From positions 1-64,000 of the forward strand of contig QKED01000087.1 of assembly GCA_003252455.1 (NCBI GenBank): a stretch of DNA of 64,000 bases. The letters are read 5' to 3'. The notes beneath the pieces are model-generated. The model worked only from the letters and a program-made list of their open reading frames with translations. It made no database searches and was not told the origin of the DNA. This stretch comes from Gammaproteobacteria bacterium (lineage in GTDB: Bacteria; Pseudomonadota; Gammaproteobacteria; Thiohalomonadales; Thiohalomonadaceae). The number at the start of each line of letters is the position of its first letter. The stretch's first letter is position 1. Below, in pieces: positions 1 to 64,000 of the stretch. The translations under genes were made by a program, and so were the position numbers.

Positions 1-23
1 GGGATAAAGTCCTGCAAGTTCAT
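1..23 (-). CDS. 5' start of a truncated CDS leaving the left edge
   Basis: On the minus strand an ATG at 23-21 is followed by codons for N-L-Q-D-F-I. A perfect AGGAG box (complement of 30-34) lies 6 bases before it, which is ideal spacing. Only seven codons are inside the window, so the product cannot be named. It would lie downstream of the PFOR gene on the same strand and could belong to the same operon. Confidence 0.35.
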
Positions 24-146
24 GCAAAACTCCTGAATTTGTTGTTGGTGGTTGGCGCCCTTGTCTAGCGCTCTTTATTCGTCCGCCCCCGAGCGATGGG
101 CGCTGCCCACGCCTCGCGCGGCGCTAGGCAGGGCCCATCCCTCGGG

Positions 147-170
147 GCGTCCACCCCGAGGGGTGGACGC
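147..170 (-). terminator. Hairpin after the PFOR gene
   Basis: A perfect 11-bp inverted repeat (147-157 pairing with 160-170) starts 9 bases past the PFOR stop codon. No U-tract follows on the minus strand, so it may protect a processed 3' end or be a weak terminator. The probable gene start at 23 could still be read through from PFOR. Confidence 0.4.
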
Positions 171-178
171 TGCCAACC

Positions 179-3100
179 TTATTGGTACTTTTCGGCGCGC
201 TTGATCAGCTTGTCGACGCCGGCCTCATTGGGGTTGAAGGGGGTGCCGGGGTGGATGCACTCGGCACTGCACTTCTCGGCCGCCTTGACGATGTCCTTGA
301 ACGGACCGGCCTTGGGGTCGAGGACGACCGCCTTCTTGTCGGCGTTATAGGCGAACAGGGCCGGGTTGATCTTGATGCACTCGTCGCACGAGGTGCACTC
401 GGGCGAGTCGATCCAGACCGGCTCGTAGCCGCCGGGTGCGGCACCCGCGGCGCTCGGCGCCGCGCCACCGTTGCCGGCGACCAGGGCGCTGCCCAGGTCG
501 ATGGTGGCCCCACCGGTGGCCATGGCCAGCAGGCTGGAGGTGATCTTCTGTGCCATGTCGATGCGTGCGTCGTTGACCAGGGCCTCCACGTCCACCTTGT
601 TGGAGAGGCCACAGACCCCCTTGAGCTGACGCCAGAAGTCACGCCGTTCGAGGCAGGAGACCACCATCTCCTGGGAGACCAGGATGCGGTTCAGACGGCC
701 CTTGCCATCCACGCTCCAGATGTAGGGGAAGCTACCCTCGCGCTCGTCCTCGTCCATCTCCAGGAACTCGTGGAGCGGCACCATGGTGTCGTTCCAGCTA
801 TCCTGCGGTGCCTTCTTGAACTGCTTGCGGAAGCGCCCCTCAGTGAGCGCGAAGTCGGCGAAGGTGAAGGGCAGCGACATGCTCGCCTCCTTCCCGTTCT
901 CGTCCATGTACTTCACATTGTAGGTCGGCCAATCGGCGTCGATGGCGGGGTTACCCTCCAACGAGCAGGCATCCTCGAAGGTGATGCCACGGTCCGGGTC
1001 GTAGCTGAACAGCGGGTAGGCGCGCGACTCGACCGCCAGCTTGGACTGACGCTCGGCGGTGTCGTCACCCACGCCGTGCTCGGGCGGGCAGACGGCGTAG
1101 ACGTTGAACAGCGCCGGGCGGCTGCTGTTCAGACCGTCGATGTAGCTCTCCAGCAGGTGCGCGACGTGCGAGATGGAGCCCTGCATGACGTAGCTGGTGC
1201 GGTGCGCCATGCCGATCATGGAGATCTCCTTACGCTTCTCCTCCTTACCCTTCCACGCCTTGCCGTAGGGGGCCATGTCGGAGATCTGCGAGACGAAGCC
1301 CGAGGTACAGGCCTGACCACCGGTGTTGGAGTAGACCTGGGTGTCGAGCACCAGCACCTTGATCGGCATGCCGGACATCAGCGCGCGGGAGAGGTTCTGG
1401 AAACCGATGTCGTACATGGCGCCGTCACCACCCACGGAGACCACCGGCGGGCAGAGCTGGAACTCCTCCTCGCTGAAGCCCTTCCAGTTGAAGTGGGTGA
1501 AGAAACTGTCGTGCTTCTCCGGCTTGTACTCACCGGCCAGCTCCAGTTCCGCCTTGCGCACGGCCTTGAAGTTCTCGGCCATCTTGCGCATGTGGCCCTC
1601 GAACAGACCCATCGCCATGGAGGGGCTGTCCTGGAACAGGTTGCTGGACCAGGGGAAGGGGTACGGGTTGTAGGGGTAGGTAGAGCCCCACACGGAGGTA
1701 CAGCCGGTGGCGTTGACGAAGCCCATGTCGGAGCGACCGGTCTTGCTGCTGCCCTCCAGATAGCGCCACTTCAGCTCCTTGAGCTGCGCCAGCAGGTCGG
1801 TGGACCACTTCAGCCACTCCGGGTCGACCGGGGTGGCGGTGCCGTTCACATCCAGGCTGCTGGTGAGGCGGCTGAGGCTCAGGTCGCGCTCGGCGCTGTC
1901 GGCCACCACGGCGTCGATGGCGGCCTTGTTGGAGAGGTCCATGCTACCGGCCAGCTTGAGGCGGATGTGGCTCTCCAGACGCACGATGAGGTCGTCGATC
2001 TTACCCAGGAAGGCCTTCACGCGCGGCTGCATCAGCGCGGTGACAGTGGCGGTGAAGAGGTGGATCACGGTCTTCTCGCCGCAGCCGGTGCAGGCGCCGT
2101 CGCCACACACCATGGAGCCGAAGTTACGCTTGTCGAGCAGCAGGGTCTCCAGGGCGCCGATCTTCTCGTTCAGGTCGTCGATGCGGATGTAGTCGGGGCT
2201 GGTGGTGGGCAGGTCGAGCCAGTAGCTCCAATCCTTACGCATACGCTCGATGGAGGCCGGGGTCTGCTCGACCGGGCGCAGGGCGTCGTCGTCACAGGTC
2301 TCCACGCAGAGCATGCAGCCCTTGCAGGTGTAGGGGTTGACGGTGATGGAGAAGAGGCCACCGGCACCGGCGTTCTTCTTCTCGGGGTTGGAGTAGTAGG
2401 GCTTGGTGACGCTGAACTTGAAGCCGTCGAGCGCCTCCATGAACAGGCCGAACTCCTTCTCCACCGCGGCGCGCTCGTCGTCGCTCTCGAACTGACCCTC
2501 GTTGAGGGTCTCCAGCACGGCCTGGTCGAGCAGCTTGTTCAGCTCGGCGGCCTCGCCCTGCGGGGCGATGAGGGCGCGCAGACGCTTCTCGACGTTACGC
2601 AGCTGGCGGCGCAGGTGGCGGGTCGGGGTACCCTTGCCCTCGATCTTGCGCACAGTCGTCTCGAACACCTCGGAGACCGAGTTGACTAGACCGGGGATGG
2701 CGCTGTCGGGGCACATGGTGTAGCAGTCGCCACAGGCGGTGCAGTTCTCGGCGTTCCACTGCGGGAACTGGAAGCGGATCTGGGTCATATCGCGGAACAC
2801 GCCGGTGGAGGCGGGCACCAGGGACATGGCGATGTAGGGGTCGGCGAGGTTGTCGTTACCCTGACCGTTGACGTAGAAGTTGCCGGTCTGCTCCCAGAAG
2901 CGGTGGATGTCGGAGATACGCTGCTCGCCGGCGGGGAGCTGCTTGAGCAGTACGGGCAGGTGCAGCTCCTTGCGCAGGGTGGCGCTGGTCACCTTGCCGA
3001 CCACCTTGCAGGTCACTTCGCGGCAGGAGTCGAAGCCACGGCGCACCACGCGCAGGTTGTCCTCGACCACGCGCTTGCCCTTGGAGCCGAACTTGTCGTT

Positions 3101-5104
3101 CAACTGCTTCTCGATGGCGGCGAACAGCTGCTTCTCGTTGAGGCCGGCATTCTCCATCAGCGGGGAGGCGGCGAAGAAGGCGCCCTGGAAGGCGATACCC
3201 TGCATACGGAACTGCAGTTCGGCGTTGGAGGCCTCTTCGCGGGCGATCTTGAAGCCGTCGATGGTGTAGAGGCGCAGCTCGTTGTCGATGATCTGCTGCT
3301 GGGCCCACACGGGCAGGGCGTTCCACGCCTCCTCTTCGGTCTCAAGGCTGGACTGGATGATGAAGAAGCCACCCTTCTTCAGACCCTTGAGCGGGTTGGA
3401 GTGCTCGAAGACGTTCGGGTCGGGCGAGAGCACCACGTCGACGTAGTTGTACTCGCACATCACGCGGATCGGCTCAGGCGCGGCGGAGAGGTAGTAGGTG
3501 GTCGGCTGACCCTTCTTCTCGGAGCCGTACTTGGGGTTGGCCTTGATGTCGTAACCGAGCAGGTCGAACAGGGTCATCGCCAGGTTCTTGCCGGTGGTGA
3601 TGGCGCCCCAGCCGCCGACCGAGTGCATGCGCACGGTGACCGAGCCCTTGGGCATCAGGTTGGGGTTCTCGGAACCGCGCAGGGCCAGGGTGCGCAGGTT
3701 CGGGTAGTTCTTGAGCAGCTCTTCTTGGTAGATCTCCTGCTTCGGGGTCTGCGTCTCTTCGTGCACGAAGTCGATGGAGACGTAGAAGAAGCGGTGGTGA
3801 CCGCCGCCGGGGATCATGTTCTCGACCGCGGCGATCATCGCCTCGGGCTGCATGTCGCGGGAGCCGAGGCCGTAGACGCCGGAGTAGAGGCGCGGCATGT
3901 CTTCGGCCACGGTGAAGGTGGCATAACCGGGGTAGGGGTAGACCTTGTCGGCGTTGGGGTAGTTGTCCCAGGCCTTACCGAGGGCGGAGCGGATCTCGCG
4001 CATCAGCGGCAGGTCTTCGGCCAGCGCCTGTTCGGTACGCTCCAGCACGGCGACGCCCTTCTTGCCCTTGAGCGCCTTGCTCACCAGGTCGCCGGGGAAG
4101 GGGCGGAACATGGTCAGGTTGAGCACACCGATGCGCAGGCCACGGGTCTCGCGCAGGTAGTCGGCCACCGCCTCGGCCTGGACGATCATGGAGCCCTGGC
4201 CGACCAGCACGTATTCGGCGTCTTCCATGCGGTAGGTGCCGATGCGGTTGTAGCGACGCCCGGTCAGCTCGGCGAACTCCTGCATGGAGTCCTCCAGCAG
4301 GCCGTCGATGTGGTCGAAGTAGTAGGGGCGCTGGGCCGCCACGGTCTGCATGTAGGCGTCCTGGTTCTGTACAGAACCGGAGGAGAGCGGGTTGTCCACG
4401 TCCCAGATGGCCGGGATACGGCGGCGCTTCTCACCGAAGGTGATGCGCTGCGCCGGGGTGGGGGTGTCGATCATATCCTCGGGGCTACCCAGGTACTCCT
4501 TGATCAGCGCGCGCTCGGGGACGTTCAGCGACTCGATCAGGTGGGTGGTGAGGAAGCCGTCCTGCGCGATGATGGCCGGGGTCAGGGACATCTCGGCGGT
4601 CTTGCGCATGATCAGGTTGAGGTCGGCGGCCTCCTGAGCGCTCTTGGCGAAGCTCTGAATGAAGCCGGTGTCGTCCACGCAGTGGTAGTCGTCGTGGCCG
4701 CAGTGGACGTTCAGAGAGGCCTTGGTGATGGCGCGGCAGCCGATGTTGAGCACGTAGGGCAGGCGCTTGCCGACAGCGGCGTAGAGCGACTCGTGCATGA
4801 AGGCCACGCCCTGCGCGGAGGAGAAGTTGGTGGCACGCAGGCCGGTCATGGCGAGACCGGCGGTGACCGCTGCAGCGGCGTGCTCGGACTCGGGCTCGAT
4901 GAAGATGAGCGGCTTGCCAGAGGTATTGACGTGGCCGTTACTCACCTCGACCGCCCAGTACTCACCCATCTGAGTAGAGGGGGTGATGGGGTAGGCACCC
5001 GCGGCGTCGGAGGACTCGCGCTCGCACATAATCACGGCGCCGTTACCGTCCATCGCCATGCGAATGCCGGGATACTTCACCTTGGTCACGTCTTTTTTAC
5101 TCAT
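179..5104 (-). CDS. Giant pyruvate:ferredoxin (flavodoxin) oxidoreductase with C-terminal ferredoxin domain
   Basis: Thiamine-diphosphate iron-sulfur enzyme that interconverts pyruvate + CoA with acetyl-CoA + CO2 and reduced ferredoxin. The 1641 residues are about 450 more than a standard PFOR. In order: N-terminal pyrimidine-binding domain (about 10-260), domain II (290-440), gamma domain (485-680), and a dicluster ferredoxin module with cysteines 788/791/794/798 and 927/930/933/937, whose two motifs are split by a helical insert of about 125 residues. The TPP domain (about 998-1360) has its own insert; its C1005, C1008, C1135 and C1339 match the proximal cluster ligands. A last module (about 1560-1641) carries C1570/C1573/C1576 and C1612 or C1616, like a single-cluster ferredoxin. 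The ATG at 5104 begins M-S-K-K; a longer frame to a GTG at 5170 exists but adds only atypical sequence. The RnfB-like gene lies directly upstream. Substrate preference (pyruvate or another 2-oxoacid) is inferred. Confidence 0.9.
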   Translation of the reverse strand: MSKKDVTKVKYPGIRMAMDGNGAVIMCERESSDAAGAYPITPSTQMGEYWAVEVSNGHVNTSGKPLIFIEPESEHAAAAVTAGLAMTGLRATNFSSAQGVAFMHESLYAAVGKRLPYVLNIGCRAITKASLNVHCGHDDYHCVDDTGFIQSFAKSAQEAADLNLIMRKTAEMSLTPAIIAQDGFLTTHLIESLNVPERALIKEYLGSPEDMIDTPTPAQRITFGEKRRRIPAIWDVDNPLSSGSVQNQDAYMQTVAAQRPYYFDHIDGLLEDSMQEFAELTGRRYNRIGTYRMEDAEYVLVGQGSMIVQAEAVADYLRETRGLRIGVLNLTMFRPFPGDLVSKALKGKKGVAVLERTEQALAEDLPLMREIRSALGKAWDNYPNADKVYPYPGYATFTVAEDMPRLYSGVYGLGSRDMQPEAMIAAVENMIPGGGHHRFFYVSIDFVHEETQTPKQEIYQEELLKNYPNLRTLALRGSENPNLMPKGSVTVRMHSVGGWGAITTGKNLAMTLFDLLGYDIKANPKYGSEKKGQPTTYYLSAAPEPIRVMCEYNYVDVVLSPDPNVFEHSNPLKGLKKGGFFIIQSSLETEEEAWNALPVWAQQQIIDNELRLYTIDGFKIAREEASNAELQFRMQGIAFQGAFFAASPLMENAGLNEKQLFAAIEKQLNDKFGSKGKRVVEDNLRVVRRGFDSCREVTCKVVGKVTSATLRKELHLPVLLKQLPAGEQRISDIHRFWEQTGNFYVNGQGNDNLADPYIAMSLVPASTGVFRDMTQIRFQFPQWNAENCTACGDCYTMCPDSAIPGLVNSVSEVFETTVRKIEGKGTPTRHLRRQLRNVEKRLRALIAPQGEAAELNKLLDQAVLETLNEGQFESDDERAAVEKEFGLFMEALDGFKFSVTKPYYSNPEKKNAGAGGLFSITVNPYTCKGCMLCVETCDDDALRPVEQTPASIERMRKDWSYWLDLPTTSPDYIRIDDLNEKIGALETLLLDKRNFGSMVCGDGACTGCGEKTVIHLFTATVTALMQPRVKAFLGKIDDLIVRLESHIRLKLAGSMDLSNKAAIDAVVADSAERDLSLSRLTSSLDVNGTATPVDPEWLKWSTDLLAQLKELKWRYLEGSSKTGRSDMGFVNATGCTSVWGSTYPYNPYPFPWSSNLFQDSPSMAMGLFEGHMRKMAENFKAVRKAELELAGEYKPEKHDSFFTHFNWKGFSEEEFQLCPPVVSVGGDGAMYDIGFQNLSRALMSGMPIKVLVLDTQVYSNTGGQACTSGFVSQISDMAPYGKAWKGKEEKRKEISMIGMAHRTSYVMQGSISHVAHLLESYIDGLNSSRPALFNVYAVCPPEHGVGDDTAERQSKLAVESRAYPLFSYDPDRGITFEDACSLEGNPAIDADWPTYNVKYMDENGKEASMSLPFTFADFALTEGRFRKQFKKAPQDSWNDTMVPLHEFLEMDEDEREGSFPYIWSVDGKGRLNRILVSQEMVVSCLERRDFWRQLKGVCGLSNKVDVEALVNDARIDMAQKITSSLLAMATGGATIDLGSALVAGNGGAAPSAAGAAPGGYEPVWIDSPECTSCDECIKINPALFAYNADKKAVVLDPKAGPFKDIVKAAEKCSAECIHPGTPFNPNEAGVDKLIKRAEKYQ

Positions 5105-5139
5105 TTGTCTTGCTCTCTCTATATATTTTCGTTGTACGA

Positions 5140-5159
5140 CGACGCCCCTGCGGGCGTCG
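5140..5159 (-). other. Hairpin in the PFOR leader
   Basis: An 8-bp stem with a 4-base loop sits 36 bases before the PFOR start, in the 130-base gap after the RnfB-like gene. An AT-rich stretch (5120-5130 region) follows on the minus strand. It could end part of the upstream message, stabilise the PFOR mRNA, or precede a separate promoter. Confidence 0.3.
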
Positions 5160-5234
5160 ACGCTCGTCAATCATTTCCTTGCGGGAAAAGGCCACACCAC
5201 CAGTCACATCCGTGGGGTGTGCAACAAGAGGGGC

Positions 5235-6128
5235 TCAGGCGCGGGGCAGCGGCTCCATGCGCGGAGCGGGCTCACGCCGGCTGATACGCTTGGCCTCCAC
5301 GCCACGCAGTGCACCCTTGCGATCGTCGAACCAGACGATGGCGCCGGTCGGGCAGCGCTCGATAGCCACGCGGGAGGCGAGTTGGTTTTTTTCGTAATCG
5401 ATCACCGCGAGGTTGTCGCGGATGGCGATAAGACCCTCGGGAGAGTCGGAGACGCAACGGGCGCAGGCGGTGCAGGCCACTTCACAGTGGGATTCACTCT
5501 CGTCCATGTCGTCGCGGTTGTTGCACGCAACCCAGAGCTGGCGGCCGATGGGCTGCAGGGAGAAGAGGTCTTTCGGGCAGACATCGACACAGTCGCCGCA
5601 GGCGGTGCAGAGTTCGTTGTCGACCACCGGCAGACTGAAGCGGTTGAAGCTGATGGCGTCGAAGTCGCAGGCCACACCACAGTCGCCGAGGCCCAGGCAG
5701 GCCCAGGTGCAGCCCTTGCCGCCGCCGGCGACCAGCGCCGCGGCGTTACAGGACTTGAGGCCGGAGTAGTTGGCACGCACATAGGAGACATGGCTGCCAC
5801 CGGCGCAGGCGAGACGGGCGACGCGCTTCTCGGTGGTGCCGAGGTCCACGCCGAGGAAGTCGGCGATGGCCTGGTTCATGTCACTGCTGTTGACGGTACA
5901 GCGCGAGGGCTCCACCTCACCGGCCACCAACTGCTCGGCAAAGGGGTGGCAGCCGGGGCTACCGCAGGCACCGCAGTTGGCGTTGGGCAGCAACCCCTCC
6001 ACCTCACCGATACGCGGGTCTTCCCACACGTAGAGACGGCGATTGGCATAGGCCAACATCCCCGCGAGGAGCACGCCCAGGGAGGCCATGAAGAGGGTCG
6101 CGGTGGCGATCTGTGTCATGGAGTCCAT
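5235..6128 (-). CDS. RnfB-like membrane-anchored multi-cluster ferredoxin protein
   Basis: A 297-residue protein with one N-terminal membrane segment (about 9-28), then the RnfB-type cluster motif C52-x2-C55-x4-C60 with C77. A cysteine-rich block follows (C108, C127, C140, C144, C150, C154) with the G-L-G-D-C signature of RnfB. Then come a classical 4Fe-4S motif C174/C177/C180/C184, a further set C215/C219/C222/C225, and C259. RnfB in Rnf complexes takes electrons from ferredoxin at the cytoplasmic face. No other rnf gene is nearby, so this looks like a stand-alone adaptor carrying electrons between PFOR and a membrane carrier. That role is inferred from gene order. The start at 6128 has a distant GAGG box; an ATG at 6119 is an alternative. 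Confidence 0.8.
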   Translation of the reverse strand: MDSMTQIATATLFMASLGVLLAGMLAYANRRLYVWEDPRIGEVEGLLPNANCGACGSPGCHPFAEQLVAGEVEPSRCTVNSSDMNQAIADFLGVDLGTTEKRVARLACAGGSHVSYVRANYSGLKSCNAAALVAGGGKGCTWACLGLGDCGVACDFDAISFNRFSLPVVDNELCTACGDCVDVCPKDLFSLQPIGRQLWVACNNRDDMDESESHCEVACTACARCVSDSPEGLIAIRDNLAVIDYEKNQLASRVAIERCPTGAIVWFDDRKGALRGVEAKRISRREPAPRMEPLPRA

Positions 6129-6223
6129 CGTTCTGCAATACCTCAGTAAAAGAGTCAGAAACCACCCGTATTACAAGTGGATTGCAGTCTAGGGACGGGG
6201 GAAGTATTTGGCGAACCAATTAT

Positions 6224-6263
6224 TTCAATCTTGAATATTGCTAACAATGCAGGCAATAGTTAG
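6224..6263. promoter_or_regulatory. Nested dyads between the LysR gene and the RnfB-like gene
   Basis: The 193-base divergent gap is strikingly AT-rich against GC-rich surroundings. It holds TTCAA-TC-TTGAA (6224-6235), ATTGC-N11-GCAAT (6237-6257) and CTAAC-N13-GTTAG (6241-6263). LysR-type regulators bind such interrupted dyads between their own gene and a divergent target. This is therefore the likely operator of the LysR protein starting at 6322. Confidence 0.5.
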
Positions 6264-6321
6264 TATTGGTTTCTATAAATACAATAATCCGTATTAAGAT
6301 TTTCTGACACGGAGTCAGCCC

Positions 6322-7263
6322 ATGACCAAGCTCCCGCCGCTCTACTACAAACAGAACCGACTCAAACAGTTACGCGCGTTTTGTCACACCGCGCGCAGCG
6401 GCAGCATCTCCCTCGCCGCCGAATCGCTCTACCTCAGTCAACCCTCCGTGAGCCTCCAGATCCAGGCCTTGGAGCGGGAGATGGGGATCACACTGTTCGA
6501 GCGACGGGGTCCACAGATCAAGCTCACCCCCGAGGGGGACGTGCTCTATCAGCTCTCCGATCCCTTGGTAGAAGGCATAGACAAGCTGCAAGAGAGCTTC
6601 GCCGCCGCGTATGGCAAGCTCGAAGATGGCGAGCTGAACATCGCCGCCGGTGAGTCCACCATCCTCTATATACTCCCGGCGCCGATCAAACAGTTCGCCG
6701 ACGAGTACCCGAAGATCCGCCTCAAGCTGCACAACGTCACCGGGCGCGACGGTATGTCCATGCTGCGCGCCGACGAGGCGGACTTCGCCGTCGGCTCCAT
6801 GCTGGAGGTGCCGGACGACGTCATCTACCGCCCCATCTTCACCTACAACCCCACGCTCATCACCTCGCCGGATCATCCGTTAGGTAGTCGTGACACCGTC
6901 ACCCTGGAGGAGATCAGCCCCTACGGCCTGATCCTGCCGCCGCACCACCTGAGCACCTGGCGCGTGGTCGACCTGGTGTTCAAGCAGCACGGCCTCGGCT
7001 ACAAGGTGACCCTGGAGGCGGGCGGCTGGGAGGTGATCAAGAAGTACGTGCAGCTCAACATGGGTATCAGCATCGTCACCGACGTCTGCCTCACCCCCTG
7101 CGACAAGGTGCACCGCATCCCGCTCAACGAATACTTCCCCACGCGCAGCTACGGCATCGTCATCCGCAAGAAGAAGTTCCTCTCGCCGCAGGCGCGACGC
7201 TTCATCGAGATGATGGACCCGGGTTTCTTCGAGGAGATCGAGGAGGAGTTGGAAGGCGCCTGA
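6322..7263 (+). CDS. LysR-family transcriptional regulator, CysB-like
   Basis: A 313-residue LysR-type regulator. The winged helix-turn-helix is at about 16-75 (A-A-E-S-L-Y-L-S-Q-P-S-V-S recognition region). A periplasmic-binding-protein-like effector domain follows from about 105. The stretch G-W-E-V-I-K-K-Y-V near residue 235 resembles the corresponding region of CysB and Cbl. GGAG at 6311-6314 supports the ATG. It is divergent from the RnfB-like/PFOR pair and shares the dyad-rich gap with it, so it probably controls that operon. The effector is unknown; a sulfur or carbon metabolite is plausible. Confidence 0.82.
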   Translation: MTKLPPLYYKQNRLKQLRAFCHTARSGSISLAAESLYLSQPSVSLQIQALEREMGITLFERRGPQIKLTPEGDVLYQLSDPLVEGIDKLQESFAAAYGKLEDGELNIAAGESTILYILPAPIKQFADEYPKIRLKLHNVTGRDGMSMLRADEADFAVGSMLEVPDDVIYRPIFTYNPTLITSPDHPLGSRDTVTLEEISPYGLILPPHHLSTWRVVDLVFKQHGLGYKVTLEAGGWEVIKKYVQLNMGISIVTDVCLTPCDKVHRIPLNEYFPTRSYGIVIRKKKFLSPQARRFIEMMDPGFFEEIEEELEGA

Positions 7264-7279
7264 GGCAGACGCCGAGACT

Positions 7280-7305
7280 TACGCCTGCATTAGGTGGCAG
7301 GCGTA
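7280..7305. terminator. Hairpin between convergent LysR and YidD-like genes
   Basis: A 9-bp perfect stem with an 8-base loop lies between the stop at 7263 and the stop at 7325 of the convergent gene. No clear U-tract is present on either strand, so it is at best a weak bidirectional terminator. Confidence 0.4.
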
Positions 7306-7324
7306 GTCGAGATTGGAAGTGCCC

Positions 7325-7747
7325 TTAGAACGGCGTGCAGGCGCAGCCGTCACATCCACCACTGGCCATTCCACCGGCACCGGAGACGATCTCCGCCCCA
7401 CCGCAACTGGGCACACAGGCCACGCCATCGGCACACGCAAAACAGGTGTGCTGAGAGGCGGCGCCCTTCTCACCGCCCTCTCCCGCCTCCCCCTCACCTT
7501 CGGCGTCACGCGACCGCGCCTCACGCAACTGGCGCGCCGACGCCTTGCACGCCTGCAGCCGTTGGCGGATGTCGCCCCAGGCGTGCAGCAATCCCTGAGC
7601 GATGATCGCGCGCTTGATGTACTCCGAACAGGAGGGCTCCCCGGTGAGCAGGCGGTGCGCACAGCAGAAGCCTTTGTGTGGGGAGATATATTGCTGATAG
7701 CCGCTAATGGCCAGCACCACGGGGTGCCAACGCACACTGTCACGCAT
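7325..7747 (-). CDS. YidD-like protein with cysteine-rich tail
   Basis: 140 residues. The first 65 match the YidD (membrane protein insertion efficiency factor) pattern: S-G-Y-Q-Q-Y-I-S-P, then two adjacent cysteines and P-S-C-S-E-Y. Normal YidD is about 70-90 residues and helps the YidC/Sec insertion machinery. Here the protein continues with a charged linker and a tail containing six cysteines (about 101-138) plus many glycines, which is not a YidD feature and suggests metal binding. The start lies 3 bases after the preceding gene's stop, so translation is probably coupled to it. Confidence 0.6.
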   Translation of the reverse strand: MRDSVRWHPVVLAISGYQQYISPHKGFCCAHRLLTGEPSCSEYIKRAIIAQGLLHAWGDIRQRLQACKASARQLREARSRDAEGEGEAGEGGEKGAASQHTCFACADGVACVPSCGGAEIVSGAGGMASGGCDGCACTPF

Positions 7748-7750
7748 TGC

Positions 7751-8125
7751 TTAATAGGCTCCCTGTTTGTCGAGATAGAGGGTGACCACCAGACGCCCAC
7801 CCAACTCGGCCACCCGCTGCACCTGCTGCTCGCTCAGGGCAATCTGGCACTGCGCGGCCCCCTCCTCACACGCGAAACCAAAGTCGAACACCCGCTCGCG
7901 CGCACCACTCCAGAGTTGGCGCTCGACCTCGCCCAACCCACTGACCAGTGCCGCGTACCCCTGCAGCACCGCATCCACCCCGACCTGGCCGGTGGCGATG
8001 GAGACTTGATGGCGCCCCGCGCTGAGCTTGTTCCGCATCAGTGCCACGCGCCCTGCCCAAGCCTTCAGCAGTGGCGAGAGGTCGTGTTCGGACTCCAGGT
8101 CCAGATCGATGTTGAGAAACCCCAT
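7751..8125 (-). CDS. Conserved-looking hypothetical protein, 124 aa
   Basis: Starts M-G-F-L-N-I-D-L-D. A GGAG box lies 5 bases before the ATG at 8125; a longer frame upstream has no such support. It is soluble, with no signal peptide or membrane segment, and has one acidic N-terminal strand and an amphipathic middle. I do not recognise a family. It sits between the M48 peptidase and the YidD-like gene, all on the minus strand with small gaps, so a three-gene operon is likely. Confidence 0.6.
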   Translation of the reverse strand: MGFLNIDLDLESEHDLSPLLKAWAGRVALMRNKLSAGRHQVSIATGQVGVDAVLQGYAALVSGLGEVERQLWSGARERVFDFGFACEEGAAQCQIALSEQQVQRVAELGGRLVVTLYLDKQGAY

Positions 8126-8163
8126 GCGCACTCCATGCTTGGGTGAAGCGTTGAACGCGTGAA

Positions 8164-8186
8164 CCCTCTCGCAGGCTGCGAGAGGG
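8164..8186 (-). terminator. Hairpin just after the M48 peptidase gene
   Basis: A perfect 10-bp stem with a 3-base loop starts 7 bases beyond the stop at 8193. Without a U-run it may only partly end transcription or may protect the upstream message. Its CCCTCTC/GAGAGGG arms resemble the repeat at 26659. Confidence 0.4.
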
Positions 8187-8192
8187 GTGATA

Positions 8193-10100
8193 TCACACCA
8201 GCTTGATACCCGCCTGCTGCACACGCTTGGCGATCGTGTTCGGTGCATCGCCCGCCGAGTCGTCGAACTGCAGGACGAACTCGGCACCCGCGCGCTGCAG
8301 CAGCTCGGCCAGCGTCTGTTGGAACGTCTGTAGATGCTGTGTGGCGTGTTGCACCGTCAGGGCGTAGACCACCACCACCACCGGCGCGTCCCCCTTGCCC
8401 AGGATCGCCGCACGCTCGGCCACCGCCAACTCGCGGATCGCCGCATGTCCTGCACAGAACTGGCGCAGCGCGACGAGACGCGGGTCGTCGGCATCGAGGC
8501 TGTGCAACGCCACCTCGTGGTCGATCCAGAGGGTCGGATCCTCCTCCCCTGCGTTGAGGCGCTGCAACCGCTGCTGCCCCTCTTCGCGCCAGTAGAGATA
8601 CTCCTCCTCGCGCAGGAGCCGAGAGAGGGCGTTGTAGGCGAGCGGATAGAGCCCCTCGATAAAGCCCTCCTGCCACGCGAGGGCGCTACGCAACTGGGCG
8701 AGGGTCTGTGCGTACTCCGCTCGGGCAAAGGCGATACGCGCGAGGAGAAACGCCACCTCGGCCCCCTGCTCATCCATCTCGGGGAAGCGCTGCTGATAGG
8801 CGCCGAGGCTACGCTGCGCCGCCTCGTTCTGTTCGAACATCAGCTGCAGGCGCCCGAGCTTGGCCAGCGACTCGGCATCGAGTGACTCGAACGGCAGGGC
8901 GAGTAGCCCGTCCAACTCCTTTTGTGCGGCGACGATCTGCACGTGCCCCTCGCGCCAGGCCTCGGCATTGCGCGCCATCCAGGCCGCGTCGAACTCCTTG
9001 AGGATGCGCGGCAGGGCCTCTCCGAACCAACGCTCGGCGGCACTGCGCCCCTGCGTGTCGGGCAGCGTCCCCTCCACATCCAGCGCAGCCAGGCGGTCGG
9101 TGAGGGCGGGGTGGGTGTCGGCGTAATCGGTCTTGCACGCCAGCGCCTCCGCCAGACGCGCCTGGTAGTCGACCGCCCCCTCCGGCTGGGTGGTGGAGCG
9201 GCGGTAGTACTCCAGCATCCCGCTCCAGGGGGGATGGGGTGGGGTGGCATGCTCGCGCTGCAACGCCGAGTAGTAGCCCCAGAAACCCTCCTCCAGGCGA
9301 CTGCCCTGGACGTGGATGCGCACCAGGGCCTGACCGGCGTACTCGGCGGAGGTGAGTTCGGCGGCGACCTGGTCCGCCTCGTACTCGTTACGTCGGATGA
9401 GCGGAAAGGCGTAGGCGGCGTAGCGTGGCGCGTACCAATCGAAGAAGCCGCGCATCGCCTTGGCACCGAGGTTGTCTTCGTGGCGAAACGCCTCCATGAG
9501 GCGATACCAGGTGAGGCGCACCCGATAGATCCAGGTGGAGAACTTGCCGTGGTTGCCGGAGAGGTGCCCCAGCTCGTGGGCCACTACCGCCTGGGCCTGG
9601 CGCGAACTGAGGGTGAAGAGCAGCGGCAGACCGAGGATCAACGTGTTGCGCGGCCAGCCGAAGATACCCAGGCGCGGGGTCTGCGCCACGGCGGCGTTCA
9701 GCTCCCCGTCGAGGATGATGCGGTGGATCTTCGGCGCACCGGCCGCCTCACGCATCTTCTCGATGGCGGCAAAGAGGCGCGGATGCGCCTCGGCCTTCAG
9801 CTCGTACCCCTCGGGGGCGTCGATACGCACCCAGAGCGCCCGTCCGAGCACCCACACCATGGGCAAGAGCACCAGGACGAGCTTCTTCTTCACCAGCAGC
9901 AGGAAGACCCAGGAGTAGCTGGCGGCGAGGGCCACCGAGCCCACCACCAGCCCGATCAGTGTGGCCAGGGTGCCGAAGAGGATGAGGTAACCGAGCAGGG
10001 TGTAGGCGATCAACTTACGCCGATAGCGGGCAAAGTCACTCTTTGCCTCCCCCTCGGCCTGACGCGAGAGACGCTCGAAGAGTCGGTCTTGCTCACTCAT
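8193..10100 (-). CDS. M48-family membrane zinc metallopeptidase with C-terminal repeat region
   Basis: 635 residues. Two hydrophobic segments (about 30-58 and 60-88) precede an M48 catalytic domain with H175-E-L-G-H179 and a downstream N-E-Y-E-A-D motif giving the third zinc ligand. From about 330 the protein is helical and alanine/leucine-rich, like TPR or Sel1-type repeats. HtpX is only about 290 residues, so this is a long M48 variant of the kind that works in membrane or envelope protein quality control. The target is unknown. GGGAG 9 bases before the ATG supports the start. It is first in a minus-strand operon with the 124-aa gene and the YidD-like gene, which fits a membrane-protein theme. 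Confidence 0.82.
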   Translation of the reverse strand: MSEQDRLFERLSRQAEGEAKSDFARYRRKLIAYTLLGYLILFGTLATLIGLVVGSVALAASYSWVFLLLVKKKLVLVLLPMVWVLGRALWVRIDAPEGYELKAEAHPRLFAAIEKMREAAGAPKIHRIILDGELNAAVAQTPRLGIFGWPRNTLILGLPLLFTLSSRQAQAVVAHELGHLSGNHGKFSTWIYRVRLTWYRLMEAFRHEDNLGAKAMRGFFDWYAPRYAAYAFPLIRRNEYEADQVAAELTSAEYAGQALVRIHVQGSRLEEGFWGYYSALQREHATPPHPPWSGMLEYYRRSTTQPEGAVDYQARLAEALACKTDYADTHPALTDRLAALDVEGTLPDTQGRSAAERWFGEALPRILKEFDAAWMARNAEAWREGHVQIVAAQKELDGLLALPFESLDAESLAKLGRLQLMFEQNEAAQRSLGAYQQRFPEMDEQGAEVAFLLARIAFARAEYAQTLAQLRSALAWQEGFIEGLYPLAYNALSRLLREEEYLYWREEGQQRLQRLNAGEEDPTLWIDHEVALHSLDADDPRLVALRQFCAGHAAIRELAVAERAAILGKGDAPVVVVVYALTVQHATQHLQTFQQTLAELLQRAGAEFVLQFDDSAGDAPNTIAKRVQQAGIKLV

Positions 10101-10604
10101 CTGTATTCGCTCCCTGAAATCCTACGGCGACGTTCGGTTGACACTCTATGAGGCACGCCACGCCGGGTCAACCCGGGGCGGCGCACACCCGAGAGGAACT
10201 CCCGATGCCGCCCCATCGGATTCATCGCGGCCCCCTACTCCCCTGCGCCATCTGGTTATTGCCCGTGGACGCGGGGCGGCCCCCTGGGCACACGTCACCG
10301 GGGCGGTGGCGATATGATGGATGGGGCCCATCGGCCTGTAGCTCGGGCGCGGTCCACACCGGCCACAGAGAGGCACTGTGCGCTCAGGCGCTCGTCCGTT
10401 CCGCGCCACGCCTACCCAGATGCGACGCAAAGCGGCGTGTGCACCGCCCCTGCGGCGGCGGCGTGACGGCGCCCCCCGCCGTGGACCGAGGCAGCGCTTG
10501 TACGGCCCTGGCCACGCCCCGGCTTGTCCCCTGCAAGCCGAGCAGGTAAGTTGTACGGTTTGCCCCTAAGGCCCCGTAAAATCACCCGGATCACAGGAGA
10601 TCCC
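10101..10604. other. 504-base intergenic region between divergent genes
   Basis: Very GC-rich with several short inverted repeats (for example around 10162-10178). Several open frames cross it, but none has a Shine-Dalgarno box, typical codon use or a recognisable motif. I find no tRNA, 4.5S or RNase P signature. It must contain the promoters of the M48 peptidase (minus) and the PfkB kinase (plus), but I cannot place them with confidence. Confidence 0.5.
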
Positions 10605-11537
10605 ATGTCAGCACTCATCTGCGGCTCCATCGCCTTCGACACCATCATGGTGTTCCACGACCAGTTCAAGAACCACATCCTGCCCGACAAGGTGCACATG
10701 CTGAATGTCTCCTTCCTGGTACCGGACATGCGTCGTGAGTACGGTGGCTGCGCCGGCAACATCGCCTACAACCTCAAGCTGCTGGGCGGCGACCCGCTGA
10801 TCATGGCCACCGTGGGGCGCGACTTCGACCCCTACGCGCAGTGGATGGCGCAGTGCGACATCTCCACCAGCCACATCAAGGTGCTGGAGAACAGCTACAC
10901 CGCCCAGGCGTTCATCACCACCGACATGGACGACAACCAGATCACCGCCTTCCACCCCGGCGCCATGAGCTACGCCCACGAGAACAAGGTGAGCGACGCC
11001 GAGGGCATCACCATCGGCATCGTCTCCCCCGACGGGCGCGACGGCATGATCGAGCACGCCCAGCAGTTCGTCGACGCGGGCATCCCCTTCATCTTCGATC
11101 CGGGCCAGGGGCTGCCGATGTTCGGCGGCGACGACCTGCTCAAGTTCATCGACCAGGCCACCTGGGTCACGGTCAACGACTACGAGGCGCAGCTGCTCGA
11201 AGACCGCACCGGCCTCTCACCGCACGAGATCGCCGAGCGCGTCGAGGCACTGATCATCACCAAGGGTGGCGAGGGCTCGCACATCTACACCCAGGGTCAC
11301 CGCCACGAGATCCCGGTCGCCCCCACCTCGACCCTGGCCGACCCCACCGGCTGCGGCGACGCCTACCGCGCCGGCCTGCTCTACGGCCTGATGTACCAGC
11401 TCGACTGGGAGACTACCGGGCGCATCGCCGCGCTGTGTGGCGCGATCAAGATCGAGCACCACGGCACGCAGAACCACCACTACACCCTGGAGCAGTTCAA
11501 GGCACGCTACGAGGCGGCCTTCGGCAGCAGCTTCTAA
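10605..11537 (+). CDS. PfkB-family carbohydrate/nucleoside kinase (adenosine-kinase-like)
   Basis: 310 residues. Ribokinase-fold kinase with the first PfkB signature near A-G-N-I-A-Y-N-L (about 47-54) and the second, D-P-T-G-C-G-D-A-Y-R-A-G (about 247-258), which holds the catalytic aspartate and the anion hole. Proteobacterial members of this kind are often called adenosine kinase or sugar kinase; the substrate cannot be read from sequence. AGGAGA lies 5 bases before the ATG at 10605, which decides the start over an in-frame GTG 81 bases earlier. It stands alone between a long non-coding gap and a strong hairpin. Confidence 0.82.
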   Translation: MSALICGSIAFDTIMVFHDQFKNHILPDKVHMLNVSFLVPDMRREYGGCAGNIAYNLKLLGGDPLIMATVGRDFDPYAQWMAQCDISTSHIKVLENSYTAQAFITTDMDDNQITAFHPGAMSYAHENKVSDAEGITIGIVSPDGRDGMIEHAQQFVDAGIPFIFDPGQGLPMFGGDDLLKFIDQATWVTVNDYEAQLLEDRTGLSPHEIAERVEALIITKGGEGSHIYTQGHRHEIPVAPTSTLADPTGCGDAYRAGLLYGLMYQLDWETTGRIAALCGAIKIEHHGTQNHHYTLEQFKARYEAAFGSSF

Positions 11538-11545
11538 GACCTCGG

Positions 11546-11574
11546 GCCGCTGCGCGCCCAGCGCGCGCAGCGGC
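11546..11574 (+). terminator. 12-bp hairpin after the PfkB kinase
   Basis: A perfect 12-bp GC-rich stem with a 5-base loop starts 9 bases after the stop codon. The following sequence has A's and then a CT-rich run (11592-11600) rather than an immediate U-tract. Confidence 0.5.
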
Positions 11575-11628
11575 GAGAAAAGACCGACGGCCCCTTTTTC
11601 CCCCTCCGCAGCACCCTCACCTGAAGGT

Positions 11629-11634
11629 TATACT
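11629..11634 (+). promoter_or_regulatory. -10-like TATACT before the MauG-like gene
   Basis: TATACT matches five of six consensus -10 bases and would give a leader of about 20 bases before the ATG at 11662. No convincing -35 box is present at the expected distance. Confidence 0.3.
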
Positions 11635-11661
11635 TTGCCCCCACCCCCGGCGGAGACCTGC

Positions 11662-12594
11662 ATGACCCTGGCGCTACGCGCACTCCTGCTCTTGAGCTGC
11701 CTAGGCCCCGCTGCCCAGGCCGCCGAGCCCATTCGCCCGCTCCCCCGCGAACCGGAGTACGATCACCCGCGCGCGGCCCTCGGCATGCGCCTCTTCTTCG
11801 ATACCCACCTCTCCTCCGACGGGCAGATCGCCTGCGCCAGCTGCCACATCCCGGCCATGGGTGGGGCCGAGCCGCGTCCCGTTTCAGTCGGTGTGGAGGG
11901 GCGCCGGGGCAACACCAACGCCCCCACCGTCTACAACGCCTACTACAACTTCCGCCAGTTCTGGAACGGTCGCGCCGCCGACCTGCGCGAGCAGGCCGCC
12001 GGCCCGCTGCACAACCCCAAAGAGATGAACATGGAGGAGTCGCAGCTGGAGGCGCGGGTCAACGGCAACGAGTATCGCGCCGACTTCGCCGCCATCTATG
12101 GCGAGAGGCGCTACGGCCTGAGCGAGGTGACCGACGCCATCGCCGAGTTCGAAAAGGCGTTGATCACCCCCAACGCACGCTTCGACCGCTGGCTGCGTGG
12201 CGAGATCGAGCTAAGCGAGGGGGAGCGGCGCGGCTACCGCCTGTTCAAACACCTCGGCTGTGTCACCTGCCACAACGGCATCAACATCGGCGGCAACTCC
12301 TATCAGTACCTCGGCGCCGTAGTGCCGATGGAGTGGCAGGAGGGGATGGCCGACCGCTACGCCGTCACCGGCGACCCGAAGGACAAGAACCGCTTCAAGG
12401 TGCCGAGCCTGCGCAACATCACCCTCACCGCCCCCTATCTGCACGACGGCAGCCAGGCGACCCTGCGCGAGGTGCTGGAGACCATGGCCCTGCACAACAT
12501 CGGCTTCACCCTGGAGCCGCACGAGGTGGACGCCCTGCTCGCCTTTTTGCGCACCCTCACCGGTGAGACACCGGCCATCCTGAGGGGCGAATGA
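11662..12594 (+). CDS. Dihaem cytochrome c peroxidase / MauG-family protein
   Basis: 310 residues with a Sec signal peptide (hydrophobic 4-18, cleavage after A-Q-A). Two haem c motifs are present: C58-A-S-C61-H62 and C200-V-T-C203-H204. The family reduces H2O2 with electrons from cytochrome c or does MauG-like oxidations, in the periplasm. The conserved C-terminal F-K-V-P-S-L-R-N-I and P-Y-L-H-D-G stretches are typical. GGAGA 5 bases before the ATG fixes the start. Its stop overlaps the start of the next gene by ATGA, so the two are translationally coupled, linking peroxide or redox chemistry to cyclic-di-GMP signalling. Confidence 0.88.
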   Translation: MTLALRALLLLSCLGPAAQAAEPIRPLPREPEYDHPRAALGMRLFFDTHLSSDGQIACASCHIPAMGGAEPRPVSVGVEGRRGNTNAPTVYNAYYNFRQFWNGRAADLREQAAGPLHNPKEMNMEESQLEARVNGNEYRADFAAIYGERRYGLSEVTDAIAEFEKALITPNARFDRWLRGEIELSEGERRGYRLFKHLGCVTCHNGINIGGNSYQYLGAVVPMEWQEGMADRYAVTGDPKDKNRFKVPSLRNITLTAPYLHDGSQATLREVLETMALHNIGFTLEPHEVDALLAFLRTLTGETPAILRGE

Positions 12595-14687
12595 GACTCT
12601 CCACCAAGATCTATCTGGCCACCGGTGCCGCCCTCCTCGTCGGCGGTCTCTTTTTCACCGCCAACCACCTCACCAGCCGCCTGCTCGCCGACCACGGCGC
12701 CACCCTCGACACCCTCGGCGAGCTGGAGCGGCTGGAGATCGCCCTCGACGAGGAGCTGTTTCAGGGGGTGTTCCTGCTCTACACCAGCTTCGACCCACTG
12801 CACGCCCTGCTCAGTGCCCAACGTAGCGAGCTGGAGCGCCTCTACCTGGCGGTGGACGAACCCGCCTACGCCGAGGCCAAGGCGGAGGTGGCCCACTACG
12901 CCGCGCTGGTCGACCGCAAGGAGGCGCTGATCCTGCGCTTCACCACCTACAACGCGCTGATCAAGAACTCCAGCAGCCACATCCCCGCCCTCAGCCGGCG
13001 CTACCTGGAGCGCTTCGGCAGCGCCGACACCGCCTACCTGAGCGAGATCGCGCGCATCACCGCCCTGGTGTTTCAGGCCACCAAGAGCTTCGACGACGAC
13101 CTGCTGGTGCCCCTGCGCGAGAGCGCCGAGCGCCTCGCCGCGCTCACCCCGAGCGCCGAGGCGGCGCAGTTCCACCACACCTTCCTCGCCCACACCCGGG
13201 TCATCGCCGACAACTTCGGCCCCTACCACGAGGCGCTGGAGGCGATCCGAGGCCTGCCCAACCTGCGCACCCTGGCCGAGGCCAAGCGTCTATTCCTGGT
13301 CGCCGCCGAAAAGAACGCGCGCGACATCAGCCACCTGAGTCTGATGCTCTCGGTGCTCTTCGTGCTCTGCATCGGCTTTATCGTCTTCATCCTCATCCGC
13401 CTCGACCGCGAGCACAAACAGCTGGGCACGCTGCACCACCAGCTCAACCACGCCGCCACCACCGACCCACTCACCGGCCTGGACAACCGCTTCGCCTTCG
13501 AGCGTGCCGTGAACCAGGCCGAACACGGCACCCTATTCCTGCTCAACCTCTCGCAGTTCGGCCACATCAACGACCTCTACGGCCACGCGGTGGGCGACCA
13601 GGTGCTCCGCGCCGTGGCCGACAAGCTGCGCGCACGCTTCGCCGGCACCGAGACCATGCACCTGTTCCGCATCGGCGCCGACGAGTTCGGCCTCTACTGC
13701 CATCGCATGCCGGAGTTCCGCCAGGAGGGGGTGGCCGAGGAGGTGGCGGCCCTGCTGGAGCAGGCGGAGTTGCAGCTCGGCGAGCACCGCATCCCGCTGC
13801 GCGTCACCATCGGCCTCTCCACCGAACGCCCCTACCTGGAGAAGGCGCACATGGCGCTGCAGGAGGGCAAACGAGGTCAGCGCAAGGTGCTCAGCTACAG
13901 CGCCGCCCTCGGCCTGGAGGCGCGCGTGGCGCACAACATGCACATCCTCGACCAGATCCGTCGCGCCATCGCCGACGACCGCGTGGTGCCCTGGTTCCAG
14001 CCGATCCTCAACCTGAGCAACGGGCGCATCGAGAAGTACGAGTGCCTGATGCGCATCCACAACGACGCGGGCGAGATCCTGCGCCCCGACGAGTTCCTGG
14101 TCATCGCCAAGGAGGGCGGGCTCTACGGCGAGCTGACGCGCATCATGCTCGACAAGTGCATCGCGCGCTTTCGCCGCACCCACTACGGTTTCCACCTCAA
14201 TCTGTCGATCAACGACATCCTCGACCCCGAGGTGAACCGCCACCTCTTCGCCCGCCTCACCACCCACCCGGAGGTGGCACGCCGCCTCACCCTGGAGATC
14301 CTGGAGAGCGAACAGGTGCAGAACTACGCCGAGGTACGCGACTTCATCGAGCGCGTGCGCGCCTTCGGCGTGAGCATCGCCATCGACGACTTCGGCGCCG
14401 GCTACTCCAACCTCTCCCACGTACTGCACCTGGCGGTGGACAACCTCAAGGTGGACGGCTCACTGATCCGTGACCTGGACCGCGACCCCCTGGCACACGC
14501 CCTGGTGGAGACGCTGATGCACATGGTCACCGCGGCCAACATCCGCCACATCACCGCCGAGTACGTGCACAACCTCCAGATCCTGGAGCAGGTGCGCCGC
14601 CTGGGCATCCACTACGCCCAGGGCTACCACATCGGCCAGCCGCAACCAGAGTTGGTCAGCGTCCCGTTCAGCGACACCGACAGCTGA
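12591..14687 (+). CDS. Membrane GGDEF/EAL protein with degenerate GGDEF, likely c-di-GMP phosphodiesterase
   Basis: 698 residues. Membrane segments at about 6-26 and 250-270 enclose a helical periplasmic sensor region of about 220 residues. The GGDEF domain (about 286-435) reads R-I-G-A-D-E-F, with the second glycine replaced by alanine, which often abolishes cyclase activity. The EAL domain (about 470-690) has E-C-L in place of E-A-L but keeps the catalytic glutamate, the N of L-S-I-N-D, the L-E-I-L-E pair, D-D-F-G-A-G and L-K-V-D. It is therefore probably a phosphodiesterase. The start overlaps the MauG-like gene by four bases, and the periplasmic domain may sense that partner or its product. 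Confidence 0.85.
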   Translation: MRLSTKIYLATGAALLVGGLFFTANHLTSRLLADHGATLDTLGELERLEIALDEELFQGVFLLYTSFDPLHALLSAQRSELERLYLAVDEPAYAEAKAEVAHYAALVDRKEALILRFTTYNALIKNSSSHIPALSRRYLERFGSADTAYLSEIARITALVFQATKSFDDDLLVPLRESAERLAALTPSAEAAQFHHTFLAHTRVIADNFGPYHEALEAIRGLPNLRTLAEAKRLFLVAAEKNARDISHLSLMLSVLFVLCIGFIVFILIRLDREHKQLGTLHHQLNHAATTDPLTGLDNRFAFERAVNQAEHGTLFLLNLSQFGHINDLYGHAVGDQVLRAVADKLRARFAGTETMHLFRIGADEFGLYCHRMPEFRQEGVAEEVAALLEQAELQLGEHRIPLRVTIGLSTERPYLEKAHMALQEGKRGQRKVLSYSAALGLEARVAHNMHILDQIRRAIADDRVVPWFQPILNLSNGRIEKYECLMRIHNDAGEILRPDEFLVIAKEGGLYGELTRIMLDKCIARFRRTHYGFHLNLSINDILDPEVNRHLFARLTTHPEVARRLTLEILESEQVQNYAEVRDFIERVRAFGVSIAIDDFGAGYSNLSHVLHLAVDNLKVDGSLIRDLDRDPLAHALVETLMHMVTAANIRHITAEYVHNLQILEQVRRLGIHYAQGYHIGQPQPELVSVPFSDTDS

Positions 14688-14690
14688 GCC

Positions 14691-17600
14691 TCACTCCGTC
14701 AGCTCGAAGTGGTAGAGGCTCAACTGCCCCCCCTCCTCGTCACTGAATAGCAGGAGGCGCCCGTGCACCAGGTCGATGGCGAACTCGCTGATGGAGCCCC
14801 CCTCCAGCGGATAGCGCCACTGACGGCCCGTCTCCAGGTCATAGAGCCACAGCGCGTCGGGCAGCAGCCCGGCGAAGTAACGCCCCAGCGGCGGCTGGGC
14901 CATCGGAAGCAAGAGTCTCTGCGGATGTTGCGCCAGCAGCCGTTGGCTACCGTCCTGCAGCAGCAGCCAGACCGGCGTCACCTCATCCACATCGCGCATG
15001 AAGACACACACCTGCAACCCCTGCTCGCCCACCCAACACTCCGGGTAGGCGAGGCTCCAGAGGCTGTGGCGCTCTGCGCGCGTCGGGTCTTGGTAGGCGA
15101 CCTCATAGAGCCGTGAGGTGAGGCCCAGGGTGAGTGCCTCCCGGTCCGAGATGTGCCACGGCATGCTCCACGGACTCTGCGCGCGACGCTCGCCCTGTGC
15201 GCCCGCCCCGTCCAGCGGGATCCCGGCGCTCCAGGTCGACTCACCCACGCGGCCTTGGGCCACCACCACGCCTGGTCCACGCGCATCTTGCCGCCAGTCA
15301 CGCAGGCGCCACTGATCACCCTGCAGTTGCAGCGTCAAGCGCCCCTGCCAGACCAAACCCGACAGCGGTAACTGCCAAACCGGGACCTCTGCGGCAAAAC
15401 GCCGCAGCTGCAGCGTTGCGTTGTGCCCCTGCTCATCCACCTGCAGTATCAGCAGCTGGTCACCGTAGATGCGATAGTGCTCACCCACCTCCTCCTCGTG
15501 CAGGCCGTTACCCCAGGCACTCCAACTGCGCCACTGCTCGCGCTCGTCGGCCACCGCCTCGTAGACATAGGTGCCGTCATCCAGCAGCTCCAACCAGATC
15601 AACTCCTGTGGTGAAAACGGACGCTGCCACTGCGGCACGAGCCGCCCCTCGTCGATCCGCGCGGCGGGCAGCAGGCCGCCGTACCAAGGTGCATAAAGGG
15701 CCTGGGCCATGCGCGCGTGGTTGCCAGAGCAGAGGCTGAACAGTGCGGCCAGCAGCAGCACCCCGAACAGCGGTAAGAGACGCACACCACGCAGTGTGCC
15801 GAGCAGGGCCAGGCCCGCCCACGCCGCCGGGACCAGCAGCAGCTGTAGCGCCCCCTCCTGAAACGAGGCCAGGCGTAACAACCAGGGTGCCTCGGCGGGC
15901 GTATCCAACAGCGCCTGTAGCGTGAACCAGGCGGGGATCGACGTGAGCAGCCAAAGCCCCCAGACCCAACGCCGCGAGAGGGGACGACAGCGATCAAAGA
16001 CCATCCGCCAGGCCAGACCGAGCCCCAGCAGCAGGGCGCCCCAACCGATCCAGACCGAGCCCGCCGCCGCCTCCAGAGGGCCCTGGCGCAGCAACGCGCC
16101 GACCAGCAGCAGGAGCACCACCGGCCAGAGCATCGCCACCAGCTCGCGGCGGCGCACCACCAGCAGCAGGATCAGCGTCAGCAGGGCATAGAGCGTCAGG
16201 CTCAGGTTCTCCCCGGCCGAGGGGAGCACCCCTAGGGCGAAGCCGACCAGCCACAACAGGCCCGGCAGGCCGCCATCGCCCGCCACCCGCCCCTCGACCG
16301 TGCCGGACGTACCGGGCGCATCGGGGGCGCGACCGATATGCCCATCCACGCCATCGAGCTGGGCCTGCACCGCGCCCACCTGGGCATCGCTGAGCCACAC
16401 CTTCAACACCCCGTCGCTGGGGGTGTGGATCACCAACTTGGCCCCGACCCGCTGTGGTACCAGGTAGATGCCGTGCAACTCGGCGTAGCCCCACGCCCTT
16501 TCGCCGAGGGTGAGCTGCGCCTCGCCGAGCACCAGGGTCTGACCATCCACCCCCTCCCAGCACTGCGCGACAGCCGTGGGCAGAGGCACTGCCAGCGCTT
16601 GCAGGCGCCGCGCCAGACTCGGGTGTGTGCTGCGCCCCTCCACCTGGGGCGTCCAGCGCCGCGCGATCGGCGCCAGGCGGTGCAACCTCTCCAACCCGCT
16701 GGCCAAGGGGCGCGGGTCGCCCCCACAGAGTTCGACCGCGCGGGCGTCACAGCCCAGCTCTTCGTCGTACTGCACGCGGTTCATGCGCTGCATGAACAGG
16801 ATCAGGGTAAAGAACCAGACCAGCCCCTCCAGCCCCCAGTGCCCCATCTCCAAGCCGTCGAGCAACACGGGCCAGAGCGCCGCGAGCAGGGTGATGGCGA
16901 GCAGTTTCAGCAGATAGCGCCGCAACCACTGCGGCGTACGGTGCTCCAGATGGCCGACCTCATGGGCGCAGATGGCCACCGTCTCATCCGGCGTCAGCCG
17001 CTCGGCCAGCGCCGCGGTGATGAGGATGTCGTTACGCCACAGACCGCTCAGGGCGAAGGCGTTATAGAAAAACCCCCCGCTCGGTGCGATGAGCCAAAAA
17101 TGGGGTTGGCGTTCGGCAGGGAGCGTGCTGCGCGCCGCCATCTCAGTACAGCGATCGCGCAGCGCCCCGGCGGGCAAGGGCCGCGCCCGCAACAGGGTGC
17201 GCATCAGCCACCCCTGCGAAAGCAGCAAGGTTACAGCGAGGGGGAGATAGAGCAACGGCAGCCAGGGATAGCAGTCGAGGCGCTGGAGCATGAACAGCGG
17301 CCCGATACCGATCAGCATCCAGAAGCCGTGAAACGCCAACAGCAGAGCCGCCTGCACCGAGAGCGCCTGGGTGATGGAGGCCCGGTCGTCCAGTAGACGC
17401 TGGCGCCAGAACTGCCCCACTACCACCACACTGAGGAGTACCAGCAACCAGCCGCCGAAAAAGTAGAAGGCAAAGCTGTCGATAGGGGCGCGCGCCGTCG
17501 GCCCCAGCAGCGGGCTGGCCAACAACAGACTGACCGCGACGAGCGCGACAAAGAAGCGCTGCTGACGCTGCTGCGCCAGACGCTCGGCATACAGGGCGGG

Positions 17601-17726
17601 AGGACGGGAGAGCAGGTGGCGCCACTGCAGGCTGGCGACCAGGGCGACGATGAGCGCAGGGATGAGCAGCAGGAGAAAAGGTAACAGCGACATAGTCAGG
17701 GTGCGGGGCGCCAGGCGCCCCGCCAT
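14691..17726 (-). CDS. Large polytopic M48-family metallopeptidase
   Basis: About 1011 residues. An N-terminal membrane segment and further hydrophobic helices surround an M48 domain with H-E-V-G-H at about 255-259. A mid-region with several membrane helices (about 490-690) follows, and the last 300 residues are beta-rich and tryptophan-rich, probably extracytoplasmic. The closest simple relatives (HtpX, BlaR1-type M56/M48) are far smaller. The start is uncertain: GTG 17729, ATG 17726 and ATG 17693 all precede the first helix, and none has a strong ribosome site. I chose 17726 because it lies 5 bases after the preceding stop, which suggests coupling. It converges on the GGDEF/EAL gene with a 3-base gap. 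Confidence 0.78.
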   Translation of the reverse strand: MAGRLAPRTLTMSLLPFLLLLIPALIVALVASLQWRHLLSRPPALYAERLAQQRQQRFFVALVAVSLLLASPLLGPTARAPIDSFAFYFFGGWLLVLLSVVVVGQFWRQRLLDDRASITQALSVQAALLLAFHGFWMLIGIGPLFMLQRLDCYPWLPLLYLPLAVTLLLSQGWLMRTLLRARPLPAGALRDRCTEMAARSTLPAERQPHFWLIAPSGGFFYNAFALSGLWRNDILITAALAERLTPDETVAICAHEVGHLEHRTPQWLRRYLLKLLAITLLAALWPVLLDGLEMGHWGLEGLVWFFTLILFMQRMNRVQYDEELGCDARAVELCGGDPRPLASGLERLHRLAPIARRWTPQVEGRSTHPSLARRLQALAVPLPTAVAQCWEGVDGQTLVLGEAQLTLGERAWGYAELHGIYLVPQRVGAKLVIHTPSDGVLKVWLSDAQVGAVQAQLDGVDGHIGRAPDAPGTSGTVEGRVAGDGGLPGLLWLVGFALGVLPSAGENLSLTLYALLTLILLLVVRRRELVAMLWPVVLLLLVGALLRQGPLEAAAGSVWIGWGALLLGLGLAWRMVFDRCRPLSRRWVWGLWLLTSIPAWFTLQALLDTPAEAPWLLRLASFQEGALQLLLVPAAWAGLALLGTLRGVRLLPLFGVLLLAALFSLCSGNHARMAQALYAPWYGGLLPAARIDEGRLVPQWQRPFSPQELIWLELLDDGTYVYEAVADEREQWRSWSAWGNGLHEEEVGEHYRIYGDQLLILQVDEQGHNATLQLRRFAAEVPVWQLPLSGLVWQGRLTLQLQGDQWRLRDWRQDARGPGVVVAQGRVGESTWSAGIPLDGAGAQGERRAQSPWSMPWHISDREALTLGLTSRLYEVAYQDPTRAERHSLWSLAYPECWVGEQGLQVCVFMRDVDEVTPVWLLLQDGSQRLLAQHPQRLLLPMAQPPLGRYFAGLLPDALWLYDLETGRQWRYPLEGGSISEFAIDLVHGRLLLFSDEEGGQLSLYHFELTE

Positions 17727-17731
17727 CACCT

Positions 17732-17968
17732 TCAGCTCGCCGAGAGGATCCCGAGCAGGTGGCGCAGGTGGTCCGCCGCCTCGGCCCCCAGATCGGTGAG
17801 GTAGCCGCCGTCCGCCTGGGTGATCAGCCCCTTGCCGAAGAGGCGCTGGGCCGCCTCGACCAAGGCGGTCTCGGCGTCATGATGTACCTTGAGCCCGGCC
17901 TGCAGCGAGCCCGGGTTGAACTGGAGCAGGAGGTTGAGTTCGGCGGAAAGGTCTGCGTTGAGCGCCAT
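17732..17968 (-). CDS. TIGR02647-family small protein
   Basis: 78 residues starting M-A-L-N-A-D-L-S-A-E-L-N-L-L-L-Q-F-N, with the block H-H-D-A and the ending G-G-Y-L-T-D-L-G. This matches my memory of the TIGR02647 family of gammaproteobacteria, which resembles a small winged-helix protein; its function is not established. AGGAG lies 6 bases before the ATG, which decides the start over an in-frame codon 75 bases upstream. It is immediately upstream of and probably cotranscribed with the large M48 peptidase. Confidence 0.75.
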   Translation of the reverse strand: MALNADLSAELNLLLQFNPGSLQAGLKVHHDAETALVEAAQRLFGKGLITQADGGYLTDLGAEAADHLRHLLGILSAS

Positions 17969-18082
17969 GGGCTTCTCCTTGGTGGGTTGGAGCTGCCAGC
18001 ATACGGCGCGGACGCGGTTAGCGAAAGATGAAACCACACCCAACCTCGACTCATAGGACGTGGTGAGCAGCCCCCGACATCG

Positions 18083-18352
18083 GTGCGCCGAGGCACGAGG
18101 CGCACCAGGCAGTGGCGTGCCGCATCATTTACGCAAGAGTAGCGGCCCTCTGAGCGGCCCTTGGGGGCGAGCTTTGCGCTCCAGAAGGGGATAGGTGGCG
18201 TAGTGCGAGTTGCTCCGGCATAGGGTGTGCCGAGGGGCGAGGCGCACCGGGTCGTGGCGGGCCTTTGATGTACACAAAATTGTGCGGGCACACCCGCGCG
18301 GCCCTTGGGGGCCGCTGCCAAAGCAGGGCTTTGGCACTCCAGGGGGAGGAGG
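18083..18352. repeat. Imperfect tandem repeat in a 394-base gap
   Basis: The gap 17969-18362 has no gene. Two diverged copies of one unit can be aligned by eye: about 18085-18190 and about 18226-18350. Both contain GCCGAGG then CGAGGCGCACC, later GCGGCCCTTGGGGGC, then GCTTTG.GCTCCA. The second copy has extra bases in its middle. Open frames crossing it look like chance. It may be a mobile intergenic repeat that duplicated in place. Confidence 0.5.
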
Positions 18353-18362
18353 GTTCGCGGGG

Positions 18363-21284
18363 TTAGAGGACGATGCGCTCCAGCTCCAGCCCGGTGGCGT
18401 CGAGGGTGCTCGGGGAGCTGATGACCACGGTGGCGCCCTCGGCGGGCTTGAGGTAGGTGGCGGCGACGCGGCGCAGGTCACCGAGGGTGACGGCCAAGAG
18501 GCGCGCGCGGTAGGCCTTGCGCTGCTCGGCGTCGCGCCCGTGCAGGGCGCCGAAGAAGGCCTTGCGCGCCTCGCCTGCGGGGGAGCCGGGTTTGTCGATG
18601 CTGGCGATAACGCCGAGGATCGCCTCCTCTAAGAGACGCGGTTCGTGGTCGCCCTTTTCCAACCACTCGATGGCGGCATCGAAGTCGGCCAGGGTCTCGG
18701 CCAGACGTGGGTCGCGGTAGGAGTAGAAGCGGAACACGCCGCTGTCGAGGTCGAAGCTGGCGCCGCCGCCGTAGGCGCCGCCCTGCTCGCGCACGGCACG
18801 GTGCAGGAAGTTGTTCCGTAGGAAGGGCGCCAAGATGGTGAGCGCGGCGGCGTCCGGGTGACTCGCGGCCACTGCCGGATAGGCACGGGCGCAGAAGTTG
18901 ACCTGGGTGGAGGTGCTCCAGGCCTGACGCAGGGCGACGCCCTCGGCGGTCGCGGCGAAGGCGGCGGCGGGGCTCCCGGCACCGGCCCACTGGGCGGCGA
19001 CGGCGGCCTCGATCTCGGCCTGCGCCTCGGCCTCGCCGATGAGCAGCAGCTGGCGCGGGGCGGCCTTGAGGGCGGCGCTGATCTGGGTGAAGGCGTCGGC
19101 CAGCCTCTCCAGTGCGCCCGCCTCGTCGAGCCCGTCGTCCATCGCCTTCAGGAGCTTGAGGCCGAGCAGGCCGTTCCAGCGGTGGATGATTGCAGCCGAG
19201 GGCGAGAAGCCCGCGGCGGCGGCGGCCATCGCCAGGGTGTGACCGGAGCTGGTCACCCCCTGCTCCATGTGCAGACGCTCCTGGGAGACCAGCTCGCGGA
19301 TGCGCTCCAGCTCGTCGAAGCGCGGGGCGTGGAAGGTCTCGTGCATCAGGCGGGTGAGGGCCGCCTGGTTGCGCAACAGCGCCTTGCCGGAGAGGGTAAA
19401 GAGGGCGCGGGTGCGCTGCACGTCGTCGACCGCGCCGCGCAGGTTGACGCGGGCGCTGATGCCGCCGGTGACGGCGGCCTGCAGGCCCTGGCTCTCCAGG
19501 TAGTCGCGCCCGGCGCTGCCCACCTCGGTGAGCACGTCGGTGAAGAGCGGCAGCAGGTCGGCCAGTTCGGGGTCGAGGTCGGGCAGGTCGACCACCAGGC
19601 TCTGGTAGACCAGGCCGTTGGTGGCGCGGGAGTACCAGGTGGTGGGCAGGCCCGACAGCTCGCTGACGCGGCCCTGGGGGATGTCGAGGTCGGTGGGGAT
19701 GTCGTCGAGGCCGACGCGCGGCAGCAGCTCGACGTCGTCCTCCTGCTCCTGGCGCGCCTTGAGCGCCAGCGCCTGCTCGACGACCTGCTGTGCGGCGGCA
19801 TCGTCCATCCCGGCGCGGATCGCATCGAGGCGGGCGCGCTCCTCGGCACGGCGGGTGGCGGCCAGTTCGGGGTCGGGGCGCAGGGTGAGGCGCACACGGT
19901 GCGGGTTGTCGAGCAGCAGGCTGCGCACCAGACCGGGGATGTAGTCGGGGTCACCGATACGCTCGCGCAGGCGGGTGAGGATCGGGTCGATGTCGAGCGC
20001 CGCCGCCGGGTCGGCGTCGTGCACCGCCGGGGTGAGGGCGTGGAGCATGAGCGAGAGGCCGTAGGGGTAGCCGTCGCCACTCACCTCGCGCTGGTGCAGT
20101 TCGAGCTGGTGCAGCATCGCCTCCACCTCCTCGGGTTCGACCCCCTCCTCGGCGACGCGCTGGAGGGTATCGAGCACCAGCTGCTCCACCGCCTCGGCCT
20201 GCTCGGGGTTGCTGCCCTCGACGCCGCAGGCGAAGAGCATCTCGCGGGTGGAGTCCATCATGCCGCACAGCGGCGAGGGGGCCTCGCCGAGGTCCGAGGT
20301 CTCCAGCGCGCGGCGCAGGGGCGAGGCGCTGTTGTCGAGCAGTACGTCGGAGAGCAGGGTGGCGGTGAGCACCTGCTCCATGTCGGTGTTCTCGCCGAGC
20401 AGCCAGCCGAGCACGATGTGGGTCTTGTCGGCGGTCTCCTCCTCCCCTTCGAGGGCGTAGCTCCCCTCCACCGCCAGCGGCTGGGTGAGGCGCTCTTCGC
20501 AGCCGACGCGGATGGCGGCGGCCTCGGGGTTGGCCTCGAACTCGGCGAGCGCCAGCTCTTCGAAGCGCGCCTGGTGATCGCTGGCGGGGATGTCGCCGTA
20601 GGTCATGAACACGGCGTTGCTCGGGTGGTAGTGGCGGGCGTGGAAGGCGACCAGCTCATCGTAGCTGAGGTCGGGGATGTTCACCGGCTCGCCACCGGAG
20701 TTGTGGTGGTAGGTGGTGGTGGGGAAGACGTAGCTGGTGAGGGTCTGGAACAGGGTGCTCACCGGCGAACTCATCGCCCCCTTCATCTCGTTGAACACCA
20801 CCCCCTTGAAGGTCAGCTCGCTGCTCGCATCGTCGGGCTTGGCGAACTCCAGGCGGTGGCCCTCCTGGGCGAAGTCGAGCGGGTCGAGGGTGGGGAAGAA
20901 GGCGGCGTCGAGGTAGACGCCGAGCAGGTTGTCGAAGTCCTTGCGATTGCAGCTGGCGAAGGGATAGGCGGTCCAGTCGCTGCTGGTGAAGGCGTTCATG
21001 AAGGTGTTGAGCGAGCGGCGGGTCATCATGAAGAAGGGGTCGCGCACCGGGTAGCGGCGGCTGCCGCACAGCGCCGTGTGTTCGAGGATGTGCGCCACCC
21101 CGGTGCTGTCCTGCGGCACGGTACGGAAGGCGACGAGGAAGGCGTTCTGTTCGTCGTCAGCGCTGATGTGCAGGTGCAGGGCGCCGGTCTTACGGTGGCG
21201 GAACTCGTGCAGCTCGACCTTGAGGGCGGGGACCTTGGTGGAGCGCAACCACTCGAAGGCAGGGTGCGTGGCGGGGCTGTTCAT
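18363..21284 (-). CDS. M16 insulinase-type peptidase, PreP-like
   Basis: 973 residues, matching the usual size of presequence-protease (M16C, COG1026) enzymes. The inverted zinc motif H65-I-L-E68-H69 is followed by T-A-L-C-G-S and the R-D-P-F-F-M-M stretch typical of PreP. These clamshell peptidases degrade short unstructured peptides. The protein has no signal peptide once the start is set at 21284, where CAGGAG lies about 11 bases upstream; an open extension to 21641 has no support. It stands alone, divergent from tatD. Confidence 0.88.
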   Translation of the reverse strand: MNSPATHPAFEWLRSTKVPALKVELHEFRHRKTGALHLHISADDEQNAFLVAFRTVPQDSTGVAHILEHTALCGSRRYPVRDPFFMMTRRSLNTFMNAFTSSDWTAYPFASCNRKDFDNLLGVYLDAAFFPTLDPLDFAQEGHRLEFAKPDDASSELTFKGVVFNEMKGAMSSPVSTLFQTLTSYVFPTTTYHHNSGGEPVNIPDLSYDELVAFHARHYHPSNAVFMTYGDIPASDHQARFEELALAEFEANPEAAAIRVGCEERLTQPLAVEGSYALEGEEETADKTHIVLGWLLGENTDMEQVLTATLLSDVLLDNSASPLRRALETSDLGEAPSPLCGMMDSTREMLFACGVEGSNPEQAEAVEQLVLDTLQRVAEEGVEPEEVEAMLHQLELHQREVSGDGYPYGLSLMLHALTPAVHDADPAAALDIDPILTRLRERIGDPDYIPGLVRSLLLDNPHRVRLTLRPDPELAATRRAEERARLDAIRAGMDDAAAQQVVEQALALKARQEQEDDVELLPRVGLDDIPTDLDIPQGRVSELSGLPTTWYSRATNGLVYQSLVVDLPDLDPELADLLPLFTDVLTEVGSAGRDYLESQGLQAAVTGGISARVNLRGAVDDVQRTRALFTLSGKALLRNQAALTRLMHETFHAPRFDELERIRELVSQERLHMEQGVTSSGHTLAMAAAAAGFSPSAAIIHRWNGLLGLKLLKAMDDGLDEAGALERLADAFTQISAALKAAPRQLLLIGEAEAQAEIEAAVAAQWAGAGSPAAAFAATAEGVALRQAWSTSTQVNFCARAYPAVAASHPDAAALTILAPFLRNNFLHRAVREQGGAYGGGASFDLDSGVFRFYSYRDPRLAETLADFDAAIEWLEKGDHEPRLLEEAILGVIASIDKPGSPAGEARKAFFGALHGRDAEQRKAYRARLLAVTLGDLRRVAATYLKPAEGATVVISSPSTLDATGLELERIVL

Positions 21285-21318
21285 CGACGGACGGACTCCT
21301 GAAAAAAGCGGTTTGCGT

Positions 21319-21339
21319 ACCTCATGTCCTTCATGAGGT
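21319..21339 (-). other. Hairpin plus T-run in the PreP leader
   Basis: An 8-bp stem with a 5-base loop, followed on the minus strand about 11 bases later by six T's (21302-21307), lies 20-55 bases before the PreP start. The arrangement resembles a weak attenuator, though the gap between stem and T-run is long. Confidence 0.25.
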
Positions 21340-21409
21340 GGGGGTGACGGCGCAGTATACAAGCAACCCAGTGGGCGGCGCAGAGTGGGCTCATCTACAA
21401 TGGGCGGCC

Positions 21410-22189
21410 ATGCAACTGTTCGACACCCACTGCCATCTCGATGTACTGGAGTTCGCCCCGGACCGCGCGAAGGTGCTGGCGCGCGCGCGTGCGGCGGGGG
21501 TGAGCGAGCAGCTGATCCCGGCGGTGGATGCGGCGCACTGGCCCTATCTGCTCGAACTCTGCGCCGCCGAGCCGGGGCTCTACCCGGCCCTCGGCCTGCA
21601 CCCGGTCTACCTGCAACGACACACGCCCGAGCAGATCGCACAGTTGGAGCGCCGAGTGGCCGATGCCCCCCCGGCGGCCATCGGCGAGATCGGCCTCGAC
21701 CTCTTCATCCCGGACCCCGACCTCCCGGCACAGACACGCCTGTTCGAGGCGCAACTCTGCATCGCCCGCGACGCCGATCTGCCGGTGATGGTGCACAGCC
21801 GCAAGGCGCACGACCAGGTCTGGTCGGCCCTGCGCCGCCTGCGCTTTACCCGTGGCGGCATCCTGCACGCCTTCAACGGCAGTCGCCAACAGGCGGATCG
21901 CCTCATCGACATGGGGTTTCTTTTAGGCTTTGGTGGTAACCTCACCTATCCGCGGGCGTCTCGTATTCGCGCCCTGGCCGCCGAGCTGCCGCTCGCGGCC
22001 CTGGTGCTGGAGACGGACGCCCCGGACATCCCCCCGGCCTCGCACACCGGGGAGCGCAACAGCCCGGAGTACCTCCCCGAGGTCCTCACGGCGCTGGCCC
22101 AACTGCGCAGCGAGCCGACCGCAGAGTTGGCCGCGGCCACCCGGGAGAACGCCCGCCGCCTGTTGCGGCTGCCCCCGGGCACAGCATAA
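21410..22189 (+). CDS. TatD-family metal-dependent hydrolase
   Basis: 259 residues. The N-terminal D-T-H-C-H-L-D holds the first metal ligands. G-E-I-G-L-D, the histidine of V-M-V-H-S-R and the final L-E-T-D-A-P-D complete the TatD active site. Family members act as 3'-5' exonucleases or metal-dependent deoxyribonucleases in DNA repair and quality control. The ATG at 21410 is the only start placing D-T-H-C-H at the usual residues 5-9. The next gene starts 12 bases later and may be cotranscribed. Confidence 0.88.
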   Translation: MQLFDTHCHLDVLEFAPDRAKVLARARAAGVSEQLIPAVDAAHWPYLLELCAAEPGLYPALGLHPVYLQRHTPEQIAQLERRVADAPPAAIGEIGLDLFIPDPDLPAQTRLFEAQLCIARDADLPVMVHSRKAHDQVWSALRRLRFTRGGILHAFNGSRQQADRLIDMGFLLGFGGNLTYPRASRIRALAAELPLAALVLETDAPDIPPASHTGERNSPEYLPEVLTALAQLRSEPTAELAAATRENARRLLRLPPGTA

Positions 22190-22201
22190 GGGGGAACGTC
22201 C

Positions 22202-23311
22202 ATGCCCGACGCCGACACCCACAACGGCGAGTCACTCCTCGTCGTCGACGACAATCAGCGCAACCTCCAGCTCCTCAGCGCCATGCTGCAACACGAGGGT
22301 TACACGATCCACGCCGCCCAGGATGGGCACCAAGCGCTGGAGATGGCCGCGAGCCTGATCCCCTCGCTGATCCTGCTCGATATCATGATGCCCGACCTCG
22401 ACGGCATGGAGGTGTGCCGCCGCCTCAAAGAGGCGCCCGAGACGGCACACATCCCGATCATCTTCCTCACCGCGCGCACCGATACCGAGAGCATCCTGGA
22501 GGCCTTCTCCCGGGGCGGGGTCGACTACGTGACCAAGCCCTTCAATCGCGCCGAACTCCTCGCCCGTGTGCGCACCCAACTGGAGCTGAAGCGGGCCCAC
22601 GACACCATTCGCGCCATCTCCGACGAGCGCCGCGAGCTGCTGCACATCCTCTGCCACGACCTGACCAACTCGGTGGGCAGCATCGGCGCCTACTGCGGCC
22701 ATGCGCTCAAGGGTGAGCCGGAGCGCTGTCGCCAGACGGTCGGCTGGATCGCCTCCGCCGCGGCCAATGCCCAGGCACTCATCAACCTGGTGCGCGAGAT
22801 GCGCAACGTGGAGGAGTACGCCCTGCGCCTCGACACCCTCACCCTCGATGCCCAGGTGATGCAGGCCGTGAGCATGCTGCAGAACCGCCTCGACGAGAAA
22901 CGCATCCACCCCGAGTGCCGCATCCCCGCTGGCCTCAAGGTGCTGGCCGAACCGGTCTCACTCATCAACTCGGTGCTCAACAATCTCATCACCAACGCCA
23001 TCAAGTTCTCCTACCCCGGCAGCCGCCTCACCCTCACCGCACACAGCGAGGGGGAGTGGGTGGTGCTGGAGGTAGAGGACCAGGGTATCGGCATCCCCGC
23101 CGCCACCCTGCAAAAACTCATGCGTCTGGGTGAGGTGACCCGCCGCACCGGCACCGCGGGCGAGCGCGGCACCGGCTTCGGCGTGCAACTGGTGCGCAAG
23201 TTCATCTCCGCCTACGGTGGTCGCCTGGCCATCGAATCGATCGCCGAGGGAGAGGAGCCGGAGGGCCAACAGTCGGGCACCCGCATCACCCTCTTTCTGC
23301 GTCGCGGCTAG
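22202..23311 (+). CDS. Response regulator fused to a histidine kinase core (REC-HisKA-HATPase)
   Basis: 369 residues. The receiver domain (about 10-130) has the acidic pair in V-V-D-D-N, the phosphoacceptor in L-L-D-I-M-M-P-D and the lysine in V-T-K-P-F. A dimerisation helix follows with a histidine in L-C-H-D-L-T-N (about 145-155). The ATPase has N-N-L-I-T-N-A, D-Q-G-I-G-I-P and G-T-G-F-G-V. All catalytic motifs are intact. It is soluble, with no sensor or membrane part, so its input must be phosphorylation of the receiver. GGGGGA precedes the ATG. The partner kinase and output are not in view. Confidence 0.85.
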   Translation: MPDADTHNGESLLVVDDNQRNLQLLSAMLQHEGYTIHAAQDGHQALEMAASLIPSLILLDIMMPDLDGMEVCRRLKEAPETAHIPIIFLTARTDTESILEAFSRGGVDYVTKPFNRAELLARVRTQLELKRAHDTIRAISDERRELLHILCHDLTNSVGSIGAYCGHALKGEPERCRQTVGWIASAAANAQALINLVREMRNVEEYALRLDTLTLDAQVMQAVSMLQNRLDEKRIHPECRIPAGLKVLAEPVSLINSVLNNLITNAIKFSYPGSRLTLTAHSEGEWVVLEVEDQGIGIPAATLQKLMRLGEVTRRTGTAGERGTGFGVQLVRKFISAYGGRLAIESIAEGEEPEGQQSGTRITLFLRRG

Positions 23312-23497
23312 CCTCAGGGCGCCGCGCCTACAATCCGCCCGCGCAGGCCCAGAGGGGCATGGCCGTGCTAAGGCAAGCACCCGATGGCGGAACCATCCTG
23401 ACGCACAGACGCCCTCTTACGCACCTTCGACGGCCTTGTGGCAGACAGAGAGGATCGCCCTGCGCTAACCCCGGGGCCGGGCTGATACACTCCGCCC

Positions 23498-25690
23498 ATG
23501 CCGATCCTCCGCCTCGCCATCCCCTCGCCACTGCGGCGACTCTTCGACTACCTGCCCCCTGCAGAGTGTCCCGCGCCACTGCGTGCGGGGCAGCGCCTGC
23601 TGGTGGAGTTTGCTCGACGGCAGGTGGTGGCGGTGTTGGTCGAGGTCGCCCAGAGCAGCGAGCTACCGACCGACAAGCTCAAGCCCGCCCTACGCCTGCT
23701 CGACCCCGAGCCGCTCCTCCCCCCGGAACTCCTACGCCTGCTCGGTTGGGCGGTGAGCTACTACCACCACGGCCCCGGCGAGGTCTACCCTGCCGCCCTG
23801 CCGTTGGCCCTACGTGGCAGCGACGGTGTGGCCGAGCCACGCCTCAAGCGCTGGCGCATCACAGCGGCCGGGCGTGAGCGACTCGCAGCGGGGCCTGGGC
23901 GCTCACCGCGCGGCCATGAACTGCTTGAGCGCCTGGCACAAGCCCACGAGGGGGTGATCCCGCAGCAGCTCAAGGAGCTGAACTGGGACTGGCGCCCGGC
24001 AATGCGCCGTCTGCGCGAACAGGGGCTGGTGAGTGAACAGCGGGCGAGTTGCCTGGAGCCGCCCCAGCCCCCCTCCCCTGCCCCGCAACTGAACGACGAG
24101 CAGCAGAGCGCGGTGGAGAGCGTGACTGCCGCCCTCGACGGCTACCACGCCTTCCTCCTCGACGGGGTGACCGGCAGCGGCAAGACCGAGGTCTACCTGC
24201 GCCTGATCGAGGCGGTGGTGGCGCGTGGGCGGCAGGCGCTACTGCTGGTGCCGGAGATCGGCCTCACGCCGCAGACCGTGGCGCGCTTTCGTGCGCGCAT
24301 CCCCCACCCCATCGCCGTACTCCACTCGGGGCTGGCCGACGGCGAGCGCCTCTGCGCCTGGCAGGCGGCACGCCGGGGCGAGGCGCGGGTGGTGATCGGC
24401 ACCCGCTCGGCGCTCTTCACCCCGCTGGCCGCGCCGGGGATCATCATCGTCGACGAGGAGCACGACGCCTCGTTCAAGCAGCAGGACGGCTTTCGCTACT
24501 CGGCGCGCGACCTCGCCGTGGTGCGCGCCCACCACGCCAGCATCCCGGTACTGCTCGGTAGCGCCACCCCGGCGCTGGAGAGCCTGGCCAACGCCCGCGC
24601 CGGGCGCTACACCCGCCTCGCCCTCACCCGCCGCGCGGGTGATGCCAAGCCACCGCGCATCGGCCTGCTCGATATGCGCCGCGCGCGTCTCGACGAGGGG
24701 CTATCAGAGCCGCTGCTGGCGCTGATGGAGCGCCACCTCAAGGCCGATGGTCAGGTGCTGTTGTTCCTCAACCGGCGCGGCTACGCCCCCACCCTGCTCT
24801 GCCACGCCTGCGGCGAGGCGCCCAAGTGCCCGCGCTGCGAGGTGAACTACAACCTCTCCCTGGTCCACCGCCGCCTGCGCTGCCACCACTGCGACACCGA
24901 GCGCCCGGTACCGCACCAGTGTCCGAGCTGCGGCAGCCCTGAGCTGGTGCCGGTGGGGCTCGGCACCGAGCGCATCGAGCAGGCGCTGGCGCGGCGCTTC
25001 CCCGGCATCGGCGTGGTACGCATCGACCGCGACTCGACCCGGCGCAAGGGGAGCTTCGAGCAGGCGCTAGCGGCGATCCACTCGGGTGAGCACAAGCTGC
25101 TCATCGGCACGCAGATGCTGGCCAAGGGGCACCACTTTCCCAACGTCACCCTGGTGGCGATCCTCGACGCCGACCAGGGGCTCTACTCCCTCGACTTTCG
25201 TGCCGGTGAGCGCCTCGCCCAGCTCATCTTGCAGGTGGCGGGGCGTGCCGGGCGTGCCGAGCGCCCCGGCGAGGTGGTGATCCAGACCCACCTGCCCGAC
25301 CACCCCCTGCTCAACCAGTTGGTGCATCAGGGCTACCCCGGCTTTGCCGCCGCCGCCTTGGATGCACGCAAGCAGGGGCGCCTGCCCCCCTACGCGCACA
25401 TGGCCCTGCTGCGCGCCGAGGCGCAGAATGGCGAGCTGCCACGGGCGTTTCTGAGCGAGGCGTATGGGCTGGCGCGGGTGTTGAACACGGGCGAGGTGGA
25501 GCTACTCGGGCCGGTGGCGGCACCGATGGAGAAGCGCGCCGGGCGCTATCGGGTACAGCTGCTGCTCAGCAGCCAGCGACGCGAGGCGCTGCATAAGCTG
25601 CTCGACGGGCTGCTGCCCAAGCTCGATGGACTCAAATCGGGGCGCAAGGTGCGCTGGTCGTTGGATGTGGACCCGGTGGATGGGTATTAG
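23498..25690 (+). CDS. priA: Primosomal protein N' (replication restart helicase PriA)
   Basis: 730 residues, normal for PriA. The N-terminal DNA-binding domain starts I-L-R-L-A-I-P-S-P-L. Walker A G-V-T-G-S-G-K-T is at about 224, the D-E-E-H box near 322, and a cysteine-rich zinc module C-H-A-C, C-P-R-C, C-H-H-C, C-P-S-C lies at about 435-480. PriA recognises stalled forks and loads the primosome. The gene is monocistronic in appearance: 186 bases of non-coding DNA before it, with an unrelated gene of different composition after it. Confidence 0.95.
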   Translation: MPILRLAIPSPLRRLFDYLPPAECPAPLRAGQRLLVEFARRQVVAVLVEVAQSSELPTDKLKPALRLLDPEPLLPPELLRLLGWAVSYYHHGPGEVYPAALPLALRGSDGVAEPRLKRWRITAAGRERLAAGPGRSPRGHELLERLAQAHEGVIPQQLKELNWDWRPAMRRLREQGLVSEQRASCLEPPQPPSPAPQLNDEQQSAVESVTAALDGYHAFLLDGVTGSGKTEVYLRLIEAVVARGRQALLLVPEIGLTPQTVARFRARIPHPIAVLHSGLADGERLCAWQAARRGEARVVIGTRSALFTPLAAPGIIIVDEEHDASFKQQDGFRYSARDLAVVRAHHASIPVLLGSATPALESLANARAGRYTRLALTRRAGDAKPPRIGLLDMRRARLDEGLSEPLLALMERHLKADGQVLLFLNRRGYAPTLLCHACGEAPKCPRCEVNYNLSLVHRRLRCHHCDTERPVPHQCPSCGSPELVPVGLGTERIEQALARRFPGIGVVRIDRDSTRRKGSFEQALAAIHSGEHKLLIGTQMLAKGHHFPNVTLVAILDADQGLYSLDFRAGERLAQLILQVAGRAGRAERPGEVVIQTHLPDHPLLNQLVHQGYPGFAAAALDARKQGRLPPYAHMALLRAEAQNGELPRAFLSEAYGLARVLNTGEVELLGPVAAPMEKRAGRYRVQLLLSSQRREALHKLLDGLLPKLDGLKSGRKVRWSLDVDPVDGY

Positions 25691-25704
25691 ACAAAACAGT
25701 GAGC

Positions 25705-26043
25705 ATGGAAAATTACCTTCCAAACGAGCGCAAGATTCGTCAGTTTGACGCGGGTTGGTTTGTAGCGAACGCCTGTATGTCACGCCGAACAGTGCACGAT
25801 AGCTGGACGTTGCGCATCACCATGCACGACAGCAATGGAGCTGTTGAGTGCTGGGCTCTCATTCGCCCAACGGACGAAGCCTGTGTTGAGGCACTCATGC
25901 TTGCAGAGCAGATCACTATCTCCAGAATAGCCGACACACAACTAGAGTTCGGAACCATACACGTCGAGTGTTTCGGGGAGAGCTATTTTGAGTTCTGGTG
26001 TGACGAAGCACGGTTGACCGAGCCTCCGGTGCAAACGAGCTGA
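25705..26043 (+). CDS. Hypothetical protein of lower GC content
   Basis: About 112 residues starting M-E-N-Y-L-P-N; a GTG two codons earlier is possible. It is acidic, with no signal peptide or membrane helix, and I recognise no family. The DNA is visibly richer in A and T than its neighbours, and codon use includes many A/T-ending codons rare elsewhere here. With the next gene it forms a small patch that may have been acquired laterally. No clear ribosome-binding site. Confidence 0.5.
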   Translation: MENYLPNERKIRQFDAGWFVANACMSRRTVHDSWTLRITMHDSNGAVECWALIRPTDEACVEALMLAEQITISRIADTQLEFGTIHVECFGESYFEFWCDEARLTEPPVQTS

Positions 26044-26113
26044 TAGCCAACCAGCCAGAGACGCAAGGCGGCAGAGATTCTGCTCTACATCAACAGGTCT
26101 AAATATCCTGTCA

Positions 26114-26566
26114 TCACTGACACTGACCACCAAGCACTCCACCGCTCATGAGAGGGATACGCCGCCCCTCATGCAGCACAAACCCCTGCAACTGTCCTGA
26201 AACGTGCGAAACGAATTTGCATGAGAACTTTCGCTGCATGGAGAGATACGCCTCCAAGAACTTGCGATGTCGCAGGTCGAGCGGTATCGCGAATTGACCC
26301 ACGCCGCTACGAGCCCCCTCTTTGGCGCTCTGATAACAAACCTCCTCCGTAGGGAGTTGTTCAGCATCCAGACGGATCCCGTCATAGATGATTAGGTAGC
26401 CGTCGTCTTTGGTGATCACCTCGCGCCAGATGCCGCACCAAGTGACTTGGATCCACTGATCCGCTTCGGTCACGGAGTCCGGTGGAAGCTCAGCGTTTGC
26501 ACAGGTGGATGTGGTACTCCCTGTCAGCATCAGGGCCAGCCCTAACCATTGTCTGATAGTTCCCAT
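26114..26566 (-). CDS. Secreted hypothetical protein, lower GC
   Basis: 150 residues. A Sec signal peptide (hydrophobic L-G-L-A-L-M-L, likely cleavage near A-N-A) precedes a mature region with five cysteines, which could form disulfides in the periplasm. AAGGAG 5 bases before the ATG at 26566 decides the start over a longer frame that runs through an intergenic repeat. No recognised family. Composition is lower in GC than the surroundings, like the neighbouring gene at 25705. Confidence 0.6.
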   Translation of the reverse strand: MGTIRQWLGLALMLTGSTTSTCANAELPPDSVTEADQWIQVTWCGIWREVITKDDGYLIIYDGIRLDAEQLPTEEVCYQSAKEGARSGVGQFAIPLDLRHRKFLEAYLSMQRKFSCKFVSHVSGQLQGFVLHEGRRIPLMSGGVLGGQCQ

Positions 26567-26658
26567 GGCAACTCCTTGCTTAGCAGCATAACCAGAGATG
26601 ATACCGGCTTGGATGAAGCGCAAAGAGTCCCACAGGGTAATGGCTTCGTTCACCCCAA

Positions 26659-26681
26659 CCCCTCTCCCACGGGGAGAGGGG
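26659..26681. repeat. REP-like inverted repeat
   Basis: A perfect 10-bp stem (26659-26668 with 26672-26681) around a 3-base loop, of the CCCTCTCCC/GGGAGAGGG type that recurs between genes in many proteobacteria. It lies between the secreted orphan and dtd. Confidence 0.55.
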
Positions 26682-26702
26682 CTTAGTCCCGGCATTTGCT
26701 GC

Positions 26703-27152
26703 TTATGCTGTGGGTGGGACTTGCAACCAAAAGGTCACCGGCCCGTCGTTGGTCAGGCTCACCTGCATGTCGGCGCCGAAGCGACCGGTCTGCACATGCG
26801 AGGTGTGCTCCCAGGCGCGCTGCACCAGGTAATCGAAGAGGTGCAGGCCGAGTTTGGGCTCGGCAGCGGTGGTGAAGCTGGGGCGGGTGCCCTTCTTGGT
26901 GTCGGCGGCGAGGGTGAATTGCGGCACCAGCAGCAGGCCGCCGTCGATATCGCGCACGGAGAGGTTCATCTTGCCCTCGGCGTCGGGGAAGACGCGGTAG
27001 CCGAGCAGGCGCTCGATGAGGCGGTCGGCCTGGGCCTCGCTGTCGCCGCGCTCGACGCCGACGAGCACCATCAGGCCACGCTCGATCTCTCCGACTATCT
27101 CTCCATCCACCTCGACCTTGGCGCTGCTGACGCGTTGGAGCAGGCCGATCAC
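26703..27152 (-). CDS. dtd: D-aminoacyl-tRNA deacylase
   Basis: 149 residues, full length for DTD. It has the diagnostic S-Q-(here P-Q)[15 protein letters not shown] segment (about 77-92) and the C-terminal N-D-G-P-V-T-F-W-L with its Gly-cisPro-type partner loop. It hydrolyses D-amino acids from mischarged tRNAs. The start is a GTG at 27152 that overlaps the stop of pip as GTGA, so the two genes are translationally coupled. Confidence 0.92.
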
Positions 27153-28099
27153 GCAAGGCGCTCCGAGAAGTCGTCGGCGGCCTGAATGAGGGCGTTGGTG
27201 ATGCCGGGCTCGAAGGCGGAGTGTCCGGCGTCGGGGATGATCTTGAGCTGCGCCTCGGGCCACGCCTTGTGCAGCGCCCAGGCGGACTCGGCGGGGCAGA
27301 CCACGTCGTAGCGACCTTGCACGATGACGCCGGGGATGCCCTTGAGGCGCCCGGCGTCGCGCAGGATCTGGTCGGGCTCTAAGAAGGTGTTGTTGACGAA
27401 GTAGTGGTTCTCGATGCGCGCCAGGGCGAGGGCGGTGAAGGGGTTGCCGAAGTGATCGACCACCGCCTTGTTCATCTGCAAGTTGGAGGTGCGCCCCTCC
27501 CAGAGCGACCAGGCCTTGGCGGCGGCCATGCGCGCCATCTCGTTGTCGCCGTTGAGTAGGCGGTGGTAGGCGTGCAGCAGGTCGCCGCGCTCGGCCTCGT
27601 CGATCGGTGCGAGGTAGTGCTCCCACTCGTCGGGGAAGAGGCGGCTGGCGCCCTCCTGGTAGAACCAGTCGATCTCGCGCGGGCGGCAGAGGAAGATGCC
27701 GCGCAGGATCAGGCCGAGCACGCGCTCGGGGTGGCTCTCGGCATAGACCAGCGAGAGGGTCGAGCCCCAGGAGCCGCCGAACAGCAACCAGCGGTCGATC
27801 TTCAGGTGTTCGCGGATCGCCTCCATGTCCGCCACCAGGTGCTGGGTGGTGTTGTCGCTCAGCTCGGCGTGGGGGGTGGAGCGGCCACAGCCGCGCTGGT
27901 CGAAGAGGATGATGCGGTAGCGCTCGGGGTGGAAGAAGCGGCTGTGGGCCGCCTCGCAACCGGCACCCGGGCCGCCGTGGACGAAGAGCACGGGGATCCC
28001 GGCGGGGTTGCCGAACTCGTCGATGTGCAGGGTGTGCAGGGCGTCGACCGCCAGGGAGTGGGAGACGTAGGGGTGGGACTCGGGATAGAAGGTGTGCAT
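27149..28099 (-). CDS. pip: Proline iminopeptidase
   Basis: 316 residues. Alpha/beta hydrolase of peptidase family S33 with the oxyanion loop H-G-G-P-G-A-G, the D-Q-R-G-C-G-R-S motif, the nucleophile in G-G-S-W-G-S, the acid in G-R-Y-D and the histidine in D-A-G-H-S. It removes N-terminal proline from peptides in the cytoplasm. GAGG 5 bases before the ATG at 28099 supports the start; longer in-frame extension overlaps a hairpin and the rhodanese gene. It is coupled to dtd downstream. Confidence 0.92.
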
Positions 28100-28177
28100 G
28101 GGGGCCTCGGCGTTGCCGGATTTGGATGCGCAAGGTGTAACGCGATGCGCCGCCAAGATCAACAGCCCTACAACGAG

Positions 28178-28201
28178 AAAGGGGCGCCGAGGCGCCCCTT
28201 T
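28178..28201 (-). terminator. Terminator of the rhodanese gene
   Basis: A perfect 11-bp stem with a 2-base loop whose descending arm ends in TTT on the minus strand. It lies 26 bases after the rhodanese stop and before pip. Confidence 0.6.
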
Positions 28202-28226
28202 GCACGGTCGAGATGTCGCGGCGGGC

Positions 28227-28859
28227 TCAGCGCAGCACGCGGTACATCTTGCTGCTCTCCATGTGCCAGCCCCAGGGCAGGCCAGAGTTCTTCCAACCGT
28301 CGACCACGCGGGCGCCCTTGTGGTCGCCCTCTTTGGCCTTACCGCCCTCGAAGCCGTCGACCATGCTGTAGACGTTGTGATAACCGGCGTCGTAGAGGGC
28401 GTCGGCGGCGGGGGCGCTGCGGGTGCTGCCGGAGCGACACATGAAGATGATGTGCGCGTCCTTGTCGGCACCGAGGGCGGCCAGACGCTCCTGCACCTCG
28501 GCGGCGAAGTCGGGGTTGGTGACGGTCTGATACTTCTGCCCCTCTTCGTTGAACACGGAGGGGTCGACTACCTTGAACGGCACGTGGATATCGGTCTCGT
28601 TGGTGTAGCCGGTGAACATGATCTCGACCGGGTCACGCACGTCGATCAGCACCACCTTGCGCTCGCCGGCGTTGTGCTTCATTTCGTAGGTCTGCTTGGC
28701 GGTGATGTAGAGGCCGGACTTGGTCTGCATCTCGGCCTTCTGCGGGGCAGGGGCGGGCGAGGTGACACTGGCGGCCTCGGTGCCCTTGGCCATAGCGGCG
28801 ATGGGGGCAGTGGCCAGGCCACAGAGGAGCAGGACGGGGAGTAGGCGTGAGAGTTTCAT
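28227..28859 (-). CDS. Periplasmic rhodanese-domain protein
   Basis: 210 residues. A signal peptide (about 1-24, ending A-A-M-A) is followed by one rhodanese domain with active-site loop C-R-S-G-S-T-R-S-A, the shape typical of catalytically able sulfurtransferases. The conserved L-I-D-V-R-D-P-V-E is at about 71. Periplasmic rhodaneses are common in sulfur oxidisers, where they handle thiosulfate or persulfide sulfur; the substrate here is inferred. The gene is monocistronic, between its own terminator and an AT-rich promoter region. Confidence 0.85.
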   Translation of the reverse strand: MKLSRLLPVLLLCGLATAPIAAMAKGTEAASVTSPAPAPQKAEMQTKSGLYITAKQTYEMKHNAGERKVVLIDVRDPVEIMFTGYTNETDIHVPFKVVDPSVFNEEGQKYQTVTNPDFAAEVQERLAALGADKDAHIIFMCRSGSTRSAPAADALYDAGYHNVYSMVDGFEGGKAKEGDHKGARVVDGWKNSGLPWGWHMESSKMYRVLR

Positions 28860-28909
28860 TATATGTGGGTCTCCATGGACTCTTGTTGTGGGTATGCGGC
28901 CTGCTGATA

Positions 28910-28925
28910 ATTAGCAGTCGCTAAT
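28910..28925. promoter_or_regulatory. Perfect dyad in the rhodanese promoter region
   Basis: ATTAGC-AGTC-GCTAAT is a perfect 6-bp inverted repeat in an AT-rich patch 50 bases before the rhodanese start. On the minus strand it overlaps TATATT, a good -10 candidate. A repressor operator at the promoter is likely. The rest of the 275-base gap (28860-29134) shows only a 6-bp hairpin near 29003-29020. Confidence 0.45.
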
Positions 28926-29134
28926 ATATAACGGATCCGTGACCCCTTGGACAAGCCCAATATCCACATATTTTGTCAATGATTATCGCGTGGGGTGTGA
29001 CGTGTCTCTGCCACCAGAGACGAACGACCCAGCCGGGCAACCCCTACGCCCAGCGGCATAAGGGCATGGGTTACACCATCTCATCCCCTCGCTCGACACG
29101 GATCGATCGCTAGACCGTCACCCTACAGCGGCCC

Positions 29135-29545
29135 TCAGCGGCCAACCACAGCCTCGTCTGCCCCGGCCTCCCAGGCATCGAGCAGGGCCTGACGCAGGTC
29201 CGGTTGCGCATCCAGATCCACTACCCCTAGGCGCACCTTGGCGATCACCCGGAGCCGCCCGATCACCCGCTCCCCTTCGAGCCAAAGTCGGAAGCCACCC
29301 AGGTCGAAATCCTCCCCTTGCAGGAAGTCGGCGAGCTCGGGCGAGGGGTCGTGGAAGTGGATCGGCTGGTCGAGCAATACCTCGTACTCGTAGCTGTATT
29401 GGCCGATATTGCCGACGCGGGCGAACTGATTGTAGAGGGCGCTGTAGCCCCCCTCGGCCAGGGCGGGCAGGTCCACCTCCACATCGACCTGGTGGTGCTT
29501 ACCACGAAAGTCGAAGGAGACGCGGGCGAAGAGTTGCTGGGTCAT
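29135..29545 (-). CDS. Hypothetical protein, 136 aa
   Basis: Starts M-T-Q-Q-L-F-A-R-V-S-F-D-F-R-G-K. Alternating strands, acidic, no signal peptide or membrane helix, and an acidic C-terminal helix. It has the look of a conserved cytoplasmic protein with regular codon use like its neighbours, but I cannot name a family. GAGGG about 11 bases before the ATG is a weak ribosome site. It is 62 bases beyond the GCS2-type gene on the same strand and may be cotranscribed with it. Confidence 0.6.
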   Translation of the reverse strand: MTQQLFARVSFDFRGKHHQVDVEVDLPALAEGGYSALYNQFARVGNIGQYSYEYEVLLDQPIHFHDPSPELADFLQGEDFDLGGFRLWLEGERVIGRLRVIAKVRLGVVDLDAQPDLRQALLDAWEAGADEAVVGR

Positions 29546-29607
29546 ACAGGGGCCCTCTGCTGTGGGGGGTGCGGCGGCCTATTCTAACCGCGCCGGGGCT
29601 CTGGTGC

Positions 29608-31038
29608 TCAGCGCCAGGCCGCCTGCTCCTCACCGCCCGCCTGCTCGGCAAGGTAGCGTGCCAGCAGGGCATGCAGGTCGCCGCCCTCCTGCCCCAGTGC
29701 CTCCAGTTGCCACTCGGCGCCGTTGGTACCGGCCATCAGGCGGCGCTGGATCACCCCCAGATAGTCGTCGATGTCCGCCGGGTCACAATCGAGGCGGTTC
29801 AGCCCCTCGCGTGCCAGCGGCAGCAGGGTGTCGCGCAGCAGGCTCACCACGTTGCCGTGGCGGCCATCGAGCCAGACGAGGGTGGCGCGGCGCCCATAGC
29901 GTGCGGCCTGATAGAAGTTGTCGCGACAGGTGACGAAGTCGAGCTGACGCTCCGGTGGTGTCGCCTGCTCGGCGAGCATATGGACCACGCCGTAGAAGAA
30001 GGCGGCGTTGGCCAGGGTGTCGATGAGGCTGGGGCCCGCTGGCAGGGTCCGGTGTTCGATACGCAGATGCGGTGTGCCGTCGGCGTCGAAACCGATGAGG
30101 GGGCGGTTCCAGCGCCAGATGGTGCCGTTGTGCAGGCGCAAATGCGGCAGCGCTGCACACGGCTCCTCCAGCTCCACCGGCAAGAGTACGGGGAAGTGCT
30201 GGTGGTTTTCGTGGAAGCACTCCAGCAACGACTCACGCGCGTAGCCGGTACCGAAAGAGACGCGCTTGAGCGGTCCGAAGGCGGCGTCGGCGAAGCCGCC
30301 CACCGCCACCGCCTGCTCGAAGAGCGGGATGCGGGTCTCGTGCCAGAGCCGTTTGCCGAACAGCAGCGGCGAGTTGGCCCCGAGCGCCACCAGCGGAGCG
30401 GAGAGCAACTGCATGGCGTTGTAATAGCGCACCGATTTGTCCAGCGGTACCTGCCAGTGGAGCTGGAACGAGGTGGTGGCCGCCTCCAGCATCACGTCGA
30501 GATGCTCGGAGTGGAGGTGTTCTTCACCGACGATGTCGAGCCGCAGCGCCTTGCCGCTACGCAGTCTGAGCACCTGTTCGTTGAGGGCGCGGTAGCGCTC
30601 GCTGGTGGACATGTTGCCGGGGTGGAGCATGGCGTCGCGCAGGGTCGGGAGGATGCCGATCATCGCCAGGCGTGCCCCCAGCCCGGCGGCCACCTGCTGG
30701 CCCCGGGCCCAGGTGGCCGCCAATTCGTCGTGCATCTTGCGCAGGGCGTTGCCGTACAGCGGCTGGGGGGTGACGTTGAACTCGACGTTGAACTGGGAGA
30801 GTTCGGGGGCGAGCAGCGGGTCGTGCATCGCCGCCAGAAAGCGTTCGTTGAGTGGCGTGGGGTCACCGCGCGGGTCGACCAGCCACGCCTCCAGTTCGAA
30901 ACCGGCCATGCCGGCGTGGCTGGAGAGGCGCCGCTGCGCAAACCAACAGCCGAGCTGCGCGGTCTCCGCGCTGAGGCGCCGGTCGAAGCGGTCGAAGTGG
31001 TGCTGCTCGAAGCGGCTGGTGGCGATCTCCTGGCCCAT
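29608..31038 (-). CDS. GCS2-type glutamate-cysteine ligase / carboxylate-amine ligase
   Basis: 476 residues. It has the ATP-dependent carboxylate-amine ligase fold of PF04107. Recognisable are G-F-E-L-E-A-W near 45, the E-F-N-V-T-P strand, a metal-binding E-E-H-L-H-S-E-H block and the late R-I-E-H-R-T-L-P-A-G-P-S motif. Enzymes of this group make gamma-glutamylcysteine or related gamma-glutamyl compounds; the exact amine is not readable. It is longer than YbdK (about 370). A GGAGG box 4 bases before the ATG supports the start. Confidence 0.78.
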   Translation of the reverse strand: MGQEIATSRFEQHHFDRFDRRLSAETAQLGCWFAQRRLSSHAGMAGFELEAWLVDPRGDPTPLNERFLAAMHDPLLAPELSQFNVEFNVTPQPLYGNALRKMHDELAATWARGQQVAAGLGARLAMIGILPTLRDAMLHPGNMSTSERYRALNEQVLRLRSGKALRLDIVGEEHLHSEHLDVMLEAATTSFQLHWQVPLDKSVRYYNAMQLLSAPLVALGANSPLLFGKRLWHETRIPLFEQAVAVGGFADAAFGPLKRVSFGTGYARESLLECFHENHQHFPVLLPVELEEPCAALPHLRLHNGTIWRWNRPLIGFDADGTPHLRIEHRTLPAGPSLIDTLANAAFFYGVVHMLAEQATPPERQLDFVTCRDNFYQAARYGRRATLVWLDGRHGNVVSLLRDTLLPLAREGLNRLDCDPADIDDYLGVIQRRLMAGTNGAEWQLEALGQEGGDLHALLARYLAEQAGGEEQAAWR

Positions 31039-31134
31039 GGCCCCTCCCCTTGCCCATCTCGTCTGAGCTTATCATGGGGACCAGCCCCTTCCACCTCGAT
31101 GGCCCGTGCACACACGCAGCGGGTAGGGCTAGGG

Positions 31135-33324
<2,190 letters not shown>

Positions 33325-33351
33325 GTCGCACACTCCCGTTGGCCCTGGCAG

Positions 33352-33390
33352 AAAAAAGAAAAGGGCCTACGACTGCTCGTAGGCCCTTTT
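33352..33390 (-). terminator. Intrinsic terminator of tRNA-Gln
   Basis: A 14-bp stem (33359-33372 with 33377-33390) with a 4-base loop, followed on the minus strand by a T-rich run (33352-33357). It begins 7 bases after the tRNA 3' end, a textbook intrinsic terminator. Confidence 0.85.
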
Positions 33391-33396
33391 CGGTGT

Positions 33397-33470
33397 TGGC
33401 TGGGGGACTAGGATTCGAACCTAGGTTGACGGAGTCAGAGTCCGTAGTCCTGCCGCTAGACGATCCCCCA
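33397..33470 (-). tRNA. tRNA-Gln (anticodon CTG)
   Basis: A 74-base cloverleaf with encoded CCA (complement of 33397-33399). The acceptor stem begins TGGGGGA and pairs with TCCCCCA. The anticodon stem is ACGGA/TCCGT around loop C-T-CTG-A-C, with the anticodon from 33438-33436. The T-arm has GGTTCGAATCC. Sequence is close to other gammaproteobacterial glutamine tRNAs. It has its own promoter and terminator. Confidence 0.96.
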
Positions 33471-33483
33471 TTCGAGGTTTGCG

Positions 33484-33511
33484 ATTATACGTATTTCGAC
33501 GCTTTTCGCAA
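33484..33511 (-). promoter_or_regulatory. Promoter of tRNA-Gln
   Basis: On the minus strand TTGCGA (33511-33506), a 16-base spacer and a perfect TATAAT (33489-33484) lie just before the tRNA, giving a start about 5-8 bases upstream of the mature 5' end. Confidence 0.7.
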
Positions 33512-33579
33512 CCTCTTTCCCCTATTTTCCGGCAAATCGCCGCAAGTTTGCGACGATGCCAAAAACCAGGAGAAGACGC

Positions 33580-33969
33580 TTAACGCTTGGAGTACTGCGG
33601 ACGCTTACGGGCCTTGTGCAGACCGACCTTCTTGCGCTCCACGGTACGGGAGTCGCGGGTCATGAAGCCGCCGGCGCGCAGGGTCTTACGCAGCTCTTCG
33701 TCATAGGCCACCAGGGCACGAGCGATGGCGTGACGGATGGCACCGGCCTGTCCGGTGTTACCGCCACCGCGCACGGTGACCTTGATGTCGAACTTTTCGA
33801 GCATGTCGACGGCAGCCAGGGGCTGACGCACCACCATACGGGCGGTCTCGCGGCCGAAGTAGCTGTCGAGGTCGACGTTGTTAACGGTGATCTTGCCAGC
33901 GCCGGTAGAGAGGAAGGCGCGAGCGCTGGAGGTCTTGCGACGACCGGTGGTGTTGATCTGGTCTGACAT
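33580..33969 (-). CDS. rpsI: 30S ribosomal protein S9
   Basis: 129 residues, the standard length. The N-terminal G-R-R-K-T-S-S-A-R and the C-terminal [11 protein letters not shown] tail, which reaches the P-site tRNA, identify S9. It follows rplM by 33 bases in the conserved rplM-rpsI operon. Confidence 0.98.
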
Positions 33970-34002
33970 TACTGACTATCCGTAACTTTTTGACTGGGCG
34001 GG

Positions 34003-34431
34003 TTAGAGTTCCAGCACCTTCGGCTGCTGGGCTTCGTGACGGTGCTCGGCACCGGCGTAGACCTTCAGCTTGCGGTACATGGCACGACCCAGGGGGTTCT
34101 TCGGCAGCATGCCCTTGACGGCGTGCTCGATAACGCGCTCGGGGGCCTTGATCAGCTGCTTCTCAAGGGTAATGCCCTTGATGCCGCCGGGGAAGCCGGT
34201 GTGGTGATAGTAGACCTTGTCACTCATCTTGTTACCGGTCACGGCTACCTTCTCAGCGTTGATCACGATGATGTAATCACCGGTATCGACGTGGGGGGTG
34301 TACTCGGCCTTGTGTTTGCCGCGCAGGCGTCGTGCAATCTCGGTGGCGAGACGGCCAAGGGTCTTACCCTCGGCGTCAATCACGTACCAATCGCGCTTGA
34401 CGGTCTGAGGCTTTGCACTGAAAGTCTTCAT
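34003..34431 (-). CDS. rplM: 50S ribosomal protein L13
   Basis: 142 residues, standard length. It starts M-K-T-F-S-A-K-P and has the L13 signature region around [12 protein letters not shown]. First gene of the rplM-rpsI operon. Confidence 0.98.
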
Positions 34432-34585
34432 CCAAATCGCTCCAATTACTACCTGTTCGGCCTGGAAGGCCCGCCGTCCGCCCTATGCGGTCGCCGTCAC
34501 CGGCACCCGGCGGCATCTAGCGCACCTGCCTCACGCCCACGGTTTACGCGGGCGAGGCCGTCACGCCTCGAAAAAAAGAAGCGGA

Positions 34586-34614
34586 ATGGTACCCAAGCCG
34601 GGGCCAGGATGCAA
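34586..34614 (-). promoter_or_regulatory. Possible rplM promoter
   Basis: TTGCAT (34614-34609), a 17-base spacer and TACCAT (34591-34586) on the minus strand would give a leader of about 145 bases before rplM. Matches are moderate. Downstream of the sRNA terminator there must be a promoter for rplM, and this is the best candidate I see. Confidence 0.35.
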
Positions 34615-34678
34615 GCCGCTAACACGGGAAAATCATCCTGCCGTTCGTCTGAGCGCCCGAAGGGGCCGTGGCACGGAC

Positions 34679-34780
34679 AAAAAAAACGCGGCCTTAGGGG
34701 AGCGGCCGCGTAAAATCCACCAAAGGAGGATGGAGGAGTCCAATGAATCAGCGCGGTTGCAGTCGAACGCTAATTCATTA
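34679..34780 (-). ncRNA. Candidate small RNA with CU-rich anti-Shine-Dalgarno linker
   Basis: In the 450-base gap between rplM and the hydrolase gene. A minus-strand unit of about 100 bases has all parts of a trans-acting sRNA. There is a 5' stem-loop (arms 768-779 and 742-753 of the 34000 block, 12 bp with one G-U pair, 14-base loop). A linker complementary to 34720-34741 reads ACTCCTCC then TCCTCCTT, which can pair with Shine-Dalgarno boxes. The 3' end is an 8-bp hairpin (34686-34693 with 34704-34711) followed by about eight T's (34679-34686). A good promoter precedes it. It is too short and stop-filled to code. I do not recognise a named family. Confidence 0.65.
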
Positions 34781-34786
34781 AGTACT

Positions 34787-34814
34787 AATATACTGACATT
34801 TTCAAATTGGTCAA
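34787..34814 (-). promoter_or_regulatory. Promoter of the candidate sRNA
   Basis: TTGACC (34814-34809), a 16-base spacer and TATATT (34792-34787) on the minus strand, in an AT-rich patch, place transcription start near 34780, at the base of the 5' stem-loop. Confidence 0.65.
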
Positions 34815-34881
34815 GGCTAAATTTCTGGGTATCTGGCGCGACGGACCGAAATAATGGCATGGGACGACCAACGGCCTGGGC

Positions 34882-35586
34882 CTAGGCCCGCAGCCCCTCG
34901 CCCCAGCTGAGCAACAGCTTGTCTCGCAGGCGGTTGAGACGCCCGTGGAAGAAGTGGTCGGCATCGGTCAGCCAGTGGTAGACGGGACGTTTGGGACGGG
35001 CGGAGACCCAGCGCGAGACCGATTGCGGGTCGATGATCTCGTCACGCCCACCCTGGATCACCATCCAGGGGATGGCCACCTCGGGGGCGGCACTGAAGTC
35101 GAACATGCTCACCGGCGGGGCCACCAGCAGCATCCGTTCGGCCCCCGCTCGACGGTGCGCCCCGAGGGTGACGAAGGCGCCGAAGGAGAAGCCGGCGAGC
35201 CAGATGGGGGCCTGCGGGTGACGCCCGCGGAAGTAGTCGACCACCGCCAGCAGGTCGGCCACCTCACCGATGCCACGGGCGAAGCGTCCTTCGCTACGCC
35301 CCACTCCACGGAAGTTGTAGGTGACCGCCAGCAGGCCCATCTCGTTGAAGGTGCGAGCGAGAATGTGCACCACCTTGTTCTTCATGCTGCCCCCGTAGAG
35401 TGGATGGGGGTGGCTGACGACGACGATGGGGCGCGTCCCTTCGTAGCAGTCGGGGCAGGTGGTGAGCACCTCCAGTGCCCCCACCGGGCCCGCCAGCATC
35501 AGCTCCTCGCCGCTGCAGTACTCCTCTTCGAGACCATCGTAGAGGTGATGGCTGGAGAGGTTGGAAAAGTAGATATCGTCGGACAT
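34882..35586 (-). CDS. Alpha/beta hydrolase (COG2945-type)
   Basis: About 234 residues. V-V-S-H-P-H-P-L-Y-G-G-S-M-K-N near 55, the nucleophile elbow G-F-S-F-G-A, an aspartate in G-G-R-D-E-I-I and the histidine in D-A-D-H-F-F-H are the standard features of this soluble dienelactone-hydrolase-like group. The substrate is unknown. The ATG at 35586 (M-S-D-D-I-Y-F) is preferred over a GTG 15 bases upstream, though neither has a strong ribosome site. It follows the 2Fe-2S ferredoxin gene on the same strand with a 54-base gap. Confidence 0.82.
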   Translation of the reverse strand: MSDDIYFSNLSSHHLYDGLEEEYCSGEELMLAGPVGALEVLTTCPDCYEGTRPIVVVSHPHPLYGGSMKNKVVHILARTFNEMGLLAVTYNFRGVGRSEGRFARGIGEVADLLAVVDYFRGRHPQAPIWLAGFSFGAFVTLGAHRRAGAERMLLVAPPVSMFDFSAAPEVAIPWMVIQGGRDEIIDPQSVSRWVSARPKRPVYHWLTDADHFFHGRLNRLRDKLLLSWGEGLRA

Positions 35587-35640
35587 GCGGACCCAGCCCA
35601 CCCCGAAGCGTGCGGGGTGGTATATAGATGGAGGGGTGTG

Positions 35641-35946
35641 CTAGATCTTCAGCCGCTCGACCGGCTCGCCGGCCACCAGGTGGCGCTCGATGATCTCGTC
35701 CACGTCGCGGCGGTCGACATAGGTGTACCAAGTCCCCTCGGGGTAGACCACCAGGGTCGGCCCCTCGGCGCAGCGCCCGAGACAGCCGGCACTGTTGATG
35801 CGTACCCCCCCGGGGGCCTTGAGCCCCAGCTGCTTGACCCGATCCTTGGCGTAGTCGCGGATCGCCTGGGCGTTGAAGTCGCCGCAACAGCCACCATCGG
35901 CGCGTTGGTTGGTGCAGAAGAAGACGTGATGACGATAGAAGGCCAT
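35641..35946 (-). CDS. Thioredoxin-like 2Fe-2S ferredoxin
   Basis: 101 residues. The pattern C11, C20/C21, then G-C55-L-G-R-C59 is that of the thioredoxin-fold 2Fe-2S ferredoxins (COG3411, NuoE-like). A-E-G-P-T-L-V-V-Y-P-E-G after the second pair is characteristic. It is an electron carrier in the cytoplasm. It lies upstream of the hydrolase gene on the minus strand and is divergent from glcF. Confidence 0.88.
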   Translation of the reverse strand: MAFYRHHVFFCTNQRADGGCCGDFNAQAIRDYAKDRVKQLGLKAPGGVRINSAGCLGRCAEGPTLVVYPEGTWYTYVDRRDVDEIIERHLVAGEPVERLKI

Positions 35947-36079
35947 GGCTTACCCCCTTTTCACGCACCCGGGGCCATGGCCTCGGGTACAATAGTCGAC
36001 CGCCTGGCGTGACCCCGATGGATCACCCTTGTGCGCCTATATTACCACGATCATCCATAAGGCTTAACTTATTCTCACC

Positions 36080-37354
36080 GTGAAGCTCCAGGACCGCCTC
36101 CTCGCCGCCACCGACCAGTGCGTCCTGTGCGGCATCTGTCTGCCCCACTGCCCCACCTTTCAGCTACGCGGTCAGGAGGTGGAGTCGCCACGCGGGCGCA
36201 TCGCCCTGCTGCAGGCCCTCGCCTCCGGTGCCCTGGAGCCGACCCCGGCGCTACGTGAGCACATCGACAACTGCCTAGTCTGCCGTAGCTGCGAGAAACG
36301 CTGCCCCTCTGGCGTACGCTACACCGAGATCATCAGCGATGGTCGCGCCCTGCTGCGCGAGTTGCAGGCGACTCCCCGCGCGCCGGACCTGGCGAGTCGC
36401 CTGGAGACGCGCTTGCTCGCCGGCGACGGTGCCCTCGGCGGACTCACCCGGCTCGCCGCCCGCACCGGACTGGCACCGCTGGCGGTACGCAGCGGCCTGC
36501 TCGGTCAGGGGCGACTGGCCCACCTCGGGCGCCTGCTGCCCCAAGACAGCAGCGGCGCCCTGCCCCGGCGCCTGGCCGCGAAAGATGAGATGCAGGGGCG
36601 CGTGGCACTCTTTCTCGGCTGTACCGGGCGTCTGTTCGAACGCCGCGCCCTGCTCGCCGCCGCCGAGCTGCTCAGCCACTGCGGCTACGCAGTGGAGTTG
36701 CCGCGAGCCCCCCACTGCTGCGGTTCACGCGCCCTCGCCCACGGCGACCTGGCACAGGCCGAACAGCAACGGAGCGAGACCTTGGCGCTGTTCGACGGGC
36801 TACTCACGGAAGGGGTCACGGCGGTGCTCACCCTCAACAGCGCCTGTGGCGGGCTGCTCGGTCAATTCGAGCGCTGGGCCCCGGGTGAGGCGTCCACCCG
36901 TCTGGTGCCTAAGGTGCACGACCTGGTCACCTTCCTGCTACAGGAGCCGCGTTTCGCCACACTCCCGTTCAACCCGAGCCCGTTGCGCGTGGCGCTGCAC
37001 ACCCCCTGTAGCGCCACCAACCTACTCGGCCCCGGCCACGACCCTAAGGCCCTGCTCCGACGCATCCCGGGGCTGGAGCTGGTGTCCATGCCGCAGCGCT
37101 ATGGTTGCTGTGGTGCCGCCGGTGATTACCTGCTCGACCACCCACAGACCGCCGACACCCTGCGCGAGCCGCTGTTGGCAGCACTCGCCGAGGCCCCTTG
37201 CGCGGCCCTCGCCACCAGCAACATCGGCTGCGCCCTGCACCTGGCCGAAGGGCTGCGCGCCGTGGGTATGCGCACCGAGGTACTCCACCCCCTGGTGCTG
37301 CTCGCCGGGGCGCTGGCCGAAGGGCCCTCGACGACCACCACCCACGTGGGTTAA
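36080..37354 (+). CDS. glcF: Glycolate oxidase iron-sulfur subunit-like protein
   Basis: 424 residues. Two 4Fe-4S motifs (C-V-L-C-G-I-C-L-P-H-C-P from residue 14 and C-L-V-C-R-S-C-E-K-R-C-P near 66) are followed by two CCG domains with H-C-C-G-S and G-C-C-G-A-A. This is the GlcF architecture, which passes electrons from glycolate or lactate oxidation to the quinone pool. glcD and glcE are not in the window, so it could also serve another flavoprotein. The start is a GTG at 36080 with no clear ribosome site; it places the first cluster at the usual position. Confidence 0.82.
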   Translation: MKLQDRLLAATDQCVLCGICLPHCPTFQLRGQEVESPRGRIALLQALASGALEPTPALREHIDNCLVCRSCEKRCPSGVRYTEIISDGRALLRELQATPRAPDLASRLETRLLAGDGALGGLTRLAARTGLAPLAVRSGLLGQGRLAHLGRLLPQDSSGALPRRLAAKDEMQGRVALFLGCTGRLFERRALLAAAELLSHCGYAVELPRAPHCCGSRALAHGDLAQAEQQRSETLALFDGLLTEGVTAVLTLNSACGGLLGQFERWAPGEASTRLVPKVHDLVTFLLQEPRFATLPFNPSPLRVALHTPCSATNLLGPGHDPKALLRRIPGLELVSMPQRYGCCGAAGDYLLDHPQTADTLREPLLAALAEAPCAALATSNIGCALHLAEGLRAVGMRTEVLHPLVLLAGALAEGPSTTTTHVG

Positions 37355-37389
37355 CTTGGCCCATCCGTTTCTGTCAGGAGACCCTCGCC

Positions 37390-38028
37390 ATGCGTAGCTA
37401 CAGCCCCACCGACCGCCTGATGCTGGCCCTCGACAACGCCGTACGCACGGTCGTCGGTCGCCCGGTGCTCACCGAGCGTCCCAACCCCACCGAGGGGGTC
37501 GCCGAAGCGCCGATGAGTGCCGAAGAGCGCCGCCGCGTCGGCGCCCTGATGCGTATCAATCACGCCGGCGAGGTCTCCGCTCAGGGGCTCTATCAGGGTC
37601 AGGCGCTCACCGCCCGTCTCCCGGAGGTGCGCGACAAGATGGAGCGCGCCGCACTTGAGGAGAACGACCACCTGGAGTGGACCGAGCGGCGTGCCAAGGA
37701 GCTGGGCACCCACGTCAGCTACTTGAACCCGCTCTGGTACCTCGGCTCGCTGGCCATCGGCGCCGCTGCCGGGGCCGCTGGCGACAAGTGGAGCCTCGGC
37801 TTCGTGGTCGAGACGGAGCATCAGGTAGTGCGCCATCTCGACACTCATCTGGCGCAGCTACCGGTGCAGGACGCGCGCAGCCGCGCGGTGCTGGAGCAGA
37901 TGAAGGAGGATGAGCAGCAGCATGCCACCCTGGCACTGCATGCAGGGGGGGCGCCGCTCCCGGCGCCAGTGAAGGCGTGGATGCAGCTCACCTCCAAGGT
38001 GATGACCGGTCTGGCCAAGCGCCTCTGA
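37390..38028 (+). CDS. coq7: Demethoxyubiquinone hydroxylase Coq7
   Basis: 212 residues. A di-iron carboxylate protein with R-I-N-H-A-G-E-V, E-E-N-D-H-L-E-W and the late E-D-E-Q-Q-H-A motifs that supply the iron ligands. It hydroxylates 2-polyprenyl-3-methyl-6-methoxy-benzoquinone in ubiquinone synthesis and is the oxygen-dependent type. CAGGAG about 9 bases before the ATG at 37390 decides the start. It follows glcF by 35 bases. Confidence 0.94.
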   Translation: MRSYSPTDRLMLALDNAVRTVVGRPVLTERPNPTEGVAEAPMSAEERRRVGALMRINHAGEVSAQGLYQGQALTARLPEVRDKMERAALEENDHLEWTERRAKELGTHVSYLNPLWYLGSLAIGAAAGAAGDKWSLGFVVETEHQVVRHLDTHLAQLPVQDARSRAVLEQMKEDEQQHATLALHAGGAPLPAPVKAWMQLTSKVMTGLAKRL

Positions 38029-38124
38029 GCCCGAGATGCGGGCCGACCGCGGGCCCACACGCCCGAGTGATGCTCGGCTCAGCGGCCAGGAGGGTAACGG
38101 GGTCGAGGCCGTGCCGCGCGACAC

Positions 38125-38340
38125 TCAACCAAAACGGACGGGACAGCTACCGGCGGCATCGTAGACCGCCATGATGTTCTGCAGCTCGACGAGCACGGCA
38201 TGGCGTTCGGCGCCACTCAACCCGGCGGCCTCGGCCACCTCCTCACCCGCCGCCAGCGCGGCCATCACCACCCGCACCTGACTGCAACCCGTGGCACAGA
38301 TCTGCTCGACGGCCTCGGAGACTCGCTCGCTCTCGCTCAT
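38125..38340 (-). CDS. Small hypothetical protein, 71 aa
   Basis: Starts M-S-E-S-E-R-V-S-E-A-V at 38340. Mostly helical, with C-A-T-G-C near 16 and a single cysteine near the C-terminal S-C-P-V-R. No signal peptide. Codon use matches neighbours, so I regard it as real, but I do not recognise it. It converges on coq7 and is separated from the LpxL-like gene by a 164-base gap with an AT-rich tail. Confidence 0.5.
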   Translation of the reverse strand: MSESERVSEAVEQICATGCSQVRVVMAALAAGEEVAEAAGLSGAERHAVLVELQNIMAVYDAAGSCPVRFG

Positions 38341-38504
38341 GGCACGCGCCCACCCCATCCACCTGCACTGGTTTGTTCGCCCCGAGGGGCACGCCTGACG
38401 CCGCCTTCACGCCCCGGAGTGGATGGTGGTTGCCGGGGTGACGCGGGCGTTTTCGGCCCGGTCTTTAATCATATCAAGCTTTTCTAATCTATTACCAAAG
38501 AATA

Positions 38505-39380
38505 TTAATACAGCCTCGGTTCGCCGTGCGGGCGGGTGCGAAAGCGTTTGTAGCTCCACTGGTACTGCGCCGGGTCGAGGGCGATGCAGCGCTCCACCCC
38601 GCGATTGAGGGCGGCCAGATGCACCGCCTCGTCGTCACTCATCAGGCCCGCCTCGGCGGGGAGAAAGTGCACGACAAAACCCGCCCCTCCCGGCAGACGT
38701 CGGGCGACACAAAAGAGCGGCGTGGCGCCACTCTTACGCAGCAGCCGCCCAATCAAGGTCATGGTGTTGGCAGGGATGCCGAAAAAGGGGGCGAAGCCAC
38801 CACCGGCCGCGCGTGGGTCCTGGTCGGGTGGGATGCCTACCGCCTCGCCACGGGCCAACGCCTGGAGCAGGGCGCGCACACCGCGGGCATCGGTGGGCAC
38901 CAAGGCGGCGCCAAAGCGTTTGCGCCCGGCCACCACCGCGTGCTCCAGCCCGGGCTGACGTAGTGGTCGGTAGAGGGAGGTGATCGGCATCTGCTGGGAG
39001 AGGTAGAGACTCACCAGCTCCCAGCTGCCCATGTGCGGGGCGATCACCACCACCCCGCGCCCGGCCTGCTTGGCCGCCAGGAACAGCGCCTCACCCTGTA
39101 CCTCGGTGACCATGCCACGCACCCGCTGCGCATCGCCGAACCAGAACAGGGGCGATTCGATGGCGGTCTTGCCGGTCTCGATAAGACAGGCGCGCGCCAG
39201 ACGCGCGCGCGCCGCCGCCCCCAGTTCGGGATAGCAGAGCGCCAAGTTGCGTCGCACCAGGGTGCGGTGGCGGTTGGGTACACGGGCGAACAGGCGCCCG
39301 AGGAGCGCCCCGAGGGCGTGGTTGTGGCGCAGCGAGAGGCGGGCGAACAGGCGGAACAGGCCGAGGGCCAGACGGGCCAT
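38505..39380 (-). CDS. LpxL/HtrB-family lysophospholipid/lipid A acyltransferase
   Basis: 291 residues. The catalytic H-M-G-S-W-E (the H-x4-D/E motif), a G-x-x-x-P-P-D-Q-D-P segment and a basic N-terminal amphipathic helix match the lipid A late acyltransferase family at the inner membrane. Its start overlaps the ttcA stop as ATGA, so the two genes are coupled. It could instead acylate another lipid. Confidence 0.85.
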   Translation of the reverse strand: MARLALGLFRLFARLSLRHNHALGALLGRLFARVPNRHRTLVRRNLALCYPELGAAARARLARACLIETGKTAIESPLFWFGDAQRVRGMVTEVQGEALFLAAKQAGRGVVVIAPHMGSWELVSLYLSQQMPITSLYRPLRQPGLEHAVVAGRKRFGAALVPTDARGVRALLQALARGEAVGIPPDQDPRAAGGGFAPFFGIPANTMTLIGRLLRKSGATPLFCVARRLPGGAGFVVHFLPAEAGLMSDDEAVHLAALNRGVERCIALDPAQYQWSYKRFRTRPHGEPRLY

Positions 39381-40144
39381 CAGTCGTCCCCATCCCAGCC
39401 CCCGTCGTCGGCCGCCATGGCCGGTCCCATGGCGCGCAACAGGCTACTGAAGAGGCCCTTGTTGCGCCCCTCTTCGACGGCCAGCAGCTCCTTCATGTGC
39501 ACGCGCTCGGTGGGCTTCTGGAAGCAGGCGGGGCAGTTGTCGGGGATCACCGGCAGCGCGGCGTTCTGCGCGAAGGCGGCGGTCTGGCGCTCGCGCACGT
39601 GCACCAGCGGGCGGATCACGCGCAGGTCACCGGCGTCGATGGTGTAGTGGGCCTTCATGGTGCGCACCTGGCCGCGGTAGAAGAGCGACATGAGCAAGCT
39701 CTCGGCGAGGTCGTCGAGATGCTGGGCGAGGGCCAGCACGTTGTAGCCCTCGCGCCGCGCGGTGGTGTACATGATGCCGCGCTTCATGCGCGCGCAGAAG
39801 GCACAGAAGGAGAAGCTCGGGTCGTCGAGGTGCTTCTCCTGCGCCTCGGCGGCGATGCCCTGACTGGCGTAAAAGTAGGGGATCCCCAACTCGGCCAGAT
39901 AGGCCTTCAGCGGCGAGGGGTCGAAGCCGGGGATCTCCGGATCGACGGTGAGGGCGCCGAGTTCGAACTTGACCGGGGCGTAGGTGCTGAGGTGGTGCAG
40001 GATGTGCAGCAACGCCAGGGAGTCCTTACCACCGGAGAGGCCGAGCAGGATACGGTCGCCCTCGCGGATCATGTCGTAGGCGTGAATGGCACGCCCCACC
40101 GGGCGCATGAGGAGTTTGGGCGGTTTGATGTGTGTGCTACTCAT
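39380..40144 (-). CDS. ttcA: tRNA 2-thiocytidine biosynthesis protein TtcA-like
   Basis: 254 residues. PP-loop ATPase with L-G-L-S-G-G-K-D-S-L near 37, the cluster-binding C-A-F-C pair followed by A-R-M-K-R-G, and a third cysteine pair in C-P-A-C-F, matching TtcA, which thiolates cytidine 32 of some tRNAs. The ATG at 40144 begins M-S-S-T-H-I-K-P; a GTG 18 bases upstream is less likely. The C-terminal tail is short and aspartate-rich. It overlaps the acyltransferase gene downstream. Confidence 0.88.
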   Translation of the reverse strand: MSSTHIKPPKLLMRPVGRAIHAYDMIREGDRILLGLSGGKDSLALLHILHHLSTYAPVKFELGALTVDPEIPGFDPSPLKAYLAELGIPYFYASQGIAAEAQEKHLDDPSFSFCAFCARMKRGIMYTTARREGYNVLALAQHLDDLAESLLMSLFYRGQVRTMKAHYTIDAGDLRVIRPLVHVRERQTAAFAQNAALPVIPDNCPACFQKPTERVHMKELLAVEEGRNKGLFSSLLRAMGPAMAADDGGWDGDD

Positions 40145-40230
40145 GGCGGTGAATTTTAGCACCCTTCTGACCCAGTCGAGACGGCTTTGGTGCTACGCTT
40201 GCTGCATCTATTCCATGGGAGGAACAAGTG

Positions 40231-41178
40231 ATGGGAACCACGGTTTTTTGGATCGCGATCGCAATCGTCGTCTTGGCCATCGTGCTGATCAAGATGGGCG
40301 TTCAGACGGTGCCCCAGGGGCGCCAATACACAGTGGAGCGTTTTGGTCGCTACACCCGCACCCTGACCCCCGGTCTCGGCATCATCATCCCCTTTCTCGA
40401 CCGCATCGGCGCCCGCCTGAGCATGATGGAGCAGGTTCTGGATGTCCCCTCGCAAGACGTCATCACCCGTGACAACGCCATGGTACGGGTCGACGGGGTG
40501 GTCTTCTTCCAGATCGTCGACGCCCCCAAGGCGGCCTACGAGGTGAACAACCTGGAGTGGGCGATCCTCAACCTGACCATGACCAACATCCGTACCGTGA
40601 TGGGCTCCATGGACCTCGACGAACTACTCTCCAAGCGCGATGAGATCAACGCCCAACTACTCAGCGTGGTGGACGATGCCACCAACCCCTGGGGGGTCAA
40701 GGTGACCCGTATCGAGATCAAGGACATCACCCCGCCCAAGGATCTGGTCGACTCCATGGCGCGTCAGATGAAGGCCGAGCGTGACAAGCGCGCCTCCATT
40801 CTCACCGCCGAGGGCGCACGTCAGGCGGCGATCCTGGAGGCCGAGGGCGAGAAGCAGGCCGCCGTACTGGAGGCAGAGGGGCGCAAAGAGGCGGCCTTCC
40901 GCGACGCCGAGGCGCGCGAACGTCTGGCCGAAGCCGAGGCGCGCGCCACCGCCATGGTCTCCAAGGCGATCGCCCAGGGGGATGTCAATGCCATCAACTA
41001 CTTCGTTGCGCTCAAGTATGTGGAGGCACTACAGACCATCGGTAGCGCCGAGAATCAGAAGCTGGTGCTGATGCCGCTGGAGGCGAGCGGTGTGATCGGC
41101 GCCATCGGCGGTATCGCCGAGCTGGCCAAGGAGGCGATGGAGAAGAAGTCTAAGCCGGACGTAGAGGGGCAGGCGTGA
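40231..41178 (+). CDS. qmcA: SPFH/band 7 membrane protein, QmcA-like
   Basis: 315 residues. An N-terminal membrane segment (about 4-20) is followed by a band 7 domain (V-P-Q-G-R-Q-Y-T-V-E-R-F-G-R-Y). A long alanine/glutamate-rich coiled coil (about 175-240) ends in the conserved late region. Such proteins form membrane scaffolds and often partner NfeD and the FtsH protease. GGGAGG 8 bases before the ATG at 40231 favours it over a GTG three bases earlier. The stop overlaps the nfeD-like start. Confidence 0.9.
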   Translation: MGTTVFWIAIAIVVLAIVLIKMGVQTVPQGRQYTVERFGRYTRTLTPGLGIIIPFLDRIGARLSMMEQVLDVPSQDVITRDNAMVRVDGVVFFQIVDAPKAAYEVNNLEWAILNLTMTNIRTVMGSMDLDELLSKRDEINAQLLSVVDDATNPWGVKVTRIEIKDITPPKDLVDSMARQMKAERDKRASILTAEGARQAAILEAEGEKQAAVLEAEGRKEAAFRDAEARERLAEAEARATAMVSKAIAQGDVNAINYFVALKYVEALQTIGSAENQKLVLMPLEASGVIGAIGGIAELAKEAMEKKSKPDVEGQA

Positions 41179-41615
41179 TGGGTTTGGTCATCGACCACTG
41201 GGTCTGGTGGATCGCCGCGGTCATCCTGATGATCCTGGAGGTGTTCGCCCCCGGGGCGATCTTCCTCTGGATGAGCATCTCCGCGGTGCTGGTCGGCCTG
41301 CTACTGCTGCTCATCCCGAGCATGGGTATCGAGCTGCAGTTGCTGCTGTTTAGCGTCTTTTCCGTGGTCTCTGTGCTGGTGTGGCGCCACTACTTCGGTA
41401 AGCGCGAGCCGCTCACCGACGCACCCAACCTCAATCAGCGCAATGCACAATACGTAGGCCGGGTCTTTACCTTGGAGCAGCCCATCGTCAACGGCTACGG
41501 CAAGATCCGAGTGGACGATTCCACCTGGAAGATCGCGGGGCCGGATGCCCCGGCGGGGAGTCAGGTACGTATCGTCGGGGCCGACGGTACCCTATTGAAG
41601 GCGGAGCCGCTCTAG
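41178..41615 (+). CDS. NfeD-like membrane protein
   Basis: 145 residues. Two to three membrane segments (about 8-70), then a soluble OB-fold domain with G-R-V-F-T-L-E-Q-P-I-V-N-G-Y-G-K-I-R-V-D-D typical of short NfeD proteins (YbbK type). It acts with the SPFH partner, whose stop codon it overlaps (TGATG). This is the classic stomatin-NfeD operon. Confidence 0.92.
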   Translation: MGLVIDHWVWWIAAVILMILEVFAPGAIFLWMSISAVLVGLLLLLIPSMGIELQLLLFSVFSVVSVLVWRHYFGKREPLTDAPNLNQRNAQYVGRVFTLEQPIVNGYGKIRVDDSTWKIAGPDAPAGSQVRIVGADGTLLKAEPL

Positions 41616-41631
41616 TCGAGACCACTCCGCG

Positions 41632-41654
41632 CGCCCCGCCAAGTCGGCGGGGCG
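41632..41654. terminator. Hairpin between nfeD and the MerR gene
   Basis: A perfect 9-bp GC stem with a 5-base loop between convergent genes. There is no U-tract on either side. Confidence 0.45.
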
Positions 41655-41676
41655 GTCTGACGCTGACGCTCGGGCG

Positions 41677-42168
41677 TTACTGCAGGGTCTCGACCGGGGC
41701 GTGACGCAGCAGGCGCATCAACGGCTGCTGGTTGAGGCTGTGGTGTTTGTCGCAGCCGTGGCACTTGTCGTAACCCTGGCTATGCGCAGAGCACTCCAGA
41801 CACTCGTTGAGGTGGGTACGCACCTCGTGCAGCTCATTCTCCAACGCCGCCAACTGGCGCTGCTGCTCGGCCATCTGCTCGGCCAGTGAGTGCAGGCGCT
41901 CCTGTACATGACCGAAGCACTCCTGGCTATCGGGCAGCACGGGGAACAGGGAGGCGACCCGGCGGATCTGTGCCAGGGGTACGCCCACCTCCGCCATACG
42001 CAGGATCACTGTCACACGCTCCACATCCTCGGCGCTGTAGTAACGGGTGCCCTTGGCGGAACGGCCAGGCTTGATCAGCCCCTGCTCTTCGTAGAAGCGC
42101 AGGGTCCGCTGGGTGGTGCCGAGGCGCTTGGCAATCTCGCCGATCTTCATGCTGTTGTCTTCCATCAT
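41677..42168 (-). CDS. MerR-family regulator with Cys/His-rich C-terminal tail
   Basis: 163 residues. The N-terminal winged helix (M-K-I-G-E-I-A-K-R-L-G-T-T-Q-R-T-L-R-F-Y-E) is a standard MerR domain, followed by a coiled coil (about 85-125). The tail has C-L-E-C, C-H-G-C and D-K-H-H within about 25 residues, a metal- or redox-binding arrangement not found in CueR/ZntR, where ligands are fewer. GAGGAG 7 bases before the ATG at 42168 supports the start. It is monocistronic; no metal-export gene lies next to it, so the target is unknown. Confidence 0.85.
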   Translation of the reverse strand: MMEDNSMKIGEIAKRLGTTQRTLRFYEEQGLIKPGRSAKGTRYYSAEDVERVTVILRMAEVGVPLAQIRRVASLFPVLPDSQECFGHVQERLHSLAEQMAEQQRQLAALENELHEVRTHLNECLECSAHSQGYDKCHGCDKHHSLNQQPLMRLLRHAPVETLQ

Positions 42169-42276
42169 CTCATGTCTCCTCGCTGACTCTTGGGAACAAT
42201 CCCATCTCCGTTTGCACCTTACCCGGCGCCTCCACCTTGAGGTCGTGCCGGGGTGATTTAGGCCGCGTGTGGCGAC

Positions 42277-42987
42277 CTATCCTTCATTCAACAGTTTGCG
42301 TATCTCCGGTACATGTCGGCGGCTGATATCGAGTCGCGTCTCCACGCCGACGAGGATGGCGCAGTAGCCACCGCCACCGGTGCGTTCCATCCCCACCAAC
42401 AGGTGGCGGGCGACTAGGGCATTGCGGTGGATACGCACAAAGCGCGGGGTGAACTCTGCCTCCAACTGCTTGAGCGACTCCTCCAGCAACGCCTCACCAC
42501 CGGGGTGACGCACAGTGACGTACTTGTGGTCGGCGATGAAGTAATAGACATCGTCGACATTGATCCGGGTCACCCGCCCCTGCTGCTGGCTGGTGACGTA
42601 GCGCGCCTCGCTCGGTTCCATCGCACGCAGGGCACCAGCGCGCTCCAGTGCCGTGCGCAGCCGTTCGGCGCGCACCGGTTTGAGCAGATAATCGGCGGCC
42701 TGGAGGTTGAAGGCCTCCACCGCATGGTCGCCATAGGCGGTGGTGAAGATGATCTGCGGTGCACGCCCCTGCTTGCGCAGCGTCTCGGCCGTGGCCATGC
42801 CGCCACACCCGGGCATGCGGATATCCAGCAGCACCAGATCGACACCGTGGCTGTTCTGTTGGCAGTAGTCGATGGCCGCCTCTCCACTGGCGAGGTCGGC
42901 GCAGACACGCACCCCATCGATATCGCCGAGGAGGTCTCGAAGCCGGTCGCGCGCCGGAGCCTCATCATCGACAATCAATACATTCAT
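42277..42987 (-). CDS. algR: LytTR-type response regulator AlgR
   Basis: 236 residues. The receiver domain has I-V-D-D-E, the phosphoacceptor in L-L-D-I-R-M-P-G and the lysine in L-L-K-P-V. A LytTR DNA-binding domain (about 135-236) follows, with F-V-R-I-H-R-N-A-L-V. In Pseudomonas AlgR controls alginate, type IV pili and other surface traits. The start overlaps algZ's stop by ATGA. Identity is supported by the synteny with algZ and argH. Confidence 0.9.
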   Translation of the reverse strand: MNVLIVDDEAPARDRLRDLLGDIDGVRVCADLASGEAAIDYCQQNSHGVDLVLLDIRMPGCGGMATAETLRKQGRAPQIIFTTAYGDHAVEAFNLQAADYLLKPVRAERLRTALERAGALRAMEPSEARYVTSQQQGRVTRINVDDVYYFIADHKYVTVRHPGGEALLEESLKQLEAEFTPRFVRIHRNALVARHLLVGMERTGGGGYCAILVGVETRLDISRRHVPEIRKLLNEG

Positions 42988-44021
42988 TCACTCGAACTCC
43001 GATAGGTAAAACAGAGACGGGCACGGTACTGCTCGGGCCCGGCCTCCACCTGCAGCGTCCCGGTATCCGGAAAGTGATGCAGCAGGCGCAGGCGAATGCT
43101 CTCCTGGGCCAGTCGGCCTCCACTTCCCCCCCGTCCGGGGGCGTTGCTAAGGGGGTTGCGCACCTCGATCCAGAGCTGCTCCCCTTCGCGTCCATCCTCG
43201 ATCTCGACTCGCCCCCCTTGTGCCAGGGTCTCGATACCGTGGTAGATAGCGTTCTCCACCAACGGCTGTAGGCTCAGCTGCGGCAACAGGGCATCGCCCG
43301 GCACCGCCCCGAGGCGCATCTCCAGCTGCAACCGCCCCCCGAGTCGCAACTGCTCGATACCCAGGTAACCACGCACCAGCGCCAACTCCTCCTCCAGGGT
43401 TACCAGCGGTGCGCTGCCGAGTGAGGCGCGCATCAGGTCGGAGAGGTCCAGCAGTGCCGTCTCGGCCATCGCCGGATCCCGACGTACCAGACTCACCACG
43501 GTGTTCAAGGTGTTGAACAGGAAGTGCGGGCGCATACGCGCAGTGAGCGCCTGGGCGCGGGCCTCGCTCTCCGCCAGGATGCGCCGCGTCCACTGCCGAT
43601 GGACGTAAAAGTAGCGCAGCACCAGGGCGCAGATGATGGCGCCGATGGCCATATTGCGCAGCAGGAACTGTCCATGTTCGAGCTGACTTTGCGGCGTCAG
43701 CACCCCCAACACCCAGAGGTGGCTCACCTCGCTGAGGAGCAGGATCACCGCCAGCATCCCCAGGTAGCTGAGCAGGCCGGAGAGGGCCGCAGAGAGATGC
43801 CCCCAGAGGTGCTGACCGATACACAGCAGCGCCAGACAGCTGAGGCCCGCCCACTGCATGAAGAGCGACATCAGTGCGAGCTCGTCCCAGGGGTTGCGCA
43901 TCTCGCCGAGCTGATAGAGCACGACGATGATGGCGAACAGCTCACACAGCACCAACACGCTCAATACCACTGGCCAGTGGCAGAAGTTGGGCAGGATTCG
44001 GTTCGGCGTACTCTCCTCCAC
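42984..44021 (-). CDS. algZ: LytS-type sensor histidine kinase AlgZ/FimS-like
   Basis: 345 residues. Four hydrophobic segments occupy about 15-140, followed by the His_kinase motif R-P-H-F-L-F-N-T-L-N (phosphoacceptor histidine) and P-x-L-x-L-Q-P-L-V-E-N-A-I-Y-H-G of the ATPase. The glycine-rich end is short, as in FimS. It forms the unorthodox AlgZ-AlgR pair. The likely start is a GTG at 44021 close to GGGGAG. It is divergent from argH across a regulatory-looking gap, as in Pseudomonas. Confidence 0.88.
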   Translation of the reverse strand: MEESTPNRILPNFCHWPVVLSVLVLCELFAIIVVLYQLGEMRNPWDELALMSLFMQWAGLSCLALLCIGQHLWGHLSAALSGLLSYLGMLAVILLLSEVSHLWVLGVLTPQSQLEHGQFLLRNMAIGAIICALVLRYFYVHRQWTRRILAESEARAQALTARMRPHFLFNTLNTVVSLVRRDPAMAETALLDLSDLMRASLGSAPLVTLEEELALVRGYLGIEQLRLGGRLQLEMRLGAVPGDALLPQLSLQPLVENAIYHGIETLAQGGRVEIEDGREGEQLWIEVRNPLSNAPGRGGSGGRLAQESIRLRLLHHFPDTGTLQVEAGPEQYRARLCFTYRSSSE

Positions 44022-44375
44022 CCTCTCCCCTCACGGTGAAATATCTAGCGTGCAGGGATATTAGGCACACGAAAAAAGTGGGAAAAGTCGGACCTGTCAC
44101 AAATCCCCGATTTGACCTCTACGTGACAGAAGCAATGGTATAGATTGTGACCCAAATCACGACTTTACGTGAAGAGTATCTCACTTTTGTGACGGCTAAA
44201 AGGCCCGAGATAGAGGCTAGTAGCGCCCCAATACCGATCGGAGTGCGCGCATTCTGGCTGGGCCGTTCTCCTGGTCCCCTGGGCCGTGGCTCGCGCCACG
44301 CCGCGTCCCCCCGACAGGGTAGATCGGCTATACTGAGCCACTTTTTTTCAGCCCCAACCGAGCCGAAACCCGCCC
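44022..44375. promoter_or_regulatory. Divergent algZ-argH control region with CRP/Vfr-like site
   Basis: This 354-base gap is AT-rich at 44030-44215. It contains TGTGA-CCCAAA-TCACG (44146-44161), which matches the CRP/Vfr consensus half-sites at the correct spacing. It also has a perfect pair CTGTCAC (44094-44100) and GTGACAG (44123-44129), with AAATC-CCC-GATTT (44101-44113) between them. A minus-strand TAATAT (44063-44058) is a -10 candidate for algZ, and TATACT (44329-44334) for argH. A T-run before argH is unexplained. Confidence 0.5.
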
Positions 44376-45809
44376 ATGAGCACCCAGACCCCCAGCGAGA
44401 AGCCCTGGACCGGCCGCTTCACCGAACCCACCGACGCCTTCGTCGAGGCCTTCACCGCCTCGGTCGACTTCGATAAGCGCATGTACCGCCAGGACATCCG
44501 CGGCTCCATCGCCCACGCCACCATGCTGGCCGAGGTCGGGGTGCTGACCGTCGCCGAACGTGACGCTATCATCGGTGGACTTGGGCAGATCGAGGGGGAG
44601 ATCGAGCGCGGCGAATTCGCCTGGTCGATCCGCCTCGAAGATGTGCACATGAACATCGAGAAGCGTCTCACCGACCTCATCGGCGACGCCGGCAAGAAGC
44701 TCCATACCGGTCGTTCTCGCAACGACCAGGTGGCCACCGACGTACGCCTCTATCTGCGTGACGAGTGCGACCTCATCCAGGCCGAGCTCACGCGCCTGCA
44801 GGGCAACCTCGTCGACCTGGCCGAGCGCGAGGCCGACACCATCATGCCCGGCTTCACCCACCTGCAGACCGCCCAACCGATCACCTTCGGCCACCATCTG
44901 CTGGCGTGGAACGCCATGCTCGAACGCGACACCGAGCGTCTGGTCGACTGCCGCAAGCGCATCGACGTGATGCCGCTCGGCTCCGCTGCCCTGGCCGGTA
45001 CCACCTACCCCATCGACCGTAGCATCACTGCCCGCGAGCTGGGCTTCGCGCGCATCAGCGAAAACTCGCTGGACGGCGTCTCCGACCGCGACTTCGCCAT
45101 CGAATTCACCGCCTTCGCCTCGCTACTGTTGATGCACCTATCACGCTTCTCCGAGGAGCTGATCCTCTGGACCTCTAGCCAGTTCGCCTTCGTCGACATC
45201 TCCGACGCCTTCTGCACCGGCTCCTCGATCATGCCGCAGAAGAAGAACCCCGACGTGCCCGAACTGGTGCGTGGCAAGAGCGGGCGTGTGGTCGGTCACC
45301 TCATCAGTCTCATCACCCTGATGAAGGGTCAGCCCCTGGCCTACAACAAGGACAACCAGGAGGACAAGGAGCCGCTGTTCGACACCATCGACACGGTCAA
45401 GGGCTGCCTCAAGGTCTACGCCGACATGCTTGGTTATCGCGAGCTCGCCGATGGCGGCCGCAAGTACCACGTGGAGCCACGCCGCGAGACGATGCGTGAG
45501 GCGGCCCGTCGCGGTTTCTCCACCGCCACCGACCTGGCCGACTATCTGGTGCGCAAGGGAGTTGCGTTTCGCGACGCCCACGAGATCGTCGGTAAGGCGG
45601 TCGCCCTCGGGGTCGCGACCCAGCGCGACCTCGCCGAGATGGGTCTGGAGGAGCTGCAGCAGTTCTCCGGCGCCATCGGCAGCGATGTGTTCGAGGTACT
45701 GACCCTGGAGGGGTCGGTCGCTGCACGCGACCACCTGGGTGGCACCGCCCCCAATCAGGTGCGTGCCGCCGCCGCACGCGCCCGTGCCCGCCTCGGCCAG
45801 GGTGGCTGA
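44376..45809 (+). CDS. argH: Argininosuccinate lyase
   Basis: 477 residues. Last step of arginine synthesis: argininosuccinate to arginine and fumarate. The signature [11 protein letters not shown] carries the catalytic serine loop; T-G-R-S-R-N-D-Q and G-F-T-H-L-Q are also present. W-T-G-R-F at the N-terminus is typical. A downstream 11-residue-repeat gene follows after 19 bases with its own ribosome site. Confidence 0.97.
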
Positions 45810-45828
45810 GACACCAAGGAGCCCGCCT

Positions 45829-46380
45829 ATGACCTGCATCCGTCACATCGCCCTCGCCTCCCTTCTCACCCTCGGCCCCCCTACGGCTATGGCCGAGGGG
45901 TGGGTCGACCAGGTCCGCGAGGGGGGCGCCGAGGCCTGGCAGGGGACCCGACAGGGTGCCGGAACCGTCTGGGAAGGTGCCAAGGCGGGAGCTGCCGAGG
46001 CGTGGCAGGGTGCGCGAGAGGGCGCCTCCCGGGCCTGGGAGGGGACCCAGCAGGGCGCCAGCGAGGCGTGGGACGAGACGAAGCAGGGCACCGCCAAGGC
46101 CTGGCAAGGGACCCAGCAGGGTGCCAGCGAGGTCTGGGACGAGACGAAGCAGGGCGCCAGTGAGACCTGGGACAGCACGAAGCAGGGCGCCAGTGAGACC
46201 TGGGACAGCACGAAGCAGGGCGCCGGTGAGACCTGGGACAGCACGAAGCAGGGCGCCGGTGAGACCTGGGACAGCACGAAGCAGGGCGCCAGTGAGGCCT
46301 GGGACAGCACGAAGCAGGGCGCCAGTGAGGCCTGGGACGCAACCCAACGGCATGGTCGCGAGATCATCAACGGCCACTGA
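45829..46380 (+). CDS. Secreted protein of tandem 11-residue repeats (LEA-like)
   Basis: 183 residues. A signal peptide (about 1-22, ending A-M-A) is followed by 13-14 tandem units of 11 residues with consensus E-x-W-D-x-T-K-Q-G-A-S and one degenerate closing unit. The conserved tryptophan and the 11-residue period suggest an amphipathic helix of the late-embryogenesis-abundant or apolipoprotein type, lying on membranes or protecting them in the periplasm; this is inference. AAGGAG 7 bases before the ATG supports the start. It sits between argH and another envelope protein gene. Confidence 0.75.
   Translation: MTCIRHIALASLLTLGPPTAMAEGWVDQVREGGAEAWQGTRQGAGTVWEGAKAGAAEAWQGAREGASRAWEGTQQGASEAWDETKQGTAKAWQGTQQGASEVWDETKQGASETWDSTKQGASETWDSTKQGAGETWDSTKQGAGETWDSTKQGASEAWDSTKQGASEAWDATQRHGREIINGH
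45930..46340 (+). repeat. 33-bp coding tandem repeat
   Basis: The DNA under the repeat protein is built of 33-base units. Five units between about 46160 and 46325 are almost identical, whereas earlier units have diverged, so the 3' part was amplified recently. It is prone to copy-number change. Confidence 0.85.
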
Positions 46381-46412
46381 GCCCCGAGCGCCTTAAAAGC
46401 ATAGGAGACCCG

Positions 46413-46943
46413 ATGAAACGCTTCGCCCGCTACATCCTCTACACCCTCATCCTCGCCCCACTAGCGTGGTTCACCTTTACCGCCGAGGGTCAGCGCTACA
46501 CTGACCTGTTCATGCTGCGCATGTTCGGCGCCTCGGCGATCGAGATGCAGCTGGCCCAGGTCGGCCCGCACGTGGGCGAGAAGGCACTGATCGACGCCCT
46601 GACCAACGTCAACTTCACCTGCCGCGACAATGCCACCCCTTATGGGCAGCGCACCTGTCACGCCCGGGTCGCCTCGTTCAATGGCGTCCCCTCCAGCTAC
46701 ATCACCCTGTTCTTCGCCAACGGTGGTCTCACCGGCCTCAAGCTGGCCTACCACGCCCGTTACCACCAGGATCTGATCGACAACCTCAACGGCGCCCTCG
46801 GTCCGGCACAGAGCAGCCCGACGGCCGAGAGTCAGCCGAAGATCCTGCATTGGCCCACCGCCTACGGCATGGCCATGCTGCCCGAGGCCCAGCCCCCCGA
46901 GGCCGGGGCCGAGATGCTCTGGCTGGCCCGCCCGGTGCGCTGA
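46413..46943 (+). CDS. Hypothetical envelope protein, 176 aa
   Basis: Starts M-K-R-F-A-R-Y-I-L-Y. An N-terminal hydrophobic segment (about 7-22) could be an uncleaved anchor or a signal peptide. The body has two cysteines (about 70 and 79) that may form a disulfide and a mixed alpha/beta pattern. I do not recognise a family. It lies in line with the repeat protein and the DsbA-like gene (gaps of 32 and 10 bases), suggesting a small operon for periplasmic proteins. Confidence 0.65.
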   Translation: MKRFARYILYTLILAPLAWFTFTAEGQRYTDLFMLRMFGASAIEMQLAQVGPHVGEKALIDALTNVNFTCRDNATPYGQRTCHARVASFNGVPSSYITLFFANGGLTGLKLAYHARYHQDLIDNLNGALGPAQSSPTAESQPKILHWPTAYGMAMLPEAQPPEAGAEMLWLARPVR

Positions 46944-46953
46944 GGAGGAGAGG

Positions 46954-47586
46954 GTGGTGCGCGCACAGGCACAACTCGTCTACGTCCACGACCCTATGTG
47001 CAGCTGGTGCTACGCCTTTGGCCCGGTGCTCACCCAGTTGCAAGAGCAGCTCCCCCCCGGGCTGCTGTTTCGCCGCCTGCTCGGTGGCCTCGCCCGCACC
47101 ACCGATCAACCCATGCCGAGCGACCTGCGCGAGCAGCTCGCCGCCACCTGGCTACGCATCGAACAGGTGGTCCCCGGTACCCAGTTCAACCACGACTTCT
47201 GGACCCGCTGCCGCCCACGCCGCTCCACCTGGCTCGCCTGTCAGGCGGTGATCGCCGCACGCAGCCTCAATCCGGCCGCCGACAAACTGATGACCGAGGC
47301 GATCCAACGCGCCTACTACCGTCAGGCGCGTAACCCCTCCGACCGCGAGGTGCTCGTCGAGCTGGCGGTCGAGCTGCACCTCCCCATGGAGCGCTTCAGC
47401 GCCCGCCTCGACGCCCCTGGTACCCGCCACGCACTGGAGAGCGAGATGCAGGAGGCGCGGAGCTTGGGGGTCGACAGCTACCCCGCGTTGGTGCTGCTGA
47501 CTGGCAAGAGTCGCTGGCCCATCGCCATCGACTACCGCGACCCGGAACCCATGCTGGAGACGATTCAACAGCTCATCGGCGACTAG
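46954..47586 (+). CDS. DsbA-family thioredoxin-fold protein
   Basis: 210 residues without a signal peptide. D-P-M-C-S-W-C-Y-A-F near 14 is the CxxC active site of the cytoplasmic FrnE/2-hydroxychromene-isomerase branch of DsbA, and the conserved cis-proline loop is V-D-S-Y-P-A-L. It probably acts as a disulfide oxidoreductase or isomerase. The GTG start at 46954 follows a GAGGAGGAGAG box; a second GTG three bases on is equally possible. It lies 10 bases after the preceding gene. Confidence 0.82.
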   Translation: MVRAQAQLVYVHDPMCSWCYAFGPVLTQLQEQLPPGLLFRRLLGGLARTTDQPMPSDLREQLAATWLRIEQVVPGTQFNHDFWTRCRPRRSTWLACQAVIAARSLNPAADKLMTEAIQRAYYRQARNPSDREVLVELAVELHLPMERFSARLDAPGTRHALESEMQEARSLGVDSYPALVLLTGKSRWPIAIDYRDPEPMLETIQQLIGD

Positions 47587-47592
47587 AAACGA

Positions 47593-47616
47593 CACGACTG
47601 GCCACGGCCGGTCGTG
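47593..47616. terminator. Hairpin between convergent genes
   Basis: An 11-bp stem (one G-U pair) closes 7 bases after the DsbA-like stop. A second 7-bp hairpin at 47620-47637 abuts the carbonic anhydrase stop. Together they probably insulate the convergent genes. Confidence 0.5.
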
Positions 47617-47636
47617 ACTATCGCCGTGTACGGCGA

Positions 47637-48476
47637 TCAGCGGGTGGTGGAGACCACCCGACCATTCAACGCCTGCACCGGGCGTACACTCTTGGGGAAG
47701 CGTTGAGTGAAGGCGGCCACCTGCGCATGCGAGGCGCTCACCGGCGACTTCACCACCATCCAGTTGACCCCCTCGGAGCAGGGCGGGGTGGTCAGCGAGC
47801 CGGCATAGTTGTAGTAACTCATGGAGGCGGGCAGCAGCTGGGCGAGGTTCATCTCCGGAGCCGCCACCATCTCCCCCTCGCTACTCGGCAGGCGCGACCA
47901 GAGCGCGGCCAGGGCGGCATTCTCCGGCCCCTCCTCGAACAGCACGCCGACCACCCCCAATTGACCATCCGCCGCTTTGTGCACGAAGTGGGCGACCATC
48001 GCCGCGGGACGACCATTGATGGTGTGTTCGCTGGGGGTGTGGAAGTGGAACTGCAGCAGGTCATAACGCTTACCGCCCACCATGATGTAGCTCCCCTTGG
48101 CGATATTCACCTTGATGGTGTGACCGTTATTGACCAAGGTACTAGGGGGGGCCGCGTAGTGTACCTCGATGGGCGGTAGCGGCTGGCTGGAGGTACTGGC
48201 GGTATCGATATTGATCGGGGACTGGCTCTTGCCCCCCTTGCACAGGGCGTACTCCGCCTGCAGGTCGCCCCAGAACTCCGGGGCCCCCTCACCGGTATAG
48301 CCCCAGTGCGTGGCGTGGCCCATGTGGGCCGCCGGGGTGGGGGCATGATCGGCAGGGGGCGCCATGGGGAGCTGGAGCGCCGGGGCGTGCATCTCGGGGC
48401 TTTCGGCCCGAGCCCCGAGGGAGAACAACGAGAGCCCGGCAACGGTGAGGGCAATGCGCAGGAGGCGAGTGGACAT
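47637..48476 (-). CDS. Periplasmic alpha-carbonic anhydrase
   Basis: 279 residues. A signal peptide (about 1-24, ending A-R-A) and a proline/histidine-rich linker precede the alpha-CA domain. H-W-G-Y and S-Q-S-P-I-N-I open it. Zinc ligands are in F-H-F-H-T-P-S-E-H with a third in the A-H-F-V-H-K strand. L-C-K-G and P-P-C-S-E can form the usual disulfide. It interconverts CO2 and bicarbonate in the periplasm and could support carbon uptake together with the SulP protein. AAGGAG 8 bases before the ATG at 48476 decides the start. Confidence 0.93.
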   Translation of the reverse strand: MSTRLLRIALTVAGLSLFSLGARAESPEMHAPALQLPMAPPADHAPTPAAHMGHATHWGYTGEGAPEFWGDLQAEYALCKGGKSQSPINIDTASTSSQPLPPIEVHYAAPPSTLVNNGHTIKVNIAKGSYIMVGGKRYDLLQFHFHTPSEHTINGRPAAMVAHFVHKAADGQLGVVGVLFEEGPENAALAALWSRLPSSEGEMVAAPEMNLAQLLPASMSYYNYAGSLTTPPCSEGVNWMVVKSPVSASHAQVAAFTQRFPKSVRPVQALNGRVVSTTR

Positions 48477-48661
48477 GGGTAGATCTCCTTGGGTTGGCAA
48501 AGGTGGCAGAGGTACCCGCGAGGCTGCGTGGCACATGACGCTGATGGCTAGTGTGGCACGGAAACCGTGGCCAATTCACACATTGTCCCTGGGGGAGTAC
48601 ACAACATCGGGCGATCACGGCATTCTATGCGTGAGTACGCCCATGAGACGGAGCCCGTTCG

Positions 48662-50806
48662 ATGCAGAGCCTCGGTAGCGCCCAGATCCTACTCGTCGAT
48701 GACGACCCGGAAGTGGTGCGTCTCTACGAGCTGCTGCTGGGGGAGTTGGGGCACAAAGTACTGTCGTGCAAGAGCGCACCAGAAGCCCTGGAGCGCATCT
48801 CCACCCAGCCACTCGATGTACTCATCACCGACATCCGCATGCCCGAGATGAGCGGCCTGGAGCTGGTACGTGAAGCGCTGGTGCTGGAGCCCGACCTACA
48901 GTGCATCATCATCAGCGCCATCAACGACCAGCAGAGCATCATCGAGGCGATCAAGCTCGGTGCCCTCAGCTACCTGCGCAAGCCGGTAGACTTCAACGAG
49001 CTGGCCCTGACGGTACGCCAAGGGCTGCAGCGGGTCCAGTTGATCCGCGAGGCGCGTCAGTCACGCCGCCAACTGGAACACGAGACGACCAAGAACCGAC
49101 TCATCCTAGAGGCCGCCGGCGACGGCATCATCGGGCTCGACGGCCAGTGTCTGGTCACCTTCATCAACGCCTCCGCCGAGGCCATGCTCGGTCTAGAGGG
49201 GCGCCACCTGCTGGGCAGCCCGATCCACGAGCTGCTGCACTTCACCCCGGAGGCGGTGGGCCACTACCCCCATAGCCATCCCCCGTTCAACTGCCTGCAG
49301 GGGCTGGAGCGACGCATCGAGGGCGAGGGGCTGCTGCGGGCCCCCAGCATGGGCACGCCGCTGCCGGTGCACTTCGTCGCCACGCCGATGGAGGAGCAGG
49401 GCCACCTGCTCGGGCGGGTGGTGGTGTTTCGCGACATCAGCCGGGTGCGTCAGGCGGACACCGCCCTGCGCCGCGCCAAACAGGCGGCCGAGGCGGCCAG
49501 CCACACCCAAAGCCGCTTCCTGGCCAATATGAGCCACGAACTACGCAGCCCCCTCGACGCCATCCTCAGTCACAGCCAGGCGCTCAAGCTCGACCTCCAG
49601 GAGGGAGAGGCCGAGCGTTGGGAGCACCTGCAGATAATCGAGCGCAGCGGTCGCACCCTGCTCACCCTCATCGACGAGCTGCTGGAGATGGCGCGCATCG
49701 ATGCCGACGCCCCCCATGTACAGACCCAGCGTACCTACCTCCCCCAGCTGCTCGGCGAGATCCGCGAGGAGCTGGCCAGCCGCCTCGCCGACCAGGGGGC
49801 GAGCCTCGAATACTATGAATCCAAATACCTGCCCAAGTGGGTCCTGGTCGACCCGGAGCGACTCCTGCACCTGATGGCCCACCTGGCCGACAGCCTGCAG
49901 CGCCTGAGCGACTCACCGCTCTTTACCCTGACCCTCAGCTGGCATGCCGAGGCGCTCAAGATCGAGTTCACCGAGAGCCTGGCCGAGGGGCAGACGGAGC
50001 CCTTCCTCCCCTCCCTCGGCTCGGCCCAGAGCGAGACCTTGACCCTACTCATCTGCCGCCGACTGGCACAGGCGATGCAGGGCTCGGTGAAACTGGTCTA
50101 CGACGAGCTGAGCCGCCTGCGTCTGCACAGCATCATCCCACTGCGCCGTGCGCCGCTGGACGACCTGGGCGGCGAGGCGGCGGACGCCGATGAGGAGTCA
50201 CTGGCGTGGGACGACATCCCCATCTACCGACTGCTCCTCGCCGCCCCGCCTGGGACCGAGCGTGACCAACTCCACGCCATGCTCGCCTACGAGGGGCTCG
50301 ACGTGGTGACGGCGGACGACAGCGTGGCGGTACTGCACCTCTGTGCCATGGGCGACATCGACCTGCTACTGCTCGATGCCGAACTGGGCCCCGGCTCCCC
50401 CCAGCACCTGCTCGACCACCTGCGCTCCGACCTCGGCAACACCACCCCGGTACTGCTACTCACCGAGCGCGACACCCACCCGAGCCTGCCCAAGGGGGCC
50501 CAGGAGTTGCTGGCCAAACCCCTCGCCCACCCGGCCCTGCTCGCCGCCCTCACCCGCCACCTCACCCGCCGCCAGATGCTCCCGGACGATGACCTGCCCG
50601 ACCTCAACTGCCCGCCTCCGACACCGGCGGTGAGCGACCAGATCCGCCGTCTGATTCAGCAGGGCGATGTCATGGAGCTGCGTGCCTATCTGGCCGAGCA
50701 GCAGCGCCACCATCCCGACTCCAGCCTGCACGCGACGCTGTTGCGTCTGGCCAAGCGGTTCGACTTCCGCTCCATCCTCAAGCTGCTCGACCAGTACGGC
50801 GGCTGA
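48662..50806 (+). CDS. Multidomain signalling protein REC-PAS-HisKA-(degenerate ATPase)-REC
   Basis: 714 residues, cytoplasmic. Receiver 1 (about 5-125) is complete: V-D-D-D, T-D-I-R-M-P and R-K-P-V. A PAS domain (about 145-270) and a HisKA helix with N-M-S-H-E-L-R-S-P follow. The region expected to be the ATPase (about 385-505) lacks the N-box asparagines, the D-x-G box and the G-x-G lid, so ATP binding is doubtful. Receiver 2 (about 520-640) keeps the aspartate of L-L-L-D-A and the lysine but lacks the acidic pair. A helical tail ends the protein. It probably works as a phosphorelay or scaffold rather than a kinase. It lies upstream of sulP. Confidence 0.8.
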   Translation: MQSLGSAQILLVDDDPEVVRLYELLLGELGHKVLSCKSAPEALERISTQPLDVLITDIRMPEMSGLELVREALVLEPDLQCIIISAINDQQSIIEAIKLGALSYLRKPVDFNELALTVRQGLQRVQLIREARQSRRQLEHETTKNRLILEAAGDGIIGLDGQCLVTFINASAEAMLGLEGRHLLGSPIHELLHFTPEAVGHYPHSHPPFNCLQGLERRIEGEGLLRAPSMGTPLPVHFVATPMEEQGHLLGRVVVFRDISRVRQADTALRRAKQAAEAASHTQSRFLANMSHELRSPLDAILSHSQALKLDLQEGEAERWEHLQIIERSGRTLLTLIDELLEMARIDADAPHVQTQRTYLPQLLGEIREELASRLADQGASLEYYESKYLPKWVLVDPERLLHLMAHLADSLQRLSDSPLFTLTLSWHAEALKIEFTESLAEGQTEPFLPSLGSAQSETLTLLICRRLAQAMQGSVKLVYDELSRLRLHSIIPLRRAPLDDLGGEAADADEESLAWDDIPIYRLLLAAPPGTERDQLHAMLAYEGLDVVTADDSVAVLHLCAMGDIDLLLLDAELGPGSPQHLLDHLRSDLGNTTPVLLLTERDTHPSLPKGAQELLAKPLAHPALLAALTRHLTRRQMLPDDDLPDLNCPPPTPAVSDQIRRLIQQGDVMELRAYLAEQQRHHPDSSLHATLLRLAKRFDFRSILKLLDQYGG

Positions 50807-50934
50807 CCCTCGGCATACCCCATCGGCGTGCCCAAAGGCACACCATTGCAATTAGGGGTTTACCCAAATGCATCAGTAGACCTTAATCTGCTAATATAAG
50901 AGGAACTAATGAGATTCTGAGCCGAGACCGCCCT

Positions 50935-52467
50935 GTGTTTTTTAGCTTTGAGTGCACCGACCGCGGCTGCCCGAAAAACGACCTCCTTTCCGGCCTCACC
51001 GTGGCCCTCGCCCTGGTGCCGGAGGCGGTCGCCTTCGCCTTTGTCGCCCACGTGGAGCCGCTGGTGGGGCTCTACGCCGCCTTTCTCGTCGGCCTCATTG
51101 CCGCCGTGGTGGGTGGGCGCCCGGGGATGATCTCAGGCGCCACCGGCGCCCTGGCGGTGGTGATGGTGGCGCTGGTAAACAGCCACGGCGTGGAGTACCT
51201 GTTCGCCACCGTGGTACTGATGGGCCTGATCCAGATCGCCGTCGGCCTGCTCAAGTTGGGCAAGTTCATCCGCATGGTGCCGCACCCGGTGATGCTCGGC
51301 TTCGTCAACGGTCTAGCCATCGTCATCTTCCTGGCCCAACTCAAGTCGTTCCAGGTACCTGATGCGGCCGGGATCGACCGGTGGATGCAGGGCCCCGAAC
51401 TCTACACCATGCTCGCCCTGGTGCTACTGACCATGGCCATCATCCACCTCCTGCCCAAGCTGACCCGTGCACTCCCCGCCTCGCTGGCGGCGATCCTGGT
51501 GGTCACCGCCTTGGTCATCGGCCTCGGGCTGGAGAGCCGCACCGTGGGCGACATGGCCTCCATCGCCGGTGGCCTGCCCGAGTTCCACCTGCCTGCAGTA
51601 CCGCTCAGCTGGGAGACCCTCGGCGTCATCTTCCCCTACGCCGTGGTCCTGGCGGCCATCGGCCTCATCGAATCGCTGCTCACCCTGAGCCTCATCGACG
51701 AGATCACCGAGACCCGGGGCCAGGGCAATCGCGAGTGCATCGGCCAGGGCACCGCCAACCTGGTCACCGGATTCTTCGGCGGCATGGGCGGCTGCGCGAT
51801 GATCGGCCAGAGCATGATCAACATCAACTCCGGTGGACGCGGACGCCTCTCCGGCATCTCCGCCGCGCTGTTCCTGCTGATCTTCATCCTCTTCGCCGCC
51901 GACCTGATCGAGATGATCCCGCTGGCCGCCCTCACCGGGGTGATGTTCATGGTGGTGATCGGCACCTTCGAGTGGTCGAGCTTTCGCATCATGCGCAAGA
52001 TCCCACGCGCCGACGCCTTCGTCATCGTGCTGGTCTCTGGTGTCACCGTGGCCACCGACTTGGCCATCGCCGTGGTGGTGGGCGTCATCGTCTCGGCCCT
52101 GGTGTTCGCCTGGGAACACGCCAAACACATCACGGTCAGGAGCTACGAGGGGCGTCTCGGTGGCAAGGTCTACGAGCTGCATGGCCCGCTCTTCTTCGCC
52201 TCGGTGAACAATTTTCAGGAACTCTTCGATCCGAAGAACGATCCCGACGATGTGGTGGTCGAATTCCAGCACTCACGGGTCATGGACCACAGCGCCATCG
52301 AGGCCATCGACACCCTCGCCGAGCGCTATCTGAATGCCGGCAAGCGCCTGCACCTACGCCACCTCAGCGACGAGTGCCGTCGGCTGCTGCGCCAGGCCGG
52401 CGACCTGGTCGAGGTGAACGTCATCGAAGACCCCAAATACCGCGTGGCCGTGGATCAACTCGGTTGA
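50935..52467 (+). CDS. SulP-family anion transporter with STAS domain
   Basis: 510 residues. About 10-11 membrane helices (about 18-400) start with [18 protein letters not shown], the SulP signature, followed by a cytoplasmic STAS domain (about 405-505). SulP carriers move sulfate, bicarbonate or other anions; the nearby carbonic anhydrase makes bicarbonate attractive but unproven. The N-terminus is shorter than usual and the GTG at 50935 has no ribosome box. Just upstream, a ribosome box and a three-codon frame (ATG at 50909, stop at 50918-50920) suggest a leader minigene or a misjudged start. Confidence 0.88.
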
Positions 52468-52525
52468 ACACCCCACGCCCCCCCATCCGCGCCACCTACG
52501 GCGCCTTTCAGGAAGCATAGCGACC

Positions 52526-54334
52526 ATGTCATTCGACACCCTCGGCCTGAGCGCCGACATCCTGCGTGCGGTCCACGAGGCTGGTTACACCCAGCCGACC
52601 CCGATCCAGCGCCAGGCCATCCCCGTGGTGCTGCGCGGACAGGACATCATGGCCGGTGCCCAGACCGGTACCGGCAAGACCGCGGGCTTCACCCTGCCCC
52701 TGCTCCAGTTGCTCAGTCAGCGCACCATGGCCAAGGGCACACGCCCGGTACGTGCGCTGATCCTCACCCCCACCCGCGAACTGGCGGCCCAGGTAGGCGA
52801 AAACGTCGAGACCTACGGCAAATACCTGCCGCTCAGGTCGGCGGTGATCTTCGGTGGGGTCAAGATCAACCCGCAGATCGACAAGCTGCGCGCTGGGGTC
52901 GACATCCTCATCGCCACCCCCGGACGCCTGCTCGACCACGCCCAGCAGAAGACCGTGGACCTCTCACACGTGGAGTTCCTGGTACTCGACGAGGCGGACC
53001 GCATGCTCGACATGGGCTTCATCCACGACATTCGCCGCGTCCTGCGTCTACTCCCCAACGGGCGCCAGAACCTGCTCTTCTCCGCCACTTTCTCCGACGA
53101 GATCAAGCAGCTGGCCGCCGGTATCCTCGAAGAGCCCGCGCTCATCGAGGTGGCACGTCGCAACACCACCGCCGACACCGTGGCCCAGGTGGTGCACCCG
53201 GTGGACCGCGAACGCAAACGTGAACTGCTCTCCTTCCTCATCGGCTCGCGCAACTGGCGCCAGGTACTGGTCTTTACCCGCACCAAACACGGTGCCAACC
53301 GCCTGGCCCAGCAGCTGGAGCGCGATGGCATCACCGCCGCCGCGATCCACGGCAACAAGAGTCAGGGGGCACGCACCCGCGCCCTGGCCGACTTCAAGTC
53401 CGGCTCCATCCGCGTGCTGGTGGCCACCGACATCGCCGCACGCGGCCTCGACATCGACCAACTGCCCCACGTGGTCAACTTCGAGCTACCCAACGTGCCC
53501 GAGGACTATGTGCACCGCATCGGCCGCACCGGTCGTGCCGGTAACGAAGGCGAGGCGGTCTCCCTGGTCTGTATCGACGAACACAAGCTGCTGCGCGACA
53601 TCGAGCGGCTGATCAAGCGCCCCATCACCAGCGTCACCATCGAGGGCTACGAGCCCGACCCGACCATCAAGGCCGAGCCCATCGAGAATGGTCGCCGTAG
53701 CGGTCGCGGTGGCAACGACGGTGAGCGCCGCACGCAGGGTCAGGGTCAAGGGCGGCGTGACGCACCCCGCGGCCAGGGCCAGTCACGCCGCGAAGAGGGG
53801 CGTCAAGAGGGCGAGCGTGGCGCTAGTGGCGAGGCACGACGTGCCCCACGTAGCGAGGCACCAAGCCGAAGCCAAGGTGCAGCGCAGGAGCGCCGTGACC
53901 CCCAGGGCACGCGCGGTAGCGAGGGTCAAGCGCGCCAGGGTGGGCGCGGCGGCGAGGGACAGGCACGCCAGAGTCGTGGTGGCGAGGGGCAGGCACGCCA
54001 GGGTGGGCGTGGCGAAGGGGCACGTCAGGGGGCACGCCGCGATGGCCAGGGGCGCCAGGGCGAGCGCGTCGACGACGCCATCGGCAACCGTGCCGCATCC
54101 ACCCAGGCCCCACGTGCGGTCGAGGTGGATGGCAATCGCGTCGACTACAAACCACGCCGCCAGGAGAACGATGGCAACCGTCGCAACACGCAACAAACCC
54201 GGCGCTCCGACGCCGACGGCAACCGCATCGGCCTGCCGAGTGGGCGTCAGGCGCGGGGCAGTGGCAACGAGGTGGATGGCAACCGCGCCGAACGCCCGCC
54301 GCGTCAGCCGCGTGAGGTGAACGGCAACCGCTGA
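52526..54334 (+). CDS. rhlE: DEAD-box RNA helicase RhlE-like with repetitive basic tail
   Basis: 602 residues. All helicase motifs are present: Q-motif (P-T-P-I-Q), [20 protein letters not shown] and H-R-I-G-R-T-G-R. The core ends near 380. The tail has two parts: an arginine/glycine/glutamine-rich region (about 395-520) with G-Q-A-R-Q repeats, and a last part (about 530-602) with five D-G-N-R or N-G-N-R repeats at 10-20 residue intervals. RhlE acts in ribosome assembly and RNA turnover; the tail would bind RNA. The D-G-N-R array is unusual. A candidate regulatory RNA lies just downstream on the other strand. Confidence 0.92.
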
Positions 54335-54343
54335 GCCGCAGGC

Positions 54344-54381
54344 AAAAAAAAACAGGGCCATGCACATCGTGCATGGCCCTG
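54344..54381 (-). terminator. Strong intrinsic terminator of the CsrB/RsmZ-like RNA
   Basis: A perfect 12-bp stem (54353-54364 with 54370-54381), 5-base loop, followed on the minus strand by nine T's (54352-54344). The T-run is on the minus-strand side, so it ends minus-strand transcription, not rhlE. Confidence 0.85.
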
Positions 54382-54540
54382 GCGGCTGGATGTTCAGTCG
54401 ACGATAGCGCCTGGCTCTCCTAGTGGGCTCGGCTCCTGCCTCGCTCCCCCGACTTGGGACTCCCGCCCCGTCGCTTCTACGCTCCCTGTAGCCTCCATGC
54501 GACCACACATCATCCTGATGGCGCTATTCTGACTATGGCG
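54344..54540 (-). ncRNA. Candidate CsrB/RsmZ-like CsrA(RsmA)-binding small RNA
   Basis: The 356-base gap between rhlE and tusE has no gene. Its minus strand carries GGA at the complements of 54418, 54434, 54445, 54461, 54483, 54494 and 54513, seven in about 98 bases. Several sit in hairpin loops: CATC-AGGAT-GATG (54520-54508), CTAC-AGGGAGC-GTAG (54491-54477), GGC-AGGA-GCC (54440-54431) and GGG-GCGGGAGT-CCC (54469-54456). A long-range GTCGC/GCGAC stem groups two of them. A strong terminator follows. This is the layout of CsrB/RsmZ RNAs that sequester CsrA. The 5' end is not fixed; no clear promoter was found. Confidence 0.7.
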
Positions 54541-54598
54541 AGGTGCGACAACCATCCGCCACTCACCCTTCACCTATTAGTCCGATTCCGCGTAATAC

Positions 54599-54616
54599 TG
54601 TAGTCTCTAGATGACA
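54599..54616. promoter_or_regulatory. 18-bp dyad resembling a GacA/UvrY upstream site
   Basis: TGTAGTCTCTAGATGACA is an imperfect 18-bp palindrome with TGT/ACA ends. The GacA/UvrY site upstream of rsm/csr RNA genes is TGTAAG-N6-CTTACA, the same length with the same ends. It lies about 80 bases before the GGA-rich RNA candidate. Confidence 0.4.
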
Positions 54617-54631
54617 GGCCCCCACAACGGA

Positions 54632-54656
54632 CGAGGGCGCCGCTGGGGCGCCCTCG
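54632..54656 (-). terminator. Terminator hairpin of tusE
   Basis: A perfect 10-bp stem with a 5-base loop, 35 bases after the tusE stop. Only a weak T content follows, but the position suits a 3' end that keeps tusE separate from the downstream RNA. Confidence 0.5.
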
Positions 54657-54690
54657 CTCGGATGAGGCTAACGTCACTTGTTGGTAGCAT

Positions 54691-54993
54691 TCAGACGCAG
54701 CCAGTCGGCTTCGGCAATCCACCGTATTTGGCGATCTTCTTCATCGGCCCCCCACTGAAGAGCTCGTTGAGCAGGGTCGCCTTACGGTCCATGCCATGCG
54801 CCTTGGCGAAGATGCGGATCGGCGGGACGGTACCATCGACCTGATACATGTCGCGGGCGCTCATGATGAACTTCACGTGCTCATCGGTGAGGGTGAAGCC
54901 ATCACTCTGCGCCAGCTCACGCATCACCTCTTCACTCCAGAGGGTGGGGTCACGCAGGAAACCGTCGCCATCACGTTCAAGTGCCATACCCAT
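54691..54993 (-). CDS. tusE: TusE/DsrC-family sulfur carrier protein
   Basis: 100 residues. The C-terminal G-L-P-K-P-T-G-C-V is the conserved DsrC/TusE tail with the penultimate sulfur-carrying cysteine. The second cysteine that DsrC has about ten residues earlier is absent (K-K-I-A-K-Y instead), so this is the TusE or single-cysteine type, working in tRNA thiolation or as a persulfide carrier rather than with dissimilatory sulfite reductase. AAGGAGG 6 bases before the ATG at 54993 selects this start over two ATGs nearby. Confidence 0.9.
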   Translation of the reverse strand: MGMALERDGDGFLRDPTLWSEEVMRELAQSDGFTLTDEHVKFIMSARDMYQVDGTVPPIRIFAKAHGMDRKATLLNELFSGGPMKKIAKYGGLPKPTGCV

Positions 54994-55114
54994 GGTCATC
55001 CTCCTTATTCGCAATTAACCAAGCGGATTAGTCGGAATTATAGGGGCGACCTGGATAAATACAACTCTATTTTCTGATTATTTCTATCAGGATTTATGAC
55101 GCTGGCCACAGGCC

Positions 55115-55120
55115 TATAAT
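55115..55120 (+). promoter_or_regulatory. Perfect TATAAT before the MazG-like gene
   Basis: A consensus -10 hexamer 27 bases before the ATG at 55147. The -35 region (around 55092-55098) is a poor match, so the promoter may need an activator. Confidence 0.45.
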
Positions 55121-55146
55121 GGGGCGATAACAATTGCAGGTCCGCC

Positions 55147-55512
55147 ATGTCCGACTCACTCGAAGCCCTCCGCCTACGCCTCGCCCAGTTCGCCCAAGCC
55201 CGCGATTGGGAGCAGTTCCACTCCCCGAAGAACCTCTCCATGGCCCTCATCGCCGAGACCGCCGAGCTGGTCGAGCACTTCCAGTGGCTGAGCGACGAGG
55301 CGAGCTATCGGATCGAGGGGGAGAAGCGACACGAGGTCGAGATGGAGATGGCCGACATCCTCATCTACCTGATCCGCTGCGCCGACCGTCTGGAGATCGA
55401 CCTGGTGGCAGCGGCCAACGCCAAGTGCAGTCACAACGAGGCGCGCTTCCCGGTCGATAAGGTGAGGGGTCGCGCCGTGCGCGGTCGCGACGTCGAGCAG
55501 GGCCCGGAGTGA
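55147..55512 (+). CDS. MazG-like nucleotide pyrophosphohydrolase
   Basis: 121 residues. All-alpha NTP pyrophosphatase with the metal-binding E-T-A-E-L-V-E-H-F-Q-W helix and E-M-E-M-A-D-I-L-I-Y-L further on, the EXXE...EXXD pattern. S-P-K-N-L near 27 and the size match the single-domain, dCTPase-like branch that cleans damaged or excess nucleotides. Monocistronic, with TATAAT upstream. Confidence 0.86.
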   Translation: MSDSLEALRLRLAQFAQARDWEQFHSPKNLSMALIAETAELVEHFQWLSDEASYRIEGEKRHEVEMEMADILIYLIRCADRLEIDLVAAANAKCSHNEARFPVDKVRGRAVRGRDVEQGPE

Positions 55513-55665
55513 ACCCACCCCACCGCCGCTGGTCAGACCCCCTAGAGCGCCGGGCGCCCCTCAGTTGCGGGCCGAGGCAAATGGCAGGAAGATAGCACCC
55601 TCAGCGGCGCGAAATGCGTCGACCCCTTGCCGCATGCAGAGTACAGAGACAAAGGAACCACACCC

Positions 55666-56322
55666 ATGAAGAAGCTCGCCCTCCTCCTCATTCCCGCCCT
55701 GGTGGCCACCGGCTGTGCCACCGATGGTCAGTCCAGCTCCAGCAGCAGCAACAGCCGCGCCACTACCGGCGCCGTGCTCGGCGCCATCGCCGGTGCCGTG
55801 GCCGGACACCAGATGGATAAGAAGCGTGGCGCCCTGGTCGGTGCCGTGGTCGGTGCCGCCGCCGGTGGCGCCATCGGCCAGCAGATGGACAAGCAGCAGC
55901 AGGAGTTCGAGGAGCAGCTCGCCGCCGAGCAGCGCGCCAATCAGATCGAGATCGAGCGCGTGCGCGAGGACACCCTCAAGCTGACCCTCAACAACGAGGT
56001 GAGCTTCAAGTTCAACAGCGCCGACCTCGAACCCGGTTTCAAGCCGAGCCTCAACAAGCTCGCCGAGGTGCTGATGAACAACCCCAACACCGCCATCACC
56101 ATCGTCGGCCACACCGACGACAAGGGCTCCGACAGCTACAACATGCAGCTCTCCCTGCGTCGCGCCGAGTCCGTGGTTGCCTACCTGCGTAGCCGTGGCG
56201 TGGCGAGCAGCCGCCTGAGCGCCGAGGGCCGTGGCGAGAGCGAGCCGCGCGCCAGCAACGCCACCGCCGATGGCCGCGCCATGAACCGCCGCGTCGAGAT
56301 CTTCAGCACCGCCCTGCGCTAA
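55666..56322 (+). CDS. OmpA-family lipoprotein with glycine-zipper segment
   Basis: 218 residues. A lipoprotein signal peptide has its lipobox at A-T-G-C (C17). A serine stretch and a glycine-zipper (about 35-70, A-V-L-G-A-I-A-G-A-V-A-G) precede a coiled segment and an OmpA-like peptidoglycan-binding domain (about 105-218) with G-H-T-D-D-K-G-S-D-S-Y-N and N-R-R-V-E-I. It resembles YiaD or Pal-type anchors. AAAGGA before the ATG at 55666 and the lipobox position fix the start. Confidence 0.9.
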   Translation: MKKLALLLIPALVATGCATDGQSSSSSSNSRATTGAVLGAIAGAVAGHQMDKKRGALVGAVVGAAAGGAIGQQMDKQQQEFEEQLAAEQRANQIEIERVREDTLKLTLNNEVSFKFNSADLEPGFKPSLNKLAEVLMNNPNTAITIVGHTDDKGSDSYNMQLSLRRAESVVAYLRSRGVASSRLSAEGRGESEPRASNATADGRAMNRRVEIFSTALR

Positions 56323-56332
56323 ATGCCCATCC

Positions 56333-56358
56333 GGTACCCCGCCCAACGGCGGGGTACC
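56333..56358. terminator. Bidirectional terminator hairpin
   Basis: A perfect 11-bp stem with a 4-base loop, 10 bases after the OmpA-like stop and 16 bases before the stop of the convergent DUF3817 gene. Confidence 0.55.
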
Positions 56359-56374
56359 CACTCCCCGCCCAGAC

Positions 56375-56671
56375 TCAGGCGTTCGCCTGCATCCGCTTCA
56401 GCTTGAGGTCCAGCACGAAGGTGCCAAACGGCAGCACCGAGGCCAGGAACGACAGCAGCCACAGACCGATCGACCAGCCCAGCTTGTGGCTCACCGCCAA
56501 CGACGCCACCAGATAGGTCAGGAACAGCACCCCGTGCGTCCAACCCACCCAGGGGACGAGCCAGCCCTGGGCCAGGTAGTACTTCATCGGCATGGCGATC
56601 AACACCAGCACCAACAACGAGACCCCCTCGATCAGCGCCAGCAGGCGAAAACGGGCGAGCGTACTCTGCAT
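56375..56671 (-). CDS. DUF3817-family membrane protein
   Basis: 98 residues with about three membrane helices. The pattern F-R-L-L-A-L-I-E-G-V-S-L-L-V-L at the N-terminus, then M-P-M-K-Y and V-G-W-T-H-G-V-L-F, is typical of DUF3817 (YdzA-like) proteins, whose function is unknown. AGGAG 7 bases before the ATG at 56671 decides the start. Followed by a 224-base gap (56672-56895) in which I see nothing beyond promoter space. Confidence 0.85.
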   Translation of the reverse strand: MQSTLARFRLLALIEGVSLLVLVLIAMPMKYYLAQGWLVPWVGWTHGVLFLTYLVASLAVSHKLGWSIGLWLLSFLASVLPFGTFVLDLKLKRMQANA

Positions 56672-56895
56672 CTTGTCACTCCTAAGGCTTACATAAAAAG
56701 GCGGCCAGTATACCCATTTCCCCCCAGACCGGTGCTCGGGGCGGGCGCTTTGGGCGGCGGTCAACGACCAGGACTGCGCCGCCCCCGGAGGCTCAGGGCG
56801 TGATTGCCGGGCCGGTGGCGATTGTGGAAGAATGAAACCAGGCCGTTCAGTAACGGCGCATCGCAGAACCCCAAAAAAACACTGGAGAACATGGA

Positions 56896-57399
56896 ATGAA
56901 CAAGACCCCCCTGCTTATCGCCGCCGTCCTGCTGGCTGGCGCCACCGTGTCCGGTACCGCTTCTGCCCGTGAATTCGACAAGATCTACAAAGAGTGCGGC
57001 CTCGGCGCCATGATCTTCACCGACACCCCGGTCGCTGCCGCCTTCTCCAACATCATCTGGGACCTGGGCACCACCGCCTCCTCCTCCGACATGAGCTCCC
57101 CGGAGAACTGCAAGGGCAAGGCCACCACCGCCGCCGCCTTCATCACCAACAGCTACGCCAACATCACAGAGCAGACCATCCAGGGCGAGGGTGCCCACCT
57201 CACCGCCATGCTCGACCTGCTCGGCTGCGACGAGGCACAGCGCCCCGCCCTGGTCAGCGCCCTGCGCAACGACCTGAGCCAAGAGATGGCCAGCGGTGAC
57301 TACCGCCAGATGAGCGCCTACGACAAGGCCGGCAGCCTGCACGAGCTGGTGACCCGCCGCACCGGTCTCGACGGCGCGCAGTGCGCCAGCGCCTCCTAA
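56896..57399 (+). CDS. DUF3015-family secreted protein
   Basis: 167 residues. A signal peptide (about 1-24, ending A-S-A) and a mature part with four cysteines. Y-K-E-C-G-L-G-A-M-I-F near 30, the W-D-L-G-T-T-A-S-S-S segment and the S-P-E-N-C match DUF3015. Its function is unknown. In several gammaproteobacteria DUF3015 genes lie next to DUF4105 genes, as here. Confidence 0.85.
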   Translation: MNKTPLLIAAVLLAGATVSGTASAREFDKIYKECGLGAMIFTDTPVAAAFSNIIWDLGTTASSSDMSSPENCKGKATTAAAFITNSYANITEQTIQGEGAHLTAMLDLLGCDEAQRPALVSALRNDLSQEMASGDYRQMSAYDKAGSLHELVTRRTGLDGAQCASAS

Positions 57400-57423
57400 G
57401 CGCGACCTAGGCTCACTCACCTG

Positions 57424-57453
57424 CATCGCCACCCTCGGGTGGCGATGTCGTTT
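57424..57453 (+). terminator. Hairpin with short T-run between DUF3015 and DUF4105 genes
   Basis: A perfect 11-bp stem (57424-57434 with 57437-57447) followed by TCG then TTT, 25 bases after the DUF3015 stop and 37 bases before the next start. It probably lowers expression of the second gene by partial termination. Confidence 0.6.
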
Positions 57454-57483
57454 CTGCGCCCTGACCACGCCCCCACCGCCCCT

Positions 57484-59358
57484 ATGCACCGACGCCTACT
57501 GCCGCTCCTCGCCCTACTCTGTCTCCCCTGGAGCAGCCTCGCCCTCGCGCTCGACCCACCCAAGGCCCACGCCCTGGCCCAGAGCGAGCGTTGGCTACGC
57601 CTGCTGCACTACGAGGCGGGTCACAGCACGGTCATCACCCAGAGCTACTTCCTCGACCCCCACGGCGCCGACGATCCCGAGGCGGAACTGCTTGCGACCC
57701 ACGCCGCGCTCGCGGCACCGTTCGACCCAGAGCAGGCGGACGCGCACGCGCGTTGCCGCTTCCCCGCCCGCGCCCAGTGGCTGGCGACAGCACTGAACGC
57801 CCCCGAGCTGGCCGCGCCGCTCGGCCACTGCCCCAAGCTCGACGCCTGGCTCGGACCCGACGACCACTACGACCTCAGTCTGGTGTTCGTCAGCGGCTAT
57901 CTGGAGAACCCCGCCTCGCTCTTCGGCCACCTGCTGTTCAAACGCAACCTGGCGCGCAACAGTGGCAATCGCGGCCTGCTCGACACCAGCATCAACTACG
58001 GCGCCAAGGTCCCACCGGGCGAGAACGGCCTCATCTACGTGGTGCGCGGCCTGTTCGGCGGCTACCGTGCCGCCTACACCGACTCCCGCTACTACACCCT
58101 CGACCACCTCTACGGCGAGGAGGAGCTGCGCGACCTGTGGGAGTATCGCCTCAACCTCAGCGCGGCCGAGCAGAGCCTGCTCTGGCTACACACCTGGGAG
58201 CTGCTGCCGGTCACCTTCCGCTACTACTTCCTGCGCGACAACTGCGCCCTCTACATGGCGCGGCTGTTGGAGGTGGCCATCGACGGGCCGCGACTCATCC
58301 CCGAGCAGGTCTACTGGGCGATCCCGGTCGAACTGTTTCGCGCCCTCGACGCACGCGAGCGCGACGGTGCACCGCTGGTGGCCGAGCGCCGCCTGCGTCG
58401 CTCGCGCCAGCACCGCCTGGCAGACGCCTACCACGGCCTGCCCGCCCCCCTGCGCCAACGGGTCGCCCAGGTGGCACAAGACCCGACCCAGCCCCTCGCC
58501 CCGCTCCAGGTGGGGCTCGACCCCGAGGCGCAGATCGCCCTCAGCGACACCCTGCTGCACTACTACCGCTTTCGCCTCAGCAGCGACACCCCAGCGGCAG
58601 AGCTCGATGGTCTGCGCCAGGGACAACACCAGGCCCTGCTGGCACGTGCCGCCCTGCCACCGCAGGCCGCCTGGGTACCGCCGAGCAGTGCCATCGCCCC
58701 GAGTCTCGGCCACGGCCCGGCCAGCGTGCGCCTCGGGCTGGTCTCACGCGAGGTGGGCGGCAACGCCCTGGAGGTGGGGCTGCGCCCTGCGCTGCACGAC
58801 CTGCTGGCCAACCCCGCCGGACAGACCCCGGGCACCGCCATGCAGGTGTTCGACCTGCGCCTGCGCAGCGGCGAGGAGGGGTTGAGCCTGGAGCGGCTGG
58901 AGCTACTACGCATCGCCAACCTCAACCTCGCCACCACCGACCTGCCCGGCGACGGGCGCCTCTCATGGGGGCTCGGCGTCGCCTACCAGGCACGCGATCT
59001 GGCCTGCACCGAGTGCCGGCTCACCCGCCTCACGGGCGCGGCGGGTCACAGCTGGCGCCTGGCGGACCAGGGCTACCTCTACCTACATCTGGACGGGCTC
59101 TTACCCCTCGGCAGCCCCCTCGACGAGGGGCTGGGGGCCGACCTGGCGGCCGACCTACAGCTGGCACGCGGCAACACGCACGGCCTCGGCCTGAGCCTGC
59201 GTCGACGCTGGGAGCAGTGGGACGAGGAGGCGGTGGCCGGGCGCGGACAGGGTGAGCTGGTCTACCGCTACTCCCCGGTGCCCGAGTGGGAGCTACGCCT
59301 GGAGTGGCGCTATGCGCGCGCCCACGAGGGGCTGGCGACCCTCAGCCTCTACCGCTGA
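57484..59358 (+). CDS. DUF4105 (Lnb-like N-terminal periplasmic domain) protein
   Basis: 624 residues from the ATG at 57484, where a signal peptide begins (M-H-R-R-L-L-P-L-L-A-L-L). The DUF4105 core (about 110-290) contains S-G-Y-L-E-N-P-A-S-L-F-G-H-L-L-F and F-R-Y-Y-F-L-R-D-N-C-A, a cysteine/histidine layout related to Lnb lipoprotein N-acyltransferases. The second half is beta-rich and may form a barrel or stacked sheets at the outer membrane. Function in this group is unknown. It converges on the GGDEF/EAL gene with a 16-base gap. Confidence 0.85.
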   Translation: MHRRLLPLLALLCLPWSSLALALDPPKAHALAQSERWLRLLHYEAGHSTVITQSYFLDPHGADDPEAELLATHAALAAPFDPEQADAHARCRFPARAQWLATALNAPELAAPLGHCPKLDAWLGPDDHYDLSLVFVSGYLENPASLFGHLLFKRNLARNSGNRGLLDTSINYGAKVPPGENGLIYVVRGLFGGYRAAYTDSRYYTLDHLYGEEELRDLWEYRLNLSAAEQSLLWLHTWELLPVTFRYYFLRDNCALYMARLLEVAIDGPRLIPEQVYWAIPVELFRALDARERDGAPLVAERRLRRSRQHRLADAYHGLPAPLRQRVAQVAQDPTQPLAPLQVGLDPEAQIALSDTLLHYYRFRLSSDTPAAELDGLRQGQHQALLARAALPPQAAWVPPSSAIAPSLGHGPASVRLGLVSREVGGNALEVGLRPALHDLLANPAGQTPGTAMQVFDLRLRSGEEGLSLERLELLRIANLNLATTDLPGDGRLSWGLGVAYQARDLACTECRLTRLTGAAGHSWRLADQGYLYLHLDGLLPLGSPLDEGLGADLAADLQLARGNTHGLGLSLRRRWEQWDEEAVAGRGQGELVYRYSPVPEWELRLEWRYARAHEGLATLSLYR

Positions 59359-59374
59359 GGGAGGGGCGGGCGCC

Positions 59375-61831
59375 TCAAGACCCCTTGCGCTGCAGTCGGT
59401 AGCGCGAGTCGCGGGCGAAGTGCAGCAGGTCGTCGAACGGCATCGGCCGGGCATAGAGATAACCCTGCACCTCGTCGCACGCCTCCTCGATGAGGAAGTC
59501 GAGCTGCGCCGGCCTCTCCACCCCCTCGGCAGTCACCGAGAGGCGCAGGGCGCGGGCCAGGGCGAGGATGGCGCGGGTGATGGCCACGCTCTCCTGGTTA
59601 TCGGGCAGGCCATCGATGAAGGACTTATCGATCTTGATGCGGGTGATGGGCAGGCGCTGCAGATAACTCATGGAGGAGTAACCGGTGCCGAAGTCGTCCA
59701 CGGCCAGGCGGATCTTCATGGCCCGGAAGCGGTGTAGTGTGGCCAACGCCTCCTCAGCATCGGTGGCTATGAAGCTCTCGGTGATCTCCAACTCCACCCG
59801 TTCGGCATCGATGCCGGTACGCAGCACCACCCCCTCCACGGTCGAGACCATGTCCCCGTGCTGCAGCTGCACGTTGGACATGTTGATACTGATGTGATCG
59901 AGCACCAGGCCCTCGCGCTCCAGCCGCTTGTAGGCCTTGCACGCCTCCTCCAGCACCCACTCACCGATGGGCAGGATCAAGCCGCTCTCCTCTGCCAGGG
60001 GGATGAACTCGACGGGTGAGACCTGCCCATAGATCGGGCTCTGCCAGCGCAACAGCGCCTCCACGGCGACGAGGCGCCCCTGGTCGAGGGCGATCTTGGG
60101 CTGAAAGTGCAGCAGGAACTGATTGCCGGTGGCGACCGCCTCGCGCAGCGCGTGGGTCATCTCGGTACGCTTGCTCAGCCCGGTGGAGAGTTCGTCGGAG
60201 TAGAAACTGAAGTGGTTGCGCCCATTCGCCTTCGCCCGGTACATGGCCAGGTCGGCGTGCTTGGTCAGGGTCACCCCCTCTTCACCATCCTGCGGGTAGA
60301 GGGCGATACCGATACTGGCGGTGGTGTAGAGGGTACGCTCGCCGATGGTGAAGGGGACGGCGAAGAGGTCGATCAGCCGCTGGGCGAAGTGCTCCACCTC
60401 CTCCAGCCCCTCGACCCCGTCGAGCAGGATGTTGAACTCGTCGCCACCGATGCGCGCCAGCATGTCGCTGCCACGCACATGGCCGGAGAGACGTCGCGAG
60501 ACCTCGCGCAGCAGCTGATCCCCCACGTCGTGGCCGAGGGTGTCGTTGACCAGCTTGAACTCGTCGAGGTCGAGGAACAGCAGCGCCAGCCAGCTCTCGC
60601 GCTGCTTCGCACGGTGCAGTGCGCGCTCCAGGCTGAGCGCCAAGTAGCGGCGGTTGGGCAGCTCGGTGAGCGGGTCGTGGTTGGAGAGGTACTCCAGCTC
60701 CTGCTGCGAGCGGTGTAGCGAGGCCTCGCGCTCCTGTACCGTCTCGGCCAGGGCATTGATGTTGCGCGAGATCACCTCCAGCTCGTCACCGCTCGCCACC
60801 GGCTGGGCGGTGCTGTAGTCGCGCTGGCTGATGCGGTGGATCTGCTGCATCAGACGGTTGAGCGGCCAGGCCAACTGCCGACGGATGAGCACGCGCATCG
60901 AGAGCAACACGCCGAACCCGGCCACCAGCAGAAAGGTGAGCAGGCGCATGCGGTTGGTATCGAGTAGCTGGTTGACCTCGGACTTGTTGAGCTGCGCCAC
61001 CAGCTGTACCTCACCCTCGCGACTGTGGATGCCGCTCATGGCGATGTACTCCACATCGCCCTGGGCGACACTCAGGTCGCGGCTCAGGGCCACCTCGTCG
61101 AGCAGCGGCGTGAGCTGCTCGGCGGTGTCGACGAAGTGCGCGGTGATGCGCATATCGAGGTCACGGGAGAGCCCCTCGAAGTAGTCGGCCCCGAGTAGGC
61201 GGGTAAGCTGCACATACGCGATAGGGGTGGCGTCGGTGGGGTCGACGACGTGGCGCGTAGAGCGCAGGGCGAGGGCGTTGTCCAGGGTGTGGTAGCTCAG
61301 CTCGCGCGCGGCGAGCTGCCGGGGGTCCACCTCCAGGGGCTGGCGTAGGTGGCCGCGCACGGCTACCTCGCGATACGCCTCGGCCCGCTCGGAGCGACGC
61401 CAGAGGTGGCGGATGCCGCCCTGATAGGAGAGGTAGTGCAGCCAGTAGCCCTCGGGGGTGAGCACCACCCCGGCGATCAGTTCGCCGTGGCGGTCATAGA
61501 GGGCGATGTCGTTGTTGAACGAGAGCTTGACGCGGGTCAGCAGCTCGGTGGCGATCTGCTTCTTCTCCTCGTCGATGAGAAAGGCGTTGTAGTGCTGTTT
61601 GTCTTGGTACTGGTCGATGAGCGAGATGGCGGCGTGCAGCGCCTCGTCGCGTTCGACGAAGATGGTCGCCTCGTCGAGCCGCCCCTCGATATCGCGCAGG
61701 TTGGCGGCCAGGCGCTGAAAGCCGTGCAGCAGGCGGCTGCGGTTGTTGTCGAGGAAGCTCTGCTCCAGGTAGTCGTCGAAGTAGACGCCGAGCACACCGA
61801 ACAGCACGACGATGACCAGCGTCACCGCCAC
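59375..61831 (-). CDS. Membrane GGDEF/EAL bifunctional c-di-GMP protein
   Basis: 818 residues. Membrane segments at about 1-20 and 300-320 enclose a periplasmic sensor of about 280 residues with a coiled start (Cache/CHASE-like size). A HAMP-like linker follows, then GGDEF (about 385-545) with intact R-I-G-G-D-E-F and EAL (about 560-805) with E-A-L-L-R-W, D-D-F-G-T-G and E-G-V-E. Both enzymatic sites look complete. The GTG at 61831 falls right at the first helix and has no ribosome box; the frame stays open upstream into the preceding gene (for example N-K-F-S just before), so the true start may be earlier and overlap that gene's stop. Confidence 0.86.
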   Translation of the reverse strand: MAVTLVIVVLFGVLGVYFDDYLEQSFLDNNRSRLLHGFQRLAANLRDIEGRLDEATIFVERDEALHAAISLIDQYQDKQHYNAFLIDEEKKQIATELLTRVKLSFNNDIALYDRHGELIAGVVLTPEGYWLHYLSYQGGIRHLWRRSERAEAYREVAVRGHLRQPLEVDPRQLAARELSYHTLDNALALRSTRHVVDPTDATPIAYVQLTRLLGADYFEGLSRDLDMRITAHFVDTAEQLTPLLDEVALSRDLSVAQGDVEYIAMSGIHSREGEVQLVAQLNKSEVNQLLDTNRMRLLTFLLVAGFGVLLSMRVLIRRQLAWPLNRLMQQIHRISQRDYSTAQPVASGDELEVISRNINALAETVQEREASLHRSQQELEYLSNHDPLTELPNRRYLALSLERALHRAKQRESWLALLFLDLDEFKLVNDTLGHDVGDQLLREVSRRLSGHVRGSDMLARIGGDEFNILLDGVEGLEEVEHFAQRLIDLFAVPFTIGERTLYTTASIGIALYPQDGEEGVTLTKHADLAMYRAKANGRNHFSFYSDELSTGLSKRTEMTHALREAVATGNQFLLHFQPKIALDQGRLVAVEALLRWQSPIYGQVSPVEFIPLAEESGLILPIGEWVLEEACKAYKRLEREGLVLDHISINMSNVQLQHGDMVSTVEGVVLRTGIDAERVELEITESFIATDAEEALATLHRFRAMKIRLAVDDFGTGYSSMSYLQRLPITRIKIDKSFIDGLPDNQESVAITRAILALARALRLSVTAEGVERPAQLDFLIEEACDEVQGYLYARPMPFDDLLHFARDSRYRLQRKGS

Positions 61832-61881
61832 GGAGAATTTATTGGTCAGGCCGAGGCCCTTGGGGTGAGTGTTTGGGGTAT

Positions 61882-62805
61882 TCAGAAGACCGGCTCCACC
61901 TGCTCCACCCGTTCGCGCGTCACCAACTCCACCGGGATGACGATATGCCGCTCTAGCGTCTCGCCGCGCAGGATGCGCAACGCCGCCGCTACCGTCTCGC
62001 GCCCGCCGAGCGGGAACTTCACCGAACCGGTCTGACGCCCGGAGCGGATCGCCTCGCGCGCCTCGCTGGTGTAGTCGCAGCCGATGGTGATGAGGCTGCC
62101 GGGGGCGATGCCATGGCGATCGAGCACCATGCGCACGCCGCTCAGCATGCTATCGGACTCGGAGAAGATGGCATCCACCCGGACCCCGGCACTGACCAGC
62201 TTCTCCATCTCGATGAGCGCATCCTTGCGCAGGTAGTTGCCGGTGCGTTTGAGTACCTCGATCTCGGGGTAGCGCGCCATCACCTGCAGAAACCCCTCGC
62301 TGCGTAGCTGCGTCACATCGGCGGTCTGCAGCCCTTCGAACAGCAGCACCCGACCACGACCACCGAGCCGCTCGGCGATGTATTCGCCGGCGAGGCGCCC
62401 GATGAGCCGATTGTCGGAGTTGATGAAGGTGGTGTAGTGGTCGCCCTCGATGCCGCGGTCGAGGATGATCACCGGGATCCCCGCCGCCATCGCCTTGTCC
62501 ACCACCGGCACCACCGCCGAGGCGTCGTTGGTGCCGACCACCAGCAGGTCGACCTGCTCACGGATGAACTGCTCGATCTGGTGCAACAGCAGCGAGGTAC
62601 GCCCCTTGGCGTCACTGGAGACGAAGCGCAGCAGCGGCTGCTCCGCCACCGCATCGCGCACCTCATCGACCTGGGCACGGCGGAAGTCGTTGGCCAGGGT
62701 GTCCTGGGCGAAGGCGATACGCCAACCCTCCCCCTCCTGTGCCGCCAGCGGGGCGACGCACAAGAGCAGCAGGAGCGGCAACAGGGGAGAGAGTACTCTG
62801 GACAT
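61882..62805 (-). CDS. Periplasmic sugar-binding-protein-like sensor component
   Basis: 307 residues. A signal peptide (about 1-22) precedes a type I periplasmic binding fold of the RbsB/LacI class: I-A-F-A-Q-D-T-L near 31, V-V-G-T-N-D-A-S-A, I-I-L-D-R-G and the D-A-I-F-S-E-S-D hinge strand. No ABC transporter genes are adjacent; instead the GGDEF/EAL protein follows on the same strand, so it probably presents a ligand to that protein's periplasmic domain. GAGG 6 bases before the ATG at 62805 decides the start over an ATG at 62832. Confidence 0.84.
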   Translation of the reverse strand: MSRVLSPLLPLLLLLCVAPLAAQEGEGWRIAFAQDTLANDFRRAQVDEVRDAVAEQPLLRFVSSDAKGRTSLLLHQIEQFIREQVDLLVVGTNDASAVVPVVDKAMAAGIPVIILDRGIEGDHYTTFINSDNRLIGRLAGEYIAERLGGRGRVLLFEGLQTADVTQLRSEGFLQVMARYPEIEVLKRTGNYLRKDALIEMEKLVSAGVRVDAIFSESDSMLSGVRMVLDRHGIAPGSLITIGCDYTSEAREAIRSGRQTGSVKFPLGGRETVAAALRILRGETLERHIVIPVELVTRERVEQVEPVF

Positions 62806-62852
62806 GCGCGGCCTCGGGGCGGGCGGTGTCATCACGCGGTAATCGGGGGGTG

Positions 62853-62858
62853 ATTATA
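62853..62858 (-). promoter_or_regulatory. TATAAT of the binding protein-GGDEF/EAL operon
   Basis: A perfect -10 hexamer on the minus strand that would start transcription near 62846, giving a 40-base leader to the ATG at 62805. The -35 is a poor match. Confidence 0.45.
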
Positions 62859-62996
62859 CACCGCCACGAAGTCGGCTCGACGGGCAATTACCGCCCCGTT
62901 CGCGACAGCGGTGCACTCGACGCATGGCCTACACCACCGGGACGGTCGATGCGCCGTGCGGCCTCATGGGGCCACGCCTCGGAGACCCAACGCAGG

Positions 62997-63926
62997 TCAT
63001 GACGGCACGGTGCTGCCGCGCTGGGCCATCTCCTGCGCCCCCTTTTGCAACAGGAAGTGGAGGAAACGCTCCGCCACCAGCGAGAGGCGTTTGCCCTGGG
63101 GGTAGATCACGTGCCAATGGCGGCGGATGGGCATGTGCGCCACATCCAGCACCGCCAGGCGCCCCACCTCCAGCTCCAACTTGAGGCTGATGTCGGAGAG
63201 GATGCCGATGCCGAGCCCGGCCATCACCCCCTGTTTGATCGCCTCGCCGCTACCCAGCTCCATGTAGGGGGTGAGATGCACCCCATGCGCGCACATGTGC
63301 TGCTCCACCGCCTCGCGAATGCCCGAGCCCGGCTCGCGCGAGAGCAGCAGCTCCTCGGTGAGGCGCGCCAGGGGGATGTCGTGCACCTCGGTGAGTGGGT
63401 GGTCGGGGTGGGCGAAGAAGACCAGTCGGTCGTCGAGGAAGGGGTGCGCCTCCAGCCCCTCCACCTCGGGCAGGGTGCCGACGATGTAGAGGTCGTCCTG
63501 ATTGGCGGCCATGCGCTCCAGCACGCGCTCACGGTTGGTCACCTTGAGCTGCGGCACCACGCCGGGGTAGAGACGCAGGAACTCGCCGAGGTAGGTGGGC
63601 AGAAAGTACTTGGCGGTGGTCACCACCGAGAGGTAGAGCGGCCCGGCCACCACCCCGGTCAGTTCGCCGAGTTGTTGGTCGAGGTCGCCGAGCTTGGCCA
63701 GGATCTCGCGACACCCCTCGCGCACCAGCTCACCCGCGTGGGTCAGATAGAGCCGCTTACCCACCGTCTCGAACAGCGGTAGGCCCACCAGCTCCTCGAA
63801 GCGCTTCACCTGGATCGACACCGCCGGCTGGGTCAGGTGCACCTCCTCGGCGGCGCGGGTGTAGTTGAGGTGGCGGGCGACCGCCTCGAAGAGGCGCATC
63901 TGCTGCAAGGTGGCGTGGCGAAGCAT
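62997..63926 (-). CDS. cbbR: LysR-family regulator, CbbR-like
   Basis: 309 residues. It starts M-L-R-H-A-T-L-Q-Q-M-R-L-F-E-A-V-A with the winged helix (about 4-65). The effector-domain sequence, with T-A-K-Y-F-L-P and L-Y-P-G-V near 105-120, resembles CbbR, the activator of Calvin-cycle operons. It reads away from the right edge, so its divergent target begins beyond 64000. If it is CbbR, a RuBisCO (cbb) operon should follow immediately. Confidence 0.8.
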   Translation of the reverse strand: MLRHATLQQMRLFEAVARHLNYTRAAEEVHLTQPAVSIQVKRFEELVGLPLFETVGKRLYLTHAGELVREGCREILAKLGDLDQQLGELTGVVAGPLYLSVVTTAKYFLPTYLGEFLRLYPGVVPQLKVTNRERVLERMAANQDDLYIVGTLPEVEGLEAHPFLDDRLVFFAHPDHPLTEVHDIPLARLTEELLLSREPGSGIREAVEQHMCAHGVHLTPYMELGSGEAIKQGVMAGLGIGILSDISLKLELEVGRLAVLDVAHMPIRRHWHVIYPQGKRLSLVAERFLHFLLQKGAQEMAQRGSTVPS

Positions 63927-64000
63927 TTACGATCCTAAATCACTACCATGATTCTAATTAATTTCCGTTATATCACGCGACGCCCTAGATTTCTCCTCAC
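63927..64000. promoter_or_regulatory. Start of the cbbR divergent control region
   Basis: An AT-rich 74-base stretch (notably 63927-63975) before a LysR-type gene, the expected place for its operator and for the promoter of a divergent operon outside the window. I cannot assign a specific T-N11-A box with confidence. Confidence 0.35.

Follow-up and report, generated by a model that had tools for sequence, protein, structure and literature searches.

A candidate CsrA-sequestering RNA between tusE and rhlE in a gammaproteobacterial genome

Background

The enterobacterial RNAs CsrB and CsrC (RF00018) carry many GGA sites that titrate the protein CsrA (PMC7652899). The SELEX consensus for CsrA is RUACARGGAUGU, and a CsrA dimer bridges two sites that are 10–63 nt apart (PMC7652899). 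Genes of the csrB/csrC type are activated by BarA-UvrY systems, which are characteristic of the Gammaproteobacteria (PMC4682653). An 18-bp UvrY repeat is located about 180 bp upstream of CsrB, and the corresponding repeat of E. coli csrC is degenerate (PMC4682653).

We examined the intergenic gap between tusE and rhlE in a 64-kb window (the whole stretch of DNA analyzed) of a gammaproteobacterial genome. The initial annotation had read the minus strand of this gap as a CsrB/RsmZ-like RNA. Its GGA loops and its terminator are borne out by our analysis, but its GacA/UvrY site is not. The locus (Table 1) is probably best explained as a CsrA-sequestering small RNA (sRNA) of about 185 nt.

Table 1. 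Features of the tusE-rhlE intergenic gap and its neighbors (window positions)
Feature	Position	Strand	Basis or remark
tusE/DsrC-family gene, upstream neighbor	54691..55014	minus	PF04358
Intergenic gap, 356 bases	54335-54690		between tusE stop (54691, minus) and rhlE stop (54334, plus)
10-bp hairpin 3' of tusE, without strong T run	54632..54656	minus	sequence; tusE boundary uncertain
18-bp TGT-N12-ACA dyad (TGTCATCTAGAGACTACA)	54599..54616	minus	proposed GacA/UvrY site, not supported
Possible -10 element CATAGT	54532..54537	minus	by eye, weak
Proposed sRNA gene (CsrA sponge), about 185 nt	54344..54528	minus	fold, GGA statistics, terminator
Closing helix, 5' arm (AUAGCGCC)	54520..54527	minus	MFE, centroid, MEA
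GGA 1, AUC-AGGAU-GAU loop	54513..54515	minus	hairpin-loop probability 0.68
GGA 2, loop or internal loop	54494..54496	minus	hairpin-loop probability 0.72
GGA 3, mostly unpaired	54483..54485	minus	unpaired 0.74, hairpin-loop 0.28
GGA 4, hairpin loop, arms include GGGGC and GUCCC	54461..54463	minus	hairpin-loop probability 0.84
GGA 5, mostly paired	54445..54447	minus	unpaired 0.34
GGA 6, GGC-AGGA-GCC hairpin	54434..54436	minus	hairpin-loop probability 0.94
GGA 7, hairpin with weak 2-bp stem	54418..54420	minus	hairpin-loop probability 0.64
Closing helix, 3' arm (GGCGCUAU)	54404..54411	minus	MFE, centroid, MEA
Intrinsic terminator, 13-bp hairpin (54381-54353) then T9	54344..54381	minus	
rhlE-type DEAD-box helicase, convergent neighbor	52526..54334	plus	PF00270 and PF00271

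GGA motifs and predicted structure

The minus strand of the gap contains ten GGA motifs (at 54589, 54583, 54557, 54515, 54496, 54485, 54463, 54447, 54436 and 54420). The last seven are found within 98 bases, from 54515 to 54418, and our recount agrees with the seven in about 98 bases initially reported. At least seven GGA per 98 bases occur at 35 of the 127,806 window-strand positions, and the locus has the highest GGA count among the intergenic regions of the window. Across this and related genomes, at least seven GGA per 100 bases were found in 6 of 388 strand-intergenics, a non-random set, as many of its loci had been retrieved for lying near UvrY-like genes or boxes. These six consist of three box-headed Csr sRNAs, two copies of a dispersed repeat in genome G007, and the locus described here.

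The GGA count alone is weak evidence, because dinucleotide shuffling of the stretch also yields seven or more GGA in 244 of 1000 cases, and the argument rests instead on the placement of the motifs in loops. GGA is common on GC-rich coding strands, where similar densities are reached, and in GC-rich genomes loop display is a more useful test than GGA count. The spacings of the motifs (11 to 22 nt) fall inside the range of 10–63 nt that a CsrA dimer bridges (PMC7652899). The ANGGA form is present in only two of the seven motifs, compared with five or six in the Csr RNAs of the sister genus g8.

The predicted structure consists of an 8-bp closing helix around a multiloop of short hairpins, and this arrangement is found in the MFE, centroid and MEA folds of 54528-54383. 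On average 3.4 GGA motifs are displayed in hairpin loops in a Boltzmann sample, compared with 0.9 for shuffled sequences. Of 1000 dinucleotide shuffles, 7 attain this level of display; among the 244 with at least seven GGA, 6 do. Among about 3200 stretch-strands in the 64-kb window the locus ranks first for loop display, and the two best-scoring stretches are both located here. The earlier claim of at least four GGA in short hairpin loops holds: for five motifs the hairpin-loop probability is 0.64 or higher, by a lenient measure that counts a motif when at least one of its bases is in a hairpin loop. The RNA thus has multiple GGA motifs that are mostly in hairpin loops, a feature of CsrB/RsmZ-type CsrA-sequestering sRNAs. 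The AGGAU loop of GGA 1 is similar to ARGGAU, the core of the SELEX consensus (PMC7652899), and in an alternative fold GGA 3 forms the loop of CUAC-AGGGAGC-GUAG. The fold energy of the 180-nt RNA corresponds to z = -2.36, a value to which the terminator contributes.

Transcript boundaries

The terminator at 54381 is the only one found between 54300 and 54800, and it is present on the minus strand only. The initial annotation had described a 12-bp hairpin followed by nine T's; the T run is as stated, but the hairpin measures 13 bp. The 10-bp hairpin at 54656-54632 received no terminator score in the scan of the same 54300-54800 interval. A consensus scan of the gap recognized no sigma-70 promoter. 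The position of the closing helix suggests a 5' end that would give a length of about 185 nt, and the helix together with the terminator would make a self-contained RNA. The CATAGT seen by eye at 54537-54532 is a weak candidate for the -10 element of such a start.

Csr proteins and UvrY boxes

The gene csrA, on which the initial annotation had made its reading depend, is present in the genome (G000:C75, E = 4.4e-26; N-terminus MLILTRRVGETL). The UvrY protein shares 56% identity with its E. coli counterpart, and uvrY is located immediately before uvrC. A BarA-type hybrid sensor kinase carries sCache_4, the sensor domain of BarA/GacS. Both CsrA/RsmA and the BarA/GacS-UvrY/GacA pair are therefore encoded, and with csrA, uvrY-uvrC and the BarA-type kinase in place the genome has a Csr system, for which a sponge is to be expected. 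In the region upstream of uvrY (L177, 1220-1509), six GGA lie clustered on the opposite strand from uvrY.

The 18-bp dyad upstream of the RNA had been proposed as a GacA/UvrY site. It does not match TGTAAGN6CTTACA within three mismatches (more than three of the twelve bases are off), and the TGT-N12-ACA pattern of its ends is found in the window at chance frequency (6 observed, 7.0 expected from shuffles). The proposal is not supported, and the dyad is no evidence for UvrY control. An upstream TGTAAGN6CTTACA box, which is usual but not universal among such sRNAs, is thus missing here. The lack of a good box does not by itself exclude UvrY control, as the repeat of E. coli csrC is degenerate (PMC4682653).

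Elsewhere in the genome six UvrY boxes were identified with at most one mismatch, and none with the reversed control pattern. All six are beside protein genes or in repeats, and no GGA-rich structured RNA headed by any of them was found. The looser pattern TGTNNGN6CNNACA gave 36 sites in the genome, and no GGA-rich structured RNA was seen in the flanks read, which cover about two thirds of them. UvrY-like boxes at position 1513 of L121 (G000:C78:43712) and position 1489 of L119 (G000:C47:101488) are adjacent to protein-coding sequence, and the C78 box has the same sequence as the box preceding the Csr sRNA of g8 in G017 and G018. Box matches at position 1541 of L118 and position 629 of L123 are inside a repeat containing CAAGACCTGACC / GGTCAGGTCTTG. 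Because the RNA has no UvrY box and the six boxes of the genome are not at GGA-rich RNAs, it is conceivable that the CsrA sponge of this genome has left BarA-UvrY control, with CsrA titration wired to another signal, but we consider this improbable.

Homologues and Csr RNAs of sister genera

The Rfam covariance scan suggested in the initial annotation (CsrB, RsmX/Y/Z, TwoAYGGAY) returned nothing for the locus. There was no Rfam match over the window, nor at the locus with E up to 10, and RF00166 (PrrB_RsmZ), RF00018 (CsrB) and RF01731 (TwoAYGGAY) gave no covariance-model match to the locus at the same threshold. However, Rfam at E up to 0.01 also misses the box-headed Csr sRNAs of the sister genera g8 and g11, which are clear examples, so its silence at the locus is not evidence against an sRNA. 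Rfam models thus fail for Csr sRNAs across this family, including well-conserved ones headed by a box. RF00166 gave nothing over its cut-off in the family, and its weak matches are uninformative as they also occur in unrelated control genomes.

We found no homologue of the locus besides itself in 20 genomes of the family (BLAST and covariance model) or 369 genomes of the class (covariance model), among which there was no second genome of its genus. BLAST of the gap against relatives gave no matches other than the tusE end and snippets that were terminator-like or short and weak. Two weak family matches of the covariance model built from the locus were rejected as they fall in coding sequence. 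When synteny was followed through tusE and rhlE, none of the family loci read shared the gap; the comparison covers these loci, and the 21 named tusE loci, which belong to distant genomes, are outside it. In the relatives whose sequence following tusE was read, tusE is followed by a short hairpin or by a different gene, and a comparable tail is absent.

A search of the family for TGTAAGN6CTTACA with at most one mismatch identified boxes heading clear Csr sRNAs in genera g8 and g11. The g8 RNA, near position 1500 in L127 (minus), L128 (plus), L129 (minus) and L130 (plus), is well conserved and has 9–10 GGA in about 163 nt, a near-perfect UvrY box and a terminator. The g11 RNA (L133-L134, plus strand, from about position 1500) is headed by a UvrY box and has 18 GGA over its roughly 260 nt. 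By our own count the box in the g8 and g11 genes is some 46–47 nt before a -10-like element. The two RNAs are hardly alike, and the Csr sRNAs of this family therefore diverge beyond sequence recognition between genera. A covariance model of the g8 RNA, searched across the family, had no match in the genome studied here; its weak matches in G015 and G006 look like terminators of other genes and were rejected.

Copies of the dispersed repeat of G007 are located at 1168-1491 of L068, 1-167 of L063 and about 1420-1600 of L136. Its hairpins AAGTCC-AGGAT-GGACTT and GGCACA-GGGA-TGTGCC display GGA, and the 36-bit score of RF00166 comes from the copy in L136.

Alternative explanations and proposed function

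The main rival to a CsrA-sequestering RNA is that the stretch belongs to the tusE transcript as its 3' untranslated tail, in which case the hairpin after tusE would be leaky, the strong terminator at 54381-54344 would end the same transcript, and the GGA motifs would be incidental or belong to a 3'UTR-derived RNA. It ranks first because the 54656-54632 hairpin lacks a strong run of T's and is unscored, leaving the terminator at 54381 as the only one scored, and because no sigma-70 promoter was recognized in the gap. However, more than 300 nt of tail with such GGA-loop display would not be expected by chance, the closing helix starts near 54527 and not at tusE, and the relatives read have a short hairpin or another gene after tusE; we consider this reading unlikely. 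The locus could also encode a structured sRNA unrelated to CsrA, acting for example by antisense base-pairing, with the GGA motifs representing G+A-rich loops in a GC-rich genome. The majority of sRNA genes are not CsrA sponges, and the low frequency of ANGGA among the motifs (two of seven) agrees with this possibility. The loop display is nevertheless extreme even among shuffles with at least seven GGA (6 of 244), and the genome encodes the Csr proteins, which makes an RNA of this kind somewhat less likely still than a tusE tail.

As the initial annotation had maintained, there is no coding explanation for the 356-base gap, which is non-coding by ORF and Pfam evidence. A 39-codon ORF without internal stops does begin at an ATG at 54513 within the stretch. 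It was rejected on codon usage, scoring -0.61 bits/codon where same-length in-frame stretches of window genes score 0.66 +/- 0.20 and none is as low; its GC3 is 0.67 compared with 0.88 in window genes, and no properly spaced Shine-Dalgarno sequence was found for it. Longer minus-strand ORFs are antisense shadows of rhlE without a Pfam match and were likewise rejected. A small protein gene is accordingly the least credible of these explanations. A chance G-rich spacer ahead of a terminator would account for the absence of homologues in the 20 family and 369 class genomes, but is very hard to reconcile with the rank of the loop display, the shuffle tests and the strong minus-strand terminator.

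A CsrB/RsmZ-like sRNA fits the locus well: the GGA-loop RNA has a terminator of its own, and the genome has csrA, uvrY-uvrC and a BarA-type kinase. The GGA-loop RNAs of 163 to 260 nt in the sister genera also favor this reading, as does the failure to find another GGA-rich RNA at the UvrY boxes tested in this genome. Pointing the other way are the negative homologue searches in the family and class genomes, the absence of a recognized promoter, UvrY box or Rfam match, and the low share of ANGGA motifs. Such an RNA would be transcribed on the minus strand from a putative start at about 54525 to 54344, and is predicted to fold into a branched structure in which the 8-bp closing helix encloses four to five short GGA hairpins. 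CsrA dimers may bind the GGA loops in pairs, and the sRNA, when made, would titrate CsrA off its mRNAs. The initial annotation had also tied the RNA to the c-di-GMP and surface genes of the window. We found no support for this link, which is speculation: a CsrA sponge works in trans and genome-wide, so where the locus lies says nothing about its neighbors. If our reading is correct, the locus supplies the sponge for a Csr system missed by the standard RNA library.

Comparison with known Csr RNAs

The locus resembles PrrB/RsmZ of Pseudomonas (RF00166) in length class (the model has 133 positions), in its several short GGA-loop hairpins, in its 3' intrinsic terminator and in belonging to a genome with csrA/rsmA and gacA/uvrY. 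It differs in that the covariance model does not match and in the absence of a canonical GacA box, and the genes next to PrrB/RsmZ in Pseudomonas are also different from those of the locus. With CsrB and CsrC (RF00018) the locus would share the mode of action, in which many GGA sites titrate CsrA (PMC7652899); its core, however, has seven motifs and is not matched by the model. The Csr sRNAs of g8 and g11 have near-perfect UvrY boxes, 9–10 or 18 GGA, and no recognizable homology to the locus. Like it, however, they are GGA-loop RNAs with a terminator and come from the same bacterial family. The RNA of this locus would be an addition to a known functional class, outside every Rfam sequence family.
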